Part shown: in pieces, positions 1 to 64,000 of the stretch
How positions within the stretch are numbered: position 1 is the first letter of the stretch
Layout of the letters: each line of letters opens with the position of its first letter
Assembly: GCA_002712005.1 (NCBI GenBank)
Contig: PASP01000001.1
Location: 136,590 to 200,589, forward strand
DNA length: 64,000 nucleotides
Origin: Halobacteriovoraceae bacterium
GTDB lineage: Bacteria; Bdellovibrionota; Bacteriovoracia; Bacteriovoracales; Bacteriovoracaceae
Direction: 5' to 3'
Translations under genes and position numbers: made by a program
The notes under the pieces: generated by a model
Databases searched by the model: none
The model's input: the letters and a program-made list of their open reading frames with translations, nothing else
What the model was told of the DNA's origin: nothing

Positions 1-812
1 GGCAGTAACTGCTCATTCACAGAATCCTTGGGAATTAATTCTTTCACTTTCTTAAGTTCTAAAAATCCCGTGAGTAAACCTTGTCCAACTTCGCCTTTAG
101 CATTTAACTTCGTAGCTATATTTACGAAGCTTGTTTCACTAAAAATACGTAATTCTTTTACTCTAATGTTGTCTTTTGTAATCTGAAGAGATGCTTTGAC
201 ACCATCAAAATCAGGAAGGGTGATATTTTGTTTAATAATATTTGTTACAAACTCTTTTTCAGTAGAAGCATTTAATCGTGTGGTTATGATATTTTTATAA
301 AAATTTAAATCAAAACTATATATACTACTTAATTTTCCATCATAAACTATATTCGAGTTTATTAGTTTTACTCCTCTTAATCTGAATGGAGCTTCATCGA
401 ATACATAGTTTTGATATTGCTCAAAATATTTTTCAAGATTGAACTCCTCTTTTTCTTCAGACTTTTTAATCTCTGGTAAAGAAATCACACTGTCTCTGAT
501 TACGATTCTTCCAATGGAGAATGTTTTTGCAAATAAATCTCTTAGGCCAAACTCTAATGCGATTTCACCAGCTTTTACTTCATAATTATCTTTCTCAATG
601 GATACATTCTTTAAACGAGTCGAAATAGGAAATAAATCAAGCTCAACTTTATTAAACTTCAATTCAAGTCCGACTTGCTCACTGGCAATCTTAGAGATTC
701 GTCCACTAATAAGTACACCAAATCTCTCTGTCTGAATCAACCGCCAAGATACAAAAGTTATGGCCATCAATCCAAGTATCAATATAAGAAAAATCTTATT
801 TGTACTTTTCAA
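1..812 (-). CDS. TamB/AsmA-like envelope protein, N-terminal part
   Basis: This is the start of a gene that runs off the left edge of the window; about 270 residues are visible. A TTG at 810-812 is the best start: it overlaps the end of the upstream repeat-protein gene by 17 bases and gives a protein opening with a basic stretch and one hydrophobic segment (FLILILGLMAITFVSW), a signal anchor. The rest is beta-rich with motifs such as LDLFPISTRLKNVSI and SIGRIVIRDSVISLPEI. This is typical of the N-terminal region of TamB/AsmA/YhdP-type proteins, which bridge inner and outer membrane and move phospholipid or help insert outer-membrane proteins. The family call is from pattern only; the diagnostic C-terminal domain lies outside the window. 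A later ATG would remove the membrane anchor, so TTG is preferred. Confidence 0.6.
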   Translation of the reverse strand, partial: MKSTNKIFLILILGLMAITFVSWRLIQTERFGVLISGRISKIASEQVGLELKFNKVELDLFPISTRLKNVSIEKDNYEVKAGEIALEFGLRDLFAKTFSIGRIVIRDSVISLPEIKKSEEKEEFNLEKYFEQYQNYVFDEAPFRLRGVKLINSNIVYDGKLSSIYSFDLNFYKNIITTRLNASTEKEFVTNIIKQNITLPDFDGVKASLQITKDNIRVKELRIFSETSFVNIATKLNAKGEVGQGLLTGFLELKKVKELIPKDSVNEQLL

Positions 813-2337
813 GCTCTTTTAACCTTTGCCTTGCTAATCTATACGTTTTATTTAAAGCTACGATTTCTTTGAACGAATAATATGCTTTTTTGTAATCTTC
901 TAAATTCAAATATGCTTCTGCTCTTAAATAGAGAAGCGCCAACAGCTCATCTCCCACAACAGGATGATTGCTAAGCATATCATCTACGACATCTCTTACT
1001 TTATAGTAATCTCCTAAAGTCATCAAAATTTCTAACTTTAGATATTCAAGATTAATCTTTTGATCTTCTGCCAAAATAGATGTCTCTACTTTTTCAGCTA
1101 TTTCATAGGCCACAGAAGGGAGATTGAGTAGATTTAAACCCACAATCATATCTTCATAATTATCTTGTATATACTCATAATCGTAGTGATTAGCCATATA
1201 CTTATAATCTTGCTCGTTGGGCTCTTCTGTTTTCATAGAAGAATAGAGAGAAACTTCCTTCATGAGATTTTTATATATTTCTTCAGAACTTATATCTGAT
1301 AAATCATCACTATCACTTACAAGAGGATGAGCTGGATTAATCTTTTTTAAGAGGCTCAACTCTTTTTCGAGCTCTTCTCTTTTATTCAATGATCTAAGTA
1401 GTTCAATATTTCTTACAATTCTATCTTCCTCAGTCTCTTCAGCTTCAGCACTGAACAGATCACTTCCCAGATCAACATCTTGAATCAATAGCTCCTGTGG
1501 TATTCGGCTCTCAAAGACTCTGGCCAATTTATAATCTTCCAAATAATTGGATATCTCTGCTCCAATAAAATTCAACTGATATCTTTTGCAAATTTTAATC
1601 GTCGCTTCAATTAAGTCATGTTCAATCGTATTTTCCATCCAATAATTCATTATCAGTTTTGCGACTTGTTTCTTGCTTATAACAATTTGCGAATCAGAAA
1701 TAGAGAGATGATTTATCAAAATATTCAATAGTCTTTTATCTGATTGCCAAAAGTGAGTCTTTTTCTCTGCATACTTTACGATCTCTTGAATGATAAAGTT
1801 TTTTTTGTGATCTTCATCTGTGACCTTAGCCAACTCCTCCAAAACCCCTTCACGACTACCTTTCAACAAAAGTGCTGAAACTCTCCAGAGTGATAACTCA
1901 GACTCTTCTAAAAACCTTTCATACTCTTCGATAAAACTTAAAATATCATTTGGTCTCTTATCTTTTATCAATTGTTGGATATATAATTTTGAGTATTCCT
2001 TTGCGATACGAAGATCACCGTTTGCATTTGCACATGCATAAGCTTCTCTTAAGTAAAAAGCTGCACCTGTTTTTTGATAGAGCTCATGAAAGAATTTCTC
2101 TGCTTTATCCATTTGCTCTGTTTGCTTATACAAATGAGACAATCTTTGAGAGACAACGAGAGGAGTCTCCTTTTTTAATACGGTATGAATTTGCTTAATC
2201 TTTTCATAGGAGAAAATTTGATCAGACAGAGAAAGGCCATCATTCACGATGGCCTTTTCAAATAACTTTATAGATTCAAGATAGTTATTTTTTTTAAAAA
2301 CAATTTTAGCTTCTTCGAAAAAACTCAATGTCTCCAT
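796..2337 (-). CDS. Helical-repeat (TPR-like) protein, 513 aa
   Basis: This is a soluble, acidic, all-helical protein with no signal peptide or membrane segment. TPR-like units are visible at the N terminus (FFEEAKIVFKKNNYLESIKL) and C terminus (LLYLRAEAYLNLEDYKKAYY), with long helices between. No enzyme motif is visible. It is likely a cytoplasmic scaffold or co-chaperone, and I do not recognise a named family. The ATG at 2337 has AAGG directly in front of it, a tight ribosome site. The downstream TamB-like gene overlaps its 3' end, so the two are probably cotranscribed and may act together at the envelope, but that link is inference from position only. Confidence 0.75.
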   Translation of the reverse strand: METLSFFEEAKIVFKKNNYLESIKLFEKAIVNDGLSLSDQIFSYEKIKQIHTVLKKETPLVVSQRLSHLYKQTEQMDKAEKFFHELYQKTGAAFYLREAYACANANGDLRIAKEYSKLYIQQLIKDKRPNDILSFIEEYERFLEESELSLWRVSALLLKGSREGVLEELAKVTDEDHKKNFIIQEIVKYAEKKTHFWQSDKRLLNILINHLSISDSQIVISKKQVAKLIMNYWMENTIEHDLIEATIKICKRYQLNFIGAEISNYLEDYKLARVFESRIPQELLIQDVDLGSDLFSAEAEETEEDRIVRNIELLRSLNKREELEKELSLLKKINPAHPLVSDSDDLSDISSEEIYKNLMKEVSLYSSMKTEEPNEQDYKYMANHYDYEYIQDNYEDMIVGLNLLNLPSVAYEIAEKVETSILAEDQKINLEYLKLEILMTLGDYYKVRDVVDDMLSNHPVVGDELLALLYLRAEAYLNLEDYKKAYYSFKEIVALNKTYRLARQRLKELEKYK

Positions 2338-2401
2338 CCTTGGAAACGGATTAAAAAGTTATGCTTATTCTATTCTTGAAAAAGCACTCAACTCCTTAAT
2401 T

Positions 2402-3745
2402 TTACTGCATTTTCTCTGCTAAAAAGTTGGTTGAGTAATTATTGCCTCTGAAGTCTTCGTCTTGAAGAATTCGAATATGAAGTTCTCTATTCGTACGAAT
2501 TCCCTCAATTACTGCCTCATCAAGAGCTCTAATCATTCTATTGATACAAGTTTCACGATCATTAGCATGGACAATAATTTTTGCAATCATTGAGTCATAA
2601 AAAGGAGTAACTTTATACCCTGAGTAGATAAAGTCATCGACCCTAACACCCAACCCTGCTGGTCGGTGATAGTGAACAACTTCTCCAGGAGAAGGCATAT
2701 TAGTAACGGGATCTTCAGCATTTATACGACATTCAATAGAATGACCTGAAAACTTAATATCTTTTTGTTTAAAAGGAAGCTTTTCACCTGCTGCAGACTT
2801 GATCATCTGACCAATTAGGTCAATTCCTGTTCTCTCTTCCGTCACCGGATGCTCAACCTGAATACGAGTATTCATTTCCATGAAATAGAATTTCTTCTCA
2901 TCTTGATCATAAAGATACTCAACAGTACCAGCTGAATCATAACCAACATATTCGGCAAGCTTTACTGCCGACTGACAGATTTCTTCACGCTTTTGCTCGG
3001 TCAATACTGGACACGGACTCTCTTCTACTACTTTTTGAAATCTTCTTTGAACTGTACAGTCCCTTTCTCCAAGGTGAACAACATTCTTATGCTTGTCTGC
3101 AATAATTTGAACTTCAACGTGTCTTGGATTCGTGATGTACTTTTCAATGAAAAGAGTATCATCACCAAATCCTGCTTTCGCTTCAGCTTTTAATCTTTGA
3201 ATATTGGGCATTAGATCTTCATCACGCTCAATTTTCTTCATTCCGCGTCCACCACCTCCGGCAGATGCTTTAATAAGAACGGGATATCTCATTTCTTGAA
3301 CTTGAGCTTTAATCTCTGCTTCAGATAATTCATTCACTTTAATAGGCTTTAAAACTGGAAGACCAGCTTTTTCAGCAAGCTCTTTAGAGTAAATCTTATC
3401 ACCCATTTTTTCGATGCAATCCACATTTGGTCCAATAAAAGTAAGCTTCCATTTTTCACAAAGTTCAGCAAACTCTTTATTCTCACTCAAGAAACCAAAT
3501 CCTGGGTGAACCGCATCTGCACCAGTAATTTCTGCAGCAGACAAGATTGAAGGGATATTTAAATAACTCAATGTAGATTTAGCCGGCCCAATACATACTG
3601 ACTCATCAGCAAGTTTAACATGGAGAGAGTGTTCATCAGCTGTTGAATGAACACAAACCGTCTGAATTCCTAATTCTTTACAAGTTCTGATAATACGAAT
3701 CGCAATCTCCCCACGATTCGCAATTAAAATCTTTTTAAATTTCAT
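2402..3745 (-). CDS. accC: Biotin carboxylase subunit of acetyl-CoA carboxylase
   Basis: AccC carboxylates the biotin of AccB using ATP and bicarbonate, the first half-reaction of malonyl-CoA formation for fatty acid synthesis. The protein is 447 aa, the usual family length. It shows the N-terminal biotin-carboxylase fold (KILIANRGEIAIRIIRTCKE), the ATP-grasp glycine-rich loop (KASAGGGGRGMKKI) and the catalytic MEMNTRIQVEHPVTEE segment. The ATG at 3745 follows AGAGG at good distance. It lies 12 bases after accB on the same strand in the common order efp-accB-accC, so the pair is almost certainly one operon. The carboxyltransferase genes accA and accD are not in the window. Confidence 0.97.
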   Translation of the reverse strand: MKFKKILIANRGEIAIRIIRTCKELGIQTVCVHSTADEHSLHVKLADESVCIGPAKSTLSYLNIPSILSAAEITGADAVHPGFGFLSENKEFAELCEKWKLTFIGPNVDCIEKMGDKIYSKELAEKAGLPVLKPIKVNELSEAEIKAQVQEMRYPVLIKASAGGGGRGMKKIERDEDLMPNIQRLKAEAKAGFGDDTLFIEKYITNPRHVEVQIIADKHKNVVHLGERDCTVQRRFQKVVEESPCPVLTEQKREEICQSAVKLAEYVGYDSAGTVEYLYDQDEKKFYFMEMNTRIQVEHPVTEERTGIDLIGQMIKSAAGEKLPFKQKDIKFSGHSIECRINAEDPVTNMPSPGEVVHYHRPAGLGVRVDDFIYSGYKVTPFYDSMIAKIIVHANDRETCINRMIRALDEAVIEGIRTNRELHIRILQDEDFRGNNYSTNFLAEKMQ

Positions 3746-3757
3746 GATGAAACCTCT

Positions 3758-4216
3758 TTATGGTTTTACTCTGAATAAAACCTGTCCAAACTCTACGTAA
3801 GTTTCGTTTTCAACACATACTTCAACGATTTCTCCAGTGGCTTCACTTTCAATCTCGTTCATAATTTTCATAGCTTCAACTATACAAAGTGCCTGTCCTT
3901 TAGAAACCTTATCACCTTGCTTTACGTAAGGGTCACTGTCTGGAGAAGAAGATCTGTAAAATGTTCCGATAAATGGTGATGTAATTTCAACAAGTCCATC
4001 TGTACTTGGAGAGCTTGCTACAGGTGCTGCAGCAACAGGAGCCGCTTGTGCTGGAGCACTGGCCATTGGCATTGCCGCTGGAGCAGAATGCATAACTACA
4101 GGTTGGTCGGATACAAACTTAACTGAAATTTTTGCATCTCCACTTTCATATTTTAATTCTGAAGCACCGGCTTCTTTAGCAATTTCTACAAATTCTTTTA
4201 CACTTTCTAATTTCAT
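3758..4216 (-). CDS. accB: Biotin carboxyl carrier protein of acetyl-CoA carboxylase
   Basis: AccB carries the biotin cofactor between AccC and the carboxyltransferase. The 152-residue protein has the family layout: an N-terminal helix (VKEFVEIAKEAGASELKYES), a flexible Ala/Pro/Ser-rich linker around residues 40-75, and a C-terminal biotinyl domain. The biotinylation motif EAMKIMNE places the modified lysine at about residue 117. The ribosome site is GCGAGG ahead of ATG 4216. It sits between efp and accC in a conserved lipid-synthesis cluster. Nothing is unusual about it. Confidence 0.97.
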   Translation of the reverse strand: MKLESVKEFVEIAKEAGASELKYESGDAKISVKFVSDQPVVMHSAPAAMPMASAPAQAAPVAAAPVASSPSTDGLVEITSPFIGTFYRSSSPDSDPYVKQGDKVSKGQALCIVEAMKIMNEIESEATGEIVEVCVENETYVEFGQVLFRVKP

Positions 4217-4239
4217 AACTACCTCGCTAGGTTTTTTAA

Positions 4240-4812
4240 TTAAGAGTTAACCCTTTCTACATACTCTCCGGTTCTAGTATCAATTTTTAGAACCTCATCT
4301 TGCTTTATAAATAATGGAACATTCACCTGAAGTCCTGTTTCCATAATGGCTTTTTTTGTTCCACCTTGAGCAGTATCCCCCTTAAGTCCTGGATCTGTCT
4401 CAGTTACCTTAAGTTCAACAAACGTAGGTGGTTCAATAGAAATTGGCTTACCTTTATAATACATAAGCTTTAACTTGATTCCTTCTTGTAGGTAGTACTT
4501 CATATCTCCTACGTATTCTTCCAAAACGTGAATCGTTTCATAAGTAGATTGGTTCATGAAGTTAAATCCATCAGGATCACTATACATATACTCTACTTCC
4601 ATATCTTCGAGGTCAGGTTGCATTACACCAGTAGATACACCTGATTTATATGTTCTCTCAATAACAGAGCCATCTTCTAAATTCTTAAGTCTTACCTTAT
4701 AAAAGGCAGATCCTTTTCCTGGGTTTGTGAAATCACACTTAATAATGTTGTAAGGCTTTCCATCAACCTCAACTTTAAGTCCTTTTTTTAGATCTGTTGT
4801 TTGATACTCCAT
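4240..4812 (-). CDS. efp: Elongation factor P
   Basis: EF-P enters the ribosomal E site and relieves stalling at polyproline stretches. The 190-residue protein has the three beta-barrel domains of the family and the loop TNPGKGSAF, whose Lys33 is in the position that is beta-lysylated in organisms with EpmA. The signature segment near residues 150-170 (GDTAQGGTKKAIMETGLQV) is present. No modification enzyme gene is in the window. The start at 4812 follows AGGAG. It lies 23 bases upstream of accB and is probably cotranscribed with aroQ, accB and accC. Confidence 0.97.
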   Translation of the reverse strand: MEYQTTDLKKGLKVEVDGKPYNIIKCDFTNPGKGSAFYKVRLKNLEDGSVIERTYKSGVSTGVMQPDLEDMEVEYMYSDPDGFNFMNQSTYETIHVLEEYVGDMKYYLQEGIKLKLMYYKGKPISIEPPTFVELKVTETDPGLKGDTAQGGTKKAIMETGLQVNVPLFIKQDEVLKIDTRTGEYVERVNS

Positions 4813-4820
4813 CTGAGCTC

Positions 4821-5252
4821 CTATTTTCTTTTATCTAAAATATATTGAAATGCTAATTTGTAACCATACTTTCCAAGTCCCTCAATAACCCCATCACTAG
4901 CGCCAGAAGTGATTTTAACTTTTCTAAACTCTTCTCTTTTGTAGGTATTTGAAAGATGAACTTCAATTTTTGTGCCTTCAAAAAATTTCAGGGCGTCGTG
5001 AAGTGAAACACTTGTATGGGTAAGACCAGCGGGATTGATAACTAAGGCTTCGAAGCCTTCGGATTTGGCGTCTTGTATCCAGTTGATAAGTTCTGATTCA
5101 TCATTCGATTGGCGCCATACAGAAACAAACTCTTCCCCAAAGGAAGAATTCACAAAACTTTCAATGTCTTTTAGTGTGTCTGACCCATAAATCTCAGGTT
5201 CTCTTTGACCGAGTAAATTGAGATTTGGGCCACCCAAAACTAATACTTTCAT
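4821..5252 (-). CDS. aroQ: 3-dehydroquinate dehydratase, type II
   Basis: AroQ dehydrates 3-dehydroquinate to 3-dehydroshikimate in the shikimate pathway. The protein (143 aa from ATG 5252) has the type II signature LGGPNLNLLGQREPEIYG with the catalytic Arg and Tyr, the INPAGLTHTS anion loop and EVHLSN with the catalytic His. A TTG three codons upstream is open, but ATG 5252 fits the family N terminus better. It is the first gene of the aroQ-efp-accB-accC cluster, an arrangement known in many bacteria. A second shikimate gene, aroE, is near 20 kb. Confidence 0.95.
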   Translation of the reverse strand: MKVLVLGGPNLNLLGQREPEIYGSDTLKDIESFVNSSFGEEFVSVWRQSNDESELINWIQDAKSEGFEALVINPAGLTHTSVSLHDALKFFEGTKIEVHLSNTYKREEFRKVKITSGASDGVIEGLGKYGYKLAFQYILDKRK

Positions 5253-5391
5253 GCTTACCAACTAAATTAATCTTCACTTCTAAGGTGAAAAAACCAGTCT
5301 AAAAACTAAATATAGTGCATGACGGTATCAATCTTTTTCTAGAATTGTAAAGGAACGCTCGACCAGAACGGCCGTCTTTATTTTTAAGGGC

Positions 5392-6615
5392 TTATTTATG
5401 AAAATTATCGTGCTTACTTTTGATCTCACTTAGATAATCTTTGAATACAATATCAAGGTCATCCATTAAACTATCGTAATCATTATGATTTTGACCCTCT
5501 GCTTCTTCCTCTTCACCAAAGTTCTTATCAAAAGCGGCCATAAGATTATCTCGGCCCTCATCTACTAAGTCCTCGGAGTTTTCATCCTCTTTGCTTGGAC
5601 CTTGTTGCGTGCCTAATAGTTTATCTATTTCGGCCATTTTATCTTGTGCTTCTTTGGTAGCCGGGCCAACTTCAAGTATTTGAGCTAAGATCTCTTTCGC
5701 TTTTGCGTAGTGACCTTGCTTTAAATAAATATCTACTAAGGTGTGAGTTATAACCGGGGCGACTTCTTTTTCAGCTTCCTCTAATGACGTTCTTTTGAAA
5801 GCGATAAGATTATCATCTTCTTCTTGTTCGAACTCACCATCATTATCTTCATCTTGATAAATGAGATCACCACGATTCGGTTCATTTTCCATGACAGAAG
5901 AGTAATCACTCTTGTCGTATATGAAGTCATGTGAATCATCTTGATCTAAATCTTCTTCAGCCGACTCTTCATTTTCAAAATGGATTACCGAATTCTCTGA
6001 TGATTCATTTTGATTTGTAAATGAATCAGACTCTTCGGGAACTCCAAGCTCCCAATCATCTTCATCGGACTCTAACTCTTCTTTAGATGAAAGATCTACC
6101 TGAACCCAATTGTCGATTTCCTTATCATCTTCAGGATTAGGTTTTAATTCTTCAACATTAAAAGTTCGAGTTTCCGCTTTAGAGTACACAGCTTCTTCAT
6201 GAAGCTCTTCCTCAAGAAGTGAGACTTGATTTGCAATTTCACTGTCTCTTGGATTTAAAAAGAGAAGATATTTATAGCTATCAAGTGCCTCTTCCAAGTT
6301 ATTCGTTTTATTTGCACATTCTGCAAAGACTTTTTGTAACTTGAGATTATCTCTATTAGAGGCAATAAGCGGCTTTAAGGTTGAGTACGCTAGGCCATAT
6401 TCATTCTTATCTAAATAGCATAAGGCCAAGGTTAAATAGCCTAATAGATACTCGGGGTTATAGCGAAGACCCTTTTTTAAAACATCAAAAGCCTTATCAA
6501 TTAATCCTACTTGCCTATAAGCTTCCGCCAATGGTGCAAATGATCTTGATCTTGGATCTTCATCCAAAAGCTTCTCATATTTAACAATAATTGGGCTTAA
6601 ACTTCCCTCACTCAA
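5392..6615 (-). CDS. TPR protein following pilQ, 407 aa
   Basis: This is a very acidic TPR protein. TPR units cover about residues 10-135 (APLAEAYRQVGLIDKAFDVL; ALDSYKYLLFLNPRDSE) and another pair lies near 280-325 (LVDIYLKQGHYAKAKEILAQ). A low-complexity Asp/Glu/Ser region separates them. It starts with TTG at 6615, preceded by GAGGAG and lying only two bases past the pilQ stop, so it belongs to the pilMNOPQ operon. There is no signal peptide, so it is probably cytoplasmic. Its position suggests a role in pilus assembly or regulation, but no named family is recognised. Confidence 0.75.
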   Translation of the reverse strand: MSEGSLSPIIVKYEKLLDEDPRSRSFAPLAEAYRQVGLIDKAFDVLKKGLRYNPEYLLGYLTLALCYLDKNEYGLAYSTLKPLIASNRDNLKLQKVFAECANKTNNLEEALDSYKYLLFLNPRDSEIANQVSLLEEELHEEAVYSKAETRTFNVEELKPNPEDDKEIDNWVQVDLSSKEELESDEDDWELGVPEESDSFTNQNESSENSVIHFENEESAEEDLDQDDSHDFIYDKSDYSSVMENEPNRGDLIYQDEDNDGEFEQEEDDNLIAFKRTSLEEAEKEVAPVITHTLVDIYLKQGHYAKAKEILAQILEVGPATKEAQDKMAEIDKLLGTQQGPSKEDENSEDLVDEGRDNLMAAFDKNFGEEEEAEGQNHNDYDSLMDDLDIVFKDYLSEIKSKHDNFHK

Positions 6616-6617
6616 TC

Positions 6618-8534
6618 CTAACTCCTCTCAACGATTCCAGCTTCTTCTTGGTTAATAATTCTTGGAGTTATAAAGATGATAACCTCTCGTTTCGAAGTTT
6701 GCGGCTGATATTGATTTCTAAATAGCCATCCTAGCAAAGGAATATCTTTAAGATAAGGAATCCCCGAAATGGTCTCACTTTTATTGTATTCGTAAACACC
6801 ACCGATTACGATTGTAGCGCCATTATCTACTAGGACATTAGTTTGAATTTCATTACCTGTTTTATTCGGAGGTAGTTGCTGAGTCTCTCTTTCTGCAAAG
6901 TCTTCTTTTTTAACAGATATCGCCAAAGAGATTGAACCCTCGTTTGTAATTTGCGGTGTAACTTCGAGTTCAAGAACTGCTTCTGCAGTTTCAGCACCCG
7001 TGGTAGCCGTATCTCCCGCTCCCGATATTACAAGGTAAGCCTCTGTACGAGTAGACTTGAGAACCGCTTTTTGTTTGTTTTGGGTCACAACCTTTGGAGA
7101 TGAAATCACTTTACCTTTAGCTTCAGTTTCAAGAAGCTGGAGTCTAAAGTCGAGATCAAAAATTCTACCAAATTGACCAATATTTAATTGCATGACACCT
7201 AAGTTTTCAGTTCCTGCAATTTGCGATCCCGCTGTATTAAAGGAAAATCCGGGACCACTATTGGCCGTACCATCATCCACGGCCTGCCCGATACTTGCTG
7301 CAGCAGAAGCAGGAGAACCAATAGGATCATAACTAAATCCAAATCCGTTTTCCAATCCTAACGATTTAGAATAACTTTCTGAAACTTCTACAATTCTTGA
7401 TTCAATAAGAACTTGAGGTGTTTGTGTATCAAGAACTTCAATAATCTTTCTAACTTTTTCAATAACATCGGGTGTATCTTTAACAATAAGAGAGTTTGTT
7501 CTGACGTCTTCATTCATCTTACCTCTTTCTGGAGTAAGGTATTCGCCAAGAATTTTTATCATCTCTTTTGTTTCTGCATAACTAATAGGGAATACTTTAG
7601 TTACTAGCGGCTCTTGCTTCAAAGTGAGAAGCTTTGCCTCTGCTTCAGCCTGACGATCTTTAGTCGCTGTCTCGAGAGTTTGAACCATTAGAATGATTCC
7701 ATTTTTCTTCGCAACTAATTTATTCAGTCCCAATAAAGTATCAAGAACCTGATCCCAAGGTGCATCGGTTAAGTTCAACGACAACGGTGGAAGCTTCTTG
7801 ATTTCATCTGTAATAATAATATTGAATCCAGAAGCTTCAGCAACCATCCTTAGAAGATCTTCTACAGAAGTATTTTTAACATTAATTGAGATCTTATCTC
7901 CAATATACTTTTTACGCCCAGATAAAGTTAAGTTCTCTAGAATATCTTCTACTGAGTTTGACTTAGGAACCAAGAACTTACCTGCAGAAGCTGTATCGTC
8001 AGCAGCTTTTTCTTCAAAACTTTTTGCTGCGCTCATATCATTTTGATCGAAAACTCCAAATCTATTTTCAACCTCTAGAACAACTCTATTCGCTTTCCTC
8101 TTGAGTACGGAACGAACATTATCTCTTAATTGGATCGCTAAACGAATATCACCATCTGAGCCAGGTTTTTTATAAGCAGACACAAAGACAACTGAGCCTG
8201 AAAACTCAGATGTATCAAATGCTCTCATTACTCTCTCTGTAGCTTTAGCATCTTTAATATCTAAAATAATTTGCTTATCTTCCAGAACATTAAACTTTTT
8301 AGCAATTACGTCATTACTGTCAAAAACAACTTCAATCTCTGAAACTTCTCCGACTTGTTGAAAATTAATCGCTTCAATATTAGCTGATTCTCTCTTTTGA
8401 GATTCCTCTTTTTCTAATAAAAGTTCGGTTGATTTGAAGTCTTCTGAGAAATCAGATGACTGAGAAAACGCACTTTGAGCAGACACTAATGCACATAGGG
8501 CCCAAATAAGTATTTGAAAAATTCCTTTTTTCAT
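6618..8534 (-). CDS. pilQ: Type IV pilus secretin PilQ
   Basis: PilQ forms the outer-membrane pore through which the pilus passes. I place the start at ATG 8534, not an upstream ATG at 8561, because GGAAGAG lies eight bases before it and a signal peptide follows directly (ILIWALCALVSAQSAFS). The 638-residue protein has an N-terminal AMIN-type region (FQQVGEVSEIEVVFDSNDV), secretin/TonB short N-terminal domains (VKNTSVEDLLRMVAEASGF; VTKVFPISYAETKEMI) and the C-terminal secretin domain (ETEAKGKVISSPKVVTQN; DNGATIVIGGVY; PLLGWLFRNQ). The length suits a PilQ lacking the long repeat region. It is the distal pil gene after pilP. Confidence 0.95.
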   Translation of the reverse strand: MKKGIFQILIWALCALVSAQSAFSQSSDFSEDFKSTELLLEKEESQKRESANIEAINFQQVGEVSEIEVVFDSNDVIAKKFNVLEDKQIILDIKDAKATERVMRAFDTSEFSGSVVFVSAYKKPGSDGDIRLAIQLRDNVRSVLKRKANRVVLEVENRFGVFDQNDMSAAKSFEEKAADDTASAGKFLVPKSNSVEDILENLTLSGRKKYIGDKISINVKNTSVEDLLRMVAEASGFNIIITDEIKKLPPLSLNLTDAPWDQVLDTLLGLNKLVAKKNGIILMVQTLETATKDRQAEAEAKLLTLKQEPLVTKVFPISYAETKEMIKILGEYLTPERGKMNEDVRTNSLIVKDTPDVIEKVRKIIEVLDTQTPQVLIESRIVEVSESYSKSLGLENGFGFSYDPIGSPASAAASIGQAVDDGTANSGPGFSFNTAGSQIAGTENLGVMQLNIGQFGRIFDLDFRLQLLETEAKGKVISSPKVVTQNKQKAVLKSTRTEAYLVISGAGDTATTGAETAEAVLELEVTPQITNEGSISLAISVKKEDFAERETQQLPPNKTGNEIQTNVLVDNGATIVIGGVYEYNKSETISGIPYLKDIPLLGWLFRNQYQPQTSKREVIIFITPRIINQEEAGIVERS

Positions 8535-8615
8535 AACTACTCTTCCATAAGTAAAGGACATATCTTGTTATTATTATAACATTTTGAAAATTAATTGCGA
8601 ACTTTTTAGGAGATT

Positions 8616-9179
8616 TTATAAATTTTGGCTATTTTGAACGGATGGAGAAGAAACGGGAATGATCGTTTCAATGTACTCATCTTGATCATAGACATTTCTT
8701 ATTTTCTCAACCAAAACAATGCCGCCCGGCACAATAGCCTTAACTTCTGCATTGTTCTCCCCAAGAGTCATACCTTCTTTAATAATATAAGACTCTTCAC
8801 TCATCTTCCCAGTATCCCCACCTGTAGAAATACGGGCAATAGCGCGCCTCTCTTTACCTAAAAGCACACCTACAATTCTGATTTGTCCAACAGGGTAATC
8901 ATTAATGGTTGGAAGATTGGAATACTTTCCATCTTTTAGAAAACCTCCAAAGTTCTTTTCTCTCTCACCGGTTTTCATTAATTTTCTTTTAAATGGATCA
9001 CGTAGATCAAAAGGATTCTTAATCGATGTTTCTTTCTCGTTAAACACAGGAATTTTAGACATTCTCTTTTTCATTCTTTCTTTAATCTCACTCTTGTCCA
9101 CTGTTTGCGCAGTAACAGTTGTAAGCACAGTGCTTAACATTATTGAAATTATGAATAGAGGCAAGCGTCTATTTATCAT
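8616..9179 (-). CDS. pilP: Type IV pilus lipoprotein-like assembly protein PilP
   Basis: PilP links the inner-membrane PilN/O complex to PilQ in the periplasm. The 187-residue protein has an N-terminal signal segment (LPLFIISIMLSTVLTTVTA), a linker with the RDPF motif, and the PilP beta domain (VGQIRIVGVLLGKERRAIAR; EGMTLGENNAEVKAI; GGIVLVEKI). No lipobox cysteine is visible, unlike many PilP proteins, so it may be anchored or soluble in the periplasm. The ATG at 9179 overlaps the pilO stop (ATGA followed by TAA), implying translational coupling. Confidence 0.88.
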   Translation of the reverse strand: MINRRLPLFIISIMLSTVLTTVTAQTVDKSEIKERMKKRMSKIPVFNEKETSIKNPFDLRDPFKRKLMKTGEREKNFGGFLKDGKYSNLPTINDYPVGQIRIVGVLLGKERRAIARISTGGDTGKMSEESYIIKEGMTLGENNAEVKAIVPGGIVLVEKIRNVYDQDEYIETIIPVSSPSVQNSQNL

Positions 9180-9823
9180 CGTTTCTTTCGAGTCCTTTTT
9201 CTTGGCTTCTTCTTTGTATCTTTAAAATTCTTTTCAATTTCATCAATCCCGCGATCTTCTTTATGATTAGGATTGTAACGATATGCTTCAATTGTAACCT
9301 TAGCATTAATTAATTGAAATCTTCCTCGCTGCTTTTCCTCTGATTTTTTAATCTCAACATTTTTAATATTGAGAAGTCTTTCACTAACACCAATCTTTTC
9401 AAAAAAGATTAGCATTTGAAGGTATGTTCCTGAGGCAGAAAGTTCATATCTCTTTGTAAAATAGAAACCTTTATTTTCTTCAATACCAGGAGAAAGATAA
9501 ATATTCTTTATATTAAGACCTTCAGCAATTTCTTTAATCATCGCCAAGTTCTCAGCATCTTTAATTGTTTCAGGAAGCTTTCTTTGAAGAGTCTCAACCT
9601 CTTTTGCTACAATTTCAATATTTTGCTTAGCTTCTTCAATATCTCGTAAGTACTCTTTAATTTGCCTCTTCTCTCTTTGAGCTTTAGCAATTCTTTGATT
9701 AAGAACAGGTATCTGATTAGCTATTTCGAGTTTTTTGTTATTAAAGGCCTCATAGACAAGATAGCCTTCCCATGCTCCCCAAAGCAAAATTAAAATATGA
9801 ATTTTTTGAATCAAACCCATCAT
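9176..9823 (-). CDS. pilO: Type IV pilus inner-membrane assembly protein PilO
   Basis: PilO pairs with PilN to form the periplasmic part of the alignment complex. The 215-residue protein has one N-terminal membrane segment (IHILILLWGAWEGYLVYEAF), a long coiled coil (residues about 35-85) and a ferredoxin-like domain (YLSPGIEENKGFYFTKRYEL; TYLQMLIFFEKIGVSERLLN). The C terminus is strongly basic (KKPRKRTRKKR). Its stop TGA is directly followed by TAA. It lies between pilN and pilP in the standard order. Confidence 0.9.
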   Translation of the reverse strand: MMGLIQKIHILILLWGAWEGYLVYEAFNNKKLEIANQIPVLNQRIAKAQREKRQIKEYLRDIEEAKQNIEIVAKEVETLQRKLPETIKDAENLAMIKEIAEGLNIKNIYLSPGIEENKGFYFTKRYELSASGTYLQMLIFFEKIGVSERLLNIKNVEIKKSEEKQRGRFQLINAKVTIEAYRYNPNHKEDRGIDEIEKNFKDTKKKPRKRTRKKR

Positions 9824-9830
9824 ATTTTAA

Positions 9831-10451
9831 TTACCTTCCTTGGGTAAAAGGATCAAAGACTTCAACTTTTCCCTTAATAGAAAATTTTTCAACTCTAAAT
9901 GTTTCACCCTGATAGATTTCCTCTTCTGTTTTTGAGTCAGATAACTGGAGTGTTCTACCGAAGTAAGGGCTCTCATTTAAATTCACAATAAATTCACCAA
10001 TACTCGTATAGGAGTCTGTTCCCCCTTCAATAAGAATATTGTTTTCTGGATCAATGACCAAGTTTTCAAACCAAACATTGTCCGGTGTAGAGCGAGCTAT
10101 TTTTTCCAAAACATATCTTGGATTAGTTTTCGCTTTAATAATTTTATCCACTTGCTCAGTTCTTGTTTTTAATTTTTCAATCTGTTCATTAAACGCTAAA
10201 AGCTGAGCTTTAATATTTTCATTCTTTTTAATTTCTCTTCTTAAGGCCTGATACTTCTTATTAAGAGCCGTTAACTCAAGTTCTTCCTTAGCAATCTCTT
10301 CTTTAAAATGATCATCTAAAAAAGAAACGGGATAAGTAGCGATCAAATAAGATATAAGAAGTTTCTTCCATGGTAATTTACCAAGGTCGATCCCCAGAAC
10401 AACTGGAGCTTTAAACTTCTTTTTCTGTTCAATCAGGTTTATTTCAATCAT
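9831..10451 (-). CDS. pilN: Type IV pilus inner-membrane assembly protein PilN
   Basis: PilN has a short cytoplasmic N terminus that binds PilM (MIEINLIEQKKKFK matches the conserved INLL-type motif), one membrane segment (LLISYLIATYPVSFL), a coiled coil and a periplasmic domain (DNVWFENLVIDPENNILIEG; FIVNLNESPYFGRTLQL). The length of 206 aa is typical. The start codon directly follows the pilM stop, so the two are tightly coupled. Confidence 0.92.
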   Translation of the reverse strand: MIEINLIEQKKKFKAPVVLGIDLGKLPWKKLLISYLIATYPVSFLDDHFKEEIAKEELELTALNKKYQALRREIKKNENIKAQLLAFNEQIEKLKTRTEQVDKIIKAKTNPRYVLEKIARSTPDNVWFENLVIDPENNILIEGGTDSYTSIGEFIVNLNESPYFGRTLQLSDSKTEEEIYQGETFRVEKFSIKGKVEVFDPFTQGR

Positions 10452-11540
10452 CTATAATCTTCTCATCGCCAATCCGAGAACTTGTACTCCTCGATAAGCA
10501 ATTTGATTTATTTCTTCTTCTGAGAAGTCCCCACTTTTGTAAGAGACAGCATCAAACGGGTTTAATACTCGAACATCTACACCGAGCAGAGCTTCTAGTC
10601 CTTCAAGTACACCGGGTATTAATGCACTTCCTCCTGTTACGGCACAACCAACAAGAGACTCATCTGATGTTGAACTTACATAGAAATCAATTGCTTTCTT
10701 GATCTCTGAAAAGAAGGTTTCAACAACATCATCTATAATTTCTAATATTTCTTCTGGAAGATTACCATTTTCATCGCCATGGGTTTTAAGGTCTTCTGCC
10801 TCAAAATAATTAACACCCATCTGTCTTTGAATTTCTTCTGTTATAATCACGCCTCCAACATTTATTTCTTTAGAGAACATGATGACACCGGCTTTATATA
10901 TAATGAAATAGGTCGTCTGAGCTCCCATATCTAAAATAAGATAACTCTGATCGGGCTCCTCAATTTCATCACCCATAACCAATTCGAATACATTGGTTAC
11001 GGCCAAAATTCCAAGGTCTACAATTTTAACAATTCCATCGGCCTGTTCAACCAACTCTTTAAAGTTGAGAATCGTATCATTCTTGGCTGCAGCAACAATA
11101 ACATCGACTCCTCCCCCTTCATTCTCACCAATTAAATGAAAATCAACTTTTGAATCTTCGATATCAAAAGGAAGATATTGTTCGGCTTCCCAAAGAACTT
11201 GGTCTTCAATCTCTTCATCTGTTCCCCCTGCTAGTTGAAGCTTCCTAGCAAGAGTGTTAGGTCCAGAGACTCCGAGAGTTGCAACGAGAGGACTAATGCC
11301 TAGCTCTTCTGCGACCTGTCGAATTGCTTCCACAATTTCATCAGGTTTTTGAACTTCATCTTCAATAATGGCACCTTCTGGGAGTATGGCGGATGCATAC
11401 TTTACCAAGGAATATTCATTTCCTTTTTTTTCAACGAGCGCCATCTTTACGGAACTTAAACCGATATCCAGACCAACAATGGGTTTACTACCCAAAGTTA
11501 AATTTGTGATTAATTTTTTAATCTCTTTTGCAATATCCAA
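10452..11540 (-). CDS. pilM: Type IV pilus actin-like ATPase PilM
   Basis: PilM is a cytoplasmic actin/FtsA-fold protein that docks on PilN and couples the pilus motor to the envelope. The 362-residue protein shows the ATPase motifs VGLDIGLSSVKMALVEK (phosphate 1), LILDMGAQTTYFIIYKAG (phosphate 2) and CAVTGGSALIPGVLEGLE (adenosine). The start is TTG 11540 with TAGGGAA at suitable distance upstream. It is the first gene of the pilMNOPQ operon, with a good promoter at 11583-11612. Confidence 0.95.
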   Translation of the reverse strand: MDIAKEIKKLITNLTLGSKPIVGLDIGLSSVKMALVEKKGNEYSLVKYASAILPEGAIIEDEVQKPDEIVEAIRQVAEELGISPLVATLGVSGPNTLARKLQLAGGTDEEIEDQVLWEAEQYLPFDIEDSKVDFHLIGENEGGGVDVIVAAAKNDTILNFKELVEQADGIVKIVDLGILAVTNVFELVMGDEIEEPDQSYLILDMGAQTTYFIIYKAGVIMFSKEINVGGVIITEEIQRQMGVNYFEAEDLKTHGDENGNLPEEILEIIDDVVETFFSEIKKAIDFYVSSTSDESLVGCAVTGGSALIPGVLEGLEALLGVDVRVLNPFDAVSYKSGDFSEEEINQIAYRGVQVLGLAMRRL

Positions 11541-11582
11541 TTAAGATTCCCTAAACTCTCAAACAACGAAGCGTCAACGTCA

Positions 11583-11612
11583 ATTATAACTATCTAAGGG
11601 CAGTAAATTCAA
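11583..11612 (-). promoter_or_regulatory. Sigma-70-type promoter of pilMNOPQ
   Basis: On the minus strand TTGAAT (11607-11612) and TATAAT (11583-11588) are separated by 18 bases. The -10 is a perfect match, and the pilM TTG start lies about 45 bases downstream. This is the only strong candidate in the 161-base gap between pilD and pilM. Confidence 0.55.
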
Positions 11613-11701
11613 GAAATTACTGATTAATAAAGGAAGGATAAGCAAATTAGTTTTAAGCTGTTCAATAGATCGAAAGCTTTAATCTTCATAAAAATGAACT
11701 T

Positions 11702-12478
11702 TTAAGAGAAGCTAAAAATCATTTTATTAAACTCACCAATCACTTCTGGAAAAAAGATTTGAAAGAAAGAAATGACGACAATGAAAGGTCCAAAAGGTAT
11801 CGGAGTTTTTCGATCAACTACTTTGAAAATCATTAAACCCCCTGCTACAAGGGAGCCTAGTAAACAACTATAAGATATATTTTGTATGATTCCCTCTGTC
11901 CCAAGAAATAATCCCAAGGCTCCCCATAGTTTTATATCTCCTCCACCAAGCCCAATTTGTCCTTTCAAAAGATAGAATAAGTAGGTCACACCCAAGGGAA
12001 AAAGAATACCTATGGCTCCACCAAGCAACCAGTATAGGTAGGATTTATTTAAAACAACTGATCCAAAAAAAAGGATAGCTAAAAATATATTGACCTTATT
12101 GGGGATGATTTTATGCTTCAGGTCGATAACAATGATGAGTAAAAAAGAAGCAAAGACTGATATATCAAAAAAATAACTCAATGCAGCTTCGCGAGATAAC
12201 TCTGAGGGGGTATGAAAAAAAGCAAAAATGGCCATGGCCACTTCTACTAAGAAATAACTCCAAGGAATTCGACTCTTGCACTCAGAGCATTTTCCTCTTA
12301 AGAAAATATAGGAGAAAATCGGAATATTTTCATACCAATGAATAAGCTTATCGCATTGGGGACATTTACTTCTTCCATCTGCAATAGATTTTCTCACTGG
12401 AATTCGGTAGCTAAGTGCATTGAGGAAGCTTCCAATCATCGACCCGAAAACTGCTGAAAAAATTTGCCAAACTATCAT
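11702..12478 (-). CDS. pilD: Prepilin peptidase / N-methyltransferase
   Basis: PilD cuts the leader from type IV prepilins and methylates the new N terminus, in the inner membrane. The 258-residue protein has the cytoplasmic zinc loop with two CxxC pairs (KCPQCDKLIHWYENIPIFSY; GKCSECKSRIPWSY), the aspartate protease sites (VIDLKHKIIPNKVN and GGGDIKLWGALGLFLG) and several membrane helices. The likely substrate here is PilA. It overlaps the end of the upstream ABC permease gene by one base, as in the Myxococcus order pilG-H-I-D. Confidence 0.96.
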   Translation of the reverse strand: MIVWQIFSAVFGSMIGSFLNALSYRIPVRKSIADGRSKCPQCDKLIHWYENIPIFSYIFLRGKCSECKSRIPWSYFLVEVAMAIFAFFHTPSELSREAALSYFFDISVFASFLLIIVIDLKHKIIPNKVNIFLAILFFGSVVLNKSYLYWLLGGAIGILFPLGVTYLFYLLKGQIGLGGGDIKLWGALGLFLGTEGIIQNISYSCLLGSLVAGGLMIFKVVDRKTPIPFGPFIVVISFFQIFFPEVIGEFNKMIFSFS

Positions 12479-13248
12479 TAAGAGAAGTCCTTCTTATTCA
12501 TTATCCATGCTGAAATCGTACCTAAAATAAATATCCAAAGAAAAGCATAAGCTAAACTCGAGAAGAGATATGTATGAGATAGCTCCCCTTTATATAGAAC
12601 AAAGGACTTAATATTAAACTTAGAAAAATTAGGCATTAGCTTTGCGTATAAGTCGATAAATAGACTTAGTCCCTTTTCACTTTTAAATAACATGGTATCT
12701 CGCACAGACTCAACAGCATGACCCGCAATATATAAAGTAAGGCTGAACAGAACGGTTAGAATTGTATTCGTTAATAAAGATAGAAAAACTACTGCAAATA
12801 ACATCACGAGGGATTCAACAAATATAAAAAGAGCTGACCATGGAATGAGATAATGACCGTGTCCTCCAACTAACCAGTATAAAAGGAGAACAAAAAGAAA
12901 GAGTAGTAATATGTTGATGAAAAGTATCGATGATAGACCTAACATTTTACCTATATAAAAAGATGTTCTTGATACTGGCCTTGAGATAATCATGTAGAGG
13001 GTTCGATTCTTTACTTCCTTATCAATTAAAGTAGAACCCATAAAAATCGCTATTCCAACCGAGGAAAGGGAAAGTACACCTAAACCAATATCTAAACCAA
13101 CTCTAGGAGCTGCTCCATAGGTCATCTCTGAAGAAACATAAATGGCCATAGCTATGGCCACTCCTAATATCAGAATATTTAAAAGTATCTTACTTTGGTA
13201 AATCTCTTTAAAAGTCTGGTTTGCAATAATAAGAGATTGTTTAATCAT
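12478..13248 (-). CDS. pilI: ABC-2 type transporter permease, PilI equivalent
   Basis: This is a 256-residue membrane protein with about six hydrophobic helices, of the ABC-2 permease type. The segment EVKNRTLYMIISRPVSRTSF, the coupling-helix region of this family, is recognisable. It partners the ATPase encoded just upstream, whose stop overlaps its start (ATGA). In Myxococcus xanthus the pilG-H-I transporter sits at this place between pilA and pilD and is needed for pili. I use the symbol on position plus family; the sequence alone would only give ABC-2 permease. The exported substrate is unknown. Confidence 0.8.
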   Translation of the reverse strand: MIKQSLIIANQTFKEIYQSKILLNILILGVAIAMAIYVSSEMTYGAAPRVGLDIGLGVLSLSSVGIAIFMGSTLIDKEVKNRTLYMIISRPVSRTSFYIGKMLGLSSILFINILLLFLFVLLLYWLVGGHGHYLIPWSALFIFVESLVMLFAVVFLSLLTNTILTVLFSLTLYIAGHAVESVRDTMLFKSEKGLSLFIDLYAKLMPNFSKFNIKSFVLYKGELSHTYLFSSLAYAFLWIFILGTISAWIMNKKDFS

Positions 13249-14168
13249 AATGAACCATCTGTTCTATAAATTATTTGTTCTAACGAAGGACTCGTTTTCG
13301 ACACCTCTTCTATTACCCAATTACTTTTCAATGCCTCTTGCAAAAGATTATCCTTCTCATTGGCTTCAATTAAAACCTGAGTCGTGTCTGAGTTCTCATT
13401 TAATAACTTAAGGGAGGAAAACTTACTCTTTAAATTTTCAAAAGAAGAATTCATTTGCAACGAGACTTTGTATTGTAACTGAGTAGATTCTAAAATGAGG
13501 TCTTTTGTCTTGCCATCATAAACCTTTTTGCCTTCACTTATTACGACTAAAGAATCACATATTTCTTCTACATCAGAAACGATATGACTGCTAAAAAAGA
13601 CGGTTACTCCAGAGCGATTAAGCTCAACCATGATATCTTTGAAATCTTTTCGTCACAAAGGGTCAAGTCCAGAAAGGGGTTCATCCAAGATAATTAACTT
13701 AGGGTCATGAATTAAACAGCTCACAAATCCTAAACGTTGCAACATTCCTTTTGAATAATGATTAATTTTTCTATCTAAAGCAAAGTCGATCTTTAGTTTT
13801 TTTGACCAAGCGAAAATATTTTCATGAAGCTTCTTTGGAGCAACTCCTTGCAGTTTTCCTAAATAGAGACAAAACTCCATTCCCGTCATATGGGCATAGA
13901 AATAAGGGCGCTCGGGAAAATAGCCTACTTTAGCTTTAACTTCATCGATAGACTTACCCAAGTTTTCACTAAACTTTATTTCACCTGAATCTATAGATAT
14001 AAAGCCTAATAAAGATTTAATGGAAGTTGTTTTACCAGCTCCATTAGCTCCCAAAAAGCCACAAAGACTCCCTTCTTCCAAAGTAAAACTTAAGTCATTT
14101 AGTACGACTTTACCCTCTTTCCAGAAGTCTTCCTTAAAGGACTTTGTAACATTAATAAACTTGAGCAT
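13245..14168 (-). CDS. pilH: ABC transporter ATPase, PilH equivalent, with in-frame TGA
   Basis: One frame of 308 codons encodes a complete ABC-2-type ATPase, but codon 172 (13653-13655) is TGA. Before it are Walker A (GFLGANGAGKTTSIKSLLGF), the signature (HYSKGMLQRLGF) and Walker B/D-loop (LIILDEPLSGLDPL). After it, in the same frame, come RKDFKDIM, the H-loop (VTVFFSSHIVSDVEEICD) and a normal C-terminal domain. The residue at the TGA is Gly in many relatives (LDPLGR). Translation ending at the TGA would lose the H-loop. Context is TTG TGA CGA, and UGA-C is a leaky context. An internal ATG at 13631 has no clear ribosome site. Alternatives are a point-mutated pseudogene or a base error. Confidence 0.85.
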
Positions 14169-14237
14169 TTAATATATTTCGTAAACTGAGTTAATATTAT
14201 TCCTTAAGTATACTCATCTTTGAAAAATTGTGAATGA

Positions 14238-15071
14238 ATGAAACTAATATTATCCAAACCTATTAAATCATCCCTCATCTCCATTGCTCTTTGTCTAAGC
14301 TTTATAGCGGTCTATCTCCTTTATCCCCTTACAAAAAAGCCGGGCCATGATATATCTCAACAAATCAAGGCCATCAATTTTGATTCACGTATCATTAAAA
14401 TTGCTTCTCTTGGCCAACATAGAATGATTTCCTCTTTTCTCTGGATAGAAACTCTACTTAATTCCGATCTGGAACATTATGATGAAGATGACTTAGAAAA
14501 TTGGATGTTTCTACGATTTAAAACAATTACCGACCTAGATCCATATTTCTATGAGACCTATCTCTATGGTGGAATATATTTAAGTATTATCAAAGATGAT
14601 GAACAAGGTGCTACATATCTTTATGACCATGGGCTAGAAAAATTCCCAGATGATTTTTATTTAAACCTCAACGCATCTTTTCACTATTTCTATGAGATTG
14701 GAGAAGTTGAAAAGAGTTTAAAGTCTTTATCAAAAATATATAATGACTCAAGAGCTCCCTCATTTCTCACATCATTATATGCTCGAATGCAATCAACTCA
14801 TGGAGATCTTCAAAGTGCACTTGCTTTAGTTTTTGATTTATACAAGCAAACTCCTGTTGATTCACCATTAAAAGATTCATACAAGAAAAAGATCTATGCA
14901 CTTAAAGCAGAAATCGATTTAAATTGTTTGAATAACAATCCTAAAAAAACTAATTGCTCTAAGAAAGATTTCTATGGAAATGATTATTTGAGAGATGAAA
15001 ATGGAGTTTATAAGGCAAAAGAGAAGTGGGAACTATTTAGAGTAAAAAAAAAGGCCTTGACCACTAAGTAG
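14238..15071 (+). CDS. Membrane-anchored TPR-like protein at the pilG position
   Basis: This is the only + strand gene inside the pil locus. The 277-residue protein has an N-terminal signal anchor (SSLISIALCLSFIAVYLLYP) and a predicted extracytoplasmic helical-repeat domain (DPYFYETYLYGGIYLSIIKD; FPDDFYLNLNASFHYFYEIG; GEVEKSLKSLSKIYND). The C terminus is lysine-rich with two Cys. It lies exactly where Myxococcus has pilG, between pilA and pilH, but is inverted. I cannot show homology to PilG by eye, so no symbol is given. The start ATG 14238 lacks a clear ribosome site; another ATG lies four bases earlier out of frame. It converges with pilA. Confidence 0.7.
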   Translation: MKLILSKPIKSSLISIALCLSFIAVYLLYPLTKKPGHDISQQIKAINFDSRIIKIASLGQHRMISSFLWIETLLNSDLEHYDEDDLENWMFLRFKTITDLDPYFYETYLYGGIYLSIIKDDEQGATYLYDHGLEKFPDDFYLNLNASFHYFYEIGEVEKSLKSLSKIYNDSRAPSFLTSLYARMQSTHGDLQSALALVFDLYKQTPVDSPLKDSYKKKIYALKAEIDLNCLNNNPKKTNCSKKDFYGNDYLRDENGVYKAKEKWELFRVKKKALTTK

Positions 15072-15080
15072 CCAAGGCCC
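15044..15080 (-). terminator. Intrinsic terminator of pilA
   Basis: On the minus strand GGCCTTG (15073-15079) pairs with CAAGGCC (15053-15059) and is followed by nine T. It stands 13 bases after the pilA stop and lies inside the end of the convergent + strand gene. Confidence 0.85.
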
Positions 15081-15092
15081 ATTAATCAAAGA

Positions 15093-15716
15093 TTAGTAAC
15101 CTTTAATAATTTCTTTTAGAAGCTTGTTTTCGTTAATAATCCACTGTGAAGCTGTAGCAGCAGTGTTATTTTCAGAATCAATCGCACCAAGGGCACCAAC
15201 AATAAAGTATGAACCGTTGTCATCAACAGCTGGAGTTGTAAAACCTGCAGCGTTTTCAGAAGGTTGAAGAGAAGCTAGCCCAATACTTGAAATATCAGAT
15301 GCAGATGCCTTAAATCCCCCAACCGTCTTATTTCCATCAAACTGGTGTTGAGTCCCAGAAGAACTTGATGAAGTATTCGTACAAGTACCACCGTTATCAA
15401 TAACAATTTGTCTTGCGTTTGCATTGTCAGCTGCAAATCCTAATGCGTAGTAGTTTCCATCCGTTGGTGCAATGTAACCAGCATCTTCAAGACAAGTTGC
15501 AAATGCATCGTAATCAGACTGAAGAGAAGTCAAAGCAGAGTAAATTGCAGAAAGCTGAAGTTTAGCTTCTGAAGTCTTTGTCTTCGCCTGATAGCGTTTA
15601 AAGTTTGGAATGGCTACGGCCGAAAGAATACCAATAATGGCAACAACAACCATTAGCTCCACTAGCGTGAAACCTTGTTCACTTTTCTTTTCAAAATGCC
15701 TGAAAAAATTCCTCAT
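15093..15716 (-). CDS. pilA: Type IV major pilin PilA
   Basis: This is the pilus subunit, exported as a prepilin, cut by PilD and assembled by PilB/PilC. The best start is ATG 15716, six bases after AAGGAG; two codons further upstream is another open ATG that overlaps this ribosome site. The leader is 15 residues and ends in Gly15; cleavage gives Phe+1 and Glu+5 (EQGFTLVELMVVVAIIGILS). The mature domain is about 190 aa, with an alpha-1 C helix (YQAKTKTSEAKLQLSAIYSA) and two Cys near residues 77 and 112 that could form a disulfide. It is monocistronic, with its own terminator and a long leader holding an upstream ORF and a FliA-type promoter. Pili are required for prey entry in Bdellovibrio, so this gene may matter for predation. 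Confidence 0.96.
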   Translation of the reverse strand: MRNFFRHFEKKSEQGFTLVELMVVVAIIGILSAVAIPNFKRYQAKTKTSEAKLQLSAIYSALTSLQSDYDAFATCLEDAGYIAPTDGNYYALGFAADNANARQIVIDNGGTCTNTSSSSSGTQHQFDGNKTVGGFKASASDISSIGLASLQPSENAAGFTTPAVDDNGSYFIVGALGAIDSENNTAATASQWIINENKLLKEIIKGY

Positions 15717-15757
15717 GCACATCTCCTTCGTTGCCTAAAATTAAGATTTAGGCGCAT
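15713..15757 (-). CDS. Upstream leader ORF of pilA, 14 aa
   Basis: The pilA leader contains ATG at 15755-15757, preceded at seven bases by a perfect GGAGG, and an open frame of 14 codons (MRLNLNFRQRRRCA). It ends in a TGA that overlaps the pilA ATG as ATGA. The pilA ribosome site lies inside its last codons. A stem-loop (GCCTAAA / TTTAGGC, 15734-15754) sits within the ORF. This arrangement would couple pilA translation to the leader peptide. It is too short to judge from sequence alone and may be fortuitous, but the ribosome site is better than that of many real genes here. Confidence 0.45.
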   Translation of the reverse strand: MRLNLNFRQRRRCA

Positions 15758-15925
15758 TGTTAGTCCTCCAAATCCGATTGAATCAAGAGGTTGGTTGATG
15801 AGCTAAATTTTTTAGTTTTAAAATTAAGACCTATTAAATCCACTTAGAGTTAGTGACCTTCAACACATCTTTAACTAAAAAATCTTTGCTCAGTAAAATT
15901 ATACAATAAGTCTTTAATATTTTTA

Positions 15926-15953
15926 CTATCGGCAAAACGTTACATTTTATTTA
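15926..15953 (-). promoter_or_regulatory. FliA (sigma-28)-type promoter upstream of pilA
   Basis: On the minus strand TAAA (15950-15953) and GCCGATAG (15926-15933) are separated by 16 bases. The known enterobacterial sigma-28 consensus is TAAAGTTT-N11-GCCGATAA, which puts 15 bases between TAAA and GCCGATAA. The flagellin promoters in this window have 15; this one has 16. Transcription from here would give a leader of about 200 bases before pilA. Between this motif and the upstream ORF (15758-15925) I see a TATAAT at about 15901 without a good -35, and nothing else. Confidence 0.55.
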
Positions 15954-15999
15954 GTTTTCCACTTTTCAATTTTTCTTGAGTATTATTAAGAACTTAGGT

Positions 16000-17217
16000 C
16001 TACGCTCCACCAGCTGACATAAACATAGGTAGATACATGGCCACGAGGATAGTTGCGATAATCCCCCCTAAAACGACAATAATTAGTGGCTCTATCATTT
16101 TGGTCATTACACCAATCAGTTCATTAACTTCTTCTTCAAAAACATCAGATACTTTTTCTAACATTTGATCTACCTGACCAGTCTGCTCACCTACTCGAAC
16201 CATTTGAGTCACCATAGGTGGAAAATATGCAATCTTCTCTAAAGGTTCGGTTAATGTTTTCCCTTCAATAACCTTCTTTTTCACCCCAGTGAGGTCTTTG
16301 GCCATAACACCATTATCGATAGTTTCGATACATATATCTAAGGCATCAACCAGGGAGACACCTGAACCAAGCATCGTCGCAAGGGTACGACAAAAGGAAG
16401 CAAGGTTTCCTTTAATTACAATTTCACCAAAGATTGGTAATTTCATAAAAATATTATCGTAAATGACTTTTCCCGAAGGGGTTTTTACATAGGCGCTAAT
16501 CATCGAACCTAATAATATAAATCCAGGAACCATATACAAGGAGTACTCGCCTAAAAAGTCTGAGGTATCTATAACCAACTGAGTAACTGCTGGTATCTCC
16601 TGTCCCGTATCTTCAAGCATTCCAACAAACTGAGGAACAACAAAAACCATTAGACCCCAAACAACACCAGCACCAATCAGACAAACGATTATAGGATAGG
16701 TCATAGCCGATTTAATTTGCGACTTAATCTTTTCTTGCTTATCCATGTGAACAACAAGCTTATTAAGGATGGTATCTAAAATCCCTCCAGCTTCACCAGC
16801 GCGCACAAGGTTGCAATAAAGCTTATTAAAACCATTTTGATCTTTCATCGCTTCAGCAATTGTTTTCCCTTCTCCAACATCAGTAGCAATCTTTTTAATC
16901 GATTTTCTCAAAACAGGATGTTTCTGTTGCTTATACAAGATTTCCAATGATTGAATAATGGGAACACCCGCGTTCACCATGATAGCGAGTTGTTTTGTAA
17001 AACCTAATAATTCCTTAGGTCCAAAAGGCTTGGCCAATCAGTTATCAATCATCCATTCGGAAATATCAAACTCTAAAATAGAAGGTGGAGTTACAGTTTT
17101 CGGACGTAATCCACGCCCGCGTAGAATCCTACGAACTTCTTTTGCGTTCATAGCATCAACGGTTCCCGCCTCACGACGACCGTCTTTATTTACTGCTTCA
17201 TATCTCCAATTGGCCAT
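16000..17217 (-). CDS. pilC: Type IV pilus platform protein PilC, with in-frame TGA
   Basis: PilC is the inner-membrane platform on which the PilB and PilT motors act. The full frame runs from ATG 17217 for 405 residues, but codon 60 (17038-17040) is TGA. The first 59 residues match the family N terminus (MANWRYEAVNKDGRREAGTV; AKEVRRILRGRGLRP). The remainder contains both GspF domains (ELLGFTKQLAIMVNAGVPII; FGEIVIKGNLASFCRTLATM) and the closing membrane helix. An ORF beginning at the next codon (TTG 17037) has no ribosome site and would lack the N-terminal cytoplasmic segment. The TGA falls in a poorly conserved linker, so the intended residue cannot be guessed. Leaky UGA, a new nonsense mutation or a base error would all explain it. 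Confidence 0.88.
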
Positions 17218-17255
17218 AATTCTCTACAAGTATAACATAGTTTAAAATCAATAAT

Positions 17256-18383
17256 TTAAATCGAACGAAATTTTATACCTAACTGCTTTGCAAGCTCTTC
17301 TTGATTTGGTGAATAACTCATAGCTGTTTCACCATCGATCACTCCATTTTCCACAAATCTTTTCAAAGATTGATTCATGGTCACCATTCCCGTTTTCTCT
17401 TGCCCAATTTGCATTTGAGAATAAATCTGGTGAACTTTATCTTCACGTATTAAATTTCTAATCGCAGGAGTAGTTCGCATAATTTCCATTGAACATACTC
17501 GTCCTGGCTCATATGTTTTAGGTATCAGCTGCTGGGCAACAACACCCTGAAGAACAAATGATAATAATGTTCTAATTTGATCTTGCTCTTCACTAGGAAA
17601 AACATTAATTAAACGATTTATAGTTTGAACGGCAGAGTTCGTGTGCAAGGTACCAAAAACTAAGTGGCCAGTCTCAGCAATCGTTAGAGCAGCTTCAATC
17701 GTCTCAGCATCTCGAAGCTCACCAACAAGTACAATATCTGGGTCTTGTCTTAGTAATGACTTAATTGCACGACCAAAATCATTAGTGTCCGAACCTATTT
17801 CTCTTTGATTTACGATACAACCCTTATGCGAGTGAACAAACTCAATCGGATCCTCTAATGTGATAATATGACCTGCTTCATTTTGATTTAATCTATCTAA
17901 TAGCGCAGCTAATGTTGTTGACTTACCTGATCCCGTAGGACCAGTCACCAATATCATACCATTTGAGATATCCGTCATATCGATAAGAACATTGGGTAAG
18001 TTTAATGCCTTAAAGTCTGGAATCACAGATGGAATCTGTCTAAACACAGCAGCACATCCACCCTTCGAATAAAAGACATTTGCTCTAAAACGAGCCAAAC
18101 CTTTAATCCCAAAAGAGAAATCGAGTTCCATATTTTTTTCAAATTCGTTCTTTTGCTCTTCAGTTAAAATTTGATAAATCAATCTCTTTGTATCAGCAGC
18201 TGTCAACGCAGGTACTTTAACCCTAACAATTTCACCATTAACTCGTAGGCCAGGAGATGTGCCAACGGTTAAATGAAGATCTGAACCTCCATTTTCAACC
18301 ATGAGCTTAAAGAGCTGTTGGATCTTAACATTTTCGCCAATCCCAACCTGTTTTGTTTTAGTAATACTATTATCTGAGGCCAT
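17256..18383 (-). CDS. pilT: Type IV pilus retraction ATPase PilT
   Basis: PilT is the hexameric ATPase that depolymerises pili and drives twitching. The 375-residue protein has the N-terminal PAS-like region (GGSDLHLTVGTSPGLRVNGE), Walker A (LVTGPTGSGKSTTLAALL), the Asp box (HIITLEDPIEFVHSHKG), Walker B (LRQDPDIVLVGELRDAETIE), the His box (ALTIAETGHLVFGTLHTNSA) and the AIRNLIRE motif needed for retraction. GGAGAAG stands before ATG 18383. It is second in the pilB-pilT-pilC operon. Confidence 0.97.
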   Translation of the reverse strand: MASDNSITKTKQVGIGENVKIQQLFKLMVENGGSDLHLTVGTSPGLRVNGEIVRVKVPALTAADTKRLIYQILTEEQKNEFEKNMELDFSFGIKGLARFRANVFYSKGGCAAVFRQIPSVIPDFKALNLPNVLIDMTDISNGMILVTGPTGSGKSTTLAALLDRLNQNEAGHIITLEDPIEFVHSHKGCIVNQREIGSDTNDFGRAIKSLLRQDPDIVLVGELRDAETIEAALTIAETGHLVFGTLHTNSAVQTINRLINVFPSEEQDQIRTLLSFVLQGVVAQQLIPKTYEPGRVCSMEIMRTTPAIRNLIREDKVHQIYSQMQIGQEKTGMVTMNQSLKRFVENGVIDGETAMSYSPNQEELAKQLGIKFRSI

Positions 18384-18391
18384 TTCTTCTC

Positions 18392-20062
18392 CTAAAACTT
18401 ATCCGCAGCAGAATTGACTATTGCTTCGTCCAAAGTTGTTAACCCCTGTGCCACTTTGGTAAGTGCACTCATCCTTAAGGTTTTCATGCCATCTTTAATG
18501 GCCTGTTTTTTTATTTCGTCTGCACTTGCATTTTTAAGTACAAGTTCCTTCACAAGTGGTGTCATTTCTAGAACTTCATAAATGGCAACTCGACCCTTAT
18601 AACCAGTTCCACCACAGAACTCACATCCCTTTCCTTTGTGAGGTTTAATTTTTGCCGCTGAACTTGGTGCAAACCCACATGAAATTAATTCTTCATGAGG
18701 AATTTGTACTGGTTCACGGCACTCCATACATATTTTTCGACAAAGTCTTTGTGCAACAACGACATTCAAAGAACCAACAACCAAAAAAGGCTCGATTCCC
18801 ATATTAAGGAGACGTGTTACTGTTGATGGAGCATCGTTCGTATGAAGAGTTGAAAGAACAAGGTGTCCCGTAAGTGCAGCTTCGACCGCAATCTCACCTA
18901 CCTCCAAGTCTCTAATCTCCCCAACCATGATGATATCAGGATCCTGACGTAGAAACGCTTTTAGTGCAGCAGGAAATGTGAGCCCCACTTCTTTTCTAAC
19001 GTTCACCTGGTTAATCCCCTCTAAGTTGAATTCAACAGGGTCTTCAGCAGTTGATATATTTGTATCAATTGTATTGAGTTCTGCTAACGCAGAATAGAGT
19101 GTCGTTGTTTTCCCAGATCCAGTGGGTCCAGTAACGAGACACATACCATAGGGTTGATGGATTCCATTTTGAAAAACTTCTAGTTGCTTAACTTCAAACC
19201 CAAGCTTTGTCATATCTAACTGTAAGTTAGATTGGTCAAGGAGTCGGAGAACAACCTTCTCTCCAAATAAAGTTGGAAGAGAACTCACCCTATAGTCGAT
19301 CGGTTGCCCACCAACAGATAGCTTAATTCTTCCATCCTGTGGTTTTCTTTTTTCAGAAATATCAAGTTGTGCAAGAATTTTAAGTCTGGAGATAATCGGT
19401 CTCATCAACTTCATATTGGGTTCATGTGCAATAATGAGAGAACCGTCAACTCTGAATCTGATTCTGAAAGTCTTCTCATAAGGTTCAATATGAATATCTG
19501 AAACCTTTTTGATAAAGGCTTCAGCCAAAATTTTATTCACGTAAGTGATAACCTCTTCACCTACGTCATCTTCTTTTACATCTTCTTCTTTATCATCTTC
19601 TGGACGTACTTCATGAATTGTATGTAAGAGTTCATCAATTGACTCAGTTACATTTCCATATATTTTTTTCCAAGCTGACAAACTCGTAAGAATAAATTCA
19701 ACATGATGTTGAAAAAGAGTTTGTAATTCAGGTCTAAGAGCAACGATTGTTGGGTCATATATAGCAACACTTACGGCCTTAGCTGTTTTTTGAATCGGCA
19801 ATACTCGATACTTAAGAACATCTCTTTTCTTGATGAGCTTTATTGTTCTTTCTTTAACTTTTGCTTTCGTTAAATCAATAAATGTAAGTTGATATTTTTC
19901 AGCAAGAACTTTTGCAAACTTAACATCATCAAAGAAACTAAGGTCCAAGAGATCAAGCTCTGAGATCTTATTATCTTCCTTATCAAGAACCATTGGCCGC
20001 ATATCTTTTGCGGGAATCATCCCTGTTTCAGAAATTACATTTGCAAATTCTTTCCTAAACAT
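18392..20062 (-). CDS. pilB: Type IV pilus extension ATPase PilB
   Basis: PilB powers pilus extension. The 556-residue protein has an N-terminal MshEN/T2SSE domain, Walker A (VTGPTGSGKTTTLYSALAEL), the Asp box (ISTAEDPVEFNLEGINQV), Walker B (RQDPDIIMVGEIRDLEVGEI), the His box (TGHLVLSTLHTNDAPSTV) and the two CxxC pairs of the zinc-binding region (ICMECREP; GCEFCGGTGYKGR). It heads the pilB-pilT-pilC operon; a FliA-type motif and an inverted repeat lie immediately upstream. Confidence 0.97.
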   Translation of the reverse strand: MFRKEFANVISETGMIPAKDMRPMVLDKEDNKISELDLLDLSFFDDVKFAKVLAEKYQLTFIDLTKAKVKERTIKLIKKRDVLKYRVLPIQKTAKAVSVAIYDPTIVALRPELQTLFQHHVEFILTSLSAWKKIYGNVTESIDELLHTIHEVRPEDDKEEDVKEDDVGEEVITYVNKILAEAFIKKVSDIHIEPYEKTFRIRFRVDGSLIIAHEPNMKLMRPIISRLKILAQLDISEKRKPQDGRIKLSVGGQPIDYRVSSLPTLFGEKVVLRLLDQSNLQLDMTKLGFEVKQLEVFQNGIHQPYGMCLVTGPTGSGKTTTLYSALAELNTIDTNISTAEDPVEFNLEGINQVNVRKEVGLTFPAALKAFLRQDPDIIMVGEIRDLEVGEIAVEAALTGHLVLSTLHTNDAPSTVTRLLNMGIEPFLVVGSLNVVVAQRLCRKICMECREPVQIPHEELISCGFAPSSAAKIKPHKGKGCEFCGGTGYKGRVAIYEVLEMTPLVKELVLKNASADEIKKQAIKDGMKTLRMSALTKVAQGLTTLDEAIVNSAADKF

Positions 20063-20092
20063 AGTTATCCAATTATATGATTTAACTATGTT
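20058..20092. repeat. Perfect 10-bp inverted repeat at the pilB start
   Basis: AACATAGTTA (20058-20067) and TAACTATGTT (20083-20092) are exact reverse complements with a 15-base AT-rich centre. One arm includes the pilB start codon and the other overlaps the -10 of the FliA-type promoter. If transcription begins just after that -10, the RNA would lack one arm, so a DNA operator is more likely than an RNA hairpin. Confidence 0.6.
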
Positions 20093-20118
20093 ATCGGGTC
20101 TTAGTGATTATTAATTTA
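20091..20118 (-). promoter_or_regulatory. FliA (sigma-28)-type promoter upstream of pilBTC
   Basis: On the minus strand TAAA (20115-20118) and CCCGATAA (20091-20098) are separated by 16 bases, the same spacing as at pilA. The predicted start site is about 20-25 bases before the pilB ATG. The TAAA lies in the last codons of aroE. Confidence 0.5.
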
Positions 20119-20820
20119 TAAATTTTTAATAAGATGGCCCATCTTCCAGAATCTTAGGGCATATTTTGCCTGTTCTCTTAGTAAATCGGCACCATCGTAG
20201 TATTGCTGAGTATATTGATCAAGATTATCATGCTCTTTGAAACTATAATTCATATCCCAAAATCCACATTGAAGAGAATTTTCAGATTTAAATATAAAGT
20301 TTCTTGAACAAGTATTTATAATCAATGTTTTTTTATCCGTTAAAGCTTGATAGTCGATAGCATTCAAGTCGCCATCTCTACTACGATAGAAATTTTGAAA
20401 CGATATATTTAATTCGAGAAATGCAGTCTTAAACACATTGGCCATATTACCAGAGCCTAGAATAATAAACTTATCGTATTTTTTTAAATAATGATCCTTG
20501 AGCAAAGATTCAGCTGCAAGATAGTCTGTATTTGTAGCAAAGTACTGGTCCGCTCTTTTTTCAATACAGTTAATTGCTTTTAAGTTTTTAATCTTTTGCT
20601 CATCAAAATGAACATCATTAAGAAAATGCTTTTTATAAGGATAAGTGATACTCAATCCCTCTAGAGAATATTTCTCAAATAAAGTAGAAAGACTGGGTAC
20701 ATCTTTGTCATCGCTAATATCAATTAAGTGATATTGAACTTTTTCTCCTAAGAGTGACTCATACATTTCTTGAGAACGAGAATGTGAAATATTTGCACCT
20801 AAAAGGCCTAAACTAATCAC
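20116..20820 (-). CDS. aroE: Shikimate dehydrogenase
   Basis: AroE reduces 3-dehydroshikimate to shikimate with NADPH. The protein is 234 aa, shorter than the usual 270, but keeps the substrate-site motifs: SHSRSQ near the N terminus, SITYPYKK with the catalytic Lys, and ATNTDY. The nucleotide loop reads ILGSGNMAN. The C-terminal helices end in YDGADLLREQAKYALRFW, matching the family GxxMLVxQ region loosely. The start is GTG 20820, overlapping the ribF stop by eight bases. The divergence and short length make some change of cofactor preference possible, but aroE is the best call. Confidence 0.85.
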   Translation of the reverse strand: MISLGLLGANISHSRSQEMYESLLGEKVQYHLIDISDDKDVPSLSTLFEKYSLEGLSITYPYKKHFLNDVHFDEQKIKNLKAINCIEKRADQYFATNTDYLAAESLLKDHYLKKYDKFIILGSGNMANVFKTAFLELNISFQNFYRSRDGDLNAIDYQALTDKKTLIINTCSRNFIFKSENSLQCGFWDMNYSFKEHDNLDQYTQQYYDGADLLREQAKYALRFWKMGHLIKNL

Positions 20821-21733
20821 TCCAAGACTTCCTTCGCTCGATATCTTTTTTAATTTGATCTATAAGTTCATTAACTGAAGAAAATTTTTGTTCATCTCTA
20901 AGTTTATCAATGAAGGTTACCTTAATTTCTTCTCCATAAAGATCACCAGAGAAATCAAATACATTAGTCTCCACATTTATGCCGCTCACATCATCAAAGG
21001 TAGGATTCTTACCGATATTAGTGATCGAACGATAAGTGCACCCTCTGAATGAACACATTGTTCCATAGACACCAAACTCGGGGACTAACCTCTCTTTAAC
21101 TAGATCAATATTTGCTGTAGGAAATCCAAGTTGCTTTCCTCGACCAAGACCTTTTATAACCCTTCCAGAAACAAAAAATTTCCTTCCAAGTAAATCAGAA
21201 GCTTCTTTAGGGTTTCCAGATTTCAATAATTGTCTGACTAGACTTGAGGAATAAGTTTTAGTATCAATTGTAAATTTTTTTTGAACCTCTACATCTATTG
21301 GCTTATCAGAACAGTATTCTTTCACAAATCTATGATCCCCTTTTTTATTAGCACCAAAAGCAAAATCGTGGCCTAAAAAAAGAGTTTTCACATTTTTATT
21401 GCATAAGATGTAATGTTCAAGAAAGTCACTTGGATCTGTCATACTCAAATCACGAGTAAATGGTATTTCAATTAGCCATGAAACACCATGCTCCTTAAGT
21501 AAGTCCTGTCTTTCTTCATATGTATTTAATAAGAATGATTTTTCATTTCTCAAAGTAATTAAAGGATGAGGAACAAATGTAATAACAACCATATCTTGGT
21601 TTCTAGCTACACATTCTTTCGATACTTCATCTAAAAGCTTTCGATGCCCTAAGTGAACACCATCAAAGTTTCCTATAATGAGACCATACTCACTGGTTTC
21701 AGGTAGTTCTGCTATCGAGTTTAAGACTTTCAT
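20813..21733 (-). CDS. ribF: Bifunctional riboflavin kinase / FAD synthetase
   Basis: RibF makes FMN and then FAD from riboflavin. The N-terminal adenylyltransferase domain has IIGNFDGVHLGHRKLL and the later FLGHDFAFGANKKGD motif. The C-terminal kinase domain has GRGKQLGFPTANI and YRSITNIGKNPTF. I start at ATG 21733 (MKVLNSIAELP, the usual family N terminus), seven bases after GAGAG; longer in-frame starts at 21739 and 21760 are less likely. The start region overlaps the predicted end of batD by 35 bases. Confidence 0.95.
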   Translation of the reverse strand: MKVLNSIAELPETSEYGLIIGNFDGVHLGHRKLLDEVSKECVARNQDMVVITFVPHPLITLRNEKSFLLNTYEERQDLLKEHGVSWLIEIPFTRDLSMTDPSDFLEHYILCNKNVKTLFLGHDFAFGANKKGDHRFVKEYCSDKPIDVEVQKKFTIDTKTYSSSLVRQLLKSGNPKEASDLLGRKFFVSGRVIKGLGRGKQLGFPTANIDLVKERLVPEFGVYGTMCSFRGCTYRSITNIGKNPTFDDVSGINVETNVFDFSGDLYGEEIKVTFIDKLRDEQKFSSVNELIDQIKKDIERRKSWSD

Positions 21734-23447
21734 CACCATTCTCTCTTTCTCTTTCTTCAAGTCGCTTCTTTTCTATAGCATTTTTAAGGGCTTTAAGCGA
21801 ACTTACCTTCATTTTTTTATCTACTCTGCCTTTAGTTTTTGAATATGAGCCACTCTCAATTTGGCGGATCATCTTAGAAAAATAACTCTTATCACTATCT
21901 TTCATCGAAGAACTTTCTATTATATCGATTAAATCAGCATTGTTGCTATTTGAGGATCTCAACATAAAAATCATCGATACTAAGTCTTTATAATCTATTC
22001 ATTTTTTCAAAAGTCTCTTATAAATCTTATATAGGTTTTCATCTTTTTCAATTTTCTTACTTTGACCCTTAAGGAGTAATAAGGTTTGAACAAGAATAAG
22101 ACCTGTTAAAATGAAAGATAAGTACTTAACCCAATCTAATGGAATAGACTTCCAACTCGTATCAAACAGGGGGGCACTCATAAGACTTGGAGAAGGGACT
22201 TCTTTAAAAATCCTATCGTTTCCAAGATTTTCATTTAAAGGGGCATTTGAAGTCGTGTTCTTACTTGGAATATTAGAACTTCCACCACCAATCTTTAAAG
22301 AGGGTATCACAACCTCAACTTCTTTATATTGACTCGTTTCTGGATCAAAATATCCTAGTTTTAATATACGCTCAGGTATTTCTACATTGGCCCTTGCCAA
22401 ATAGGTATATTCAAATACTTTTCTTCCTCTACTTTCTCCTAATTCTTGAAAATCACTTTTATCATCAAATTTTTCTAGTGCTTCACTGGTAAATAGCTTG
22501 GGCGCTTCAAGTTTCTCTAAAGCACCGGGCCCACTAACTTCTAGTCGAGCCTCAATAGCCTCATTCACCAAGTATTTATTTTTGTTCATCGTAAGTTTAA
22601 ATTCATGCTCCCCTACTAGGCCTGTAAAGGAAGAGATCAGGCCATCTGTAGGAAGTGGCTTAATTTTAATTTTTACCCTTTTAGAACTCAAATTCTTCTT
22701 TTTAAATCTATTAAATCCAAACCCTAAATTTCCAAAAGGATTTACACTTCCACCAGCATACTGAACAACCATCCTCAAAGGATCTATGGTCAAATCACCC
22801 GTTTTTTCTGGATAGATTCTCGCAGAGTATTTTAAAGATCTTCTATAAACTTTTCCATCTACACGTACAGCTTCTTCTGTATCAACAGGTTTGTGAAAGC
22901 GCTTTATAAAACCATTTAATTTGGGAAATTGTTTAATCTCCGTTTGGATTATCGGATAAAGCGAGTAGGTATAATAGCGAACATCAATACCTTCTCCTAG
23001 ATAGGCTTCATCACTACTGACCTCTGCCCTTGCGAATATTTTGGGCATTTCTTTTCGCTCAGATAAAACCTTAATTCGAACCGTTTTGCTCTCAACCTTC
23101 TCTTTTCCAACCTCAACTAATATATCTCTTAAATAGGAAGTCCCGCCTCGATTTGCGACCATTTTATATGTATAGGTCAGTGTTTTAGTGGTCTTAGCCC
23201 TACCAATTCCTCCCCTTATTTCAAAGTGATATTCTGGTTCATTTACCCTTTCTAGAACTTCTAAATTGACGGGAGTAAAAGAGATATAAGGTTTGTCATT
23301 GGTTGTTAAAGTAACTTTAAACTTTACATCAAAGACTTCACCCTTTACCGGTTGCTCAGGAATTACCTGTACTGCTACTTCCGCGGCCCAAACACTCATT
23401 AATGTGCTATAGAGAATAGATAGAATAATAAATATATTTTTTTTCAT
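21699..23447 (-). CDS. batD: BatD-like membrane protein, with in-frame TGA
   Basis: BatD is a membrane-anchored beta-domain protein of the Bat operon. The first 482 residues hold a signal peptide (IFIILSILYSTLMSVWA), repeated beta domains (VIPEQPVKGEVFDVKFKV; ARAEVSSDEAYLGEGIDV) and a membrane helix near residues 440-462. Codon 483 (21999-22001) is TGA. The same frame then continues for 99 codons of helical, charged sequence (IDYKDLVSMIFMLRSS; SYFSKMIRQIESGSYS), which resembles the cytoplasmic tail that follows the helix in BatD proteins. The first ATG of that part has no ribosome site, so I read it as the batD tail and not a separate gene. The final stop is a TGA inside the start of ribF. 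Confidence 0.72.
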
Positions 23448-25282
23448 TTACCAATCCTTCTTCTGAAAAGACTTAGGCTTATCAGTAGATGTATCGATGT
23501 ACTTCTTTTGAAGATTTCGGTCATCAGACATCAATTGTTTTATAAGACCAGGGATTTTCACCATTTTTCTCTTTCTTTCAATCTCTTCCATTTTTTCTTT
23601 TAGGGTTTTAGGTTTTGATTCTTTTTCTTCCTGTGATTGTTTTTCACTATTATTTTCTTTTTCATTCTCTTTGTCTGAATCTTTATTTTTCTCTTCTTTC
23701 TTTTTTTCTTGATTCTCTTTATCAGGAGAGCCCTTTCCCTCTGACGATTTTTTACCTGATGAATCTTTTTCTTTTTTATTTTCGCTTCAGCTACCACCTT
23801 TTTTATTCTTCTGCTGTTCTTGCTTCTTTTTTTCTTCCTCTTCTTTCTTCTTCTCTTCCTTTTGCTGCTTATCTTTTTTCAGCGCTAAGAGCATATTCTG
23901 TCTTATGATTTTTTTAAGTTCATCATCAATTTTGCTATTTGTTTCACTCTCAAGCTGCAGTTCAGACAAAATTTGAATGGCCTCTGCTGCTTTCTTTTCT
24001 TTTATTAGACTATAAGCATAATTACTTCTATCTTTTGGGCTTAAGACATTCTTATTTTCACTGTAGATCATATTTGCCATTTCATCATTTTCATTCTTTG
24101 TTAAAAGTTCGGCCATTTTCATTTTTTCTTTTTTACTTACTAAACCTTTCTTGTGCTTAGTCATTAATTTATTGAGAAGCTCTATTTCTTCTTTCTCTTT
24201 TTTTAGCTGTTCCTTCGTAAGATTCTTACCCTCTTTCATTTTATCTAGTTGCGCTTGAGCAGGCTTTTGACTCAAAGGAAGTAGGATGGCACCAATGAGA
24301 ATATATTTAAAATATTGAGCGGGGTAAAACAAAAATGAGATTATCAATATTAACATTGCTGGAATCAGAACATATTCAACCTCTACAGGTTGAACCGTCG
24401 TTAACCCCTTGCTCATTGTTTTTTCAAAGCTTGAATTAAAGAAAGACATAATTTCTTCAGTTGGTATTGAATATGAATTCGCGATCCAATAGTTATAATT
24501 ATCAACCTTAGATTTTAAACTTTTAAGCCACTGTTCATTGAGCTTAGTTACAATCTCTTTATTTTGATGTTTCTTATAACCTCTAAATATCCCATTCTTA
24601 TCTCGAAAAGGAATTTTAGATCCTTGTAGCGTTCCGACTCCAACAACCGCAAGATTGACAGTCTTAGGAAGAGAAAAAGTAAAATCTTCGTCATGCCCCT
24701 CTGAATCTGTAAAACTAATATATTTCCTATCAGATTTTCATTTTTGGATGAGGCATTTTTAAAATATCCTAGTGACTCCTTTATTGCTTGGGAAATATTT
24801 GATCCTCCATCATAAAGATCAACATTTTCCAGACCTGCAATACGAGCATCAAGAAGATCTAAGTCATCAGTAAAAGGCACTAATCTCTTTTGTTGATCTG
24901 AAAATAGAACGACTGCTATTTTGTGACCAAATGCCTTTTTCACAAAGTGACGTGCCATAATTAATGATTTCTGAAATCGATTGGGACGTATGTCTTCTGC
25001 AAGCATGGATGCTGAACTATCGATGATAACAATCGTTTTCTGATCAGGAATATCGCTTTCTATTTTTTGTTCGGGACCTCTAAAATCGAGTAAGGAAACT
25101 AAAAGTAAGCTTATACCGATCAAATAAAGAAATTTCTTAAATTGATATAGATTCGTCTTTCTTTTAAACCAGGTTAAAAGTACAAAATCTTCCATTTTCT
25201 TACGGGTTCGGATGAAAACAATCACATATAAAATGATAGAAATAATAATAGGTATCAGAAGTTCGCTTTTATTTGGACTCAT
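23448..25282 (-). CDS. batB: BatB-BatC fusion, with a frameshift and an in-frame TGA
   Basis: The N-terminal half is BatB: two membrane helices, then a von Willebrand A domain with the MIDAS motif DSSASM and LFSDQQKRLVPFTDD. At the A run 24711-24714 one base appears to be missing. Adding it restores the expected TDSEGHDEDF and GVGTLQGSKIPF segments and leads in frame through a third membrane helix (VLIPAMLILIISFLFYP) into a BatC-like part. That part is helical, Lys/Glu-rich, and ends in the BatC-type tail KYIDTSTDKPKSFQKKDW. A second lesion, TGA at 23787-23789, interrupts the low-complexity region; the frame is otherwise open from 24710 to the TAA at 23448. Two lesions in one gene make decay or base errors more likely here than at single-TGA genes. 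Confidence 0.75.
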
Positions 25283-26247
25283 GCGATCTCCTTAAATACA
25301 AATAATGTTAATATTTCACCCATTAAAAATAGCAACACTCCCCATTTCAAATAGTCCCAATAGAGTTCTTTATAAATCACTTTAGAACTCGTCTCGATTT
25401 CTGTTTTTTCAAGCTTTTGGATTTCTTCTAATACCGTTTGAAGCGAGTTTTCATTACTTGCATAGAAGGATTTGCCTTTAGTAATTTCTGCTATTTTATC
25501 AAGAGTTTCTAAATCAACACTACCGCCAGGTATTCTTTGATAGCGGCCGCTTCCTCTCCCAATCTGCAACTTTGCGTCATCGGCCTCTTTTCCTATCCCA
25601 ATCGTATAGACCTTTACACCTTGAGCCTTTGCTTGTTCAGCTGCTTGTAAAGGAGTCATATTTCCCACATTGGAAAAACCATCAGTTAATAAAATAATCA
25701 CCTTACTTTCTGCTAATGACTGAGTCGTTCTTCCAACTGCTAATCCAAGAGCATCGCCAATATTGGTTCCCATACCTAGAAAACCAACATTAATCTCACT
25801 TACGACTTGATCAATTAGCTTTAGATCTGTGGATAAGGGTAGCAAAGTGAAAACTTTTTCACTAAACATGATTATCCCGATTCTGTCTGTTGGTCTCAAT
25901 TTAACAAAGTCTCTGATTCTATTTTTAGCAGCCTCCAACCGATTAGGTTCGAAGTCTTCTGCAAGCATTGATCTTGAAACATCAACAACTATAAAAATAT
26001 CATTCACTTTTATTTTATTTTTAGAATAACCCATTGGGGTTCTTGGTTGGGTTAAAGAAAAACCTATTAGGCATACACCGACAAACCCAATCAAAATAGC
26101 AAGTAGCCTCAGCGGAATAAGTTTCTTATTCCAAAACTTTTTAGGAATAAAAAACTCTGCCTTCTTCCCAAACTGAAAGCTTTTCAATAAATAAGCTAGA
26201 GCGAAAACTGCTGCTAACACAAAATATATAGGATGCTTAAACTCCAT
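25279..26247 (-). CDS. batA: BatA, von Willebrand factor A membrane protein
   Basis: This 322-residue protein has two N-terminal membrane helices, a VWA domain with an intact MIDAS (VVDVSRSMLAEDFEPNRL; FLGMGTNIGDALGLAVG; LLTDGFSNVGN) and a C-terminal helix (YLKWGVLLFLMGEILTLFVF). Such proteins form membrane complexes with BatB and a MoxR ATPase and are linked to aerotolerance and envelope stress; the exact activity is not known. The stop overlaps batB as ATGA. Confidence 0.92.
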   Translation of the reverse strand: MEFKHPIYFVLAAVFALAYLLKSFQFGKKAEFFIPKKFWNKKLIPLRLLAILIGFVGVCLIGFSLTQPRTPMGYSKNKIKVNDIFIVVDVSRSMLAEDFEPNRLEAAKNRIRDFVKLRPTDRIGIIMFSEKVFTLLPLSTDLKLIDQVVSEINVGFLGMGTNIGDALGLAVGRTTQSLAESKVIILLTDGFSNVGNMTPLQAAEQAKAQGVKVYTIGIGKEADDAKLQIGRGSGRYQRIPGGSVDLETLDKIAEITKGKSFYASNENSLQTVLEEIQKLEKTEIETSSKVIYKELYWDYLKWGVLLFLMGEILTLFVFKEIA

Positions 26248-27013
26248 CTTTATAGAGCTCCATTATTCTTTCTTTTTTGGCCACTAATTCGGATATATCC
26301 ATCCGGCTCCAGTCTTTACGAAACTGGTACTCTTCTATCATTTGCGAAAGTTCATCAAATGCGATTATTGTCTTTTGCCTGTCTTTCAAACTTTCTTTTA
26401 AAACTTTTCTATTTCTATACAACCATTCAAAATCTTTATGATTATTGGTAACCCTAAGCTCTTTCAATAGATTAATCGCATTGGGATTATGCTTCTTCGC
26501 TTTATTTCTAAGATACAAATAAGCTCCTAGACCTAGACACAGGATTAAAACCAATGTGATAATGATTGGCCATGAAGGCTTCCATTCATTCAAGTCTGTT
26601 TCGAATGTAATATATTTCTGCGTAACTCTATCTGTATTTTCAACTTTTCCTACATCGAAAGTAATGGGAATATTTCGATCTCCCAGAGACCATAGTTTAA
26701 AATCTTTATTTTTAAACATTTTTGCTATAACTATATCTAAATAGACAACAACAGCATCGCTGTTATTTTCTGAAACTTTTATTCCGTTTACTCTTGAAAT
26801 ATAAAAATAATCTATAAATTCTTTACCATAGAGGTCTTCTTGCTGAAGTAAACTTTTATCAAAGGGTACAAGTGTCAATACAGCCGGATAACTCTCTCCA
26901 ACAACGGCGCCGTTTGTACGCTCCGTATTTATCGCTAGCTTCCCTTTAGTTTCCACTGCAAAAACAGCCAGAGAATATATGAACAATATTGCTGTAAGAA
27001 ATAACTTCTTCAT
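26237..27013 (-). CDS. Bat-operon membrane protein (DUF4381-like), 258 aa
   Basis: This protein has a signal peptide (LFLTAILFIYSLAVFA), a periplasmic beta domain of about 140 residues, one membrane helix (WPIIITLVLILCLGLGAYLYL) and a charged helical cytoplasmic tail of about 85 residues. Its place between the DUF58 gene and batA matches the small DUF4381-type proteins common in Bat operons. I cannot assign a biochemical role. It overlaps both neighbours by one to eleven bases. Confidence 0.75.
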   Translation of the reverse strand: MKKLFLTAILFIYSLAVFAVETKGKLAINTERTNGAVVGESYPAVLTLVPFDKSLLQQEDLYGKEFIDYFYISRVNGIKVSENNSDAVVVYLDIVIAKMFKNKDFKLWSLGDRNIPITFDVGKVENTDRVTQKYITFETDLNEWKPSWPIIITLVLILCLGLGAYLYLRNKAKKHNPNAINLLKELRVTNNHKDFEWLYRNRKVLKESLKDRQKTIIAFDELSQMIEEYQFRKDWSRMDISELVAKKERIMELYKDGV

Positions 27014-27849
27014 TAAATCATCTCTCTTACGAACTGATCTAAGTAACGTTTATCTATATCGATATCCACAACTCTATCTATCTTATTCTTAACTTCTTTT
27101 GATTTAGACTTAAATTGATAGATACCTTGCCTCCCTCCAATTTCACCAGAAACTTTAAAAGACACTGGTATCTTTTCGGCTTTATCAAGTGGTGCTAACA
27201 ACCTAAAGCAATGAGTTCTTTTGTCTGCAACAAAATTCTTTAAATTCACTTGTTCAAGAAGATATTGCCAATCGCTTAGCACAACGATTTCTCTGTTTCT
27301 TGCCAAATGCTTTTTAAGGGCCATCTCTCTATCAGCCGCAGGAGTGTAAGTATCTTTCATACTTAAAATCAAGTCTCCATTGGAATTAATAATATTGTGT
27401 TTTGTTAGAGTGGATATCAAACTGATAATCCCCTTCTCTCCACTATTACTCGGTATATCTATAATTTGATCACTTATAATTAATGCATGAATAGAATCAT
27501 TGGTTTCAGCAGCCAGCAGATATAACATACAGGTTATTTCAAGTGCTGCTTGAAGTTTTGATATACCATCCCAACCATAGAGCATTGAGGGACCAGCATC
27601 TATCACTACTGCAATTTGTACATTTCTTTCTTCTTCAAACGTTTTGATAAACGGATCACCCGTTTTGGCCAAAATCTTCCAGTCAATAAATCGGACATCA
27701 TCGCCATGAGTGTATTGACGATGTTCTTTGAATTGAAGTCCGCTTCCTCTGAAATGACTTTTCAGCATACCAATACTGAAGCTATTACTTTGCTTAAAAA
27801 GCTGAGTCTTTATTTCTCCAACAATTTTTCGGACTTCGATTATATTCAT
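27013..27849 (-). CDS. DUF58-domain protein of the Bat operon
   Basis: This is a 278-residue soluble protein with the DUF58 signature (HFRGSGLQFKEHRQYTHGDD followed by VRFIDWKILAKTGDPFIKTF) and a VWA-like second half (VQIAVVIDAGPSMLYGWDGI). Such proteins pair with MoxR ATPases and are thought to act as adaptors presenting clients. The ATG overlaps the moxR stop as ATGA. The call is secure at family level; the function is not. Confidence 0.93.
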   Translation of the reverse strand: MNIIEVRKIVGEIKTQLFKQSNSFSIGMLKSHFRGSGLQFKEHRQYTHGDDVRFIDWKILAKTGDPFIKTFEEERNVQIAVVIDAGPSMLYGWDGISKLQAALEITCMLYLLAAETNDSIHALIISDQIIDIPSNSGEKGIISLISTLTKHNIINSNGDLILSMKDTYTPAADREMALKKHLARNREIVVLSDWQYLLEQVNLKNFVADKRTHCFRLLAPLDKAEKIPVSFKVSGEIGGRQGIYQFKSKSKEVKNKIDRVVDIDIDKRYLDQFVREMI

Positions 27850-28796
27850 ATAATTTTTTGAGCTACCTTTAAAGCTACATCTCTAGCATCAATCTTATCG
27901 AGCATTGCTTCATATGAGAGAATCAATCTATGTCCTAGTACATCTGGTACAACCTTTAATAAGTGATGTGGGGCTACAAAATCACTGCCATCGATAAAGG
28001 CGGTGAACTTTGAGATTTTATATAGCCATTGACATGCTCTTGGAGAAGCACCCGCTAGAATAACTCCCTCATTTTCTTTCAAAAATAAATCTGAACTCGG
28101 TCTTGTTGCATGGACAATTCTAACAATGAGATCCTTCATCTTGTCGTCGATATATACAGCGTTTGTCTGTTCTTGAATCGTGAGAAGGTCATCTGTAGAA
28201 AGAGTCGCTTGAATATCATCTAGAAAATTTTTACCAAGATCTAGAATAGATTTCTCAGCTTCTAAGTCAGGGTAATCAACATGAATCTTCATCATGAATC
28301 GGTCCATTTGAGCTTCTGGAAGAGGATAGGTCCCCTCTTGCTCAATGGGATTCTGTGTAGCTAACACTACAAATGGAGCCGATAACTTATGCGTATTATC
28401 TCCAATTGTGACCTGCTTCTCAGCCATGGCCTCCAAAAGAGCAGCTTGTACCTTGGCAGGTGATCGATTGATTTCATCAGCAAGTAGAATTTGTGTAAAG
28501 ATGGGTCCAAACTTAGTTGAAAAGGTTTCTGTTTTTTGGCTATAGATCATGGTTCCAATAAGATCTGATGGCAAAAGGTCTGGCGTAAATTGAATCCTCT
28601 TAAAAGATAGATCACACAATTTACTCATTGTTGAAACCGACATCGTTTTACCTAGACCAGGCATCCCCTCAATCAAAAGGTGTCCTTCACAAACAAGAGC
28701 ACATAGAATGGAGTCCAATAACTTCTCTTGTCCAAAAATATATTTCTTTGCGTGATTTAGGGAGTTAATTGCTTTTTCTCTAACATCTGTAGACAT
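27846..28796 (-). CDS. MoxR-family AAA+ ATPase
   Basis: This chaperone-like ATPase heads the Bat operon. The 316-residue protein has Walker A (HLLIEGMPGLGKTMSVSTMS), Walker B (QILLADEINRSPAKVQAALL), sensor 1 (APFVVLATQNPIEQEGTYPL) and sensor 2 (LAGASPRACQWLYKIS). MoxR proteins are believed to remodel or activate VWA partner proteins, here BatA and BatB. AGAGG precedes ATG 28796. The 147-base gap upstream has a possible TATAAT -10 but no convincing -35. Confidence 0.95.
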   Translation of the reverse strand: MSTDVREKAINSLNHAKKYIFGQEKLLDSILCALVCEGHLLIEGMPGLGKTMSVSTMSKLCDLSFKRIQFTPDLLPSDLIGTMIYSQKTETFSTKFGPIFTQILLADEINRSPAKVQAALLEAMAEKQVTIGDNTHKLSAPFVVLATQNPIEQEGTYPLPEAQMDRFMMKIHVDYPDLEAEKSILDLGKNFLDDIQATLSTDDLLTIQEQTNAVYIDDKMKDLIVRIVHATRPSSDLFLKENEGVILAGASPRACQWLYKISKFTAFIDGSDFVAPHHLLKVVPDVLGHRLILSYEAMLDKIDARDVALKVAQKII

Positions 28797-28943
28797 ATAA
28801 ACCTCTGTAATTTTAAGAACATAAGTATTATATTATTAATCCCTTTATTTTCCAGTGTGGAAAAATGATCTAAAAGATGTCTAAATATTTTATCCATCAA
28901 TAGGATTAAAGAATTTAGAATAGCGATTTTAGGAAATTAATTG

Positions 28944-31900
28944 TTATTGAATTGTTAAAGTAGAGAAAATTTTTCTTAAAAGGCGATCAAATTCACGTTT
29001 TTTATCGTTTGCGACATAGTTAACAGAGTTAAATAGTCGGGAGCTATCTTTATCTAATAAATACCTGACTATTTTATTCACTTCTCGATAGGAAGTATTC
29101 TTTTCACATTTATCCTTATAACAAATGGCAGTTGCTGAACTTACCGCCAACCATGACTGAAAGGCTTTCATATCGACTTCTTTACTCATAATAATATTAT
29201 CTAAGAATGCGACTAACTTCCTATCGGAATCATAAGTATTTATATCCTTCAATAGTGAATTTAAAGAAGAAATTCCATCCTTCAATAGACTTAGTTTTTG
29301 TGAAGCAATCACATAGTCTAAGTTTCCTATTAACTGGCCTTGATTATGAACTAAAAGAAGCATGGTCTCATTTAACAAGGTGCCAACGGCTGTATTTCCA
29401 CTTTCCAATTCATTCAAGACCACATCGAGAAAATAGTTGGCCTTTACGAGAAATTCATTATCTTCAAACGGGAGTATTGTTTTTAGTACGTTATAATTGT
29501 CGACACCCCAATCAATCAAAGGTTCTAAATCAGTTAACTCCAAATCTTTATACCGACTCGAATTCCTTACAACGCTTGCATCACCGACATAAGTGGAAGC
29601 TAGGGCCAGTTTTGTCCCTAAATTCTCGATCAACCTCTGGTTCACATATTCTGCATCATAAAAGTAGTCTATAACCTTTGTAATAAGCCCATTCGCTCTC
29701 GCCTTACTTAATATTTTTTCCACAAGCAAGACTAACTCATTAAAAGTTGTATTCTTTAAAAAAGTAGTGTCAATTCTATTGAGACGACTTCCTTTTCTTA
29801 CTCTATTAAATTCCTGCTTTGTTCTACCGAGTCGATCTCTAATTAATCGAGCAGCGTTAGTAAATACGTTTACCATACTTAAGTCTGTTAGGATTTTTCC
29901 ATTGTGATGGATGAGATCTTTCTTCGACTCTAAGACTGGGATTGATATATTAATTCCTAATATTCTACGATTTATTACCGTACTGGCCTGAGAGTTATCT
30001 GGACTTGAAGACACAATGATTTGCAGCAATGAGCGCATGTAATCACCATAACTCCAACCCTCCTTATTATTCACATCACCCAAACCTATAAATGTTCTTA
30101 GCGCATTTCGACCAAGTCGATGCTGCGCTCTATCCATAAATTTCCCACAGAACTTCAATGGAATACAAAGTCTCATTAGTGAATGTTTTGAAGCTACCGT
30201 TTCATCATAATCAGAAGCCTTTGCTACTGAATTCATATAATGAGCACCTAAGTAGTTTTCATCAAATCGCACATCTCTAATTACAGTTTCGATTCGCTCC
30301 ATTGTATTCATCGATACATTCTTTTCATCAGGAGCATTATCCATCATGTCAGAGTCAATCTCCCAATCTTTCGTAAAATAAGCATCTACAGAGCGTGGAA
30401 TATGTTGATATTCAACATTAACTTTATTCGTTTCTAGTTCTGTATCCGTAAGATCAAAGAGCATCGAAAGAGTTTCACCTATTGTAATCCTTTTGATTGA
30501 CTGTTCAGTTCCTTCATATGGAATACTCAGGCCTTCATTGGGATGTATAGACTTTATCAACAGCTCCAAAGCTGTAGGATTGTCATCATTTTTTTTGGTA
30601 AGCTTATCGAGTAGTGAATTTTGAATAAACTGAATTCTATCCCGTGCAGGACAAGGATCACTTCCAATTTGCAATGAATGATAATTCTTGCAGTCATAAT
30701 CAGCAAGGTGCTCAAACGTTACAGGACCTAGGACTTGTTCATATTCTCCGGAGTTATACTTATGAGCAAGATAAAGAAGTCTATTCAGGTTCGTTATGAA
30801 CTCTTTAAGATACGGAAAGTTTTCATTTTTAGAATAGAAGGATACTACTGCCTTTAAAAAGTTATTTTCCCCTTCAGGGTTAAGAGTATTAACGAGATTA
30901 AACACAGCCACCAAGTTCTTTTTCCGCTTATTATTTGAAATAAAGTCATCCAAAGAACTCACAACGGATACAATTCCTTCTCCATCAATAGATTTATAAT
31001 TCTCGGATATATATTTCAACAACGTAGTTCCCGATCTCATCATCTCTGGAGAAAAGAAGGAATGATTCCTCCAAACATAATCTTCTCCATACATATAACC
31101 ACCGAGAGTATTGACTTCTGAAATAAATTTAAAAAATGGATTTGATTCAATTTGACCACGGCATTCATTCGGCAACTGACTTATCATTTTATAAAAATCT
31201 AGATCCGCACTCGAAAGAGCCTCGATACATTTTGATTCAACAGTTTCCTCAACAACATTTCTAAGATCTACTTGTACGGATTGCTCTCTTGGAATATAGG
31301 GATCATGACTTAATAAGAGGCTTTCGTTCTTACTCTCGACACCACCCCTAGAAATGATCTTTATAATTTCAATAATATGGTCACGTGAGAAAAAATTTCT
31401 ATAATCTTCAATTATTTCAACTCCACCCAATTTCTCAGTAACTTCTTCTAGAGAGGACAAGAATTGATCTTGATGGTTAAGATACAAAGACAAAACTTCA
31501 TCAATCTCCGTAGAGAAATTATTCAACAAAGAGCTATAAAAACTAAAAAGCAACCTAACATCTACATTCCCTTTGTAGTGACTATCTAAGAAGTTGAAAA
31601 AAAACAACCGTCCATCACGAGAAAATGAATTCCAAACACGCCCGAGAGATCTAAGTTCTCCCTCTTTCTTTGTTAAAACCCAGTCTAGAAAATATATAAT
31701 GTCATCATTGAGATCTTCTTCCATCTTCACAAACAGATCGTAAAAGCTCATCATCAGATCTGAATCTATCTCTACGGAGTTTTTTATAAAATCAACAAAG
31801 GATACATGATAGTCAGAAGAAAAGAACTTCAGAAGAAAAAGCTCCTTATTCACAACTTCATCTGGAACTTGCGTTTGAAGAAATTTAAAGAAGTCATAAT

Positions 31901-33071
31901 AATGAGAGATATTTAAAAGTTTAGTTGTTTTCGATACTGCATTTATATAAACAAGCTTATACTTTTCCTTTTTGAAACTAATTGGATGAACGACATCATC
32001 TTCATATGAGTCAAAACTATCACATATATTTTGAGCTGTTTTCAGAATCCCAAGAGATTCAATACTTTGATTTAAAAAGTTTTTCTTATCTGTCCTAAAG
32101 AGTTCTGCGATAAAGTCTTTCATATGCTCAGAGACGTCAACTTTCATTGCTCTATCACCAATAAAGCCTTCACACTTTATATCAGCTTTTAATAGCTTAT
32201 TAATCACTCTAAACTCTTTCCATTGATCTTTATCTTTTATAGCAGCATATTCGACGAGGTATTTAAAATCATCTTTAGTAAATTTTTTAGAGAGCATCTC
32301 TAAAAGAATGCTTCTATTATCTGTATTTTTTGCTGCGAATATATTTCTCAAAAACCTTATTTCACTAACAATGTCTTCTCGCTGAAACTTATCAACAAAC
32401 TTATCGAATAGATGATACCTGGCTTCTTTGAAACTCTCTTCCTCTAGATCTTTTGATAATGCATTAAAAAAGCTCATCTCAGTTACAGAGAGCAGTTGGT
32501 TGAATTTAGCTAGCACAGAACTAAGTCGATCTATATCTGTTTTAGTAGCTTTAAAAAATGAGAAGAAGTTTTTCAGATCCTCTTCCTCTAACTCAATATC
32601 TGTCTGACACTTGGTTCTATCCCTAGTGCATTTAAATATGTCATCGATATTGCCAAAGAAATTTGAATCACTTAATGAAGAGATTACCTTCGCAAATTCA
32701 TCTAACCCATTTTCACGATCCATTTCTTCAACGATAGATATGAAAAGATCGCGATTAACCTTATTGTTAATAAACCTTTCATTCAGCGGGCTCGTTAAAT
32801 AATTCCATTTTTCTAGATTTACTGAATCTAACGATTGATAAAGGACTGGAAACTTTTTATCCCAAGTTGTGCACTTAAAAAGATTCTTTGTATTAGAGAG
32901 CTCCAAGAGATTCTTTGTTAGGTCTAACTTCTTACAAGCCTCACCTCTAACGAGTTCTGAGGTACTATCAATATAATCGGACTCGATTGAGTCCGGACTC
33001 TGTTTAGAGCATGCCCCTATAGAGGCAAAGATAATTAAAATTATTCCTAGAACTAGGCCTCTGTTGGGCAT
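28944..33071 (-). CDS. Giant putative lipoprotein, 1375 aa, no known family
   Basis: This is the largest gene in the window. The N terminus is a lipoprotein signal (LGIILIIFASIGACSKQ) with a clear lipobox IGAC; the following Ser/Lys does not suggest inner-membrane retention. The rest is about 1350 residues of mostly helical, charged sequence with many Phe/Leu-rich helices, no membrane segment and no motif I recognise. A few Cys occur in spaced pairs (for example CARDR- and CIPLKFCGKF-like stretches). A large surface or periplasmic lipoprotein of lineage-specific type is the best description. It lies between the Bat operon and a LolA-like gene, which precedes it by five bases, so those two may be cotranscribed. 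Confidence 0.8.
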   Translation of the reverse strand: MPNRGLVLGIILIIFASIGACSKQSPDSIESDYIDSTSELVRGEACKKLDLTKNLLELSNTKNLFKCTTWDKKFPVLYQSLDSVNLEKWNYLTSPLNERFINNKVNRDLFISIVEEMDRENGLDEFAKVISSLSDSNFFGNIDDIFKCTRDRTKCQTDIELEEEDLKNFFSFFKATKTDIDRLSSVLAKFNQLLSVTEMSFFNALSKDLEEESFKEARYHLFDKFVDKFQREDIVSEIRFLRNIFAAKNTDNRSILLEMLSKKFTKDDFKYLVEYAAIKDKDQWKEFRVINKLLKADIKCEGFIGDRAMKVDVSEHMKDFIAELFRTDKKNFLNQSIESLGILKTAQNICDSFDSYEDDVVHPISFKKEKYKLVYINAVSKTTKLLNISHYYDFFKFLQTQVPDEVVNKELFLLKFFSSDYHVSFVDFIKNSVEIDSDLMMSFYDLFVKMEEDLNDDIIYFLDWVLTKKEGELRSLGRVWNSFSRDGRLFFFNFLDSHYKGNVDVRLLFSFYSSLLNNFSTEIDEVLSLYLNHQDQFLSSLEEVTEKLGGVEIIEDYRNFFSRDHIIEIIKIISRGGVESKNESLLLSHDPYIPREQSVQVDLRNVVEETVESKCIEALSSADLDFYKMISQLPNECRGQIESNPFFKFISEVNTLGGYMYGEDYVWRNHSFFSPEMMRSGTTLLKYISENYKSIDGEGIVSVVSSLDDFISNNKRKKNLVAVFNLVNTLNPEGENNFLKAVVSFYSKNENFPYLKEFITNLNRLLYLAHKYNSGEYEQVLGPVTFEHLADYDCKNYHSLQIGSDPCPARDRIQFIQNSLLDKLTKKNDDNPTALELLIKSIHPNEGLSIPYEGTEQSIKRITIGETLSMLFDLTDTELETNKVNVEYQHIPRSVDAYFTKDWEIDSDMMDNAPDEKNVSMNTMERIETVIRDVRFDENYLGAHYMNSVAKASDYDETVASKHSLMRLCIPLKFCGKFMDRAQHRLGRNALRTFIGLGDVNNKEGWSYGDYMRSLLQIIVSSSPDNSQASTVINRRILGINISIPVLESKKDLIHHNGKILTDLSMVNVFTNAARLIRDRLGRTKQEFNRVRKGSRLNRIDTTFLKNTTFNELVLLVEKILSKARANGLITKVIDYFYDAEYVNQRLIENLGTKLALASTYVGDASVVRNSSRYKDLELTDLEPLIDWGVDNYNVLKTILPFEDNEFLVKANYFLDVVLNELESGNTAVGTLLNETMLLLVHNQGQLIGNLDYVIASQKLSLLKDGISSLNSLLKDINTYDSDRKLVAFLDNIIMSKEVDMKAFQSWLAVSSATAICYKDKCEKNTSYREVNKIVRYLLDKDSSRLFNSVNYVANDKKREFDRLLRKIFSTLTIQ

Positions 33072-33076
33072 CTATT

Positions 33077-33877
33077 TTATTCCTTAGCTCTAAAATATTT
33101 TTGAGCCATTCCCATGTTTAATTTGTAATTCGTAAAGGTAAGCTTACTTTCACCTTCTCTAGCAATTTTTTTCTCGTTTTCTCCAGGTGCAACCACACTT
33201 TGCTTTGTTTTCACTGTTATTTCACCTGGCATACCAAAGCCTACAACATTTTCATATTCAATTTCAGTTTCCGTCTCTGTTATTTGCGGACCTTGTATCA
33301 TCTTTGTTCTTACTTCATCTAAGACCCACTTATTTTTTGACCACGACTTCTTTTCATAATCAAATAAAGAATCTTGAAAACCTAGAGGGCTATAGCTTTT
33401 ATACTTAGTTAGTACACCTTGATTATTGAAGCTTACTTCAATCTTATTAATGGCCTTTGTATTGGTTGGGTCCTCCCCTTCCAGTACTGTATTACTTCCA
33501 ACTTTCTTCTCTTTGAGCTTATATCCCCTAAGCTTTGGTGAAATTTCTTGAGGAATTAAATAATCAATTCTATTTACGATTAAAGCTTTTAAGCTTTCTC
33601 TCAATTGATCAAAGCCCCTTGGAATCCCTTGAACCTCTAAAGCTACACGACCTGGATACATCCAATAGAGCTCATAATAAATTTCATTTTTAATTTTAAC
33701 TGTTACATACTGTTTTTTGATTTGCTCAGTAAGTCCATCTAATCTCACTTCGCAGTAGACATCTTTTAACCCAGTCTTTATTGGATTGTATGAAGTCAGA
33801 TCAAAGTCTGAAACAATGGGATTCGAATAAACATTCGTAATTGAAATTAAGATTAAAGTTAGTATTTTAAACAACAT
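33077..33877 (-). CDS. Periplasmic LolA-like / outer-membrane-associated protein
   Basis: This is a 266-residue secreted protein with a signal peptide (MLFKILTLILISITNVYS). The body is beta-rich with alternating strands (YVTVKIKNEIYYELYWMYPG; INKIEVSFNNQGVLTKYKSY; GEITVKTKQS) that resemble the half-barrel of LolA-like or outer-membrane lipoprotein-sorting proteins, though I cannot be sure. AGGTG precedes the ATG. It is directly upstream of the giant lipoprotein gene, so a role in trafficking or partnering that lipoprotein is a reasonable but unproved idea. Confidence 0.6.
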   Translation of the reverse strand: MLFKILTLILISITNVYSNPIVSDFDLTSYNPIKTGLKDVYCEVRLDGLTEQIKKQYVTVKIKNEIYYELYWMYPGRVALEVQGIPRGFDQLRESLKALIVNRIDYLIPQEISPKLRGYKLKEKKVGSNTVLEGEDPTNTKAINKIEVSFNNQGVLTKYKSYSPLGFQDSLFDYEKKSWSKNKWVLDEVRTKMIQGPQITETETEIEYENVVGFGMPGEITVKTKQSVVAPGENEKKIAREGESKLTFTNYKLNMGMAQKYFRAKE

Positions 33878-33905
33878 AGTTCACCTCATAGCTAACTCTA
33901 TTGTC

Positions 33906-35252
33906 TCAGTCTCCCTGATAACTATCAATAATAGACAGCTTTTGCCGCCAATCTTGATGAAAATAGACTTTTAAGTGCTTTTCCTTCTTATAAGTGACCA
34001 TTCCTGCGCTTCCCTTCACCGGTTTTATATTTTTTACCTTTGTATAAACAATAGGAATCTCACTTATTTCTATACCATTTAGGTCAACTAAGGCCGAGGC
34101 TAAGATTTCAAAATCAGCTACATCAAGATTGAGCTCATTTGATGCCTTAACAATCATGTGTCCACTTTTCATTCCCTCAAGGTGGATCCACATATCCTCT
34201 TTCTTACTAAACTCTTTTCTTATGTAGTCATTTTCCTGCGCAGTTCTCCCTAGATAACACTTTGTATTTCTATATAAGATTTCTATATGATTCTGATGAC
34301 CCTGAACAGTAGTCTTCTTCTTCTCATAGTTCCAAATAGGTTGAATTATCTTTTGATCTCTTAACTTAGATACAACTTGCTTATTTCCTTTTTTCAAATG
34401 TTCAGATTCGAGTTTCTGTATTCTCTCCTTCACAATTTGACGAGACTTTTGCCAACCTTTTATTTTATCGAAAAGAAATTCTCGTTTTTTGTAATGTCCC
34501 TCTATACCTCTAAAGCTAACTTTAAATCGCCCTTCCCCTACTTCTTGAATAGATTCAAGATCCTTCTCTGTCCATGGTCTTAATTTTTCCACTTCATTTA
34601 AGAGAACCAACTCCCCTTTCATCTTCTTAAGTGTATTCATTCTCTTACTATATTTTTCTTTCTTTTTTTCTGTATCTTTATCTGTAGCAAATTCTAAATA
34701 TTCTTCGAATTTGAAGTCTGTATCTTTGTCTCCAAAATCAACATCAGCAAAACCTAATTCTTTAAATAAGAGTTTTAAATTGATTTCTTGATCAGCCGTC
34801 CAACTTTCGACAACTTTTCCTTCCCAACTCCTAAAAACTTCAACTTCATTCTCTTTATATTTTATATGGGCAAAAAAGAGATCTCTCCCTCTCCAAAAAA
34901 AGATCATTTCTTGAATAGTCGCCTCTTTAACCCCCTTCAGCCTCAATACTCTATCATCCGTAGATGCCTCTATATCGACGACCTTCATTCCTCGCCAATA
35001 TCGTCTTGCAAACTGTAAAAAGCGATCTTGTATCTTAAATTCTGCAGGTACTTTTTTAGTACTAAAATCAAAGCCTTGATATTGAGCCCCTCTTCCCACA
35101 TAGAGAAAATAAGTCTTTCCAGGGATACGACATTGCATGGATAAGACATGAGGGGTTGAAACCACCTGTTGAATAACTGCATGGCCTTTATTTTCTAGAA
35201 TATGGGAAAAAGCCTCGACTTTCCGTGTTAAGTTATTTAAAGATTGTTTCAT
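33906..35252 (-). CDS. NFACT-domain protein (RqcH/FbpA-like)
   Basis: NFACT proteins bind obstructed 50S subunits and, as RqcH, recruit Ala-tRNA to tag stalled chains. This 448-residue protein has the NFACT-N half (SMQCRIPGKTYFLYVGRGAQ), a central coiled coil (about residues 190-285) and the NFACT-R domain (IEILYRNTKCYLGRTAQEND; DMWIHLEGMKSGHMIVKAS; FEILASALVDLNG). It is shorter than Bacillus RqcH (about 570). It ends in TGA; another in-frame stop follows 12 codons later. Its ATG overlaps the divergent mutS2 ATG, and mutS2-type proteins also split collided ribosomes in Bacillus, so the neighbours may share a rescue pathway. Confidence 0.88.
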   Translation of the reverse strand: MKQSLNNLTRKVEAFSHILENKGHAVIQQVVSTPHVLSMQCRIPGKTYFLYVGRGAQYQGFDFSTKKVPAEFKIQDRFLQFARRYWRGMKVVDIEASTDDRVLRLKGVKEATIQEMIFFWRGRDLFFAHIKYKENEVEVFRSWEGKVVESWTADQEINLKLLFKELGFADVDFGDKDTDFKFEEYLEFATDKDTEKKKEKYSKRMNTLKKMKGELVLLNEVEKLRPWTEKDLESIQEVGEGRFKVSFRGIEGHYKKREFLFDKIKGWQKSRQIVKERIQKLESEHLKKGNKQVVSKLRDQKIIQPIWNYEKKKTTVQGHQNHIEILYRNTKCYLGRTAQENDYIRKEFSKKEDMWIHLEGMKSGHMIVKASNELNLDVADFEILASALVDLNGIEISEIPIVYTKVKNIKPVKGSAGMVTYKKEKHLKVYFHQDWRQKLSIIDSYQGD

Positions 35253-37596
35253 GGATACATCCGTAAATTCTGGAAATTATTTTTCAAGCAAAGATCATCT
35301 CGATCTTAGCATATTGCTCGATATATTATCGCGTTACTTTCATTTTACCCAGTCTCAACATTTAATAAAAGAATCTCCGAAACGACTTTCTCATGAAGAG
35401 ATCGCTCTACTCTATTTTCATCAAGATCAAGTTCAATCTGTAGAGAGTTGGGACACTGAGATAAAAGATCATCTCAATCTTATTCATCCGGATCTAAGTT
35501 TTTCCAAAGTCCGATCAAAACTTTCTCGATTCCAAGTTCTAGATACTAAAGAAATTTACCAAATTTTTAAGTGTATAAATCAATATGGAAAATTAGCAAA
35601 GGCCTTTTCCTTAAAAGGCCATACTCACTTTTCTAAACAAGAAATCGATTCGACCTTTAAATTTGTACGTAAAAATATTCCTCAACTCTTTGATGATAAA
35701 ACAGAAGACATTATCTATTATAAGCACCCCATTCTTTCTCCAATACATTTTAAAATTAAAGAATGTTCAAAACAGATAAGAGAAAAGCTTATCAAAATAA
35801 CTTCTGACTGGTCTAAGAGAGAACTTTTACAAACGCAATCTCATGATATTGTAGATGATCGTTACCTACTTCCAGTACGTTCTGATCGCTATACTTCACA
35901 ACTCGGAAAAATTGTTTATCGCTCAAACACTGGAAACACTCTCTTTGTGGAGCCAAATGCTCTTAGAGAAGTAGCAAATATTAAGATTGAGCTTGAAGCC
36001 CAACTAGAACGAGAGGCACACAAGCTCATTAAAGCTATTTCCGATATGTATGCTGATCAATTCAAAGTTCTTGATAAAATGTTCTCATTCTTTGAAGACC
36101 TAGATCTAGCAAGTGGGCGACTAGCGGCTTCTACAGCACTAGGCTTTTGCAAACCTGATATCGATAAATACGCCAAAAAGTTTTATATCAAAGAACTTTT
36201 TCATCCACTTATTTCAAATCCTGTTAAAAATGACTTCAACCTATTAAAAAAAGATTCAGGACTCCTCATCAGTGGTCCCAACACAGGTGGAAAAACAGTT
36301 CTCTTGAAGTCTCTATCCCTCTGCTTACTTCTCCCTCACTTGGGTTTTCATATTCCAGCTCAAAGTGCGATTATACCTTACTGTGAGAGTCTTCACTTCC
36401 TCAGTCATGATAATCAAGACCTACAAGAAGGATTAAGTAGCTTTAGCTCAGAAGCAATCGTCTATCTCAACTTATTCAAAAATATAAAAAAAGGTGACTC
36501 TGTATTTATAGATGAAATCTTCAATTCAACTTCATCTCTGGAAGCTTCTGAATTAGCTCTTGCTATAATTAAAGAGCTTAAAGAAAGGGGAGTGTTCGTT
36601 TTTATTTCTAGTCACCATGAAAACTTAAAACAATGGGTGTTCCAAGAAAGCTTATTAGAAAGTGCTCATATGGGATTTAAAGATTCCAATAGCACACCTA
36701 CATATATATTGCACCAAGGTTCACCTGGTAAGAGTTATGCAAAAGAAGTTTTTAAAAATCTAGAACGCCATGTACTTGGGTCCAAGTTAATCTCCCAACA
36801 TATTGTTACATCACGTTCCAGTTTTGATGACATTGAGACTAAAATCGCCGAACTTGAAGAAATCGAAAATGAGAAGAGGCTAGGGCAAGAAACTATCAAA
36901 GAGACGCAAGACAGACTCTTAAAGGAAAAGGAATCCATAAAAGGATTACTCGAAATAGAAAAGCAAAAGCTTCAAGAGGCTTTTGATAAAAAGTGGCAAC
37001 AATTAAAAAAGAAAACTCTCGATGAAGCGGAAAAGTCTAAAAAGGGAAGTAGTCGCAGCATTAACAAACTCGCTACTAAACTTAGCGAACTCAACCCTCA
37101 AAAAGAGAATCAAAACCTAGGTATAATTAAAGACCAAGGTCCTGTTGAAAATCCTGAAGTTGGAATGACTGTATTTATTAAAGCCCTTAGTAAAGAAGGT
37201 CAAATCATTGCCGTTTCTGGTAATGGCAAGAAAGTTCAACTCAACTGCAAAGGCTTAAAAGTCTGGCAACCCGTTAGTCAGATTCGCAAAGTAAATCAAA
37301 GTTCAAATAAAAGATCGCAGCAGGTGAGAGTGTCCGTTTCTAAAAGCGAGGATACAAACCGATCTATGTCTCTTGATGCTAGGGGAATGCGAAGAGATGA
37401 GTTTTTACAACAAGCTGAATTGCATATCCTAGATGTTATAAACGGCGATCTTCCTTTTGTTGATATAATCCATGGTCATGGTGACGGGATTTTAAAATCT
37501 TCTTTATATAAGCTTTTGCAACGCTTTAGAGATGATGTTCATTTTGATTTTGTAGAAGGAAATCAAGGTACTACAAGAGTTGAATTAATCCACTGA
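35251..37596 (+). CDS. mutS2: MutS2 ATPase/Smr endonuclease
   Basis: MutS2 is a MutS-like ATPase without the mismatch domain; in Bacillus it splits collided ribosomes and elsewhere it limits recombination. The 781-residue protein has the MutS core, Walker A (LLISGPNTGGKTVLLKSLSL), Walker B (KGDSVFIDEIFNSTSSLEAS), a coiled coil (about residues 530-610), the KOW-like segment and a C-terminal Smr domain (SLDARGMRRDEFLQQAELHI; VDIIHGHGDGILKSSLY; GTTRVELIH). The length is typical. It ends in TGA at the normal family end point and overlaps the convergent lepB by 12 bases. Confidence 0.96.
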   Translation: MDTSVNSGNYFSSKDHLDLSILLDILSRYFHFTQSQHLIKESPKRLSHEEIALLYFHQDQVQSVESWDTEIKDHLNLIHPDLSFSKVRSKLSRFQVLDTKEIYQIFKCINQYGKLAKAFSLKGHTHFSKQEIDSTFKFVRKNIPQLFDDKTEDIIYYKHPILSPIHFKIKECSKQIREKLIKITSDWSKRELLQTQSHDIVDDRYLLPVRSDRYTSQLGKIVYRSNTGNTLFVEPNALREVANIKIELEAQLEREAHKLIKAISDMYADQFKVLDKMFSFFEDLDLASGRLAASTALGFCKPDIDKYAKKFYIKELFHPLISNPVKNDFNLLKKDSGLLISGPNTGGKTVLLKSLSLCLLLPHLGFHIPAQSAIIPYCESLHFLSHDNQDLQEGLSSFSSEAIVYLNLFKNIKKGDSVFIDEIFNSTSSLEASELALAIIKELKERGVFVFISSHHENLKQWVFQESLLESAHMGFKDSNSTPTYILHQGSPGKSYAKEVFKNLERHVLGSKLISQHIVTSRSSFDDIETKIAELEEIENEKRLGQETIKETQDRLLKEKESIKGLLEIEKQKLQEAFDKKWQQLKKKTLDEAEKSKKGSSRSINKLATKLSELNPQKENQNLGIIKDQGPVENPEVGMTVFIKALSKEGQIIAVSGNGKKVQLNCKGLKVWQPVSQIRKVNQSSNKRSQQVRVSVSKSEDTNRSMSLDARGMRRDEFLQQAELHILDVINGDLPFVDIIHGHGDGILKSSLYKLLQRFRDDVHFDFVEGNQGTTRVELIH

Positions 37597-38424
37597 CGTT
37601 CCAATTCTATCAGAGCGAAAAACAATTTCTTTCGTTCCATCTTCAGGCACATCGAGTGACATCCAAATAAGAACCGCCTTCCCCTTGATATACTTGTGAG
37701 GGACAAATCCCCAAAATCTTGAATCATAAGAAAAGTCTCTATTATCACCCATTACAAAATAATGGCCTTCAGGAACAATTTTCTTTTCAGCATTAACCAC
37801 AAAGTAATTATCATTATCAACTTGATAGACGAAGCTTTTATCACCAATATAGGCTCTATAAAAGGATAGATTATTATCTCTGAACTTCTCATCCATAGTT
37901 TCCATATACTTCGTTCCATCAAGCTTAATTGTCTTAACTTTTTCCCCATTGAGATAAACGAACTTATCCTTTATCTCAATGCTGTCACCCGGTAATCCGA
38001 TGACTCTCTTGATGTAGTTAATATTGGGGTCCTTAGGATATTTAAAAACAATAATATCCCCTCTTTTTACAGGTTTTTCATTAAAGAGATAGATAGGGTC
38101 AGAAGAGAAAGTAGAAAGGGTAATATCTGAAAAAGGAACTTTGATTCCGTAAGCAAATTTGTTAACAAGAATAAAGTCACCAATTCGTAATGTCGGTATC
38201 ATCGATCCCGTAGGTATTTTAAAAGGCTCGTAAACAACAGATCTGAAAATGATAACAGATATAAAGATACTTAAAATAATTACTATTTCTTTAAGATAAC
38301 TTTTTGTTTTAAAACGACGACTAACCTGTTCTTCGACATTGATCTTTTCTTGATTCAGATCACTCGATTCATCAACTAGTTCATTTTCATTTGAATTTAA
38401 ATCTGAATTATTAGGGGTTTCCAT
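37585..38424 (-). CDS. lepB: Signal peptidase I
   Basis: LepB removes signal peptides of exported proteins at the inner membrane. The 279-residue protein has one N-terminal membrane segment (IVIILSIFISVIIFRSVVY), the catalytic Ser in PTGSMIPTLRIGDFILVNK, the catalytic Lys in INYIKRVIGLPGD, and the GDNRDFSYDSRFWGFVP box. The start overlaps the stop of the upstream transpeptidase gene by one base (TAATG). Confidence 0.97.
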   Translation of the reverse strand: METPNNSDLNSNENELVDESSDLNQEKINVEEQVSRRFKTKSYLKEIVIILSIFISVIIFRSVVYEPFKIPTGSMIPTLRIGDFILVNKFAYGIKVPFSDITLSTFSSDPIYLFNEKPVKRGDIIVFKYPKDPNINYIKRVIGLPGDSIEIKDKFVYLNGEKVKTIKLDGTKYMETMDEKFRDNNLSFYRAYIGDKSFVYQVDNDNYFVVNAEKKIVPEGHYFVMGDNRDFSYDSRFWGFVPHKYIKGKAVLIWMSLDVPEDGTKEIVFRSDRIGTSVD

Positions 38425-39683
38425 TAGGAACCTTTAGTCACGAGTCTTTTATTCACTTCTTTTAACTCATCCTCAAGGCTATCCATATAAGCTTCAATTA
38501 CCTTTTTTGCGATGAAAGAAGACTTATAATACCATTTTTTTCCATTTACGTTCATTATAGCTATAGATATTCCATTTTTAGTTAAGTCCTTAAACTTACT
38601 TTCCTCGCTTGGTTTAGCGTAGAGGGCCATCCAATCTCTTTTGTCATAGGGTGTCCCCCCAGTAATACTTCCTGTTTTAGCTCCCACAACAAAATGTTTT
38701 TTAATGGTTCTTCCTATTCTGCCTCTTGTTACTGCTCTTGCTGTTCCTCTTTGTGTAGTATATTCCATCATTTTAGCGAGATCAGCAGAAGTGGCCTTCT
38801 TCAAAATCTGCTTCTTTGTATCTTTGTAATCGATTGATTGCTCACCCATTTGAACCGATTTTATTATTTTTGGATTTTTGAGAATTCCATTATTTGCAAC
38901 GACAGAAGCAATTGCAGCTGCATGAACAGGTGAAATGACTGTTTTCTTATTAAATCCAGATGCTAACTCGGCCAACTGATATTGGGACTCTGGCATAATA
39001 AATTGGCTCGGACCGAGATTAAAATCATTCATGAGTTCTTTATTAAATCCAAATTTAAAAGCTGTTTTGAAAATTGATTGACCATTTGTTTTATTGATTG
39101 CGGCCTTCCCAAAAATTACATTATTGGAATAGGCAAAAGCCTTTTTAAAACTAATCCATCTCGTCCAACGACTTATCTTATTTTTGAGTTGATATTTATA
39201 AAGTGTCGTTCCCCTTCCTCTGTAACTAAACTTTGTAGATGGATCTATGTCACCATTTTCTAATAAGTCCGCGGTTGTAACAATTTTGAAGAGGGAAGCA
39301 GAGGGGTGGGTACTCGTAAAGGGTAGCCTATAGTTTATCTCTCTAGAGTTTCTATCTATTCCTGCAAAGGCCAATAGATTTCCCGTTGAGTTATCCATAA
39401 TCACGACTGCCGAATAGTCAGAAGGATATCTCTTTAAGATTTTCTCAAGTCTTTTTTGTAGGTTTTGATTTATCGTAAAATCCAGATCAATTTTCTTGTC
39501 ATCATAAACTAAAGATTCAGGTATCTTTGTCTCATTTGTAATGACATGACTAACCGACCCTCTCACATAATTCTTAACCCTTGAGATCTCTTCTCGTTTC
39601 TTTTCTTCGAGATGATCTGTAACGGTTATGTATAGAGGACCTACAGATAATAAAACTAGCGCTATAATTATTTTTACTTTCAT
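38424..39683 (-). CDS. Penicillin-binding transpeptidase-domain protein
   Basis: This is a 419-residue single-domain PBP with an N-terminal signal anchor (IIIALVLLSVGPLYITVTD). The transpeptidase motifs are SLFK (catalytic Ser, in THPSASLFKIVTTADLL), SNN (AYSNNVIFGKAAIN) and KTG (VVGAKTGSITGG). It lacks the PBP dimerisation or glycosyltransferase domain, so it is smaller than FtsI/PBP2 and may be a lineage-specific D,D-transpeptidase acting on the cell's own or, in a predator, another cell wall; the latter is speculation. Confidence 0.85.
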   Translation of the reverse strand: MKVKIIIALVLLSVGPLYITVTDHLEEKKREEISRVKNYVRGSVSHVITNETKIPESLVYDDKKIDLDFTINQNLQKRLEKILKRYPSDYSAVVIMDNSTGNLLAFAGIDRNSREINYRLPFTSTHPSASLFKIVTTADLLENGDIDPSTKFSYRGRGTTLYKYQLKNKISRWTRWISFKKAFAYSNNVIFGKAAINKTNGQSIFKTAFKFGFNKELMNDFNLGPSQFIMPESQYQLAELASGFNKKTVISPVHAAAIASVVANNGILKNPKIIKSVQMGEQSIDYKDTKKQILKKATSADLAKMMEYTTQRGTARAVTRGRIGRTIKKHFVVGAKTGSITGGTPYDKRDWMALYAKPSEESKFKDLTKNGISIAIMNVNGKKWYYKSSFIAKKVIEAYMDSLEDELKEVNKRLVTKGS

Positions 39684-39696
39684 AGCCTATAGTTTA

Positions 39697-40290
39697 TTAC
39701 GGTTGGTATTTTTTTCCTATGACAAAAAACTCTTTTGATACAGATCTTGTCGATTTTGGTTTTAAAAAGTGATATTCACCAAATACATTTTTTTGTTCTT
39801 TTAAAAATACTTGAGCTTGGTGAGAGTCAAAAACTTTAATTACAAAGTTTCCACCTGGTTTTAAAAATACAGGTAGAATGTGAAATACTTCTTCTACTAA
39901 GTTTAATGAACGGTCCTGATCTACAGACCTAATTCCTGTTGTATTAGGGGCCATATCAGAAATAACGACATCAAATATTTCATCTTCTTCAAGGTCTTCA
40001 GGCTTAGCAACATCAAATATAGACTTTTCAAAAAGCTTCACATTTCTCAATGTAGTTAACTTTTTATTCACAGGCTTTATATCAATACCTACAACTTTAC
40101 CTTCGTCTCCCACACATTTTGCTGTGAACTGTGTCCAAGATCCAGGATGATATCCTAAGTCCACAACCCTTTGGCCTTTGGAAAATATTTTATATTTCTG
40201 ATCAATCTCTTCTAACTTGTAGACGCTCCTAGCCAGAAAGTTTTCTTTCTTTGCTTTTTTAAAATAGTGATCTTTAACTTTAAAGCCCAC
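39697..40290 (-). CDS. rlmE: 23S rRNA 2'-O-ribose methyltransferase RlmE
   Basis: RlmE (RrmJ/FtsJ) methylates U2552 of 23S rRNA in the 50S subunit. I choose GTG 40290 as the start because a perfect AGGAGG lies six bases before it and the protein (197 aa) then matches the family length; an ATG 84 bases upstream adds unrelated sequence. Motifs are LARSVYKLEEIDQKYKIF with the first catalytic Lys, VVDLGYHPGSWTQF (AdoMet site), VISDMAPNTTGIRSVDQDRS with catalytic Asp, and the later FVIKVFDSHQ Lys. Confidence 0.93.
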   Translation of the reverse strand: MGFKVKDHYFKKAKKENFLARSVYKLEEIDQKYKIFSKGQRVVDLGYHPGSWTQFTAKCVGDEGKVVGIDIKPVNKKLTTLRNVKLFEKSIFDVAKPEDLEEDEIFDVVISDMAPNTTGIRSVDQDRSLNLVEEVFHILPVFLKPGGNFVIKVFDSHQAQVFLKEQKNVFGEYHFLKPKSTRSVSKEFFVIGKKYQP

Positions 40291-40366
40291 GAGGAACCTC
40301 CTAATGATTAAACCTTTCATTGATGCGATGAAAATAAACTCGCATTTCTTACATTTATTTTCAAAG

Positions 40367-40620
40367 TTTTCCACAAAGTTGTGAAAAATATCCTTAATAA
40401 TTTTCTAAAAAATCTGTTTTTTATCTTGACTTGAATACTTTATCCACAAAAAAACCTAAGTTATCCACATTTTTACCACCATACGCTGAGTCAAGCGATA
40501 ACTCAGCGTAATAAAAATTACGTTTAAAAACAGATAGTTATAGGGATGCGGCCAATCATACGCTAAATAACAATTAATGATTCCCCATTTTAATTAACAT
40601 TTTCAGGCGAGTTATTCACA
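40367..40620 (+). promoter_or_regulatory. DnaA-box cluster
   Basis: Three 9-mers match the DnaA consensus TTATNCACA exactly and in the same orientation: TTATCCACA at 40440-40448 and 40461-40469, and TTATTCACA at 40612-40620. One-mismatch versions lie at 40367-40375 (TTTTCCACA) and on the other strand at 40380-40388. Binding sites for DnaA are probable; the function is open. Confidence 0.5.
40482..40510. repeat. Perfect 10-bp inverted repeat
   Basis: TACGCTGAGT (40482-40491) and ACTCAGCGTA (40501-40510) are exact reverse complements around a nine-base centre. No T run follows on either strand, so it is not an obvious terminator. It sits between the DnaA-box matches. Confidence 0.7.
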
Positions 40621-40674
40621 TTTTTAGAGAATCTTAACAAATCTTTCACTGTCAGAGGGTCAGCTTGCTACCGT

Positions 40675-42177
40675 CTACCACTGCTGAAACGTTCTTAGAA
40701 TCACTTTCACCCTTCCTTCGAAGTGAGAATCGAGCAGGCAGATGAGAATATAGATAAGATAAATCATATTTCTACTTGAGCGAAAGCGACTCATTGTTTG
40801 AAAAATAAGCTCTAGAGGTATCAAGCTAAGTGTCGTCAGCATCCACATGATAGAGAATCCACCGAAAATACCTGAGCCCGTAACTAAGTTAAACAAAGAA
40901 AGAATTACTACGCTTACACCGGTATATCTAAGATAATCTTTATCCAGCTTGAAGTTCTTAAGAAGAGACCAGTTAAAATCTTTATAAACCATAAATCCTA
41001 AAATCAATCCCAATGGTGAAAGGGCAAAGAATGCTTTTCTTTGAAAGATAGTTGAGATTTCTTCTAAGTAACTATGTCCTAAATTTATCATTGAGAAGTT
41101 TCTTGTTGTCGTCACAAGCACAATTAATAGAGAGAGAACAAGGCCAAAACTTGCATAACGAAAGAGCTGTCTTTTGAACCAGTTTGTTTTGTCATTTAAA
41201 AAATAGAAAATCAAAATCAAATGAGGAACCCATAGAGCAAACCACAATTTATTAATGAGAACTCCATACATTCCAACGAGCCCAAAAAATAATCCTGTTC
41301 TGTATGTAGAGCTTCTTATAACCCAGAGAAGGCTCCACACCCATAAAAGTGAATATGTAGTAGTGATAGAAGCACCAAAGTCTGCAACTAAAAGCTTTGT
41401 CCATGACCAGCTTGAAAGAAGTGCAAAGATACCTAATAGGGCCAAGCGTCTAGATAAGATAAAGCGCAATAGGGCATAGAAACAAAATAAAAATAAACCA
41501 AGATTAACAAAGTAGAAATGGAGACTCCATGCAAGTCTAAACAGGTCTTCATACTTTAGAAAAGGGTAGTAATTAACCTTTAAGAAATTCCAATAAATAG
41601 GAGATATATGTTCATTGGGGTCAAAGAATAATTTCAAGGCTTCTTGATTATTTATCGTGGGCAAATCAGGAATAGAAAAAATAAATAGGGTAAGAATCAA
41701 TGTAACGAGAGTTTTCTCAAATGAATCAAGATATCTAAACTCAGTGAAGTTTGAGCTCATTGATTCCCGAATGATCTTCCCTCGAGTTGGCCAAGAATAG
41801 AAAATACCTAGAGAGGCCCATGTTATCCAAAAGGCATTATAAATCCATTTACCTGGTAGATAGCTTAGAAAATTAAAGTATATAAAGAAGAAGAACATTC
41901 CCAAGAAGACTCTATATACAAGTCTGTCCATGGAGCTATTCACTCTAAAATATATTTTTAAACGATGATCGATCTCTTTACCCAAAAAGAACCACTGACT
42001 GCATATAAAGAGGATAAATAGTGAAATCGCTACGGCCTGCAATGCGGGTGAAGCCAACATCGTTTTCGGGATCCAAATAGGTAAAAGAAGGAAAGAAAAG
42101 TATGTAACTACCCGAATTAAAAAGAATTTTGATTTTAAATAGAGGATACCCGACTTAGGGGCTAAAGTATTTGCCAT
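40675..42177 (-). CDS. Polytopic inner-membrane protein, about 500 aa
   Basis: This protein has about twelve hydrophobic helices over its whole length and short charged loops. A loop near residues 170-200 (PTINNQEALKLFFDPNEHIS) is followed by further helices, a layout reminiscent of GT-C fold glycosyltransferases of the PMT/ArnT type, although I see no certain DD or DE motif. I prefer ATG 42177 (MANTLAPKSG) over the ATG at 42249, which would add 24 residues translated from the leader. It lies beside the flagellar/sugar island but on the opposite strand, so a surface-glycan role is only a suggestion. Confidence 0.6.
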   Translation of the reverse strand: MANTLAPKSGILYLKSKFFLIRVVTYFSFLLLPIWIPKTMLASPALQAVAISLFILFICSQWFFLGKEIDHRLKIYFRVNSSMDRLVYRVFLGMFFFFIYFNFLSYLPGKWIYNAFWITWASLGIFYSWPTRGKIIRESMSSNFTEFRYLDSFEKTLVTLILTLFIFSIPDLPTINNQEALKLFFDPNEHISPIYWNFLKVNYYPFLKYEDLFRLAWSLHFYFVNLGLFLFCFYALLRFILSRRLALLGIFALLSSWSWTKLLVADFGASITTTYSLLWVWSLLWVIRSSTYRTGLFFGLVGMYGVLINKLWFALWVPHLILIFYFLNDKTNWFKRQLFRYASFGLVLSLLIVLVTTTRNFSMINLGHSYLEEISTIFQRKAFFALSPLGLILGFMVYKDFNWSLLKNFKLDKDYLRYTGVSVVILSLFNLVTGSGIFGGFSIMWMLTTLSLIPLELIFQTMSRFRSSRNMIYLIYILICLLDSHFEGRVKVILRTFQQW

Positions 42178-42234
42178 ATTACCCGATAATATTAGTACAA
42201 CATTTGACCAACTGTTGTTCTCGTACATTAAATT

Positions 42235-42268
42235 AGGCCGGTACCCCAAATACCGGCCTTTTTTTTTC
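42235..42268 (+). terminator. Strong intrinsic terminator with no evident upstream gene
   Basis: AGGCCGGTA (42235-42243) pairs with TACCGGCCT (42251-42259) and is followed by nine T on the + strand. No + strand gene precedes it; the upstream DNA is the start of a minus-strand gene. It may end antisense transcription or a small RNA. Confidence 0.8.
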
Positions 42269-42417
42269 TATTGTAGGGCCTTTCCCATAAGATGCAACGA
42301 AATCAGTAAATTACCCTTGGACTAAGGAATTATTTGCGCTGCTTCCAAAGCACCCATGCTCTCTGATAAAATAGAAGAAGCTGTCTATAATGGGCCATTG
42401 CTAGGAGGGCAAAACCA

Positions 42418-43809
42418 TTGGGTATTTCGTTTGGATCCATTAATACTGGGCTCCCAAAAGATATTGTTAAACAAATCATGGAAGCCGAGAAAATTCCATT
42501 AAAGAAAATGGAATCCCGTAAAGGGAAGTTTGGGGACAAGAAGGCCCTCGTGGATCAATTGACCCAACTTTTTCAAGACCTCAAAGGAAATATTCTCGCA
42601 AATGGTAACTCTCGCTCCCTAAGAGAATTAAAGTACGATACCAATGAAAACCTTGTCGGCGTTACCATTGATAAGAATCTCGCTAGCCCAGCCAACTATC
42701 AATTTGAAGTTGTTAGCTTGGCCCAGAAATCCTCTGCTCTAAGCTCAGGCTTTTCTGATAAAGATGAAAGTTATGTAGGGGTTGGATATATTCAGTACTC
42801 CTTGCCTAATGGTGAAAGTAGAGAGATCTACGTCGACTCAGATAATGCAAGTCTTACAGGTATCGCAAAGCTTATAAATAAAGAATCTAATAATGGTATG
42901 CACGCAACCGTTATTAATGATGGCTCAGGTACAGATACACCTTGGAGACTTCTACTCAGTTTAGATGAAACAGGTGACGGACAAAGAGCAGACTTTCCCT
43001 ATTTCTACTTTGTAGATGGAGAAGAAGACTTATACTTAGAACAAGAACGACCAGCACAAGATGCGGTTATCAAGGTCGATGGGTTTGAGATTGAAGTTCC
43101 AGAAAATAAAGTCAAAGACATTATCCCTGGAGTTACTATTGATCTTAAAAAGGCCAAGCCTGGTGAAGAGTTCTCTCTTAAAGTAAGTGAAGATACAGCA
43201 GCCGTTTCAGATAAAATTAAATCCTTTGTCGATTCGATAAACTCTATTCTGTCCTTTATCAAGCAACAGAATACTCTCGATGAAAATTCAGATACATCTC
43301 GTACATTAGGTGGAGACATCCTACTGCAAACAATCGAAGGTCGATTAAGACGCGTTGTATTCCAAGATGTAGAAACCAGTAAGGGAATGAAAAGAATTGG
43401 AGACATAGGGATTACATTTCAAAGAGATGGTTCCCTAAGTTTAGATCAAAAGAAGTTTGATGCTGTATTAGCCGATGACTACAGCCTCGTATCTGAAGTC
43501 CTCACCGGTAGATTTAAGGAAGATGGAACCAAGAGTAGTGGTTTTATAGATAATCTAAATGAATTTGTCGGTATGGCGCTCAGATTTCCAAATGGAGTAC
43601 TAACTACTCGTAAAAAAGGTCTTGAAAGTAAGATGGACCAAATCGATCGTCGAATCAGTCAAAAACAAAGAATGCTTGAACAGAAAGAAAAGAATTTAAA
43701 AGATAAATTTGCTCGGTTAGAGGGAACAATTGCTCGAATTCAGTCACAAGGAGCCGGTGTATCGGCACTTGGTGCCGCCCCTACTAATGCAGTCACACAA
43801 CTGGGATAA
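42418..43809 (+). CDS. fliD: Flagellar filament cap protein FliD
   Basis: FliD caps the growing filament and folds exported flagellin. The 463-residue protein has the FliD N-terminal domain (GLPKDIVKQIMEAEKIPLKK; ASPANYQFEVVSLAQKSSAL), the beta middle part and a C-terminal coiled coil (KKGLESKMDQIDRRISQKQR). The start is TTG 42418, seven bases after AGGAGGGC. It heads a + strand run with fliS. I found no clear FliA-type promoter in its leader. Confidence 0.93.
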   Translation: MGISFGSINTGLPKDIVKQIMEAEKIPLKKMESRKGKFGDKKALVDQLTQLFQDLKGNILANGNSRSLRELKYDTNENLVGVTIDKNLASPANYQFEVVSLAQKSSALSSGFSDKDESYVGVGYIQYSLPNGESREIYVDSDNASLTGIAKLINKESNNGMHATVINDGSGTDTPWRLLLSLDETGDGQRADFPYFYFVDGEEDLYLEQERPAQDAVIKVDGFEIEVPENKVKDIIPGVTIDLKKAKPGEEFSLKVSEDTAAVSDKIKSFVDSINSILSFIKQQNTLDENSDTSRTLGGDILLQTIEGRLRRVVFQDVETSKGMKRIGDIGITFQRDGSLSLDQKKFDAVLADDYSLVSEVLTGRFKEDGTKSSGFIDNLNEFVGMALRFPNGVLTTRKKGLESKMDQIDRRISQKQRMLEQKEKNLKDKFARLEGTIARIQSQGAGVSALGAAPTNAVTQLG

Positions 43810-43830
43810 TAATTTAAGCAGGAGGCTCAA

Positions 43831-44238
43831 ATGAGTTATGGTTTAGGTGCATATAAGAAAACATCCATTCACACGGCCAGTAAGGAACAAATCCTACTAA
43901 TGCTTTATCAAGCTGCAATTAAGAATTGTAAGAAAGCGATTGAGGCCATTGAAGCAAAGCAAATTGCTAAAAAAGGTGAATATATTGGAAAGCTCCAAGA
44001 TATTGTTATCGAACTTAATAATAGCTTAGATCACGAAGTTGGTGGACAAGTCGCTGAAGAACTTTCGTCACTTTACGATTACCTATTATATTCCTCTACC
44101 CAGGCTAATATTAAAATTGATAAGGAACCACTTGTTGGATGCCTTCAAGTTTTAAATACCCTTTATGAAGGATGGGCAGAGGCCGTTAAACAAGTTCGTA
44201 AAGAAAAAGGCGCAGCAGCTAAAGAATCTGCAAAGTAG
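43831..44238 (+). CDS. fliS: Flagellin export chaperone FliS
   Basis: FliS binds flagellin in the cytoplasm before export. The 135-residue four-helix protein has the family opening (YGLGAYKKTSIHTASKEQIL followed by LMLYQAAIKNCKKA) and the conserved end (LVGCLQVLNTLYEGWAEAVK). AGGAGG precedes ATG 43831. It follows fliD by 21 bases, the standard fliD-fliS order. Confidence 0.95.
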   Translation: MSYGLGAYKKTSIHTASKEQILLMLYQAAIKNCKKAIEAIEAKQIAKKGEYIGKLQDIVIELNNSLDHEVGGQVAEELSSLYDYLLYSSTQANIKIDKEPLVGCLQVLNTLYEGWAEAVKQVRKEKGAAAKESAK

Positions 44239-44262
44239 TCTATTTCATTTGAGAGGATATTT

Positions 44263-44670
44263 ATGATTGATAATCTAATTCAAAGACTTCAAGTTTTCAC
44301 AGACCGCTTGGACCAAGGTTCTAAGTGTACATATAATATTCTCAAATCTATCCAGCATGGAGACTGGGATGCTGTAGAGTTTGATACAATCAATCGGGCC
44401 CGTATTCTCAACATCATTGCTACAGATCAAGCTTATATTGAGAAGGTTATTAATAACCTTATTGATGAAGAGGTTACTCCCAGTAATATTAATCTTATTA
44501 AAAGTTGGGCTTTCGACACTCAAGCATGGATTGATAAGACGGCCTATCTTGATGATAAAATCATTGATGCCCTTAATAATTCTAAGGATGAAATCACCAA
44601 AGATCTTGCTGGATTATTTAAATCTAAACAAGCATTTCGAGGCTACAATCTCAACGACGTTACTCGTTAA
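44263..44670 (+). CDS. Small helical flagellar-cluster protein (FlgN/FliT-like)
   Basis: This is a 135-residue all-helical protein without signal or membrane segments (IQRLQVFTDRLDQGSKCTYN; IEKVINNLIDEEVTPSNIN; LINLIKSWAFDTQAWIDK-like region). Its size, helical content and place directly after fliS fit a FliT or FlgN-type export chaperone, but the sequence shows no firm signature. GAGAGGA precedes ATG 44263. An intrinsic terminator follows, so fliD-fliS and this gene form one unit. Confidence 0.65.
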   Translation: MIDNLIQRLQVFTDRLDQGSKCTYNILKSIQHGDWDAVEFDTINRARILNIIATDQAYIEKVINNLIDEEVTPSNINLIKSWAFDTQAWIDKTAYLDDKIIDALNNSKDEITKDLAGLFKSKQAFRGYNLNDVTR

Positions 44671-44714
44671 TAGCCGACAAAAGAACTAGGTAATAAATTC
44701 CCCTACTATTTCCA

Positions 44715-44746
44715 AAAACCGACATAACCTGTCGGTTTTATTTGGT
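44715..44746 (+). terminator. Intrinsic terminator of the fliD-fliS unit
   Basis: AAAACCGACA (44715-44724) pairs with TGTCGGTTTT (44730-44739) around a five-base loop, and further T-rich sequence follows. It stands 45 bases after the FlgN-like gene. Confidence 0.85.
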
Positions 44747-44872
44747 TTTTCTATAGGTGACCAACGCGCTTTGTTGACAAGTGCATCTCTTTTATGAGGA
44801 AATAGTAATTGTGTTAAACCGGCCAATGATTGGCTCAGGCCTTAGCATCATAAGACCTTACGGAAGAGGGAA

Positions 44873-45598
44873 ATGATTGGCGAAAACTATAATCAAAATT
44901 TAAAGACAACCCTAAATGGCCAAGGAACGACCATGGAAACTTCAATTGAACAAAATCAAGTTCATGATCAACTCTATGTTAAATACTCAAAGTCTGAGCA
45001 ACCTATTCCTGTGATAAATGGAGTTCATCTTCATTCCATCTATAATCCAGAAAGGGAAGCCAACGGATTTGTTAGCAATCAGCTAGAGGTTCTCAAGTCT
45101 TCAGCTCATATACTTATCTTTGGTCTTGGCTTTGGATATCACATTTCTCAAATTGAAGAAAAAATGAAGTCCTTTCACCCTGGTGGATATCGTATTTTTG
45201 TCATTGAGCCCAATCAATCAATTTTAAATAAATGGGAAGAGTTAAGTCCAAATTCTTTCAGTGAGCATGTTTCTGTAGTTAGCTATGACTCTATTAAAGA
45301 ATTCTATAAAGATAGAGAACTTGTAGACTTCATGTCTTGTAAGCCATCGGTTATCCCTCACCCAGCCTCATTCCAATTAAATATGGGATTTTTTAAAGAC
45401 TTCATGAGTTACAACTATCCTAAAGGGGTTGATGACTCGGCGTACTTTATTGAATCTAAAACTTTTAGAAATTATTTAACATGTGAAAATAAAAATGAAA
45501 CGACTGAAGATTTCTTCGAACGCGTAAGAGGTAAGAGCTTTCTACAAAGCTATGACTTTCTATCATTAGCACTAGCAGAAATGGTTAGCGAAAGATGA
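44873..45598 (+). CDS. Maf-type motility accessory protein, N-terminal domain only
   Basis: Maf proteins transfer nonulosonic (sialic-acid-like) sugars to flagellin in Campylobacter, Aeromonas and others. This 241-residue protein matches the Maf N-terminal region (VINGVHLHSIYNPEREANGF; SAHILIFGLGFGYHISQIEE; IFVIEPNQSIL). The central MptE-like transferase domain that makes full Maf proteins about 600 aa is absent. GGAAGAGGG precedes ATG 44873. It stops at TGA with a TAA ten codons later. It may act with the GT9 enzymes that follow, or it may be a degenerate remnant; the frame is clean, which favours a functional short protein. Confidence 0.75.
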   Translation: MIGENYNQNLKTTLNGQGTTMETSIEQNQVHDQLYVKYSKSEQPIPVINGVHLHSIYNPEREANGFVSNQLEVLKSSAHILIFGLGFGYHISQIEEKMKSFHPGGYRIFVIEPNQSILNKWEELSPNSFSEHVSVVSYDSIKEFYKDRELVDFMSCKPSVIPHPASFQLNMGFFKDFMSYNYPKGVDDSAYFIESKTFRNYLTCENKNETTEDFFERVRGKSFLQSYDFLSLALAEMVSER

Positions 45599-45630
45599 GA
45601 TTTATCTCACATACGTAAAAGGAAATAAAA

Positions 45631-47337
45631 ATGGAAAAAATACTTCTCATCAACTTAAAAAAGTTTGGCGACACATTTCAAAGTGCCCATCTTATCAATA
45701 CGATTAAGACTTTAAACCCAGATACTCAGGTTGATGTTCTTTGCTTTGAAGAAAGTGCAAAAGCGGCAAAAACCCTGAGAGGGATTGGAAATATTTTTAC
45801 GATCAACCGTAAGAAAATCATTTCATTCTATAAGAATAATATCTACTCTGATGGATTAGCTTTTAACGCCTTCCATGAAGCTCTTGAAGATGTCATTCGT
45901 TCAGACTACAGAAGAGTTATCAACTACTCTAATGATAAAGTCAGTACCTATATTTCATCTTACCTCTCAAACTCCATGGAAGCAGAAGTATTTGGTATTC
46001 GTTTTGATTCTAAAAATAGCGTTGTATACTCAGATCCATTTTCAATCATCCTCAACGATGTCAATACAACGACCCACTTCACGCCCTTTAACTTTAACGA
46101 CACCTACCATTACATATGTGGAGTGGAAGGGCATCAAAACTCACAGCTAAAAATTAAGAGTAATTCCTCTCACGATCAAACAGCCGTTGAAAACTTTGAT
46201 CGTCTTAGAGCAACAAAACAAGATCGTTCCGAGGATGTAAATATTGTTGGGATTCAAATATCTTCTGCATCCGCAACAAAAGATATTCCCAAAAAAGTTC
46301 TCATTGAAACGATTCAACTCTTTATCGACTCAGATAATATCGTTCCCATTCTTCTCAATGCTCCCCTAGATGAAGAGCGAGAACTTATAAAAGAAATTAA
46401 CTCAAATTTTGATCATAAACTTGTAAGTGTGGAAGCAGACTTCATAGCTCTTCCTAGCGTTTTAAAAGGCATTAACCTTTTATTAACCCCTGATACATCT
46501 GTAAAGCATGTAGCTGACTTAGTTGGGACACCTTGTCTTGAAGTCTCTCTTGGAGAAGCACCTTTTCTTAAGCAAGGAAGCATCAACCCAAAGAGCGCCA
46601 TCATTTCAAGAGCAGCAAACCTCCGAGTTTTCAAAGAAGGTATTGAAGATAGAGATAGTGTCATCGAACAAAATAGCGCACTACGCCCAGCTCTTATTTA
46701 CCACACAACCCAAGCCCTTATTGGATCTGAACAGAATCTAGATCTTGATGTGGAATTAGATTCAGAGTTTTGTGTTTACCGTCCTAAAAAAGTTCAAACA
46801 GGAACACTCTTTGTTCCTATCTCCGGACCTTTTAAGCCCGAATTTGAAATCAGAAGACTTCTTGCTCGTCCTTTAAGTCTTAAGCTTGCAGGCAGAGAAA
46901 AGACACAAGACCAAAGCATTGAAGAAGTTTATCAGACTATTTACGAGCGATTTGACAGAAGAACGATCTCAAAAGTTGTTAATGAGGAAAAGCATGCTCT
47001 TTCTGATTTAACCAAGGACCTTCTTAGCACTCTAAGAGGATTGATCCAAACTCAAGAAGACAGAAGAAAGGCAACTTACTTTGTTGAAGCCCTTGAAAAA
47101 CTCATCTCTCGTTGCTTTGACAACAGCCTCAGTGCCTTTCCAACTTTATTTTTCAGAGCAAGACTTGAGTCTCTTAACGCAACGTCCCTAGAAGAGAACT
47201 TTAAAGAAGTAGAAGGTCTTCTCTATGACCTGAAGTCTAATTTACAAAATTGCTTCAATATTCTTAAAGAAGTTGAAGATTTCAAAAACAAAGACATGGA
47301 GTCTTCCACTAATATTTCACCAAGAGCTTCGTTATGA
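45631..47337 (+). CDS. GT9-family (heptosyltransferase-like) glycosyltransferase with C-terminal extension
   Basis: The first 350 residues match ADP-heptose:LPS heptosyltransferases of family GT9 (LLINLKKFGDTFQSAHLINT; VNIVGIQISSASATKDIPKK; LLTPDTSVKHVADLVGTPCL). The remaining 200 residues are a helical, charged extension not found in WaaC/WaaF (KHALSDLTKDLLSTLRGLIQ). It lies within the flagellar cluster, next to a Maf-type gene and a second GT9 gene, so the acceptor may be flagellin or a sheath glycan and not lipid A core. The stop overlaps the next small gene as ATGA. Confidence 0.85.
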   Translation: MEKILLINLKKFGDTFQSAHLINTIKTLNPDTQVDVLCFEESAKAAKTLRGIGNIFTINRKKIISFYKNNIYSDGLAFNAFHEALEDVIRSDYRRVINYSNDKVSTYISSYLSNSMEAEVFGIRFDSKNSVVYSDPFSIILNDVNTTTHFTPFNFNDTYHYICGVEGHQNSQLKIKSNSSHDQTAVENFDRLRATKQDRSEDVNIVGIQISSASATKDIPKKVLIETIQLFIDSDNIVPILLNAPLDEERELIKEINSNFDHKLVSVEADFIALPSVLKGINLLLTPDTSVKHVADLVGTPCLEVSLGEAPFLKQGSINPKSAIISRAANLRVFKEGIEDRDSVIEQNSALRPALIYHTTQALIGSEQNLDLDVELDSEFCVYRPKKVQTGTLFVPISGPFKPEFEIRRLLARPLSLKLAGREKTQDQSIEEVYQTIYERFDRRTISKVVNEEKHALSDLTKDLLSTLRGLIQTQEDRRKATYFVEALEKLISRCFDNSLSAFPTLFFRARLESLNATSLEENFKEVEGLLYDLKSNLQNCFNILKEVEDFKNKDMESSTNISPRASL

Positions 47338-47480
47338 AAGATGAAATCATAGAAAAAATTAAAAGAGTTGAAGATAAGCTTGCGAAGGGTCTTCCCCTAG
47401 AACAAGGTGATCATGTTTTTCTTTTTGCTTTAAGCCTCATCAAAGGCAATAAGTCAGAAGATATTCAAAAGCGTGGATAA
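47334..47480 (+). CDS. Small protein between two GT9 genes, 48 aa
   Basis: This is an open frame of 48 residues (MKDEIIEKIKRVEDKLAKG at the start, ending SEDIQKRG). Its ATG overlaps the stop of the first GT9 gene as ATGA, and its TAA lies 20 bases before the next gene. It is amphipathic and helical with no known motif. The tight coupling and similar codon use support a real gene; it may be a small partner of the flanking glycosyltransferases. Confidence 0.65.
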   Translation: MKDEIIEKIKRVEDKLAKGLPLEQGDHVFLFALSLIKGNKSEDIQKRG

Positions 47481-47500
47481 TTAATTACAAGGGATCATAC

Positions 47501-49153
47501 ATGAGTAAGACATTCACTCTCATTCAATTAACGAGACTTGGAGATCTTGTTCAAACCTATCAAGCAGCCAAGGCCCTTAAAGAGATACACCCCGAAGTAA
47601 ATCTTAAACTTATTGCCAGAAAGAACTTTGCTGAATCACTTCATTTCTTATTAAAAGATACTTTTGATGAAATCATACAATTAGACCTAGAATCTCTTTT
47701 CAGCTCAGACCTTTCTACTTACTTACAAAATATTGAATCCTGGACCCAACAAGAGAGCGTTCAAAAAACTGATGTTGTTATTAACCTATCCTTTTGTGAG
47801 CCTTCAAATTATCTCTCCAGTATCATTAATTGTGACCATAAGCTCGGAACAAGAATCGACAGTAACAATAAAGTTATAGTTAAAGATCAGTGGTCTCAAA
47901 TCGTTTACTCAATGGTTATGAATGGCCCTTACTGTCCATTTAACCTAGTTGATATTTATAAAAATATCTTAGGTGTTCCGCCCACTGTGAAAGAAACACC
48001 TGAAATAGAAAAACATTCCATCAAGAAATTGGCCATCCACCCATTTGCTTCTGCAGCTAAGAAGAAGTGGAAGACAAGTAAGTGGACAGAAGTCATATTT
48101 AAATTCTTAAAAGATAATCCCAATGCGGAAGTTCATTTATTTGGTTCTAAAGCAGAAGCGAACGACGCTGGCCTTATCACTAACAGCACTCTTTTAAAAA
48201 AATATTCTTCACGTCTAAAGAGTCATGTTGGTAAATTCAATTTAGAAGAAACCACTAAAAAACTTTCTACTTGTACTCATTTTGTAGGTCACGACTCCCT
48301 TCTTGGTCATTTGGCCAAAACACAAGGACTCCCAACTCTGACCATAGCCTTAGGAACGGTTCGTCCCATGGAGACAACTCCATATGGCCCTCATAGCTAC
48401 GTTTTATCACCTCGATCTAAATGCTACCCTTGCTTTCCAGATACAGAATGTTCTTTCTTTAAGTGCCATGCTGATCTCTCCTATCAGGCGACTTCTGCTG
48501 TCCTTAACCATTTTGTAGAAAAAAGCGAGATAGATCCTAAGGTGATCTATGATGAAATTAGCTCCTTCCATCTCGACTCCTTAGACATCCAAGAATTTGG
48601 TCAATCAGCTACAGGCTGGTACACATTGGAGAAAATCGGTAACGACAGCCCAATTTTTAGAGATTTTATTAGGGATATTTATCGTGTTGCTCTCGCTTTT
48701 AAATTGGAAGAAATCGAAGAGAACTTATCATTTCCTAATTTAAATAAAGAGCACTTAGCAAAGCTTGAACATCTCCAGCAGGGGATTCAGCAATATTATG
48801 AATTATGTGAGTTTGGTAAGAAGTATTCTCGATTCATTCTACAAGAAGTATCAAAAGATGAACCAAATCTCGAAGATATAAAATCTTTTGCAAATAAAAT
48901 CGATGAAGTCGATCGACTACAAGAGCTTCTCAAACAGACCTATAGTGAGCTTGTTCCCATAATTGATTTCTACAAGGTTACAAAATTTAATCTTAGTGGT
49001 GAAAATATTGTGGAACTTAGTGAATCTAGCTATGTCGTATATAATGATAATGCCACAATTTGTTCCGTTTTATACGAACTCTTTGGGCAAACTATAAATC
49101 ACCTCCAAAAGAAATTTGGAGTTAAAGCAATGACCAAGGATGGTAATGCATGA
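47501..49153 (+). CDS. Second GT9-family glycosyltransferase with C-terminal extension
   Basis: This 550-residue protein has the GT9 fold (LIQLTRLGDLVQTYQAAKAL; KLAIHPFASAAKKKWKTSKW; THFVGHDSLLGHLAKTQGLP) and the Cys-containing segment typical of this family (CYPCFPDTECSFFKC). As in the preceding GT9 protein, about 180 C-terminal helical residues are added. The two may have arisen by duplication with divergence, or act in sequence on one glycan. AAGGGAT precedes ATG 47501. The stop overlaps the next gene as ATGA. Confidence 0.85.
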   Translation: MSKTFTLIQLTRLGDLVQTYQAAKALKEIHPEVNLKLIARKNFAESLHFLLKDTFDEIIQLDLESLFSSDLSTYLQNIESWTQQESVQKTDVVINLSFCEPSNYLSSIINCDHKLGTRIDSNNKVIVKDQWSQIVYSMVMNGPYCPFNLVDIYKNILGVPPTVKETPEIEKHSIKKLAIHPFASAAKKKWKTSKWTEVIFKFLKDNPNAEVHLFGSKAEANDAGLITNSTLLKKYSSRLKSHVGKFNLEETTKKLSTCTHFVGHDSLLGHLAKTQGLPTLTIALGTVRPMETTPYGPHSYVLSPRSKCYPCFPDTECSFFKCHADLSYQATSAVLNHFVEKSEIDPKVIYDEISSFHLDSLDIQEFGQSATGWYTLEKIGNDSPIFRDFIRDIYRVALAFKLEEIEENLSFPNLNKEHLAKLEHLQQGIQQYYELCEFGKKYSRFILQEVSKDEPNLEDIKSFANKIDEVDRLQELLKQTYSELVPIIDFYKVTKFNLSGENIVELSESSYVVYNDNATICSVLYELFGQTINHLQKKFGVKAMTKDGNA

Positions 49154-49770
49154 CTCAAGTAACTTTAAACCAAAATCCCTTAAAGAACTCTGTTACCCAG
49201 GATCAGTCTCTAGATGAGCTTGTTAGTTTTATTTTTGACAAAGAAGTGTCAAAAGAAAACATACTCGTTAGTATTAATTTAGATGGAGAGATCATACCTT
49301 TTGAAGATGGTTTAAAAGTGGCAACAGCAAAAGTTTCTTCTTTTAAAGAAATAGATTTCGAAATCAAGTCTTCTGTTGAACTTGCCTATGAAGCATTAGA
49401 TTCCTGTAATGACTATATCGATCTCTTAGTTAAAAAAATTAAATTTCTGACCGATTGCTACAACAAAAACGAGCTCGATCAAGCTAATCATCAATTTACA
49501 GAAGTGATTGATATTTTGGATCTTTATACTCAGCTCTTTGCCAGAATTCATTCCACTCTTAAGAGAAACTTTTCTGGGTCTTTTACCATTAGCGAAGATA
49601 TTCAGAAGCTTGATATCCACCTTCTTTCCATACTTAAGGCCCTAATTCCGGCCAAAGAAAAGGGTGACATCATCATGCTTTGTGACTTGCTGGAGTACGA
49701 ATTAATAGATAATCTGACTCAATGGAAGATCAAAATCGTACCAGCATTGAAAAAAATGAAGGGCAATTAA
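49150..49770 (+). CDS. Unrecognised helical protein, 206 aa
   Basis: This cytoplasmic protein has a short beta-like start (ENILVSINLDGEIIPFEDGL, similar in feel to a ubiquitin-like or carbon-storage fold) and then long helices (IKSSVELAYEALDSCNDYID; QFTEVIDILDLYTQLFARIH). No motif or family is recognised. Its ATG overlaps the GT9 stop and its own end overlaps the kinase gene by 49 bases, so it is translationally tied to both. It could be an adaptor in the glycosylation system or a partner of the kinase. Confidence 0.7.
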   Translation: MTQVTLNQNPLKNSVTQDQSLDELVSFIFDKEVSKENILVSINLDGEIIPFEDGLKVATAKVSSFKEIDFEIKSSVELAYEALDSCNDYIDLLVKKIKFLTDCYNKNELDQANHQFTEVIDILDLYTQLFARIHSTLKRNFSGSFTISEDIQKLDIHLLSILKALIPAKEKGDIIMLCDLLEYELIDNLTQWKIKIVPALKKMKGN

Positions 49771-51446
49771 TAAAGCTCATTTACGAGGATATCTCAGATC
49801 CCTCCGTAATTGGTTTTGATTTTAACCATGACACAAATCAAAAAAATTTAAAAATATCTTTTAACCAAGGTGAATATGATGCGAACTCTAATCAGAGCGC
49901 ATCTATTCTCTCTTGGATTCGCGACCTTTCAAAAGGCCATAAGAATTTCGCACAAACGAACCTTGATTATCTCGATGATTCACGAAAGCAATATTCTTCT
50001 TTCCGTAAAAAACTCCAAAATCAATTAAAGATCATACGCAAAGAGCAAGAAATATCAGGAAAGAATAGGGATAAAATCAACAACTACTTTATCGAAAGTG
50101 AGTATAGAGAGCTCTATAATATTATTCACAACTTACAGAGTCTCCCAAGTTTTCTCCTCACATTAGACGCTTTTAAAAGTTATTCTACCTGCCAAATCAT
50201 CGCTCACGAAAAGGGCAATGCCTTCTCTTCGAGTAATTTTTGTACTGTTTCAGGTAAATCACATGCCAAAAGAATCCCTGTCGAATCTTTTAATAAAGGC
50301 TTCCAATCAATAAAGAAGTCAAAGAGTCATTACTTTCAATCCAATCAACTTCCCGATGAACTCACTGAAGTCATTGGTTATTTTCAAGCACGATCTTTCA
50401 CTGGTAATCGATATAACCTCATTCTCATCTTAGGACGCAATGATATGCTTCCCCCTAATCAAGAAGAATGTAGTCAATTTGAAAAAGTAACTGAACACCT
50501 AGAGCCTGTTTTAAATGCAATTCTTATGCGTTCAGGTCAAGATGATAAGAATTTAAATATTATTGATCTCTTAGAATCTCTTCCCCTACCGATATGTATA
50601 AAAGACCGATCTGAGTCCTATCTCTTTACAAACGATGCTTTCGACAATCTTAAAGAAACTCTTCAAAAGAACTATGACAAAATCGAACAACCTCTGACCG
50701 GTAAAAATACTCTTTGCCTATACTTTGATAAGGCCCTTTCAGAAGAGACTGACCTTTATCACTTCTATCGTGTTACCTTACTTGGTGAACTCTTAAATAC
50801 TCTTCGCCACGAACTTAGTAATCCACTTTTTGGCCTATCATTGGCCAGCGATATGTTGGATGCCTCAGAGCTTTCTGAACAAGACGAAGAAATACACCAA
50901 ACCATTTCTGACATCAAAAGCAATAGCGACCGCTGCCAGACTATTATCAAAAACTTCAGCTCACTCTATGAAGACGAAGACAACTTTAAAGACTTTGATC
51001 TCATTAGCGTAATCAATGAAACTTTGATTTTAACAAAGTCTGAAACAAAAGGTATTCAAAAACATATTTCAAGTTCTGAAGAATCTATTACCCTTTATTC
51101 AAATCCCACTTGGATATCTCAGATAATATTTAATTTAGTTATTAACAGTGGCCAGGCCTTAAAAGAACGATTTGGGGATAACTTAAGGGATGCTGCCATT
51201 CACGTCGTTGTAGAATCACATCATTCCAATATATTAATTCACATAAATGACAATGGACCAGGTGTGCCTGAACTCATACAGGAAAAGCTTTTCAATCCAT
51301 TCTTTACTACTAAAGACTCGGGTACCGGGCTTGGACTATCCATTTGTAAAAACCTCATTCAAAAACTAGATGGGAATATAAGTTACCGAAATTGCAAAAC
51401 GGGTGGCGCTCAATTTTCCCTCTCTCTGCCATTTGTAGCCCTATGA
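49722..51446 (+). CDS. Sensor histidine kinase with PAS-like region
   Basis: This is a soluble 574-residue kinase. The N-terminal half resembles a coiled coil followed by a GAF-like region (about residues 130-280) and a short PAS-like region (PLPICIKDRSESYLFTNDAF). The H box reads LRHELSNPLFGL, the N box NLVINSGQAL, G1 DNGPGVP and the F/G2 region FFTTKDSGTGLGLSI, so all catalytic boxes are intact. It has no membrane segment and so senses a cytoplasmic signal. Its stop overlaps the response-regulator start. The ATG 49722 has no clear ribosome site and lies within the previous gene, implying coupling. Confidence 0.9.
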   Translation: MEDQNRTSIEKNEGQLIKLIYEDISDPSVIGFDFNHDTNQKNLKISFNQGEYDANSNQSASILSWIRDLSKGHKNFAQTNLDYLDDSRKQYSSFRKKLQNQLKIIRKEQEISGKNRDKINNYFIESEYRELYNIIHNLQSLPSFLLTLDAFKSYSTCQIIAHEKGNAFSSSNFCTVSGKSHAKRIPVESFNKGFQSIKKSKSHYFQSNQLPDELTEVIGYFQARSFTGNRYNLILILGRNDMLPPNQEECSQFEKVTEHLEPVLNAILMRSGQDDKNLNIIDLLESLPLPICIKDRSESYLFTNDAFDNLKETLQKNYDKIEQPLTGKNTLCLYFDKALSEETDLYHFYRVTLLGELLNTLRHELSNPLFGLSLASDMLDASELSEQDEEIHQTISDIKSNSDRCQTIIKNFSSLYEDEDNFKDFDLISVINETLILTKSETKGIQKHISSSEESITLYSNPTWISQIIFNLVINSGQALKERFGDNLRDAAIHVVVESHHSNILIHINDNGPGVPELIQEKLFNPFFTTKDSGTGLGLSICKNLIQKLDGNISYRNCKTGGAQFSLSLPFVAL

Positions 51447-51820
51447 ATATATTAATTGTCGAAGATGAGCCTCTTATCGCTCGCAGTTTAAAGCGTTTAC
51501 TTGAAAAAAAAGGATGCACTGTCACATGGGAAAGTAGTGGAAATCAGGCCATCGAAACATTGAAAAAATATGATTTCGACAGGGTCATAAGTGATTTAAT
51601 GCTACAAGACATAAGTGGCTTCGATGTGCTAGAAGAAAGTAAGAAAAAATATACCATTCAAGAGATTGGCGAAAAGTTTATTATCATAACAGCTTATAGC
51701 TCTCAACAAGTTCTAAGCAAGGCAGCAACCTATGGCTGTATTGTTCTAAGTAAACCTTTTGAAGATCTCCATGGTGCTATTGATACCTTCATAAGAGGAA
51801 AGTCGAGTGAGTCAGTCTAA
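51443..51820 (+). CDS. Single-domain response regulator
   Basis: This is a 125-residue receiver with no output domain. The acidic pocket Glu7/Asp8, the phosphoacceptor Asp51 (VISDLMLQD), Thr in IITAYSSQ and Lys in LSKPFED are all present. I start at ATG 51443 (MNILIVEDEP), which overlaps the kinase stop as ATGA; an upstream in-frame start would add sequence read from the kinase gene. Like CheY or Spo0F it must act by protein contact. With its kinase it forms a complete two-component pair in a flagellar cluster. Confidence 0.93.
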   Translation: MNILIVEDEPLIARSLKRLLEKKGCTVTWESSGNQAIETLKKYDFDRVISDLMLQDISGFDVLEESKKKYTIQEIGEKFIIITAYSSQQVLSKAATYGCIVLSKPFEDLHGAIDTFIRGKSSESV

Positions 51821-52724
51821 AGTAAAACTAAATATTAAAAATGTTGGTATTGTACTGAAGCCTAAAGTTGTTAACGAATACACCAGCGTACTTCCCAATT
51901 TAGTATCATGGTTCAAAAAGAGAAAGATCAATGTATCTTTCATTGATTCTGAAGAAGAGCGAGTTAAAAAACTTTTAAAAACAATACCCAAACATATAAG
52001 CTTCCTTTCCCTAAAAGAGCTTCATCACAAAATGGACCTTAATATCACTCTGGGGGGAGACGGTACTTTATTAGGCTTTGCAAGAAACTCAGACAGAAGA
52101 AGTGCTCCTATATTTGGAGTCAACATGGGAACACTCGGATTTATTACGGAGTACGCTAAATCAGAGTTTTTTGAAGGACTAGAGTCTCTCATTATTGGCC
52201 GTTGTGAAGTTGTAAAATTACCTCTCTACAAGGTCGAAGTAAAAAAAGGAAGAAAATCTCTTTTCACCAATCATTTCCTAAACGATACCGTTATTTCAAA
52301 ACACGATATTTCTCGAATGTTTAGTCTATCTGTAGACAACGAGGAAGAGAATATTTTTAATATTTCAGGTGATGGTCTTATTATATCAAGCCCGACAGGC
52401 TCAACAGCTTATTCTTTAGCAGCAGGCGGTCCAATCATTAGTCCCAGAGTCCAAGCTCTCGTTCTTACCCCGATCTGCCCGCATAGCTTAACTCACAGAC
52501 CCATTGTTATCAGTGATAAGCAATCCCTAAAAGTTAAAGTCCCAGCCGATGCAGAAAGCGTAATGCTCACAATAGATGGACAAGAAGTTCAAGAGCTTCC
52601 ATCACGCTGTATTGTTGAAGTTTCAAAATCAAAATCTAAGCATGTAAAGCTTATCGCTAACCCACAAAGAACATACTTTGACACATTAAAGTCTAAATTT
52701 ACTCAAGGTAGGAGATTATTCTAA
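51807..52724 (+). CDS. nadK: NAD kinase
   Basis: NadK phosphorylates NAD to NADP. The 305-residue protein has the catalytic NITLGGDGTLLGFAR motif, the VNMGTLGFITEY segment and the glycine-rich ISSPTGSTAYSLAAGGPII loop. The start is GTG 51807 after AGAGGAAAG, overlapping the end of the response-regulator gene by 14 bases. Its stop shares one base with the recN start. The pair nadK-recN is common in many bacteria. Confidence 0.96.
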   Translation: MSQSKVKLNIKNVGIVLKPKVVNEYTSVLPNLVSWFKKRKINVSFIDSEEERVKKLLKTIPKHISFLSLKELHHKMDLNITLGGDGTLLGFARNSDRRSAPIFGVNMGTLGFITEYAKSEFFEGLESLIIGRCEVVKLPLYKVEVKKGRKSLFTNHFLNDTVISKHDISRMFSLSVDNEEENIFNISGDGLIISSPTGSTAYSLAAGGPIISPRVQALVLTPICPHSLTHRPIVISDKQSLKVKVPADAESVMLTIDGQEVQELPSRCIVEVSKSKSKHVKLIANPQRTYFDTLKSKFTQGRRLF

Positions 52725-54358
52725 TGAAACCTTCTCTTTATTTAAAAAGTCTTTCCCTTAGAAATTTTGCAACCTTTGAAAATCAAGAGATTGATTTTCA
52801 CTCCAAATTCAATGGTATTGTAGGGGAAACGGGTAGTGGAAAAAGTTTAATTCTTGATGCCTTCCAATTACTTCTCGGAGGACGTGCCGATAAAAAACTA
52901 GTACGTAAAGGCGCTGAATGCGCTATGATTGAAGGTGTCTTTGAAGTGCAAGGAGATCGTTTTATTCATTATTTTGATAGCATAGGCTTTCCTATTGCTA
53001 CGGAAGATCAATCCCACCAAGTTGTCATCAAGCGAATCATCTATAGTTCAGGTAAGTCCAAATCATATCTTAATCACATGAATTCTCCCCTCGCCGTACT
53101 AAGTAAATTTAGTAAAACTTTCGTCGACCTCGTTGGACAATTCGAAAATCAAAAACTCACTCAGTCAGATTATCAACTTCATCTGCTCGATCAGTTTGCA
53201 GGTAACGAAAAACTCCTTCAGGGTTATAGCGAGCTCTTTCAAACTTACAAAGAACTTACAAACGAAATCGAATCAATCAAAGAGAACCTAGCGAGTAAAT
53301 CACAAAAAGAAGACTATATTCGCTTTCAAATGCAAGCTTTAGAAAAGCTAGATCCCAGTGTAGAAGATGAGAAAAATCTAATTGCACTAAAAGATCAGCT
53401 TCTCAATAGTGAAGATACTCAAAAAAATCTCGAAGCTCTTAAAGAATACTTCTCAGATGGTGAGGTCAATTTACTCGACCTCTCTAAGCAATGTTCAAAG
53501 CTTTTTGATCATTGCTCTCATCTCTTCTCAGAAGAAGAAAGAACTCAATTTGAATCTCTTATTTCCTCAATTGATGACTTTTCTTACGTTGTTTCAAAAA
53601 CTGATATTGATCTTGATAATGAAATCAATCTAGAGGATGTTCTCGAAAGATTAGATCAATATCAAAAATTAAAACGTAAATTTAACATTGAAACAAATGA
53701 GCTCAAATCTCTTCTTTTTGATTTTCAAGAGCAAATTAATGAACTTGAAAATATTGAAAATCGTTACAAAAGCCTTCTTAAAGAAAGAGATAAACTTGAA
53801 GAGGTTCTTTATTCCAAGGCCACAGACCTTCATAAAAAAAGAAGTCAGTTTTCAAGTAAATTGGCTTCTCAAATTAGTAAAGGACTTGGTGAACTCAATA
53901 TGAATGGCGCTACTTTTGATATTCAAGTTTCTAAATTGAATACTTTAAGCGCTCAAGGTATGTCCCAAGTTAACTTCATGGCCGAAACCAATAAAGGTGA
54001 GGGGTTCTATAAGATCAAAGAAATTGCTTCTGGAGGTGAACTCTCTAGAATTCTCCTATGCCTACGTCAAATTGTAGCTTCAGAAGATACGATTAATATT
54101 TTCTTCTTTGATGAAATTGATACTGGGATAGGTGGAGAAACGGCTACTAAAATTGCGAAGGCCCTTAAAAAAGTTGGCTCCAAAGGACAAGTTCTTGCCA
54201 TTACTCACTTGCCTCAAATTGCTAAAGAAGTTGATGAAATTATTTATGTAGATAAGAAATCTCTATCTAAAGATAAAAATACTCGAACGATAAGTTTTGT
54301 ATCCATCAAAAGAGGTAAGGAAAGAGATGAAGTTATTAATCAGTTGGCAGGGATTTAA
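52724..54358 (+). CDS. recN: DNA repair ATPase RecN
   Basis: RecN is an SMC-like protein that binds DNA ends during double-strand-break repair. The 544-residue protein has Walker A (GIVGETGSGKSLILDAFQLL), a central coiled coil (about residues 160-380), the signature EIASGGELSRILLCLRQI and Walker B (FFFDEIDTGIGGETATKIAK). The length is typical. GGAG stands nine bases before ATG. Its 3' end overlaps the convergent phosphoesterase gene if that gene is read through its internal TGA. Confidence 0.96.
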   Translation: MKPSLYLKSLSLRNFATFENQEIDFHSKFNGIVGETGSGKSLILDAFQLLLGGRADKKLVRKGAECAMIEGVFEVQGDRFIHYFDSIGFPIATEDQSHQVVIKRIIYSSGKSKSYLNHMNSPLAVLSKFSKTFVDLVGQFENQKLTQSDYQLHLLDQFAGNEKLLQGYSELFQTYKELTNEIESIKENLASKSQKEDYIRFQMQALEKLDPSVEDEKNLIALKDQLLNSEDTQKNLEALKEYFSDGEVNLLDLSKQCSKLFDHCSHLFSEEERTQFESLISSIDDFSYVVSKTDIDLDNEINLEDVLERLDQYQKLKRKFNIETNELKSLLFDFQEQINELENIENRYKSLLKERDKLEEVLYSKATDLHKKRSQFSSKLASQISKGLGELNMNGATFDIQVSKLNTLSAQGMSQVNFMAETNKGEGFYKIKEIASGGELSRILLCLRQIVASEDTINIFFFDEIDTGIGGETATKIAKALKKVGSKGQVLAITHLPQIAKEVDEIIYVDKKSLSKDKNTRTISFVSIKRGKERDEVINQLAGI

Positions 54359-55097
54359 TTAAAGCTTTCTCGCCATCAAAACTGATATAAGACTCTGTAT
54401 TTGGGAAATATCCATTATTTAAGTAATGAACTTCACCTGTATAGTCATCTTTGCAATGAGAATGTCCACAAATGACCATATCTGCTTGATACTTAAGTCA
54501 AGCTAACTTTGCAGATTCTCTAAATAGGGGACGCACTTTTTCATTCATGGCCTCATGATCATAACGGTGGTTATTTCTCTCTCTAGATTTACGAGAAGCT
54601 CTATCTCCAATGGCCTGAACCCATTTCGCAGGAACCACATAATTGGCCAAAAATTTTATGAAGAATGATCTTATCCACAATCGATAAAACTTATAACTAA
54701 GGTTTCCGATTTCTATTTCATCGCCATGACAAAATAAGACTTTCCTTCCATTAAAAGTATGAACCTTAGGCTCAACTTCATATTTCCAATGGTCTGATTC
54801 AATTTTCCATTTAGCTAAGAGACTTTTTACAAGGCCTTCAAAATGAAAGTCGTGATTACCTTCATACTGTACGATTCTCTTACCTTGTTCGAGTAAACTT
54901 CTTAATTCTTTAAAAATATCAGAATAACGTGTTTCAACCTGATAACCGTTTCCTACCAATAAGTCGAAAATATCTCCCAAAAGAAATATATAATCTGCTT
55001 CTTGTACGTCACTTGTTTTTAAAAACTGAATAAATTTTTGTGAAGCCCGGTCTCCCGGTACTTTAATGTGAACATCTGATATCGTTACAAACTTCAT
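54336..55097 (-). CDS. LpxH-like metallophosphoesterase, with in-frame TGA
   Basis: This resembles UDP-2,3-diacylglucosamine hydrolase (LpxH) and related calcineurin-fold enzymes. From ATG 55097 the motifs appear in order: SDVH (Asp8, His10), GDIFD (41-45), GNHDFH and FCHGDEIE. Codon 200 (54498-54500) is TGA. The frame continues for 53 codons: LKYQADMVICGHSHCKDD contains the final GHSH metal-binding motif, followed by YLNNGYFPNTESYISFDGE, the usual family end. Without readthrough the enzyme would lack a metal ligand set and be inactive. The reading-through frame ends at TAA 54336, overlapping recN by 23 bases. ATG 55160 upstream would add sequence that lies in a hairpin. Confidence 0.82.
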
Positions 55098-55125
55098 TTG
55101 ACTATCATACCAGACTTTTATGAAA

Positions 55126-55176
55126 AAGCCCCAAAGAACCTCCCTAGTGACGGGCATCACTAGGGAGGATGGGCTT
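55126..55176. other. Nested stem-loop in the leader of the LpxH-like gene
   Basis: A perfect 12-bp stem (CCTCCCTAGTGA 55139-55150 / TCACTAGGGAGG 55157-55168) with a six-base loop is enclosed by a second stem AAGCCC (55126-55131) / GGGCTT (55171-55176). On the minus strand the outer stem is followed by TTT, so it can act as a terminator or attenuator before the LpxH-like start. Confidence 0.75.
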
Positions 55177-55294
55177 AAAGGGAGTATATGTTACATTGCT
55201 AAAAAACATACATCCCAAACTAAATTCAAAAGATCATTTAAAATATTTGATTATAAACTTTAGCCTTATTGTTAAAACTTATAATCAAGTAGTT

Positions 55295-55325
55295 TAAAAG
55301 AGGGGGAGGAGAACCTCCCCCTTTA
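55295..55325 (-). terminator. Intrinsic terminator of flagellin gene 1
   Basis: GGGGGAGG (55302-55309) pairs with CCTCCCCC (55314-55321). On the minus strand TCTTTT follows. It lies about 15 bases after the flagellin stop. Confidence 0.85.
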
Positions 55326-55336
55326 TTTTAGATTAA

Positions 55337-56170
55337 TTATCCGATTAGTCTCATGGCCTGATTAGGTAATGCATTGGCTTGAGATAGTGTAGAGATACCA
55401 GCAGATTTTACAACGTTACTAGCAGCTAGCTTGGCAGACTCTTGAGCTACATCAACATCTTGGATTACAGATCTTGCAGCATCTTGGTTTACAGTTTGAA
55501 CCTCTAAGTTTGATACTGTTGATTCAAGTCTTGATTGAACAGCACCTAGAGTTGCTCGTTGTCCCGATACTTGGTTAATAGCATCATCAATTACACTAAT
55601 TGAATCAAGAGCTGAGTCTTTTGCATCAATTCCCGAACCATCGATTCCAATTGCGGAAGATGAAGCATTCGATTCACTTGAGTCAAATGTAATTTTATTT
55701 TGCTCACCAGCGAAAGCTCCAACTTGAAAATCTACTTCTCCAGAACCTTCACCATTAAGTAACTTAGCACCGTTAAAGGTTGTTGATTCACTAATTCGAT
55801 CAACCTCACTAACGAGTTGCTGATATTCTTTATCGAGGAATCCTCTTTCTTGTTCACCAACAGTATCAGAAGCAGCCTGTACCGTTAATTCTCTCATTCT
55901 TACTAAGATATTTGAGACTTCGTTAAGTCCACCTTCTGCAGTTTGAACAAGCGAGATACCATCATTTGCGTTTCTAGTAGCCTGTCTTAAACCTTTTGTT
56001 TGTGCTTCAAGGTTTGTAGCGATTGCAAGTCCGGCAGCATCGTCAGCTGCTTTTGTAATACGCTTACCACTTGATAGTTTTTCTAGTGATGCATCCGCTT
56101 CGTTAGATACTTGCTTTAAGTTCTTTTGTACCTGTTGTGATGCAATGTTTGTTGCGATTCTTAAGCCCAT
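55337..56170 (-). CDS. fliC: Flagellin, copy 1
   Basis: This is a 277-residue filament subunit with the conserved D0/D1 ends (MGLRIATNIASQQVQKNLKQ; ITKAADDAAGLAIATNLEAQ; TRNANDGISLVQTAEGGLNE at the N side; LSQANALPNQAMRLIG at the C end) and almost no variable D2/D3 region. AAGGAG precedes the ATG. It has its own FliA-type promoter and terminator. A paralogue of the same length lies about 0.7 kb upstream, so the filament is probably built of more than one flagellin, as in Bdellovibrio. Confidence 0.96.
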   Translation of the reverse strand: MGLRIATNIASQQVQKNLKQVSNEADASLEKLSSGKRITKAADDAAGLAIATNLEAQTKGLRQATRNANDGISLVQTAEGGLNEVSNILVRMRELTVQAASDTVGEQERGFLDKEYQQLVSEVDRISESTTFNGAKLLNGEGSGEVDFQVGAFAGEQNKITFDSSESNASSSAIGIDGSGIDAKDSALDSISVIDDAINQVSGQRATLGAVQSRLESTVSNLEVQTVNQDAARSVIQDVDVAQESAKLAASNVVKSAGISTLSQANALPNQAMRLIG

Positions 56171-56244
56171 TTTTTACTCCTTGTATTCTTCCCTACCCAG
56201 GGATTTTGTTAGTCATCTCCGACATATTTTGTCAGACACTAAAC

Positions 56245-56271
56245 CTATCGACGCACTCGGGTATTTCTTTA
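56245..56271 (-). promoter_or_regulatory. FliA (sigma-28) promoter of flagellin gene 1
   Basis: On the minus strand TAAAG (TAAA 56268-56271) and GTCGATAG (56245-56252) are separated by 15 bases from TAAA, close to the enterobacterial sigma-28 consensus. The leader to the ATG is about 70 bases and includes an imperfect stem-loop (TCTGACA / TGTCGGA). The rest of 56171-56444 shows nothing else. Confidence 0.75.
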
Positions 56272-56444
56272 GCTTCTCAGCTAAAATACTTGATAAAAAG
56301 ATTCAAATTTAAGTAAATACGGGAACTTAGACATTATCTTTTTTGGCATGGTTTATGTATTGCCACACTGCATGCCAATTCTCAGGTAGCATACATGTCC
56401 ATTTATTCATGTTAAGAAAGGTAATTGCTTATAAAGGATTCATG

Positions 56445-56801
56445 ATGATCAAAGTTTTTAAAGTTTGCTTGGCCTCAATCGCTATAGTGGTGGGATTACT
56501 TGGACTCTATTTCTACTTCATTTTTGATAATGTAAATTTCATCATCGAAAACAGGCTCTCCTTTCCAGTTAAGGCCTATATAACCATTCACTCCTATGAT
56601 ACTAGTAAGGATTACACCTATCCTATACTCACTAAAGAGCAAGTAGCTCCAAACGAAAAGAAGGAATCCTTCTATACACGTGATGAAAGCTTTAATGGAA
56701 CTGAGTGCACTAAGATTTTATTTAAAGGTGTAGGGGATACAAAGTGGGAGAAGTCTTTCCCATGTCCCAAAGATGGTGACAGAATTATTCTCAATGAATA
56801 A
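56445..56801 (+). CDS. Small membrane-anchored protein between flagellin genes
   Basis: This protein of 118 aa has an N-terminal membrane segment (LASIAIVVGLLGLYFYFIF) and an extracytoplasmic domain of about 85 residues with strands (FPVKAYITIHSYDTSK) and two Cys (TECTKI, FPCPKD) that could pair. I choose ATG 56445, six bases after AAAGGA; ATG 56442 is possible. The family is unknown. It is opposite in strand to both flagellins and converges on the second. Confidence 0.65.
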   Translation: MIKVFKVCLASIAIVVGLLGLYFYFIFDNVNFIIENRLSFPVKAYITIHSYDTSKDYTYPILTKEQVAPNEKKESFYTRDESFNGTECTKILFKGVGDTKWEKSFPCPKDGDRIILNE

Positions 56802-56825
56802 AAAAAGCCTCCGATTCCGGAGGCT
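56799..56825 (-). terminator. Intrinsic terminator of flagellin gene 2
   Basis: AGCCTCCG (56806-56813) pairs with CGGAGGCT (56818-56825) around ATTC. On the minus strand seven T follow. It also lies at the end of the convergent small membrane-protein gene and may serve both. Confidence 0.8.
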
Positions 56826-56851
56826 GATTTATGATTTAATTTTGTTTTAAC

Positions 56852-57685
56852 TTATCCAATCAATTGTAGTGCAGAATTTCCGCTAGCATTCGCTTGTGCG
56901 AGTACTGAAGTCCCTGCTGCACTTAAGATTTTCTCTTTTGCTAGTTTAGCAGATACATCAGCCACATCCGTATCGCGAATTCTTGAGTTTGCAGATGCTA
57001 AGTTTTCATGCTGAATCTCAAGATTTCTAACAGTAGACTGTAGTCTATTTTGTAGGGCACCTAATTGAGCTCTATTTCCACTAACTTTATTAATTGCACC
57101 ATCAATAACCTCAAGGTTTGATTGTGAATCTTGCTTCGTTGAAACGTTAAGCCCTTCAATTCCAAGATCTGCAGCTCTTACCGATTGTTCTTCTGGCTTG
57201 AACTTAATTCTATCGTTTGCTTCATTATTGTTAATTCCAATCTGGAATTCCATTTCATCACCTTCACCAGAAATTAATTTTTTCTCATTAAAGGTAGTTG
57301 ATGTCGCAATTCTCTCTACTTCAGTAACAAGTTGTTGGAATTCAAGATCTGAATATGCTCTTTCTTGATCTCCAATTGTATCTGATGCAGATTGAACCGA
57401 TAGTTCTCTTAGTCTTGTTAAGATATTTCCTACTTCATTCATTGCACCTTCGGCAGTTTGAATCAAAGAAATTCCATCACCTGCGTTTCTCGTAGCTTGT
57501 TTCACACCACGCATATTTGATTTCATTTTTTCACTGATGGCCAAACCTGCAGCATCATCAGCAGCTTTATTTATTCTTGATCCACTAGCAAGCTTTTCAA
57601 AGGACTCTGCTTGATCTCTCTTTACTTGTCCTAAGTTTCTTTGTCCTGCCATTGATGAAATGTTAGTTGCAATTCTTAAACCCAT
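56852..57685 (-). CDS. fliC: Flagellin, copy 2
   Basis: This is a 277-residue flagellin, a paralogue of copy 1 (MGLRIATNISSMAGQRNLGQ; SRINKAADDAAGLAISEKMK; LAQANASGNSALQLIG). The start ATG 57685 follows AGGAG; an upstream in-frame ATG at 57739 would add 18 residues ahead of the conserved start and is rejected. It is driven by a FliA-type promoter and has an unusual structured leader. Sequence differences from copy 1 are spread over the protein, suggesting an old duplication. Confidence 0.96.
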   Translation of the reverse strand: MGLRIATNISSMAGQRNLGQVKRDQAESFEKLASGSRINKAADDAAGLAISEKMKSNMRGVKQATRNAGDGISLIQTAEGAMNEVGNILTRLRELSVQSASDTIGDQERAYSDLEFQQLVTEVERIATSTTFNEKKLISGEGDEMEFQIGINNNEANDRIKFKPEEQSVRAADLGIEGLNVSTKQDSQSNLEVIDGAINKVSGNRAQLGALQNRLQSTVRNLEIQHENLASANSRIRDTDVADVSAKLAKEKILSAAGTSVLAQANASGNSALQLIG

Positions 57686-57728
57686 TACTATTCTCCTCGT
57701 AACATAGAAAATCCTCCTTGTTTGACCT

Positions 57729-57787
57729 ATAAAAACCAACCACCATGTTGGTTAACCTTTGCAGCACCCCAAATTCTTTGCTGCAAA
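57729..57787 (-). other. Structured 5' leader of flagellin gene 2
   Basis: Two stem-loops lie between the promoter and the gene. TTTGCAGC (57758-57765) pairs with GCTGCAAA (57780-57787) close to the expected 5' end, and AACCAAC (57734-57740) pairs with GTTGGTT (57747-57753) with a T run after it on the minus strand. The first could protect the mRNA end, the second could attenuate transcription. Confidence 0.6.
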
Positions 57788-57791
57788 GACC

Positions 57792-57818
57792 CTATCGGAG
57801 GGTCCATTATTATATTTA
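57792..57818 (-). promoter_or_regulatory. FliA (sigma-28) promoter of flagellin gene 2
   Basis: On the minus strand TAAA (57815-57818) and TCCGATAG (57792-57799) are separated by 15 bases. The -10 lies inside a small inverted repeat GACCCT / AGGGTC. Confidence 0.75.
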
Positions 57819-57876
57819 TAAAAAAACGGAAAATTTTTCCTATTATTTCAATAACTTGAGCGTGCTTATCAACTAC

Positions 57877-58203
57877 TCAATCTAAGTTATCAAAAATAGA
57901 TTCAAAACTGATTTGCTCATTTTCTAAATTTACGAGCTTTTCCTTTAAGAACTTATAATAGGACTTTTGAACGATGATTTGATTTGGACTTTTTTGGTAA
58001 TGCTTCTTAATTTTTTCGATTGTCTCACTCAGACTTTCTCTATTGGTTAGAGTAATTTGAGAGTATTTCTTCAATGCACTTAAGATAAAGTTGATTTGAA
58101 CTTCTTTTTCACTAGATCCGCAAACTAATCCTTGAGAGATTAAAGAATCTCCAAAAAAGATGAGAGCTTCACCTGAAGATAATTGTTTATAGAGAGTTAA
58201 CAT
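57877..58203 (-). CDS. Unrecognised protein, 108 aa, in frame with the preceding gene
   Basis: This is a helical protein (MLTLYKQLSSGEALIFFGDS; VQINFILSALKKYSQITLTN) with no known motif. Its ATG 58203 is exactly in frame with the upstream rfaE2-like gene, only two codons after that gene's TGA, and has no ribosome site. It could therefore be a readthrough extension, but the upstream protein already ends at its usual family length, so a coupled separate gene is equally likely. It ends in TGA. Confidence 0.55.
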   Translation of the reverse strand: MLTLYKQLSSGEALIFFGDSLISQGLVCGSSEKEVQINFILSALKKYSQITLTNRESLSETIEKIKKHYQKSPNQIIVQKSYYKFLKEKLVNLENEQISFESIFDNLD

Positions 58204-58209
58204 AAGAGA

Positions 58210-58674
58210 TCAATGGGATGTATCTAATATTTTTTCAATCGTACCTGTAGTAGACTTGCCCTCTATAAAAGTTAAGCTCTTTACCTCACCACCACGCTCT
58301 AAAACAAAATCAGAACCTACGATTTGATCAGGCTTCCAATCACCACCCTTAACAAGAACGTCGGGACAGACCTGTTTGATAAGCTCCAATGGACTGTCTT
58401 CATCAAAAATTTCTACAAAATCTACGGCCTTTAGATTAGCAAGAACGAATCTTCTATCTTCTTCTTCATTGATTGGCCTTGATTCACCTTTAAGTCTTTT
58501 GACTGAAGCATCTGAGTTTAGGCCAACAATAAGTGCATCTCCTTGAGCTCTAGCAGAGTTCAAATAGCTCACATGTCCTCTATGAAGGATATCAAAGCAT
58601 CCGTTCGTGAAAACAAGCTTCTTGCCCTTAACTTTCTCTAAAAACGATTCACACTCTTTAGTTAGTTTAGTCAT
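58210..58674 (-). CDS. RfaE2-type nucleotidyltransferase (HldE C-terminal domain)
   Basis: This protein adenylylates D-glycero-beta-D-manno-heptose-1-phosphate in ADP-heptose synthesis for LPS. The 154-residue protein has the nucleotidyltransferase motifs [52 protein letters not shown] and the closing [10 protein letters not shown]. It is a stand-alone domain; no kinase domain is attached. ADP-heptose is the donor for GT9 enzymes such as the two at 45.6-49.2 kb, so they may share a pathway. The ATG overlaps the RDD gene end. Confidence 0.9.
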
Positions 58675-59455
58675 GAGATTTAATCTTTACACTTTTAATG
58701 CCTGCGATTTTATTGTGAAAGTCAAAAAGGACCGGAACAAAGAGCAGGGGAATGGAGAACAGAGAGATAAAAGCATTAATAAAGGATTGTCTTATAGATG
58801 CTCTCTCATTTTTATTTTTTTCATCTCTTTGTGAGATATTAAATAGCCTTTTTCCTAATGAATCAATCGGACCTAAAATAGTGAAGTAGGAGAGGTATAC
58901 AAGACCAAAGAATACAGCAAAGAAGTCCCAAGAACCTTCTACAAAACCTAGAGTCGCGACTAAGTCCACTTGCTTAAATACGATAGCGTAAAAAGCTACG
59001 AATAGAGAGAGTGTCACTGCACTAACAAGAAGAAGATCAATTATATAAGATGTGATGAGTTCGCCATAACTAGGTATCTTTAGTGAAAGCCCTTCTTTTC
59101 TAACTTCTTTATTTACTTCCCTTTTATTCAACTGGGCCTTATCTAAAGTGCTATGAGACTTACTCCGCTCACGATTATAGATAGCATCAATTCCGCTCAT
59201 AAGGTTTGACCCTAGCGGCTTAGCAGCAGGAGTATTATTCAAGTGACCGGGAATGCTTGAAGATTGCGTTTGTCGATTTCTAGCAGGGTTTGACTTTAGC
59301 TTTACTTCACTAACCTTAATACTTTTTGGACTCTCTTTTTCACCATGAAACCCTAGGCCTTTGGTGACCGGCTTAAAATCATAACTTTCAATATCAAATT
59401 CATCTATGTTGAAAGAGATATTCTTATTATTTGATTCATGTGTTTGATTTTGCAT
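58667..59455 (-). CDS. RDD-family membrane protein
   Basis: This protein has a 130-residue hydrophilic, basic N-terminal region, then an RDD-type domain with three to four membrane helices ([59 protein letters not shown]). The motif [19 protein letters not shown] opens the domain, and LGKRLFNIS is the usual RDD loop. The role of such proteins is poorly known; some affect osmotic or sodium stress. The stop overlaps the rfaE2-like start. Confidence 0.8.
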
Positions 59456-59544
59456 TAATGCTCCGATTTCAAACGTTTAGGGTATATTAGTATGATGACA
59501 CAATTCACAACGAGAAGCTACAACACAGCGCTTCAACAATTATT

Positions 59545-60243
59545 CTAATCGCTCTTCTTATTGTGTTGATTATAGAGATGACCGAGACCAAAAGGTACAG
59601 CAACCTCAGCTTTCATTATGGGAATATTACATCTTTGTAATACTACATTTTCACTATTTTTTAAAAGCTCAATCTCATTTAAAGAAAATCCACCTTCTGG
59701 ACCTACCAAGAGCGAATGATAAGGTGTTTCTAACTGAAGATCCTCGTCAGTTTCTGTTGAAAAACAAAGAATCCTTTGATTCTTCTTATCCTTCAATAGA
59801 TCTTCAAGACTATTAAACTCCTTAATAACTGGAAGATATGGATTTTCACTTTGAATAAGAGCCGATTCCATTATTTTATTTAAACGCTCATACATTTTGA
59901 ATTTCCAAGGAGTAAAGTCTGTATTGATAAGACTCACCTGAGAAACTCCAATTTGAATTGCACTTCTTAAAATTGACTCAAGATATTCCTTCTTAGGTAT
60001 ACCTAAAATAAGTTCAACGTTTTCATAGGGTTCTTTTAAATCAATCTGCTCTAAAGAGATGATCATGTTTATTTTGCTCAAAGAAGAGACAGTACCTTGG
60101 GCCACAAGTCCCTGCCCATTAAATATTTGAACCGCTTCCTTGACTTTACCTCTAATAACATTTTTAAAATGATGATGAGCCTCTCCTGATATCTCAATAT
60201 CCGTTAGCTCTTGAGTAAGTTCACGATAAAAAAGATTCTTCAT
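59545..60243 (-). CDS. rsmE: 16S rRNA m3U1498 methyltransferase RsmE
   Basis: RsmE methylates U1498 of 16S rRNA. The 232-residue SPOUT protein has the N-terminal PUA-like part (HHFKNVIRGKVKEAVQIFNG) and the knot motifs LILGIPKKEYLESILRSAIQ, SLLVGPEGGFSLNEIELL and VVLQRCNIPIMKAEVAVPFG. It begins three bases after the prmA stop, and the prmA-rsmE pair is a common gene order. Confidence 0.94.
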   Translation of the reverse strand: MKNLFYRELTQELTDIEISGEAHHHFKNVIRGKVKEAVQIFNGQGLVAQGTVSSLSKINMIISLEQIDLKEPYENVELILGIPKKEYLESILRSAIQIGVSQVSLINTDFTPWKFKMYERLNKIMESALIQSENPYLPVIKEFNSLEDLLKDKKNQRILCFSTETDEDLQLETPYHSLLVGPEGGFSLNEIELLKNSENVVLQRCNIPIMKAEVAVPFGLGHLYNQHNKKSD

Positions 60244-60246
60244 AAT

Positions 60247-61209
60247 CTACGAGTCTATCCTTTGCGTTAATAAAGCAACCCAATCACCCTTTACTTCCAT
60301 TTCTACTAACTTGAACTCCTTCTCATATGCCTTTAGGATTTCTGTTTCTTGGCCTTTAAGTAATCCAGAGATTATGAGGTAGCCCTTCTTCTTAGTGGAA
60401 CGAGTGATTATCTCCCTTTCTAATAAAAGTACATTTTCTAAAATATTTGCAAATACAATAGGGAAGGCTTCTTCCTTTACTTGATATCGATCTCTTAATA
60501 CTAATTCGTGATAGGGATTGTAGTCTTCAAACTCATTTAACTGAAGATTTAGTAAACAGTTATCAAGAGCATCGACATCGATATCAACAAAGTCTACAGA
60601 ACTTTTTAATTTTTTAAGAGCTGCTATTCCCAAGATTCCGCTTCCACAGCCAAAATCGAGGCAACGGTCCGACTCATTGAGTTCCTCAACAATTTTTTCA
60701 AAAAGTTTTAAACATAAGTAGGTGGTTTCGTGATTACCAGTACCAAAGCCCATACCAGGATATATGAATACTTCTTTTGTATTATCTTCTTTTTTATCCC
60801 ATGAAGGAGTTACCTTTAAGTTTTCTGATATTATTATTTCTTTAAAGTTCTCTCTCCATTTCTCATTCCAGTCTTGGTTTTCTAAAGACTTCATTTCAAA
60901 CTTCACTTCTTCTTTTTCGCAAAAATTAGCAAACTTATCAGCGGCTTCTTTATCGTTCCAAAAATAAGAACCACTCGTTTCTCCTTCTAGTTGTGTTTCT
61001 AAGTCTTGGAAAACATCTTCTGGGAGATCTCCACCACAAAAGGCCTTCTCACCAAGAATTTCATCAACTCTCTTCTCATCAATGGAATATTCCAACTTGC
61101 CCAAGGACTCAAAGTCTTGAAATGCTATTTTATCCATCTCTTCTCGTGAAAATTTATTTGATTTACTTAAGGCCTCTAGATCGACCTCGACTACAAAGAG
61201 AAATTCCAT
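60247..61209 (-). CDS. prmA: Ribosomal protein L11 methyltransferase
   Basis: PrmA methylates ribosomal protein L11. The 320-residue protein has the N-terminal recognition domain and the AdoMet site DRCLDFGCGSGILGIAALKK, preceded by EVFIYPGMGFGTGNHETTYLC and followed by VDFVDIDVDALDNCLLN and the IVFANILENVL motif. GAGGA precedes ATG 61209. It pairs with rsmE downstream. Confidence 0.95.
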   Translation of the reverse strand: MEFLFVVEVDLEALSKSNKFSREEMDKIAFQDFESLGKLEYSIDEKRVDEILGEKAFCGGDLPEDVFQDLETQLEGETSGSYFWNDKEAADKFANFCEKEEVKFEMKSLENQDWNEKWRENFKEIIISENLKVTPSWDKKEDNTKEVFIYPGMGFGTGNHETTYLCLKLFEKIVEELNESDRCLDFGCGSGILGIAALKKLKSSVDFVDIDVDALDNCLLNLQLNEFEDYNPYHELVLRDRYQVKEEAFPIVFANILENVLLLEREIITRSTKKKGYLIISGLLKGQETEILKAYEKEFKLVEMEVKGDWVALLTQRIDS

Positions 61210-61369
61210 ACTATCCTCAAATTTATGAATGAAAAAACAGAGATTTATCTACCACAAGGTGTTAGCTTTTCTGCACCCGTGTGAAAAGTTTTTAATCCTT
61301 ACCAAAACTATGTAAAAACAGGTCATAATCGGGTTATAAACCTCTAAACAGTCGTAAATTGGAGACATA

Positions 61370-62047
61370 ATGACAAAGCTCATTGGAGTGGCCGGTGGTT
61401 CAGGCTCTGGAAAGACCACTTTTGCCAAAAAACTTATTCATCTTGTAGATCGTCCCATTACCCTTTTACATATGGATAGCTACTATTTACCGTCTCAGCC
61501 CACCAAGAACTATACACCTTCAGGAAAACCAAACTTCGATCATCCCGAGGCTTTTGACTGGGAACTTCTTCGACATCACTTAACAGAGCTTAAAAGTGGT
61601 CGCGATATAAGCGTTCCTGTTTACGACTTTAAATCTTCAAGCAGAACTCAAGAATCAGTTCATACTCCATCAACACCAGTTATAATTTTTGAAGGGATCT
61701 TCTCGCTTTTTGATGCAGAAATTAGAGATATGCTAAGTATCAAAACATTTCTACACGTTGATAGTGATATTAGATTCACCAGACGATTGAACCGAGATGT
61801 TCAAGAGAGAGGAAGAAGTCTAGACAGTGTAATCAACCAATATTATGAAACTGTTCGACCCATGCACCAGAAATTTTTGGAACCTCAAAAGCAATATGCT
61901 GACTTCATTGTTGGCGAAGAGACTGATGTTGCAGCTGGAATTTTAGCCTCTCGATTAAATGACTTCTTAAGACCTAAATCTCCCATGTCAAGCTTCAACC
62001 ACTTTGATAATAAAGAAGTAGAGGGAACTCAGGTACCTCTCTCATGA
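61370..62047 (+). CDS. udk: Uridine kinase family protein
   Basis: Udk phosphorylates uridine and cytidine in pyrimidine salvage. The 225-residue protein has the P-loop VAGGSGSGKTTFAKKLI, the substrate segment HMDSYYLPSQPTKN and FDHPEAFDWELL, VPVYDFKSSSRTQES and IIFEGIFSLFDAEIRDML. GGAG precedes ATG 61370. The stop overlaps the ribonuclease J start as ATGA, so the two are coupled. Confidence 0.93.
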   Translation: MTKLIGVAGGSGSGKTTFAKKLIHLVDRPITLLHMDSYYLPSQPTKNYTPSGKPNFDHPEAFDWELLRHHLTELKSGRDISVPVYDFKSSSRTQESVHTPSTPVIIFEGIFSLFDAEIRDMLSIKTFLHVDSDIRFTRRLNRDVQERGRSLDSVINQYYETVRPMHQKFLEPQKQYADFIVGEETDVAAGILASRLNDFLRPKSPMSSFNHFDNKEVEGTQVPLS

Positions 62048-63663
62048 CTTTTAAAATTACTCCCATTGGTGGAGTTGATCAAATTGGAAGCAACATGCTT
62101 CTTCTTGAAGGACCTAATGGCCACAGTGTAATTGACTGCGGCATCTTATTTCCCTTCGAAGATTTTTTTAACATCAATTATCTAATTCCTAATTTTACTC
62201 AAATACCTCGTCCAGATCATATCTTTATTACTCATGGACACGAAGATCATATTGGAGCCTTAGCTCATCTTTGTGAACATTTTCCTGATCTTCATATAAT
62301 TGCTCCACCTTTCGCAGCTACACTTATTAAGAATAAATTTGAATTTTATCCAAGAAAACTTAAGTATAAATTAGAGGTTTTAACTTATGATGAGACGTAC
62401 ACGTCAGCTGGTTTAGAATTCGACTATGTACAAGTTAATCATAGTATTCCTGATACATATGGCATCCATATTACTCAACCAAAAACTGGTCAAGGAGCAT
62501 TCTATGTCTCCGATTTTAAAGTCGATCCAAAAGCCATTTTAGAACCCTACTTTGACTTTAAAAAGTTACAGTCTCTTCGCTCTCAATTAAGTGAGTCTCT
62601 TTTAATGGCCGATTCAACTAATATTACGAGTTCTCAACATAAGACGACTAGTGAAACCGAACTTATCCCTGGTTTCAATGATATATTCAATTCAAATTAT
62701 AAAAGAGTTTTTGTAACGACTTTTAGTTCAAACATTCACAGAATGATCAATATTATCCAAACCTCTATGCAAGCCAATAGAAAGGTTATCTTGTATGGAA
62801 GATCTGTAAAAAACTATTTCCAAGCTGCTATGGATAATAACCTTATCCCAGAAGGGATTAAGGTTTTTGATATTGATGAAGTAAATCAAAAAACTGATCT
62901 TTTGACCGTTATTGTTTCCGGTTGTCAGGGAGATTTCAGAAGTACGTTTAGAAGAATTGCTTTTAATCAAGATTCTTATTTTAAACTTAATGAATCGGAT
63001 TGTTTTGTTCTTTCTAGTAAATCAATTCCAGGAAACGAGAAAAAAATCTCTCTTTGTCTAAATCAAATTGCTCTCCAACATTGCCCAGTAATAACTGCTT
63101 CCGATATGCTTATACACGCCTCTGGCCACGCAGGAAAAACTGACTTAGAGACTCTATTCTCAAACTATAATCCAGATATCTTTATTCCCATTCATGGTGA
63201 ATCCTTCTTTCTCGAGCGACACCAAAAATGGGTTGAAACATTAAGAGGTAAGTACAATTCAAAATTATTAACCGAAGTTATCCACAATCACGATACATTT
63301 GATTTTGAACTCAAAAAGGTTACCACTAACGAGAATGCCGAAGATCTTGCTCCCCTTATCATTCATGGAAATGCCCTTGAATTTGACCGCGAAAATATTA
63401 AAGAAAGAAGGAAGATTTCAGATGCTGGGCTTGTTAGTATTGTCATCAACAAAGATGGCGTACTCAAACACGATATTTTCATGACCGGAATTACTCTTCC
63501 ATCTACTCATGACCAAGATCGTTGTAACGAACATATTTCAAAACTTATCAAGAAAAACCACAAGAAGAATAAAGATCATTCTGAACAAATTCGTATAGAA
63601 GTTCGCCGTTACCTCTTTCAAATTATTGGTGAAAAGCCCATCGTTCGAGTGACCTACCTATAA
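62044..63663 (+). CDS. Ribonuclease J-type metallo-beta-lactamase nuclease
   Basis: This is a 539-residue beta-CASP nuclease. Metal motifs are FITHGHEDHIGALAHL, VNHSIPDTYGIHI and YVSDFKVDP, and the beta-CASP part contains VFVTTFSSNIHRMINIIQTS, HASGHAGKTDLE and IFIPIHGESFFLERHQ. RNase J matures and degrades RNA, with 5' exo- and endonuclease activity in many bacteria. It ends at TAA, and a bidirectional hairpin follows. Confidence 0.93.
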   Translation: MTFKITPIGGVDQIGSNMLLLEGPNGHSVIDCGILFPFEDFFNINYLIPNFTQIPRPDHIFITHGHEDHIGALAHLCEHFPDLHIIAPPFAATLIKNKFEFYPRKLKYKLEVLTYDETYTSAGLEFDYVQVNHSIPDTYGIHITQPKTGQGAFYVSDFKVDPKAILEPYFDFKKLQSLRSQLSESLLMADSTNITSSQHKTTSETELIPGFNDIFNSNYKRVFVTTFSSNIHRMINIIQTSMQANRKVILYGRSVKNYFQAAMDNNLIPEGIKVFDIDEVNQKTDLLTVIVSGCQGDFRSTFRRIAFNQDSYFKLNESDCFVLSSKSIPGNEKKISLCLNQIALQHCPVITASDMLIHASGHAGKTDLETLFSNYNPDIFIPIHGESFFLERHQKWVETLRGKYNSKLLTEVIHNHDTFDFELKKVTTNENAEDLAPLIIHGNALEFDRENIKERRKISDAGLVSIVINKDGVLKHDIFMTGITLPSTHDQDRCNEHISKLIKKNHKKNKDHSEQIRIEVRRYLFQIIGEKPIVRVTYL

Positions 63664-63693
63664 ACAAAAACGCCATGTAACGAGTACATGGCG
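63664..63693 (-). terminator. Intrinsic terminator of ftsZ (bidirectional)
   Basis: CGCCATGTA (63671-63679) pairs with TACATGGCG (63685-63693). On the minus strand TTTTTGTTT follows, making a good terminator for ftsZ. On the + strand the tail is poor, but the hairpin may still serve RNase J. Confidence 0.75.
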
Positions 63694-63720
63694 CTTATTA
63701 TGGGGGAATTTGAGACCAAA

Positions 63721-64000
63721 TTACATGTCGAGAGGGCGTGCCCCATCGTGATCTCTTCTTTTGTTAGATTCTTCTTTTCTGAGATAAGTAGGAGTGTCCA
63801 ACTCTTCTTCATCAAAGTTAATGAATCCCAACTTTTCAGCAATCGATTTAGCGCGACTATTTGTCTTACTAGACTCCCAAGAAGAACGTTGCTCTTTTCT
63901 CTGTCCCTGATTGTTTGACTGAGATGAGTTATTCTCTTGTGCATGTTCTGAATTATGATTTTCAGAATATTGTGTTGCTGCATTTCTAATATTTTCCATC
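63721..64000 (-). CDS. ftsZ: Cell division protein FtsZ, C-terminal end
   Basis: Only the last 93 residues are in the window; the rest lies beyond the right edge. The visible part is the disordered linker (rich in Asn, Gln, Ser) and the conserved C-terminal peptide, here with LDTPTYLRKE, matching the FtsZ motif DIPxFLR that binds FtsA and other partners. About 19 further residues follow it, rich in Arg and Asp. The GTPase domain cannot be checked, but linker plus motif make FtsZ the best reading. Confidence 0.8.
   Translation of the reverse strand, partial: MENIRNAATQYSENHNSEHAQENNSSQSNNQGQRKEQRSSWESSKTNSRAKSIAEKLGFINFDEEELDTPTYLRKEESNKRRDHDGARPLDM

Follow-up and report, generated by a model that had tools for sequence, protein, structure and literature searches.

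A stand-alone Maf N-terminal domain and two extended GT9 glycosyltransferases beside fliD: a candidate flagellin glycosylation system of Bdellovibrionota

Introduction

Why should a flagellar locus carry the N-terminal domain of a Maf glycosyltransferase on its own, next to two GT9 enzymes with long extensions, and what might these proteins modify? The question is raised by a 64,000-nt stretch of contig PASP01000001.1 from a Halobacteriovoraceae bacterium (hereafter the window, to which positions refer unless a locus is named), whose 3.96 Mb genome belongs to the Bacteriovoracaceae, a family that includes Bacteriovorax and Halobacteriovorax records. Flagellin glycosylation by Maf and by FlmG, a TPR-glycosyltransferase of Caulobacter, is established (PMC7591256), and GT9-like BAHT enzymes are known to put heptose on protein (PMC4358343). 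A first-pass annotation of the window had suggested decoration of flagellin or of the flagellar sheath with heptose-like sugars, under control of a dedicated kinase and receiver. Since a Maf-derived part and complete GT9 active sites come together here at a flagellin/fliD locus, we regard flagellin glycosylation by a cytoplasmic split Maf/GT9 system of Bdellovibrionota as the best reading, and we hold it with moderate confidence.

Gene order and transcription

A compact unit running from the Maf_N gene to a receiver gene sits between fliD-fliS-fliT and nadK-recN:

42418..43809, + strand: fliD, filament cap and anchor of the locus (PF07195, E 7.5e-49; PF02465)
43831..44238, + strand: fliS, flagellin export chaperone (PF02561, E 2.4e-37)
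44263..44670, + strand: FliT/FlgN-like chaperone (weak PF05400 match, E 0.015; positional homologues after fliS in most relatives)
44715..44739, + strand: terminator-like hairpin in the fliT/Maf_N gap, a 10-bp stem followed by a T-rich tail
44873..45598, + strand: Maf_N, stand-alone Maf N-terminal domain of 241 aa (PF20157 in relatives; alignment to full Maf)
45631..47337, + strand: GT9a, GT9 glycosyltransferase with a C-terminal extension of ~200 aa (PF01075; WaaC residues; clade)
47334..47480, + strand: p48, conserved 48-aa microprotein (ORF in the GT9a-GT9b gap; dN well below dS)
47501..49153, + strand: GT9b, GT9 glycosyltransferase with a predicted helical extension of ~200 aa and a Cys4 motif (PF01075; AF2 model)
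49150..49770, + strand: p206, 206 aa, predicted beta-grasp-like N-terminal part and four-helix bundle, no family (AF2)
49722..51446, + strand: soluble histidine kinase (HisKA, 2.4e-9; HATPase_c, 6.8e-20)
51443..51820, + strand: single-domain response regulator (PF00072, E 1.3e-18)
51807..52724, + strand: nadK, housekeeping, joined to the unit at its 3' end (PF20143/PF01513)
52724..54358, + strand: recN-like ORF, housekeeping, overlapping the nadK stop (named by reading the ORF; homologues follow nadK in relatives)
55337..56170, - strand: flagellin, the probable substrate (PF00669, E 3.7e-42; PF00700)

The Maf_N gene is followed by GT9a at +32 nt. From there on the genes overlap or nearly abut as far as nadK, as the first-pass annotation had read them, with spacings of -49 to +20 nt (GT9a/p48 -4, p48 to GT9b +20, GT9b/p206 -4, p206/kinase -49, kinase/receiver -4, receiver/nadK -14), and nadK and recN overlap in turn (-1). 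That annotation's account of the products has likewise held: a Maf protein lacking its transferase domain, two GT9 enzymes with extensions of similar size, unrecognised proteins of 48 and 206 aa and a soluble kinase are what closer analysis returned. The gap between the fliT and Maf_N genes measures 203 nt and holds the terminator-like hairpin, which suggests that the unit is probably transcribed separately from fliD-fliS-fliT.

Two further observations concern the surroundings. Divergent from fliD, at 40675-42249 on the - strand, lies a gene for a 524-aa protein without Pfam match, which almost every Bacteriovoracaceae locus has kept. Two strong hairpins, GC-rich and each followed by a T-rich tail, stand at 55139-55168 and 55299-55324, around the flagellin 3' end and a calcineurin-like phosphoesterase gene.

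Distribution in the phylum

Among 34 neighbourhoods mapped with the window proteins, nearly all Bacteriovoracaceae have the order fliD-fliS-fliT-Maf_N-GT9a-GT9b-p206-kinase-receiver-nadK-recN. Some ten other families, including the Bdellovibrio-like f6/g83, have the order fliD-fliS-fliT-TPR protein-Maf_N-GT9-GT9-p206-kinase-receiver, so the island's conservation beside fliD extends well beyond the family of the window. A Maf_N profile search gave matches in 122 of 291 genomes of the phylum, every one of which also has FliD (the lists being compared by eye). Where both positions were available, Maf_N lay on the fliD contig in 86 of 87 genomes, at a median distance of 2.7 kb; in the sole exception (G176) the Maf_N contig ends just upstream. 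All counted protein parts are present in 45 of 70 fliD loci from across Bdellovibrionota, f6/g83 again included, a proportion that is not a phylum survey as these loci were picked by matches or to probe exceptions. The same gene order in dozens of relatives indicates that the arrangement is more than chance. In the same 70-locus table some lineages with flagella have a single GT9 or lack GT9s altogether; together with the loss of catalytic residues from GT9a in some Bacteriovoracaceae, this indicates that the modification is not essential everywhere.

A Maf domain without its transferase

The window's Maf_N matches PF20157 weakly (13.9 bits against a cut-off of 23.5, E 0.038). The same profile matches 16 of 29 Maf_N relatives at E <= 0.1, the best at 1.1e-6, and the Maf_N profile aligns to the N-terminal half of full-length Mafs of the same phylum (hhalign probability 93%, E 2.7e-7). 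PF01973, the MptE-like catalytic domain of Maf, has no match in Maf_N nor anywhere in the window's genome, and comparison of Maf_N with PDB sequences gave no meaningful match. In the 122 genomes Maf_N is practically always a short ORF of ~200-250 aa; this size, kept phylum-wide, rules out the relic of a recently truncated gene.

Maf_N and the a-type GT9 travel together: across the 70 loci their co-occurrence was 53/1/1/15 (both, only one or the other, neither). The Fisher p of 3e-13 overstates the case, since it ignores shared ancestry and treats related genomes as independent. Where Maf_N is missing, the locus in most cases retains just a b-type or another non-a GT9 (L059, L064, L166 and families f8, f15 and f20), and the single GT9 of L100 is a-type and accompanied by Maf_N. 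In family f9 the Maf_N profile finds nothing, and a canonical 612-aa Maf with both PF20157 and PF01973 stands directly before flagellin-fliD-fliS. Based on this distribution, it looks as if the GT9 enzymes replaced the transferase of Maf while its N-domain was retained. The full-length f9 Mafs are found at L149:2702-9000 and L152:8859-15040, with no GT9 match nearby.

Genome G035 has a second Maf_N-GT9a pair (L107:7202-9462), which lies away from fliD, beside a cluster of ATPase, inner-membrane-protein and prepilin genes such as belong to type II secretion or type IV pili. Several WaaC-equivalent residues are gone from the GT9a of this pair.

Two GT9 paralogues apart from the LPS enzymes

GT9b matches PF01075 with 61 bits (E 1.4e-16), and GT9a scores 21-22.9 bits, at the 22-bit cut-off; 19 of 27 relatives match. 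Both window enzymes keep the WaaC donor-site residues D13/K192/E222/D261/H266. D13 is kept in all GT9b (15/15), second-position (18/18) and first-position (19/19) sequences and in 12 of 15 GT9a; active-site residues are being lost from GT9a in part of the Bacteriovoracaceae. The AF2 model of GT9b (pLDDT 88.6) has a GT-B fold that starts directly with the GT-B N-lobe, and VIA-align superposes it on WaaC 2h1f with Z 25.0 and rmsd 3.5 over 288 aligned residues (Z 24.7-26.2 across GT9 structures).

The ~200-aa extensions of GT9a and GT9b are paralogous and can be aligned over their whole length (full-length hhalign 99.9%, E 6e-33). That of GT9b is predicted to form a small beta unit and then long helices, in keeping with the helical character first ascribed to both; in structure searches with the whole GT9b model the matches fall to its GT-B domain. 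Profile comparison of the extension with p206, with FliT and with the N-terminal part of the kinase showed no homology. In trees one clade (100/97) unites the first-position GT9s from all families and another (91/87) the second-position GT9s, the latter less tidy once single-GT9 loci were added. As each clade spans families, the duplication probably predates them, on the evidence of these trees.

Two side observations concern individual copies. In genome G001 the GT9b gene (L052:8029-9679) is in two ORFs, a frameshift-like break that is natural or an assembly error. In family f12, fliD-fliS-fliT-TPR is followed by a single extended GT9 (L070:8924-10594) with degenerate-looking donor-site motifs, possibly a pseudo-enzyme.

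GT9 enzymes are mostly LPS heptosyltransferases, and the island enzymes share with WaaC, WaaF and WaaQ the family, the fold (Z 25) and the donor-site residues. They might thus equip the flagellar sheath with a specialised LPS core or a glycan of the outer membrane, their proximity to fliD being mere co-regulation, and Bdellovibrio flagella are indeed sheathed (PMC2791853). We consider this decidedly unlikely. The island GT9s do not cluster with WaaC/WaaF, a result that, with a lack of conservation beside fliD, would have told against the first-pass reading: they branch apart from E. coli WaaC/F/Q and from four other GT9s of the window's genome (island-versus-LPS split 78/81), and trees that include E. 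coli WaaC/F/Q/U together with the remaining GT9s of the genome disfavour a role as LPS-core enzymes. GT9b falls far under the WaaC and WaaF equivalog cut-offs (47.8 and 37.7 bits against 185 and 135). The ~200-aa extension is absent from E. coli WaaC/F/Q/U, which are 319-357 aa long (the genome's other GT9s are 329-408 aa). The flagellar neighbourhood also sets the island enzymes apart, and the Maf-derived partner and the neighbouring chaperone genes suggest a protein acceptor.

The small proteins and the kinase pair

Wherever a Bacteriovoracaceae locus has intact GT9a and GT9b genes with a gap between them, that gap holds a p48 ORF; 18 loci from other families have one too, and the two sets align (hhalign E 1.5e-4). 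Comparison inside the genus gives a dN clearly lower than dS, pointing to purifying selection, with dS partly saturated. The conserved position and the dN/dS relation together rule out a chance ORF. Neither p48 nor p206 has a family match, and p206 shows no consistent Pfam match among relatives. The AF2 model of p206 (pLDDT 92.5) combines a beta-grasp-like part, absent from some orthologues, with a four-helix bundle, and the motif DLLEYELxDNLTQWKI is conserved. The model superposes on FliS 6gow_E (Z 9.4, rmsd 3.0, 104 aligned) about as closely as on generic helical bundles, and p206 as a FliS or HPt homologue is not supported, its structural matches being generic bundles.

Hydropathy shows no transmembrane segment in the kinase (highest Kyte-Doolittle mean over 19 residues, 1.04), and its HisKA/HATPase domains with the phospho-accepting H363, kept in 27 of 27 aligned homologues, together with the adjacent receiver domain, identify a two-component pair. 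The pair is absent from the otherwise complete loci L058, L065 and L104 (in L058 and L065 nadK directly follows p206), and in the 70-locus table it is retained, with p206, where Maf_N and GT9a are lost. The link to the enzymes is therefore positional only; control of the sugar system by the pair, as first envisaged, is not supported and is only a possibility.

These distributions bear on another explanation, in which Maf_N, the GT9s, p48 and p206 would be mainly binding or regulatory proteins forming a checkpoint on flagellin assembly that feeds the kinase and receiver, while catalysis would be of lesser importance or gone. The retention of p206 and the pair without Maf_N and GT9a would suit such a role, as would the predicted four-helix bundle of p206 and the degenerate state of some GT9a and single-GT9 copies. 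Most GT9 copies, however, retain their donor-site residues, and the pair itself is missing from three loci; we regard a checkpoint as unlikely.

Sugar donor and acceptor

Of 59 genomes, 58 carry an HldE-type gene, the window's included, which makes ADP-heptose a plausible donor. The ADP-heptose pathway also serves LPS. Maf enzymes transfer nonulosonic acid to Ser/Thr residues of flagellin; the nonulosonic acid synthase NeuB is absent from several island-carrying genomes, which weakens nonulosonic acid as an obligatory donor.

Flagellin genes are usual neighbours of the unit as well. The calculated flagellin mass of close relatives is ~29 kDa, and in Bdellovibrio, flagellins 274-282 aa long migrate at 29-31 kDa (PMC2791853, Table 1), so filaments would carry at most small sugars. 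Of the heptose-like decoration first proposed for flagellin or the sheath, glycosylation of flagellin stands as the best reading and heptose fits the HldE-type gene; we found nothing for the sheath as target. Flagellin as acceptor, the O-linkage and heptose as the sugar are what we infer from these observations.

Alternatively, the target might be another exported flagellar protein, such as FliD, the hook or clients of FliT/FliS. The unit comes after fliD-fliS-fliT, and the L107 pair beside secretion or pilus-like genes may serve other substrates. Against this, the usual flagellin neighbours point to flagellin, on which Maf and FlmG both act (PMC7591256), and the L107 GT9a lacks WaaC-equivalent residues. 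To this alternative we assign a small probability.

Discussion

Flagellin glycosylation by a split Maf/GT9 system, the reading that we prefer, might proceed as follows. Newly made flagellin would be O-glycosylated in the cytoplasm, before export, by the two GT9 enzymes of GT-B fold. Their catalytic domains would use a nucleotide sugar as donor, with ADP-heptose the likeliest, and the helical extensions at their C-termini are the probable binding sites for the acceptor protein. Separated from the transferase part of Maf, the Maf N-domain would be the accessory partner of GT9a, hence a "split Maf"; GT9b and p206 would form a second, separable module, and p48 probably bridges or regulates both GT9s. 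These roles, like any role of the kinase-receiver pair, are suggested by position, conservation and predicted structure. A more specific version, in which the catalytically empty Maf domain targets flagellin for GT9s that attach heptose, with p48 and p206 as partners, would be the first case of flagellin heptosylation and also of flagellar glycosylation by GT9 enzymes; we advance it only tentatively and think it has somewhat less than an even chance of being correct. In the open-licence papers searched we found no flagellin heptosylation, no glycosylation of Bdellovibrio flagellin and no account of this locus; a report elsewhere is possible.

The nearest comparison is with Maf itself (PF20157 plus PF01973), which shares the N-domain and the position beside flagellin/fliD and which, in full-length form, holds the flagellin-fliD-fliS locus in the related family f9. 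Here, in contrast, there is no MptE-like catalytic domain, two GT9s are at the locus and NeuB-type synthesis is not consistently present. FlmG (PMC7591256) resembles the proposed system as a GT-B enzyme with a helical protein-binding part, and families outside the Bacteriovoracaceae have a gene for a TPR protein between fliT and Maf_N. TPR and transferase are, however, separate proteins here, the window's family has no TPR gene at the locus, and the FlmG sugar is pseudaminic acid, unlike the heptose proposed here.

The BAHT enzymes (TibC/AAH) are protein-directed and of related GT-B fold, GT9b superposing on TibC with VIA-align Z 17.0 and rmsd 4.0 over 256 aligned residues. Both TibC (C339-342-358-370) and GT9b (CxxC-x5-C-x4-C) have four cysteines, with different spacing, and GT9a lacks the motif. 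TibC has an N-terminal beta-barrel and forms a ring dodecamer (PMC4358343), whereas the extension of GT9a and GT9b is C-terminal and helical. Of the features that mark the BAHT group, neither GT9a nor GT9b has the TibC spacing of the Cys4 motif, and the GT9b model, which opens with the GT-B N-lobe, has no N-terminal beta-barrel.

With p48, a microprotein, and p206 the locus contributes two protein families that are conserved but unannotated. The Bdellovibrio-like g83 carries the locus, and the genetically tractable B. bacteriovorus, whose fliS is bd0612 (PMC9140294) and whose fliC1/2 are Bd0604/0606 (PMC2791853), may serve for its study if the locus is present there. If our reading is correct, the GT9 class would join Maf and FlmG among the known flagellin glycosylation enzymes, the locus would give a hint at what the Maf N-domain does alone, and flagellin modification, of which the open-licence papers searched held no description in predatory bacteria, would be part of their biology.
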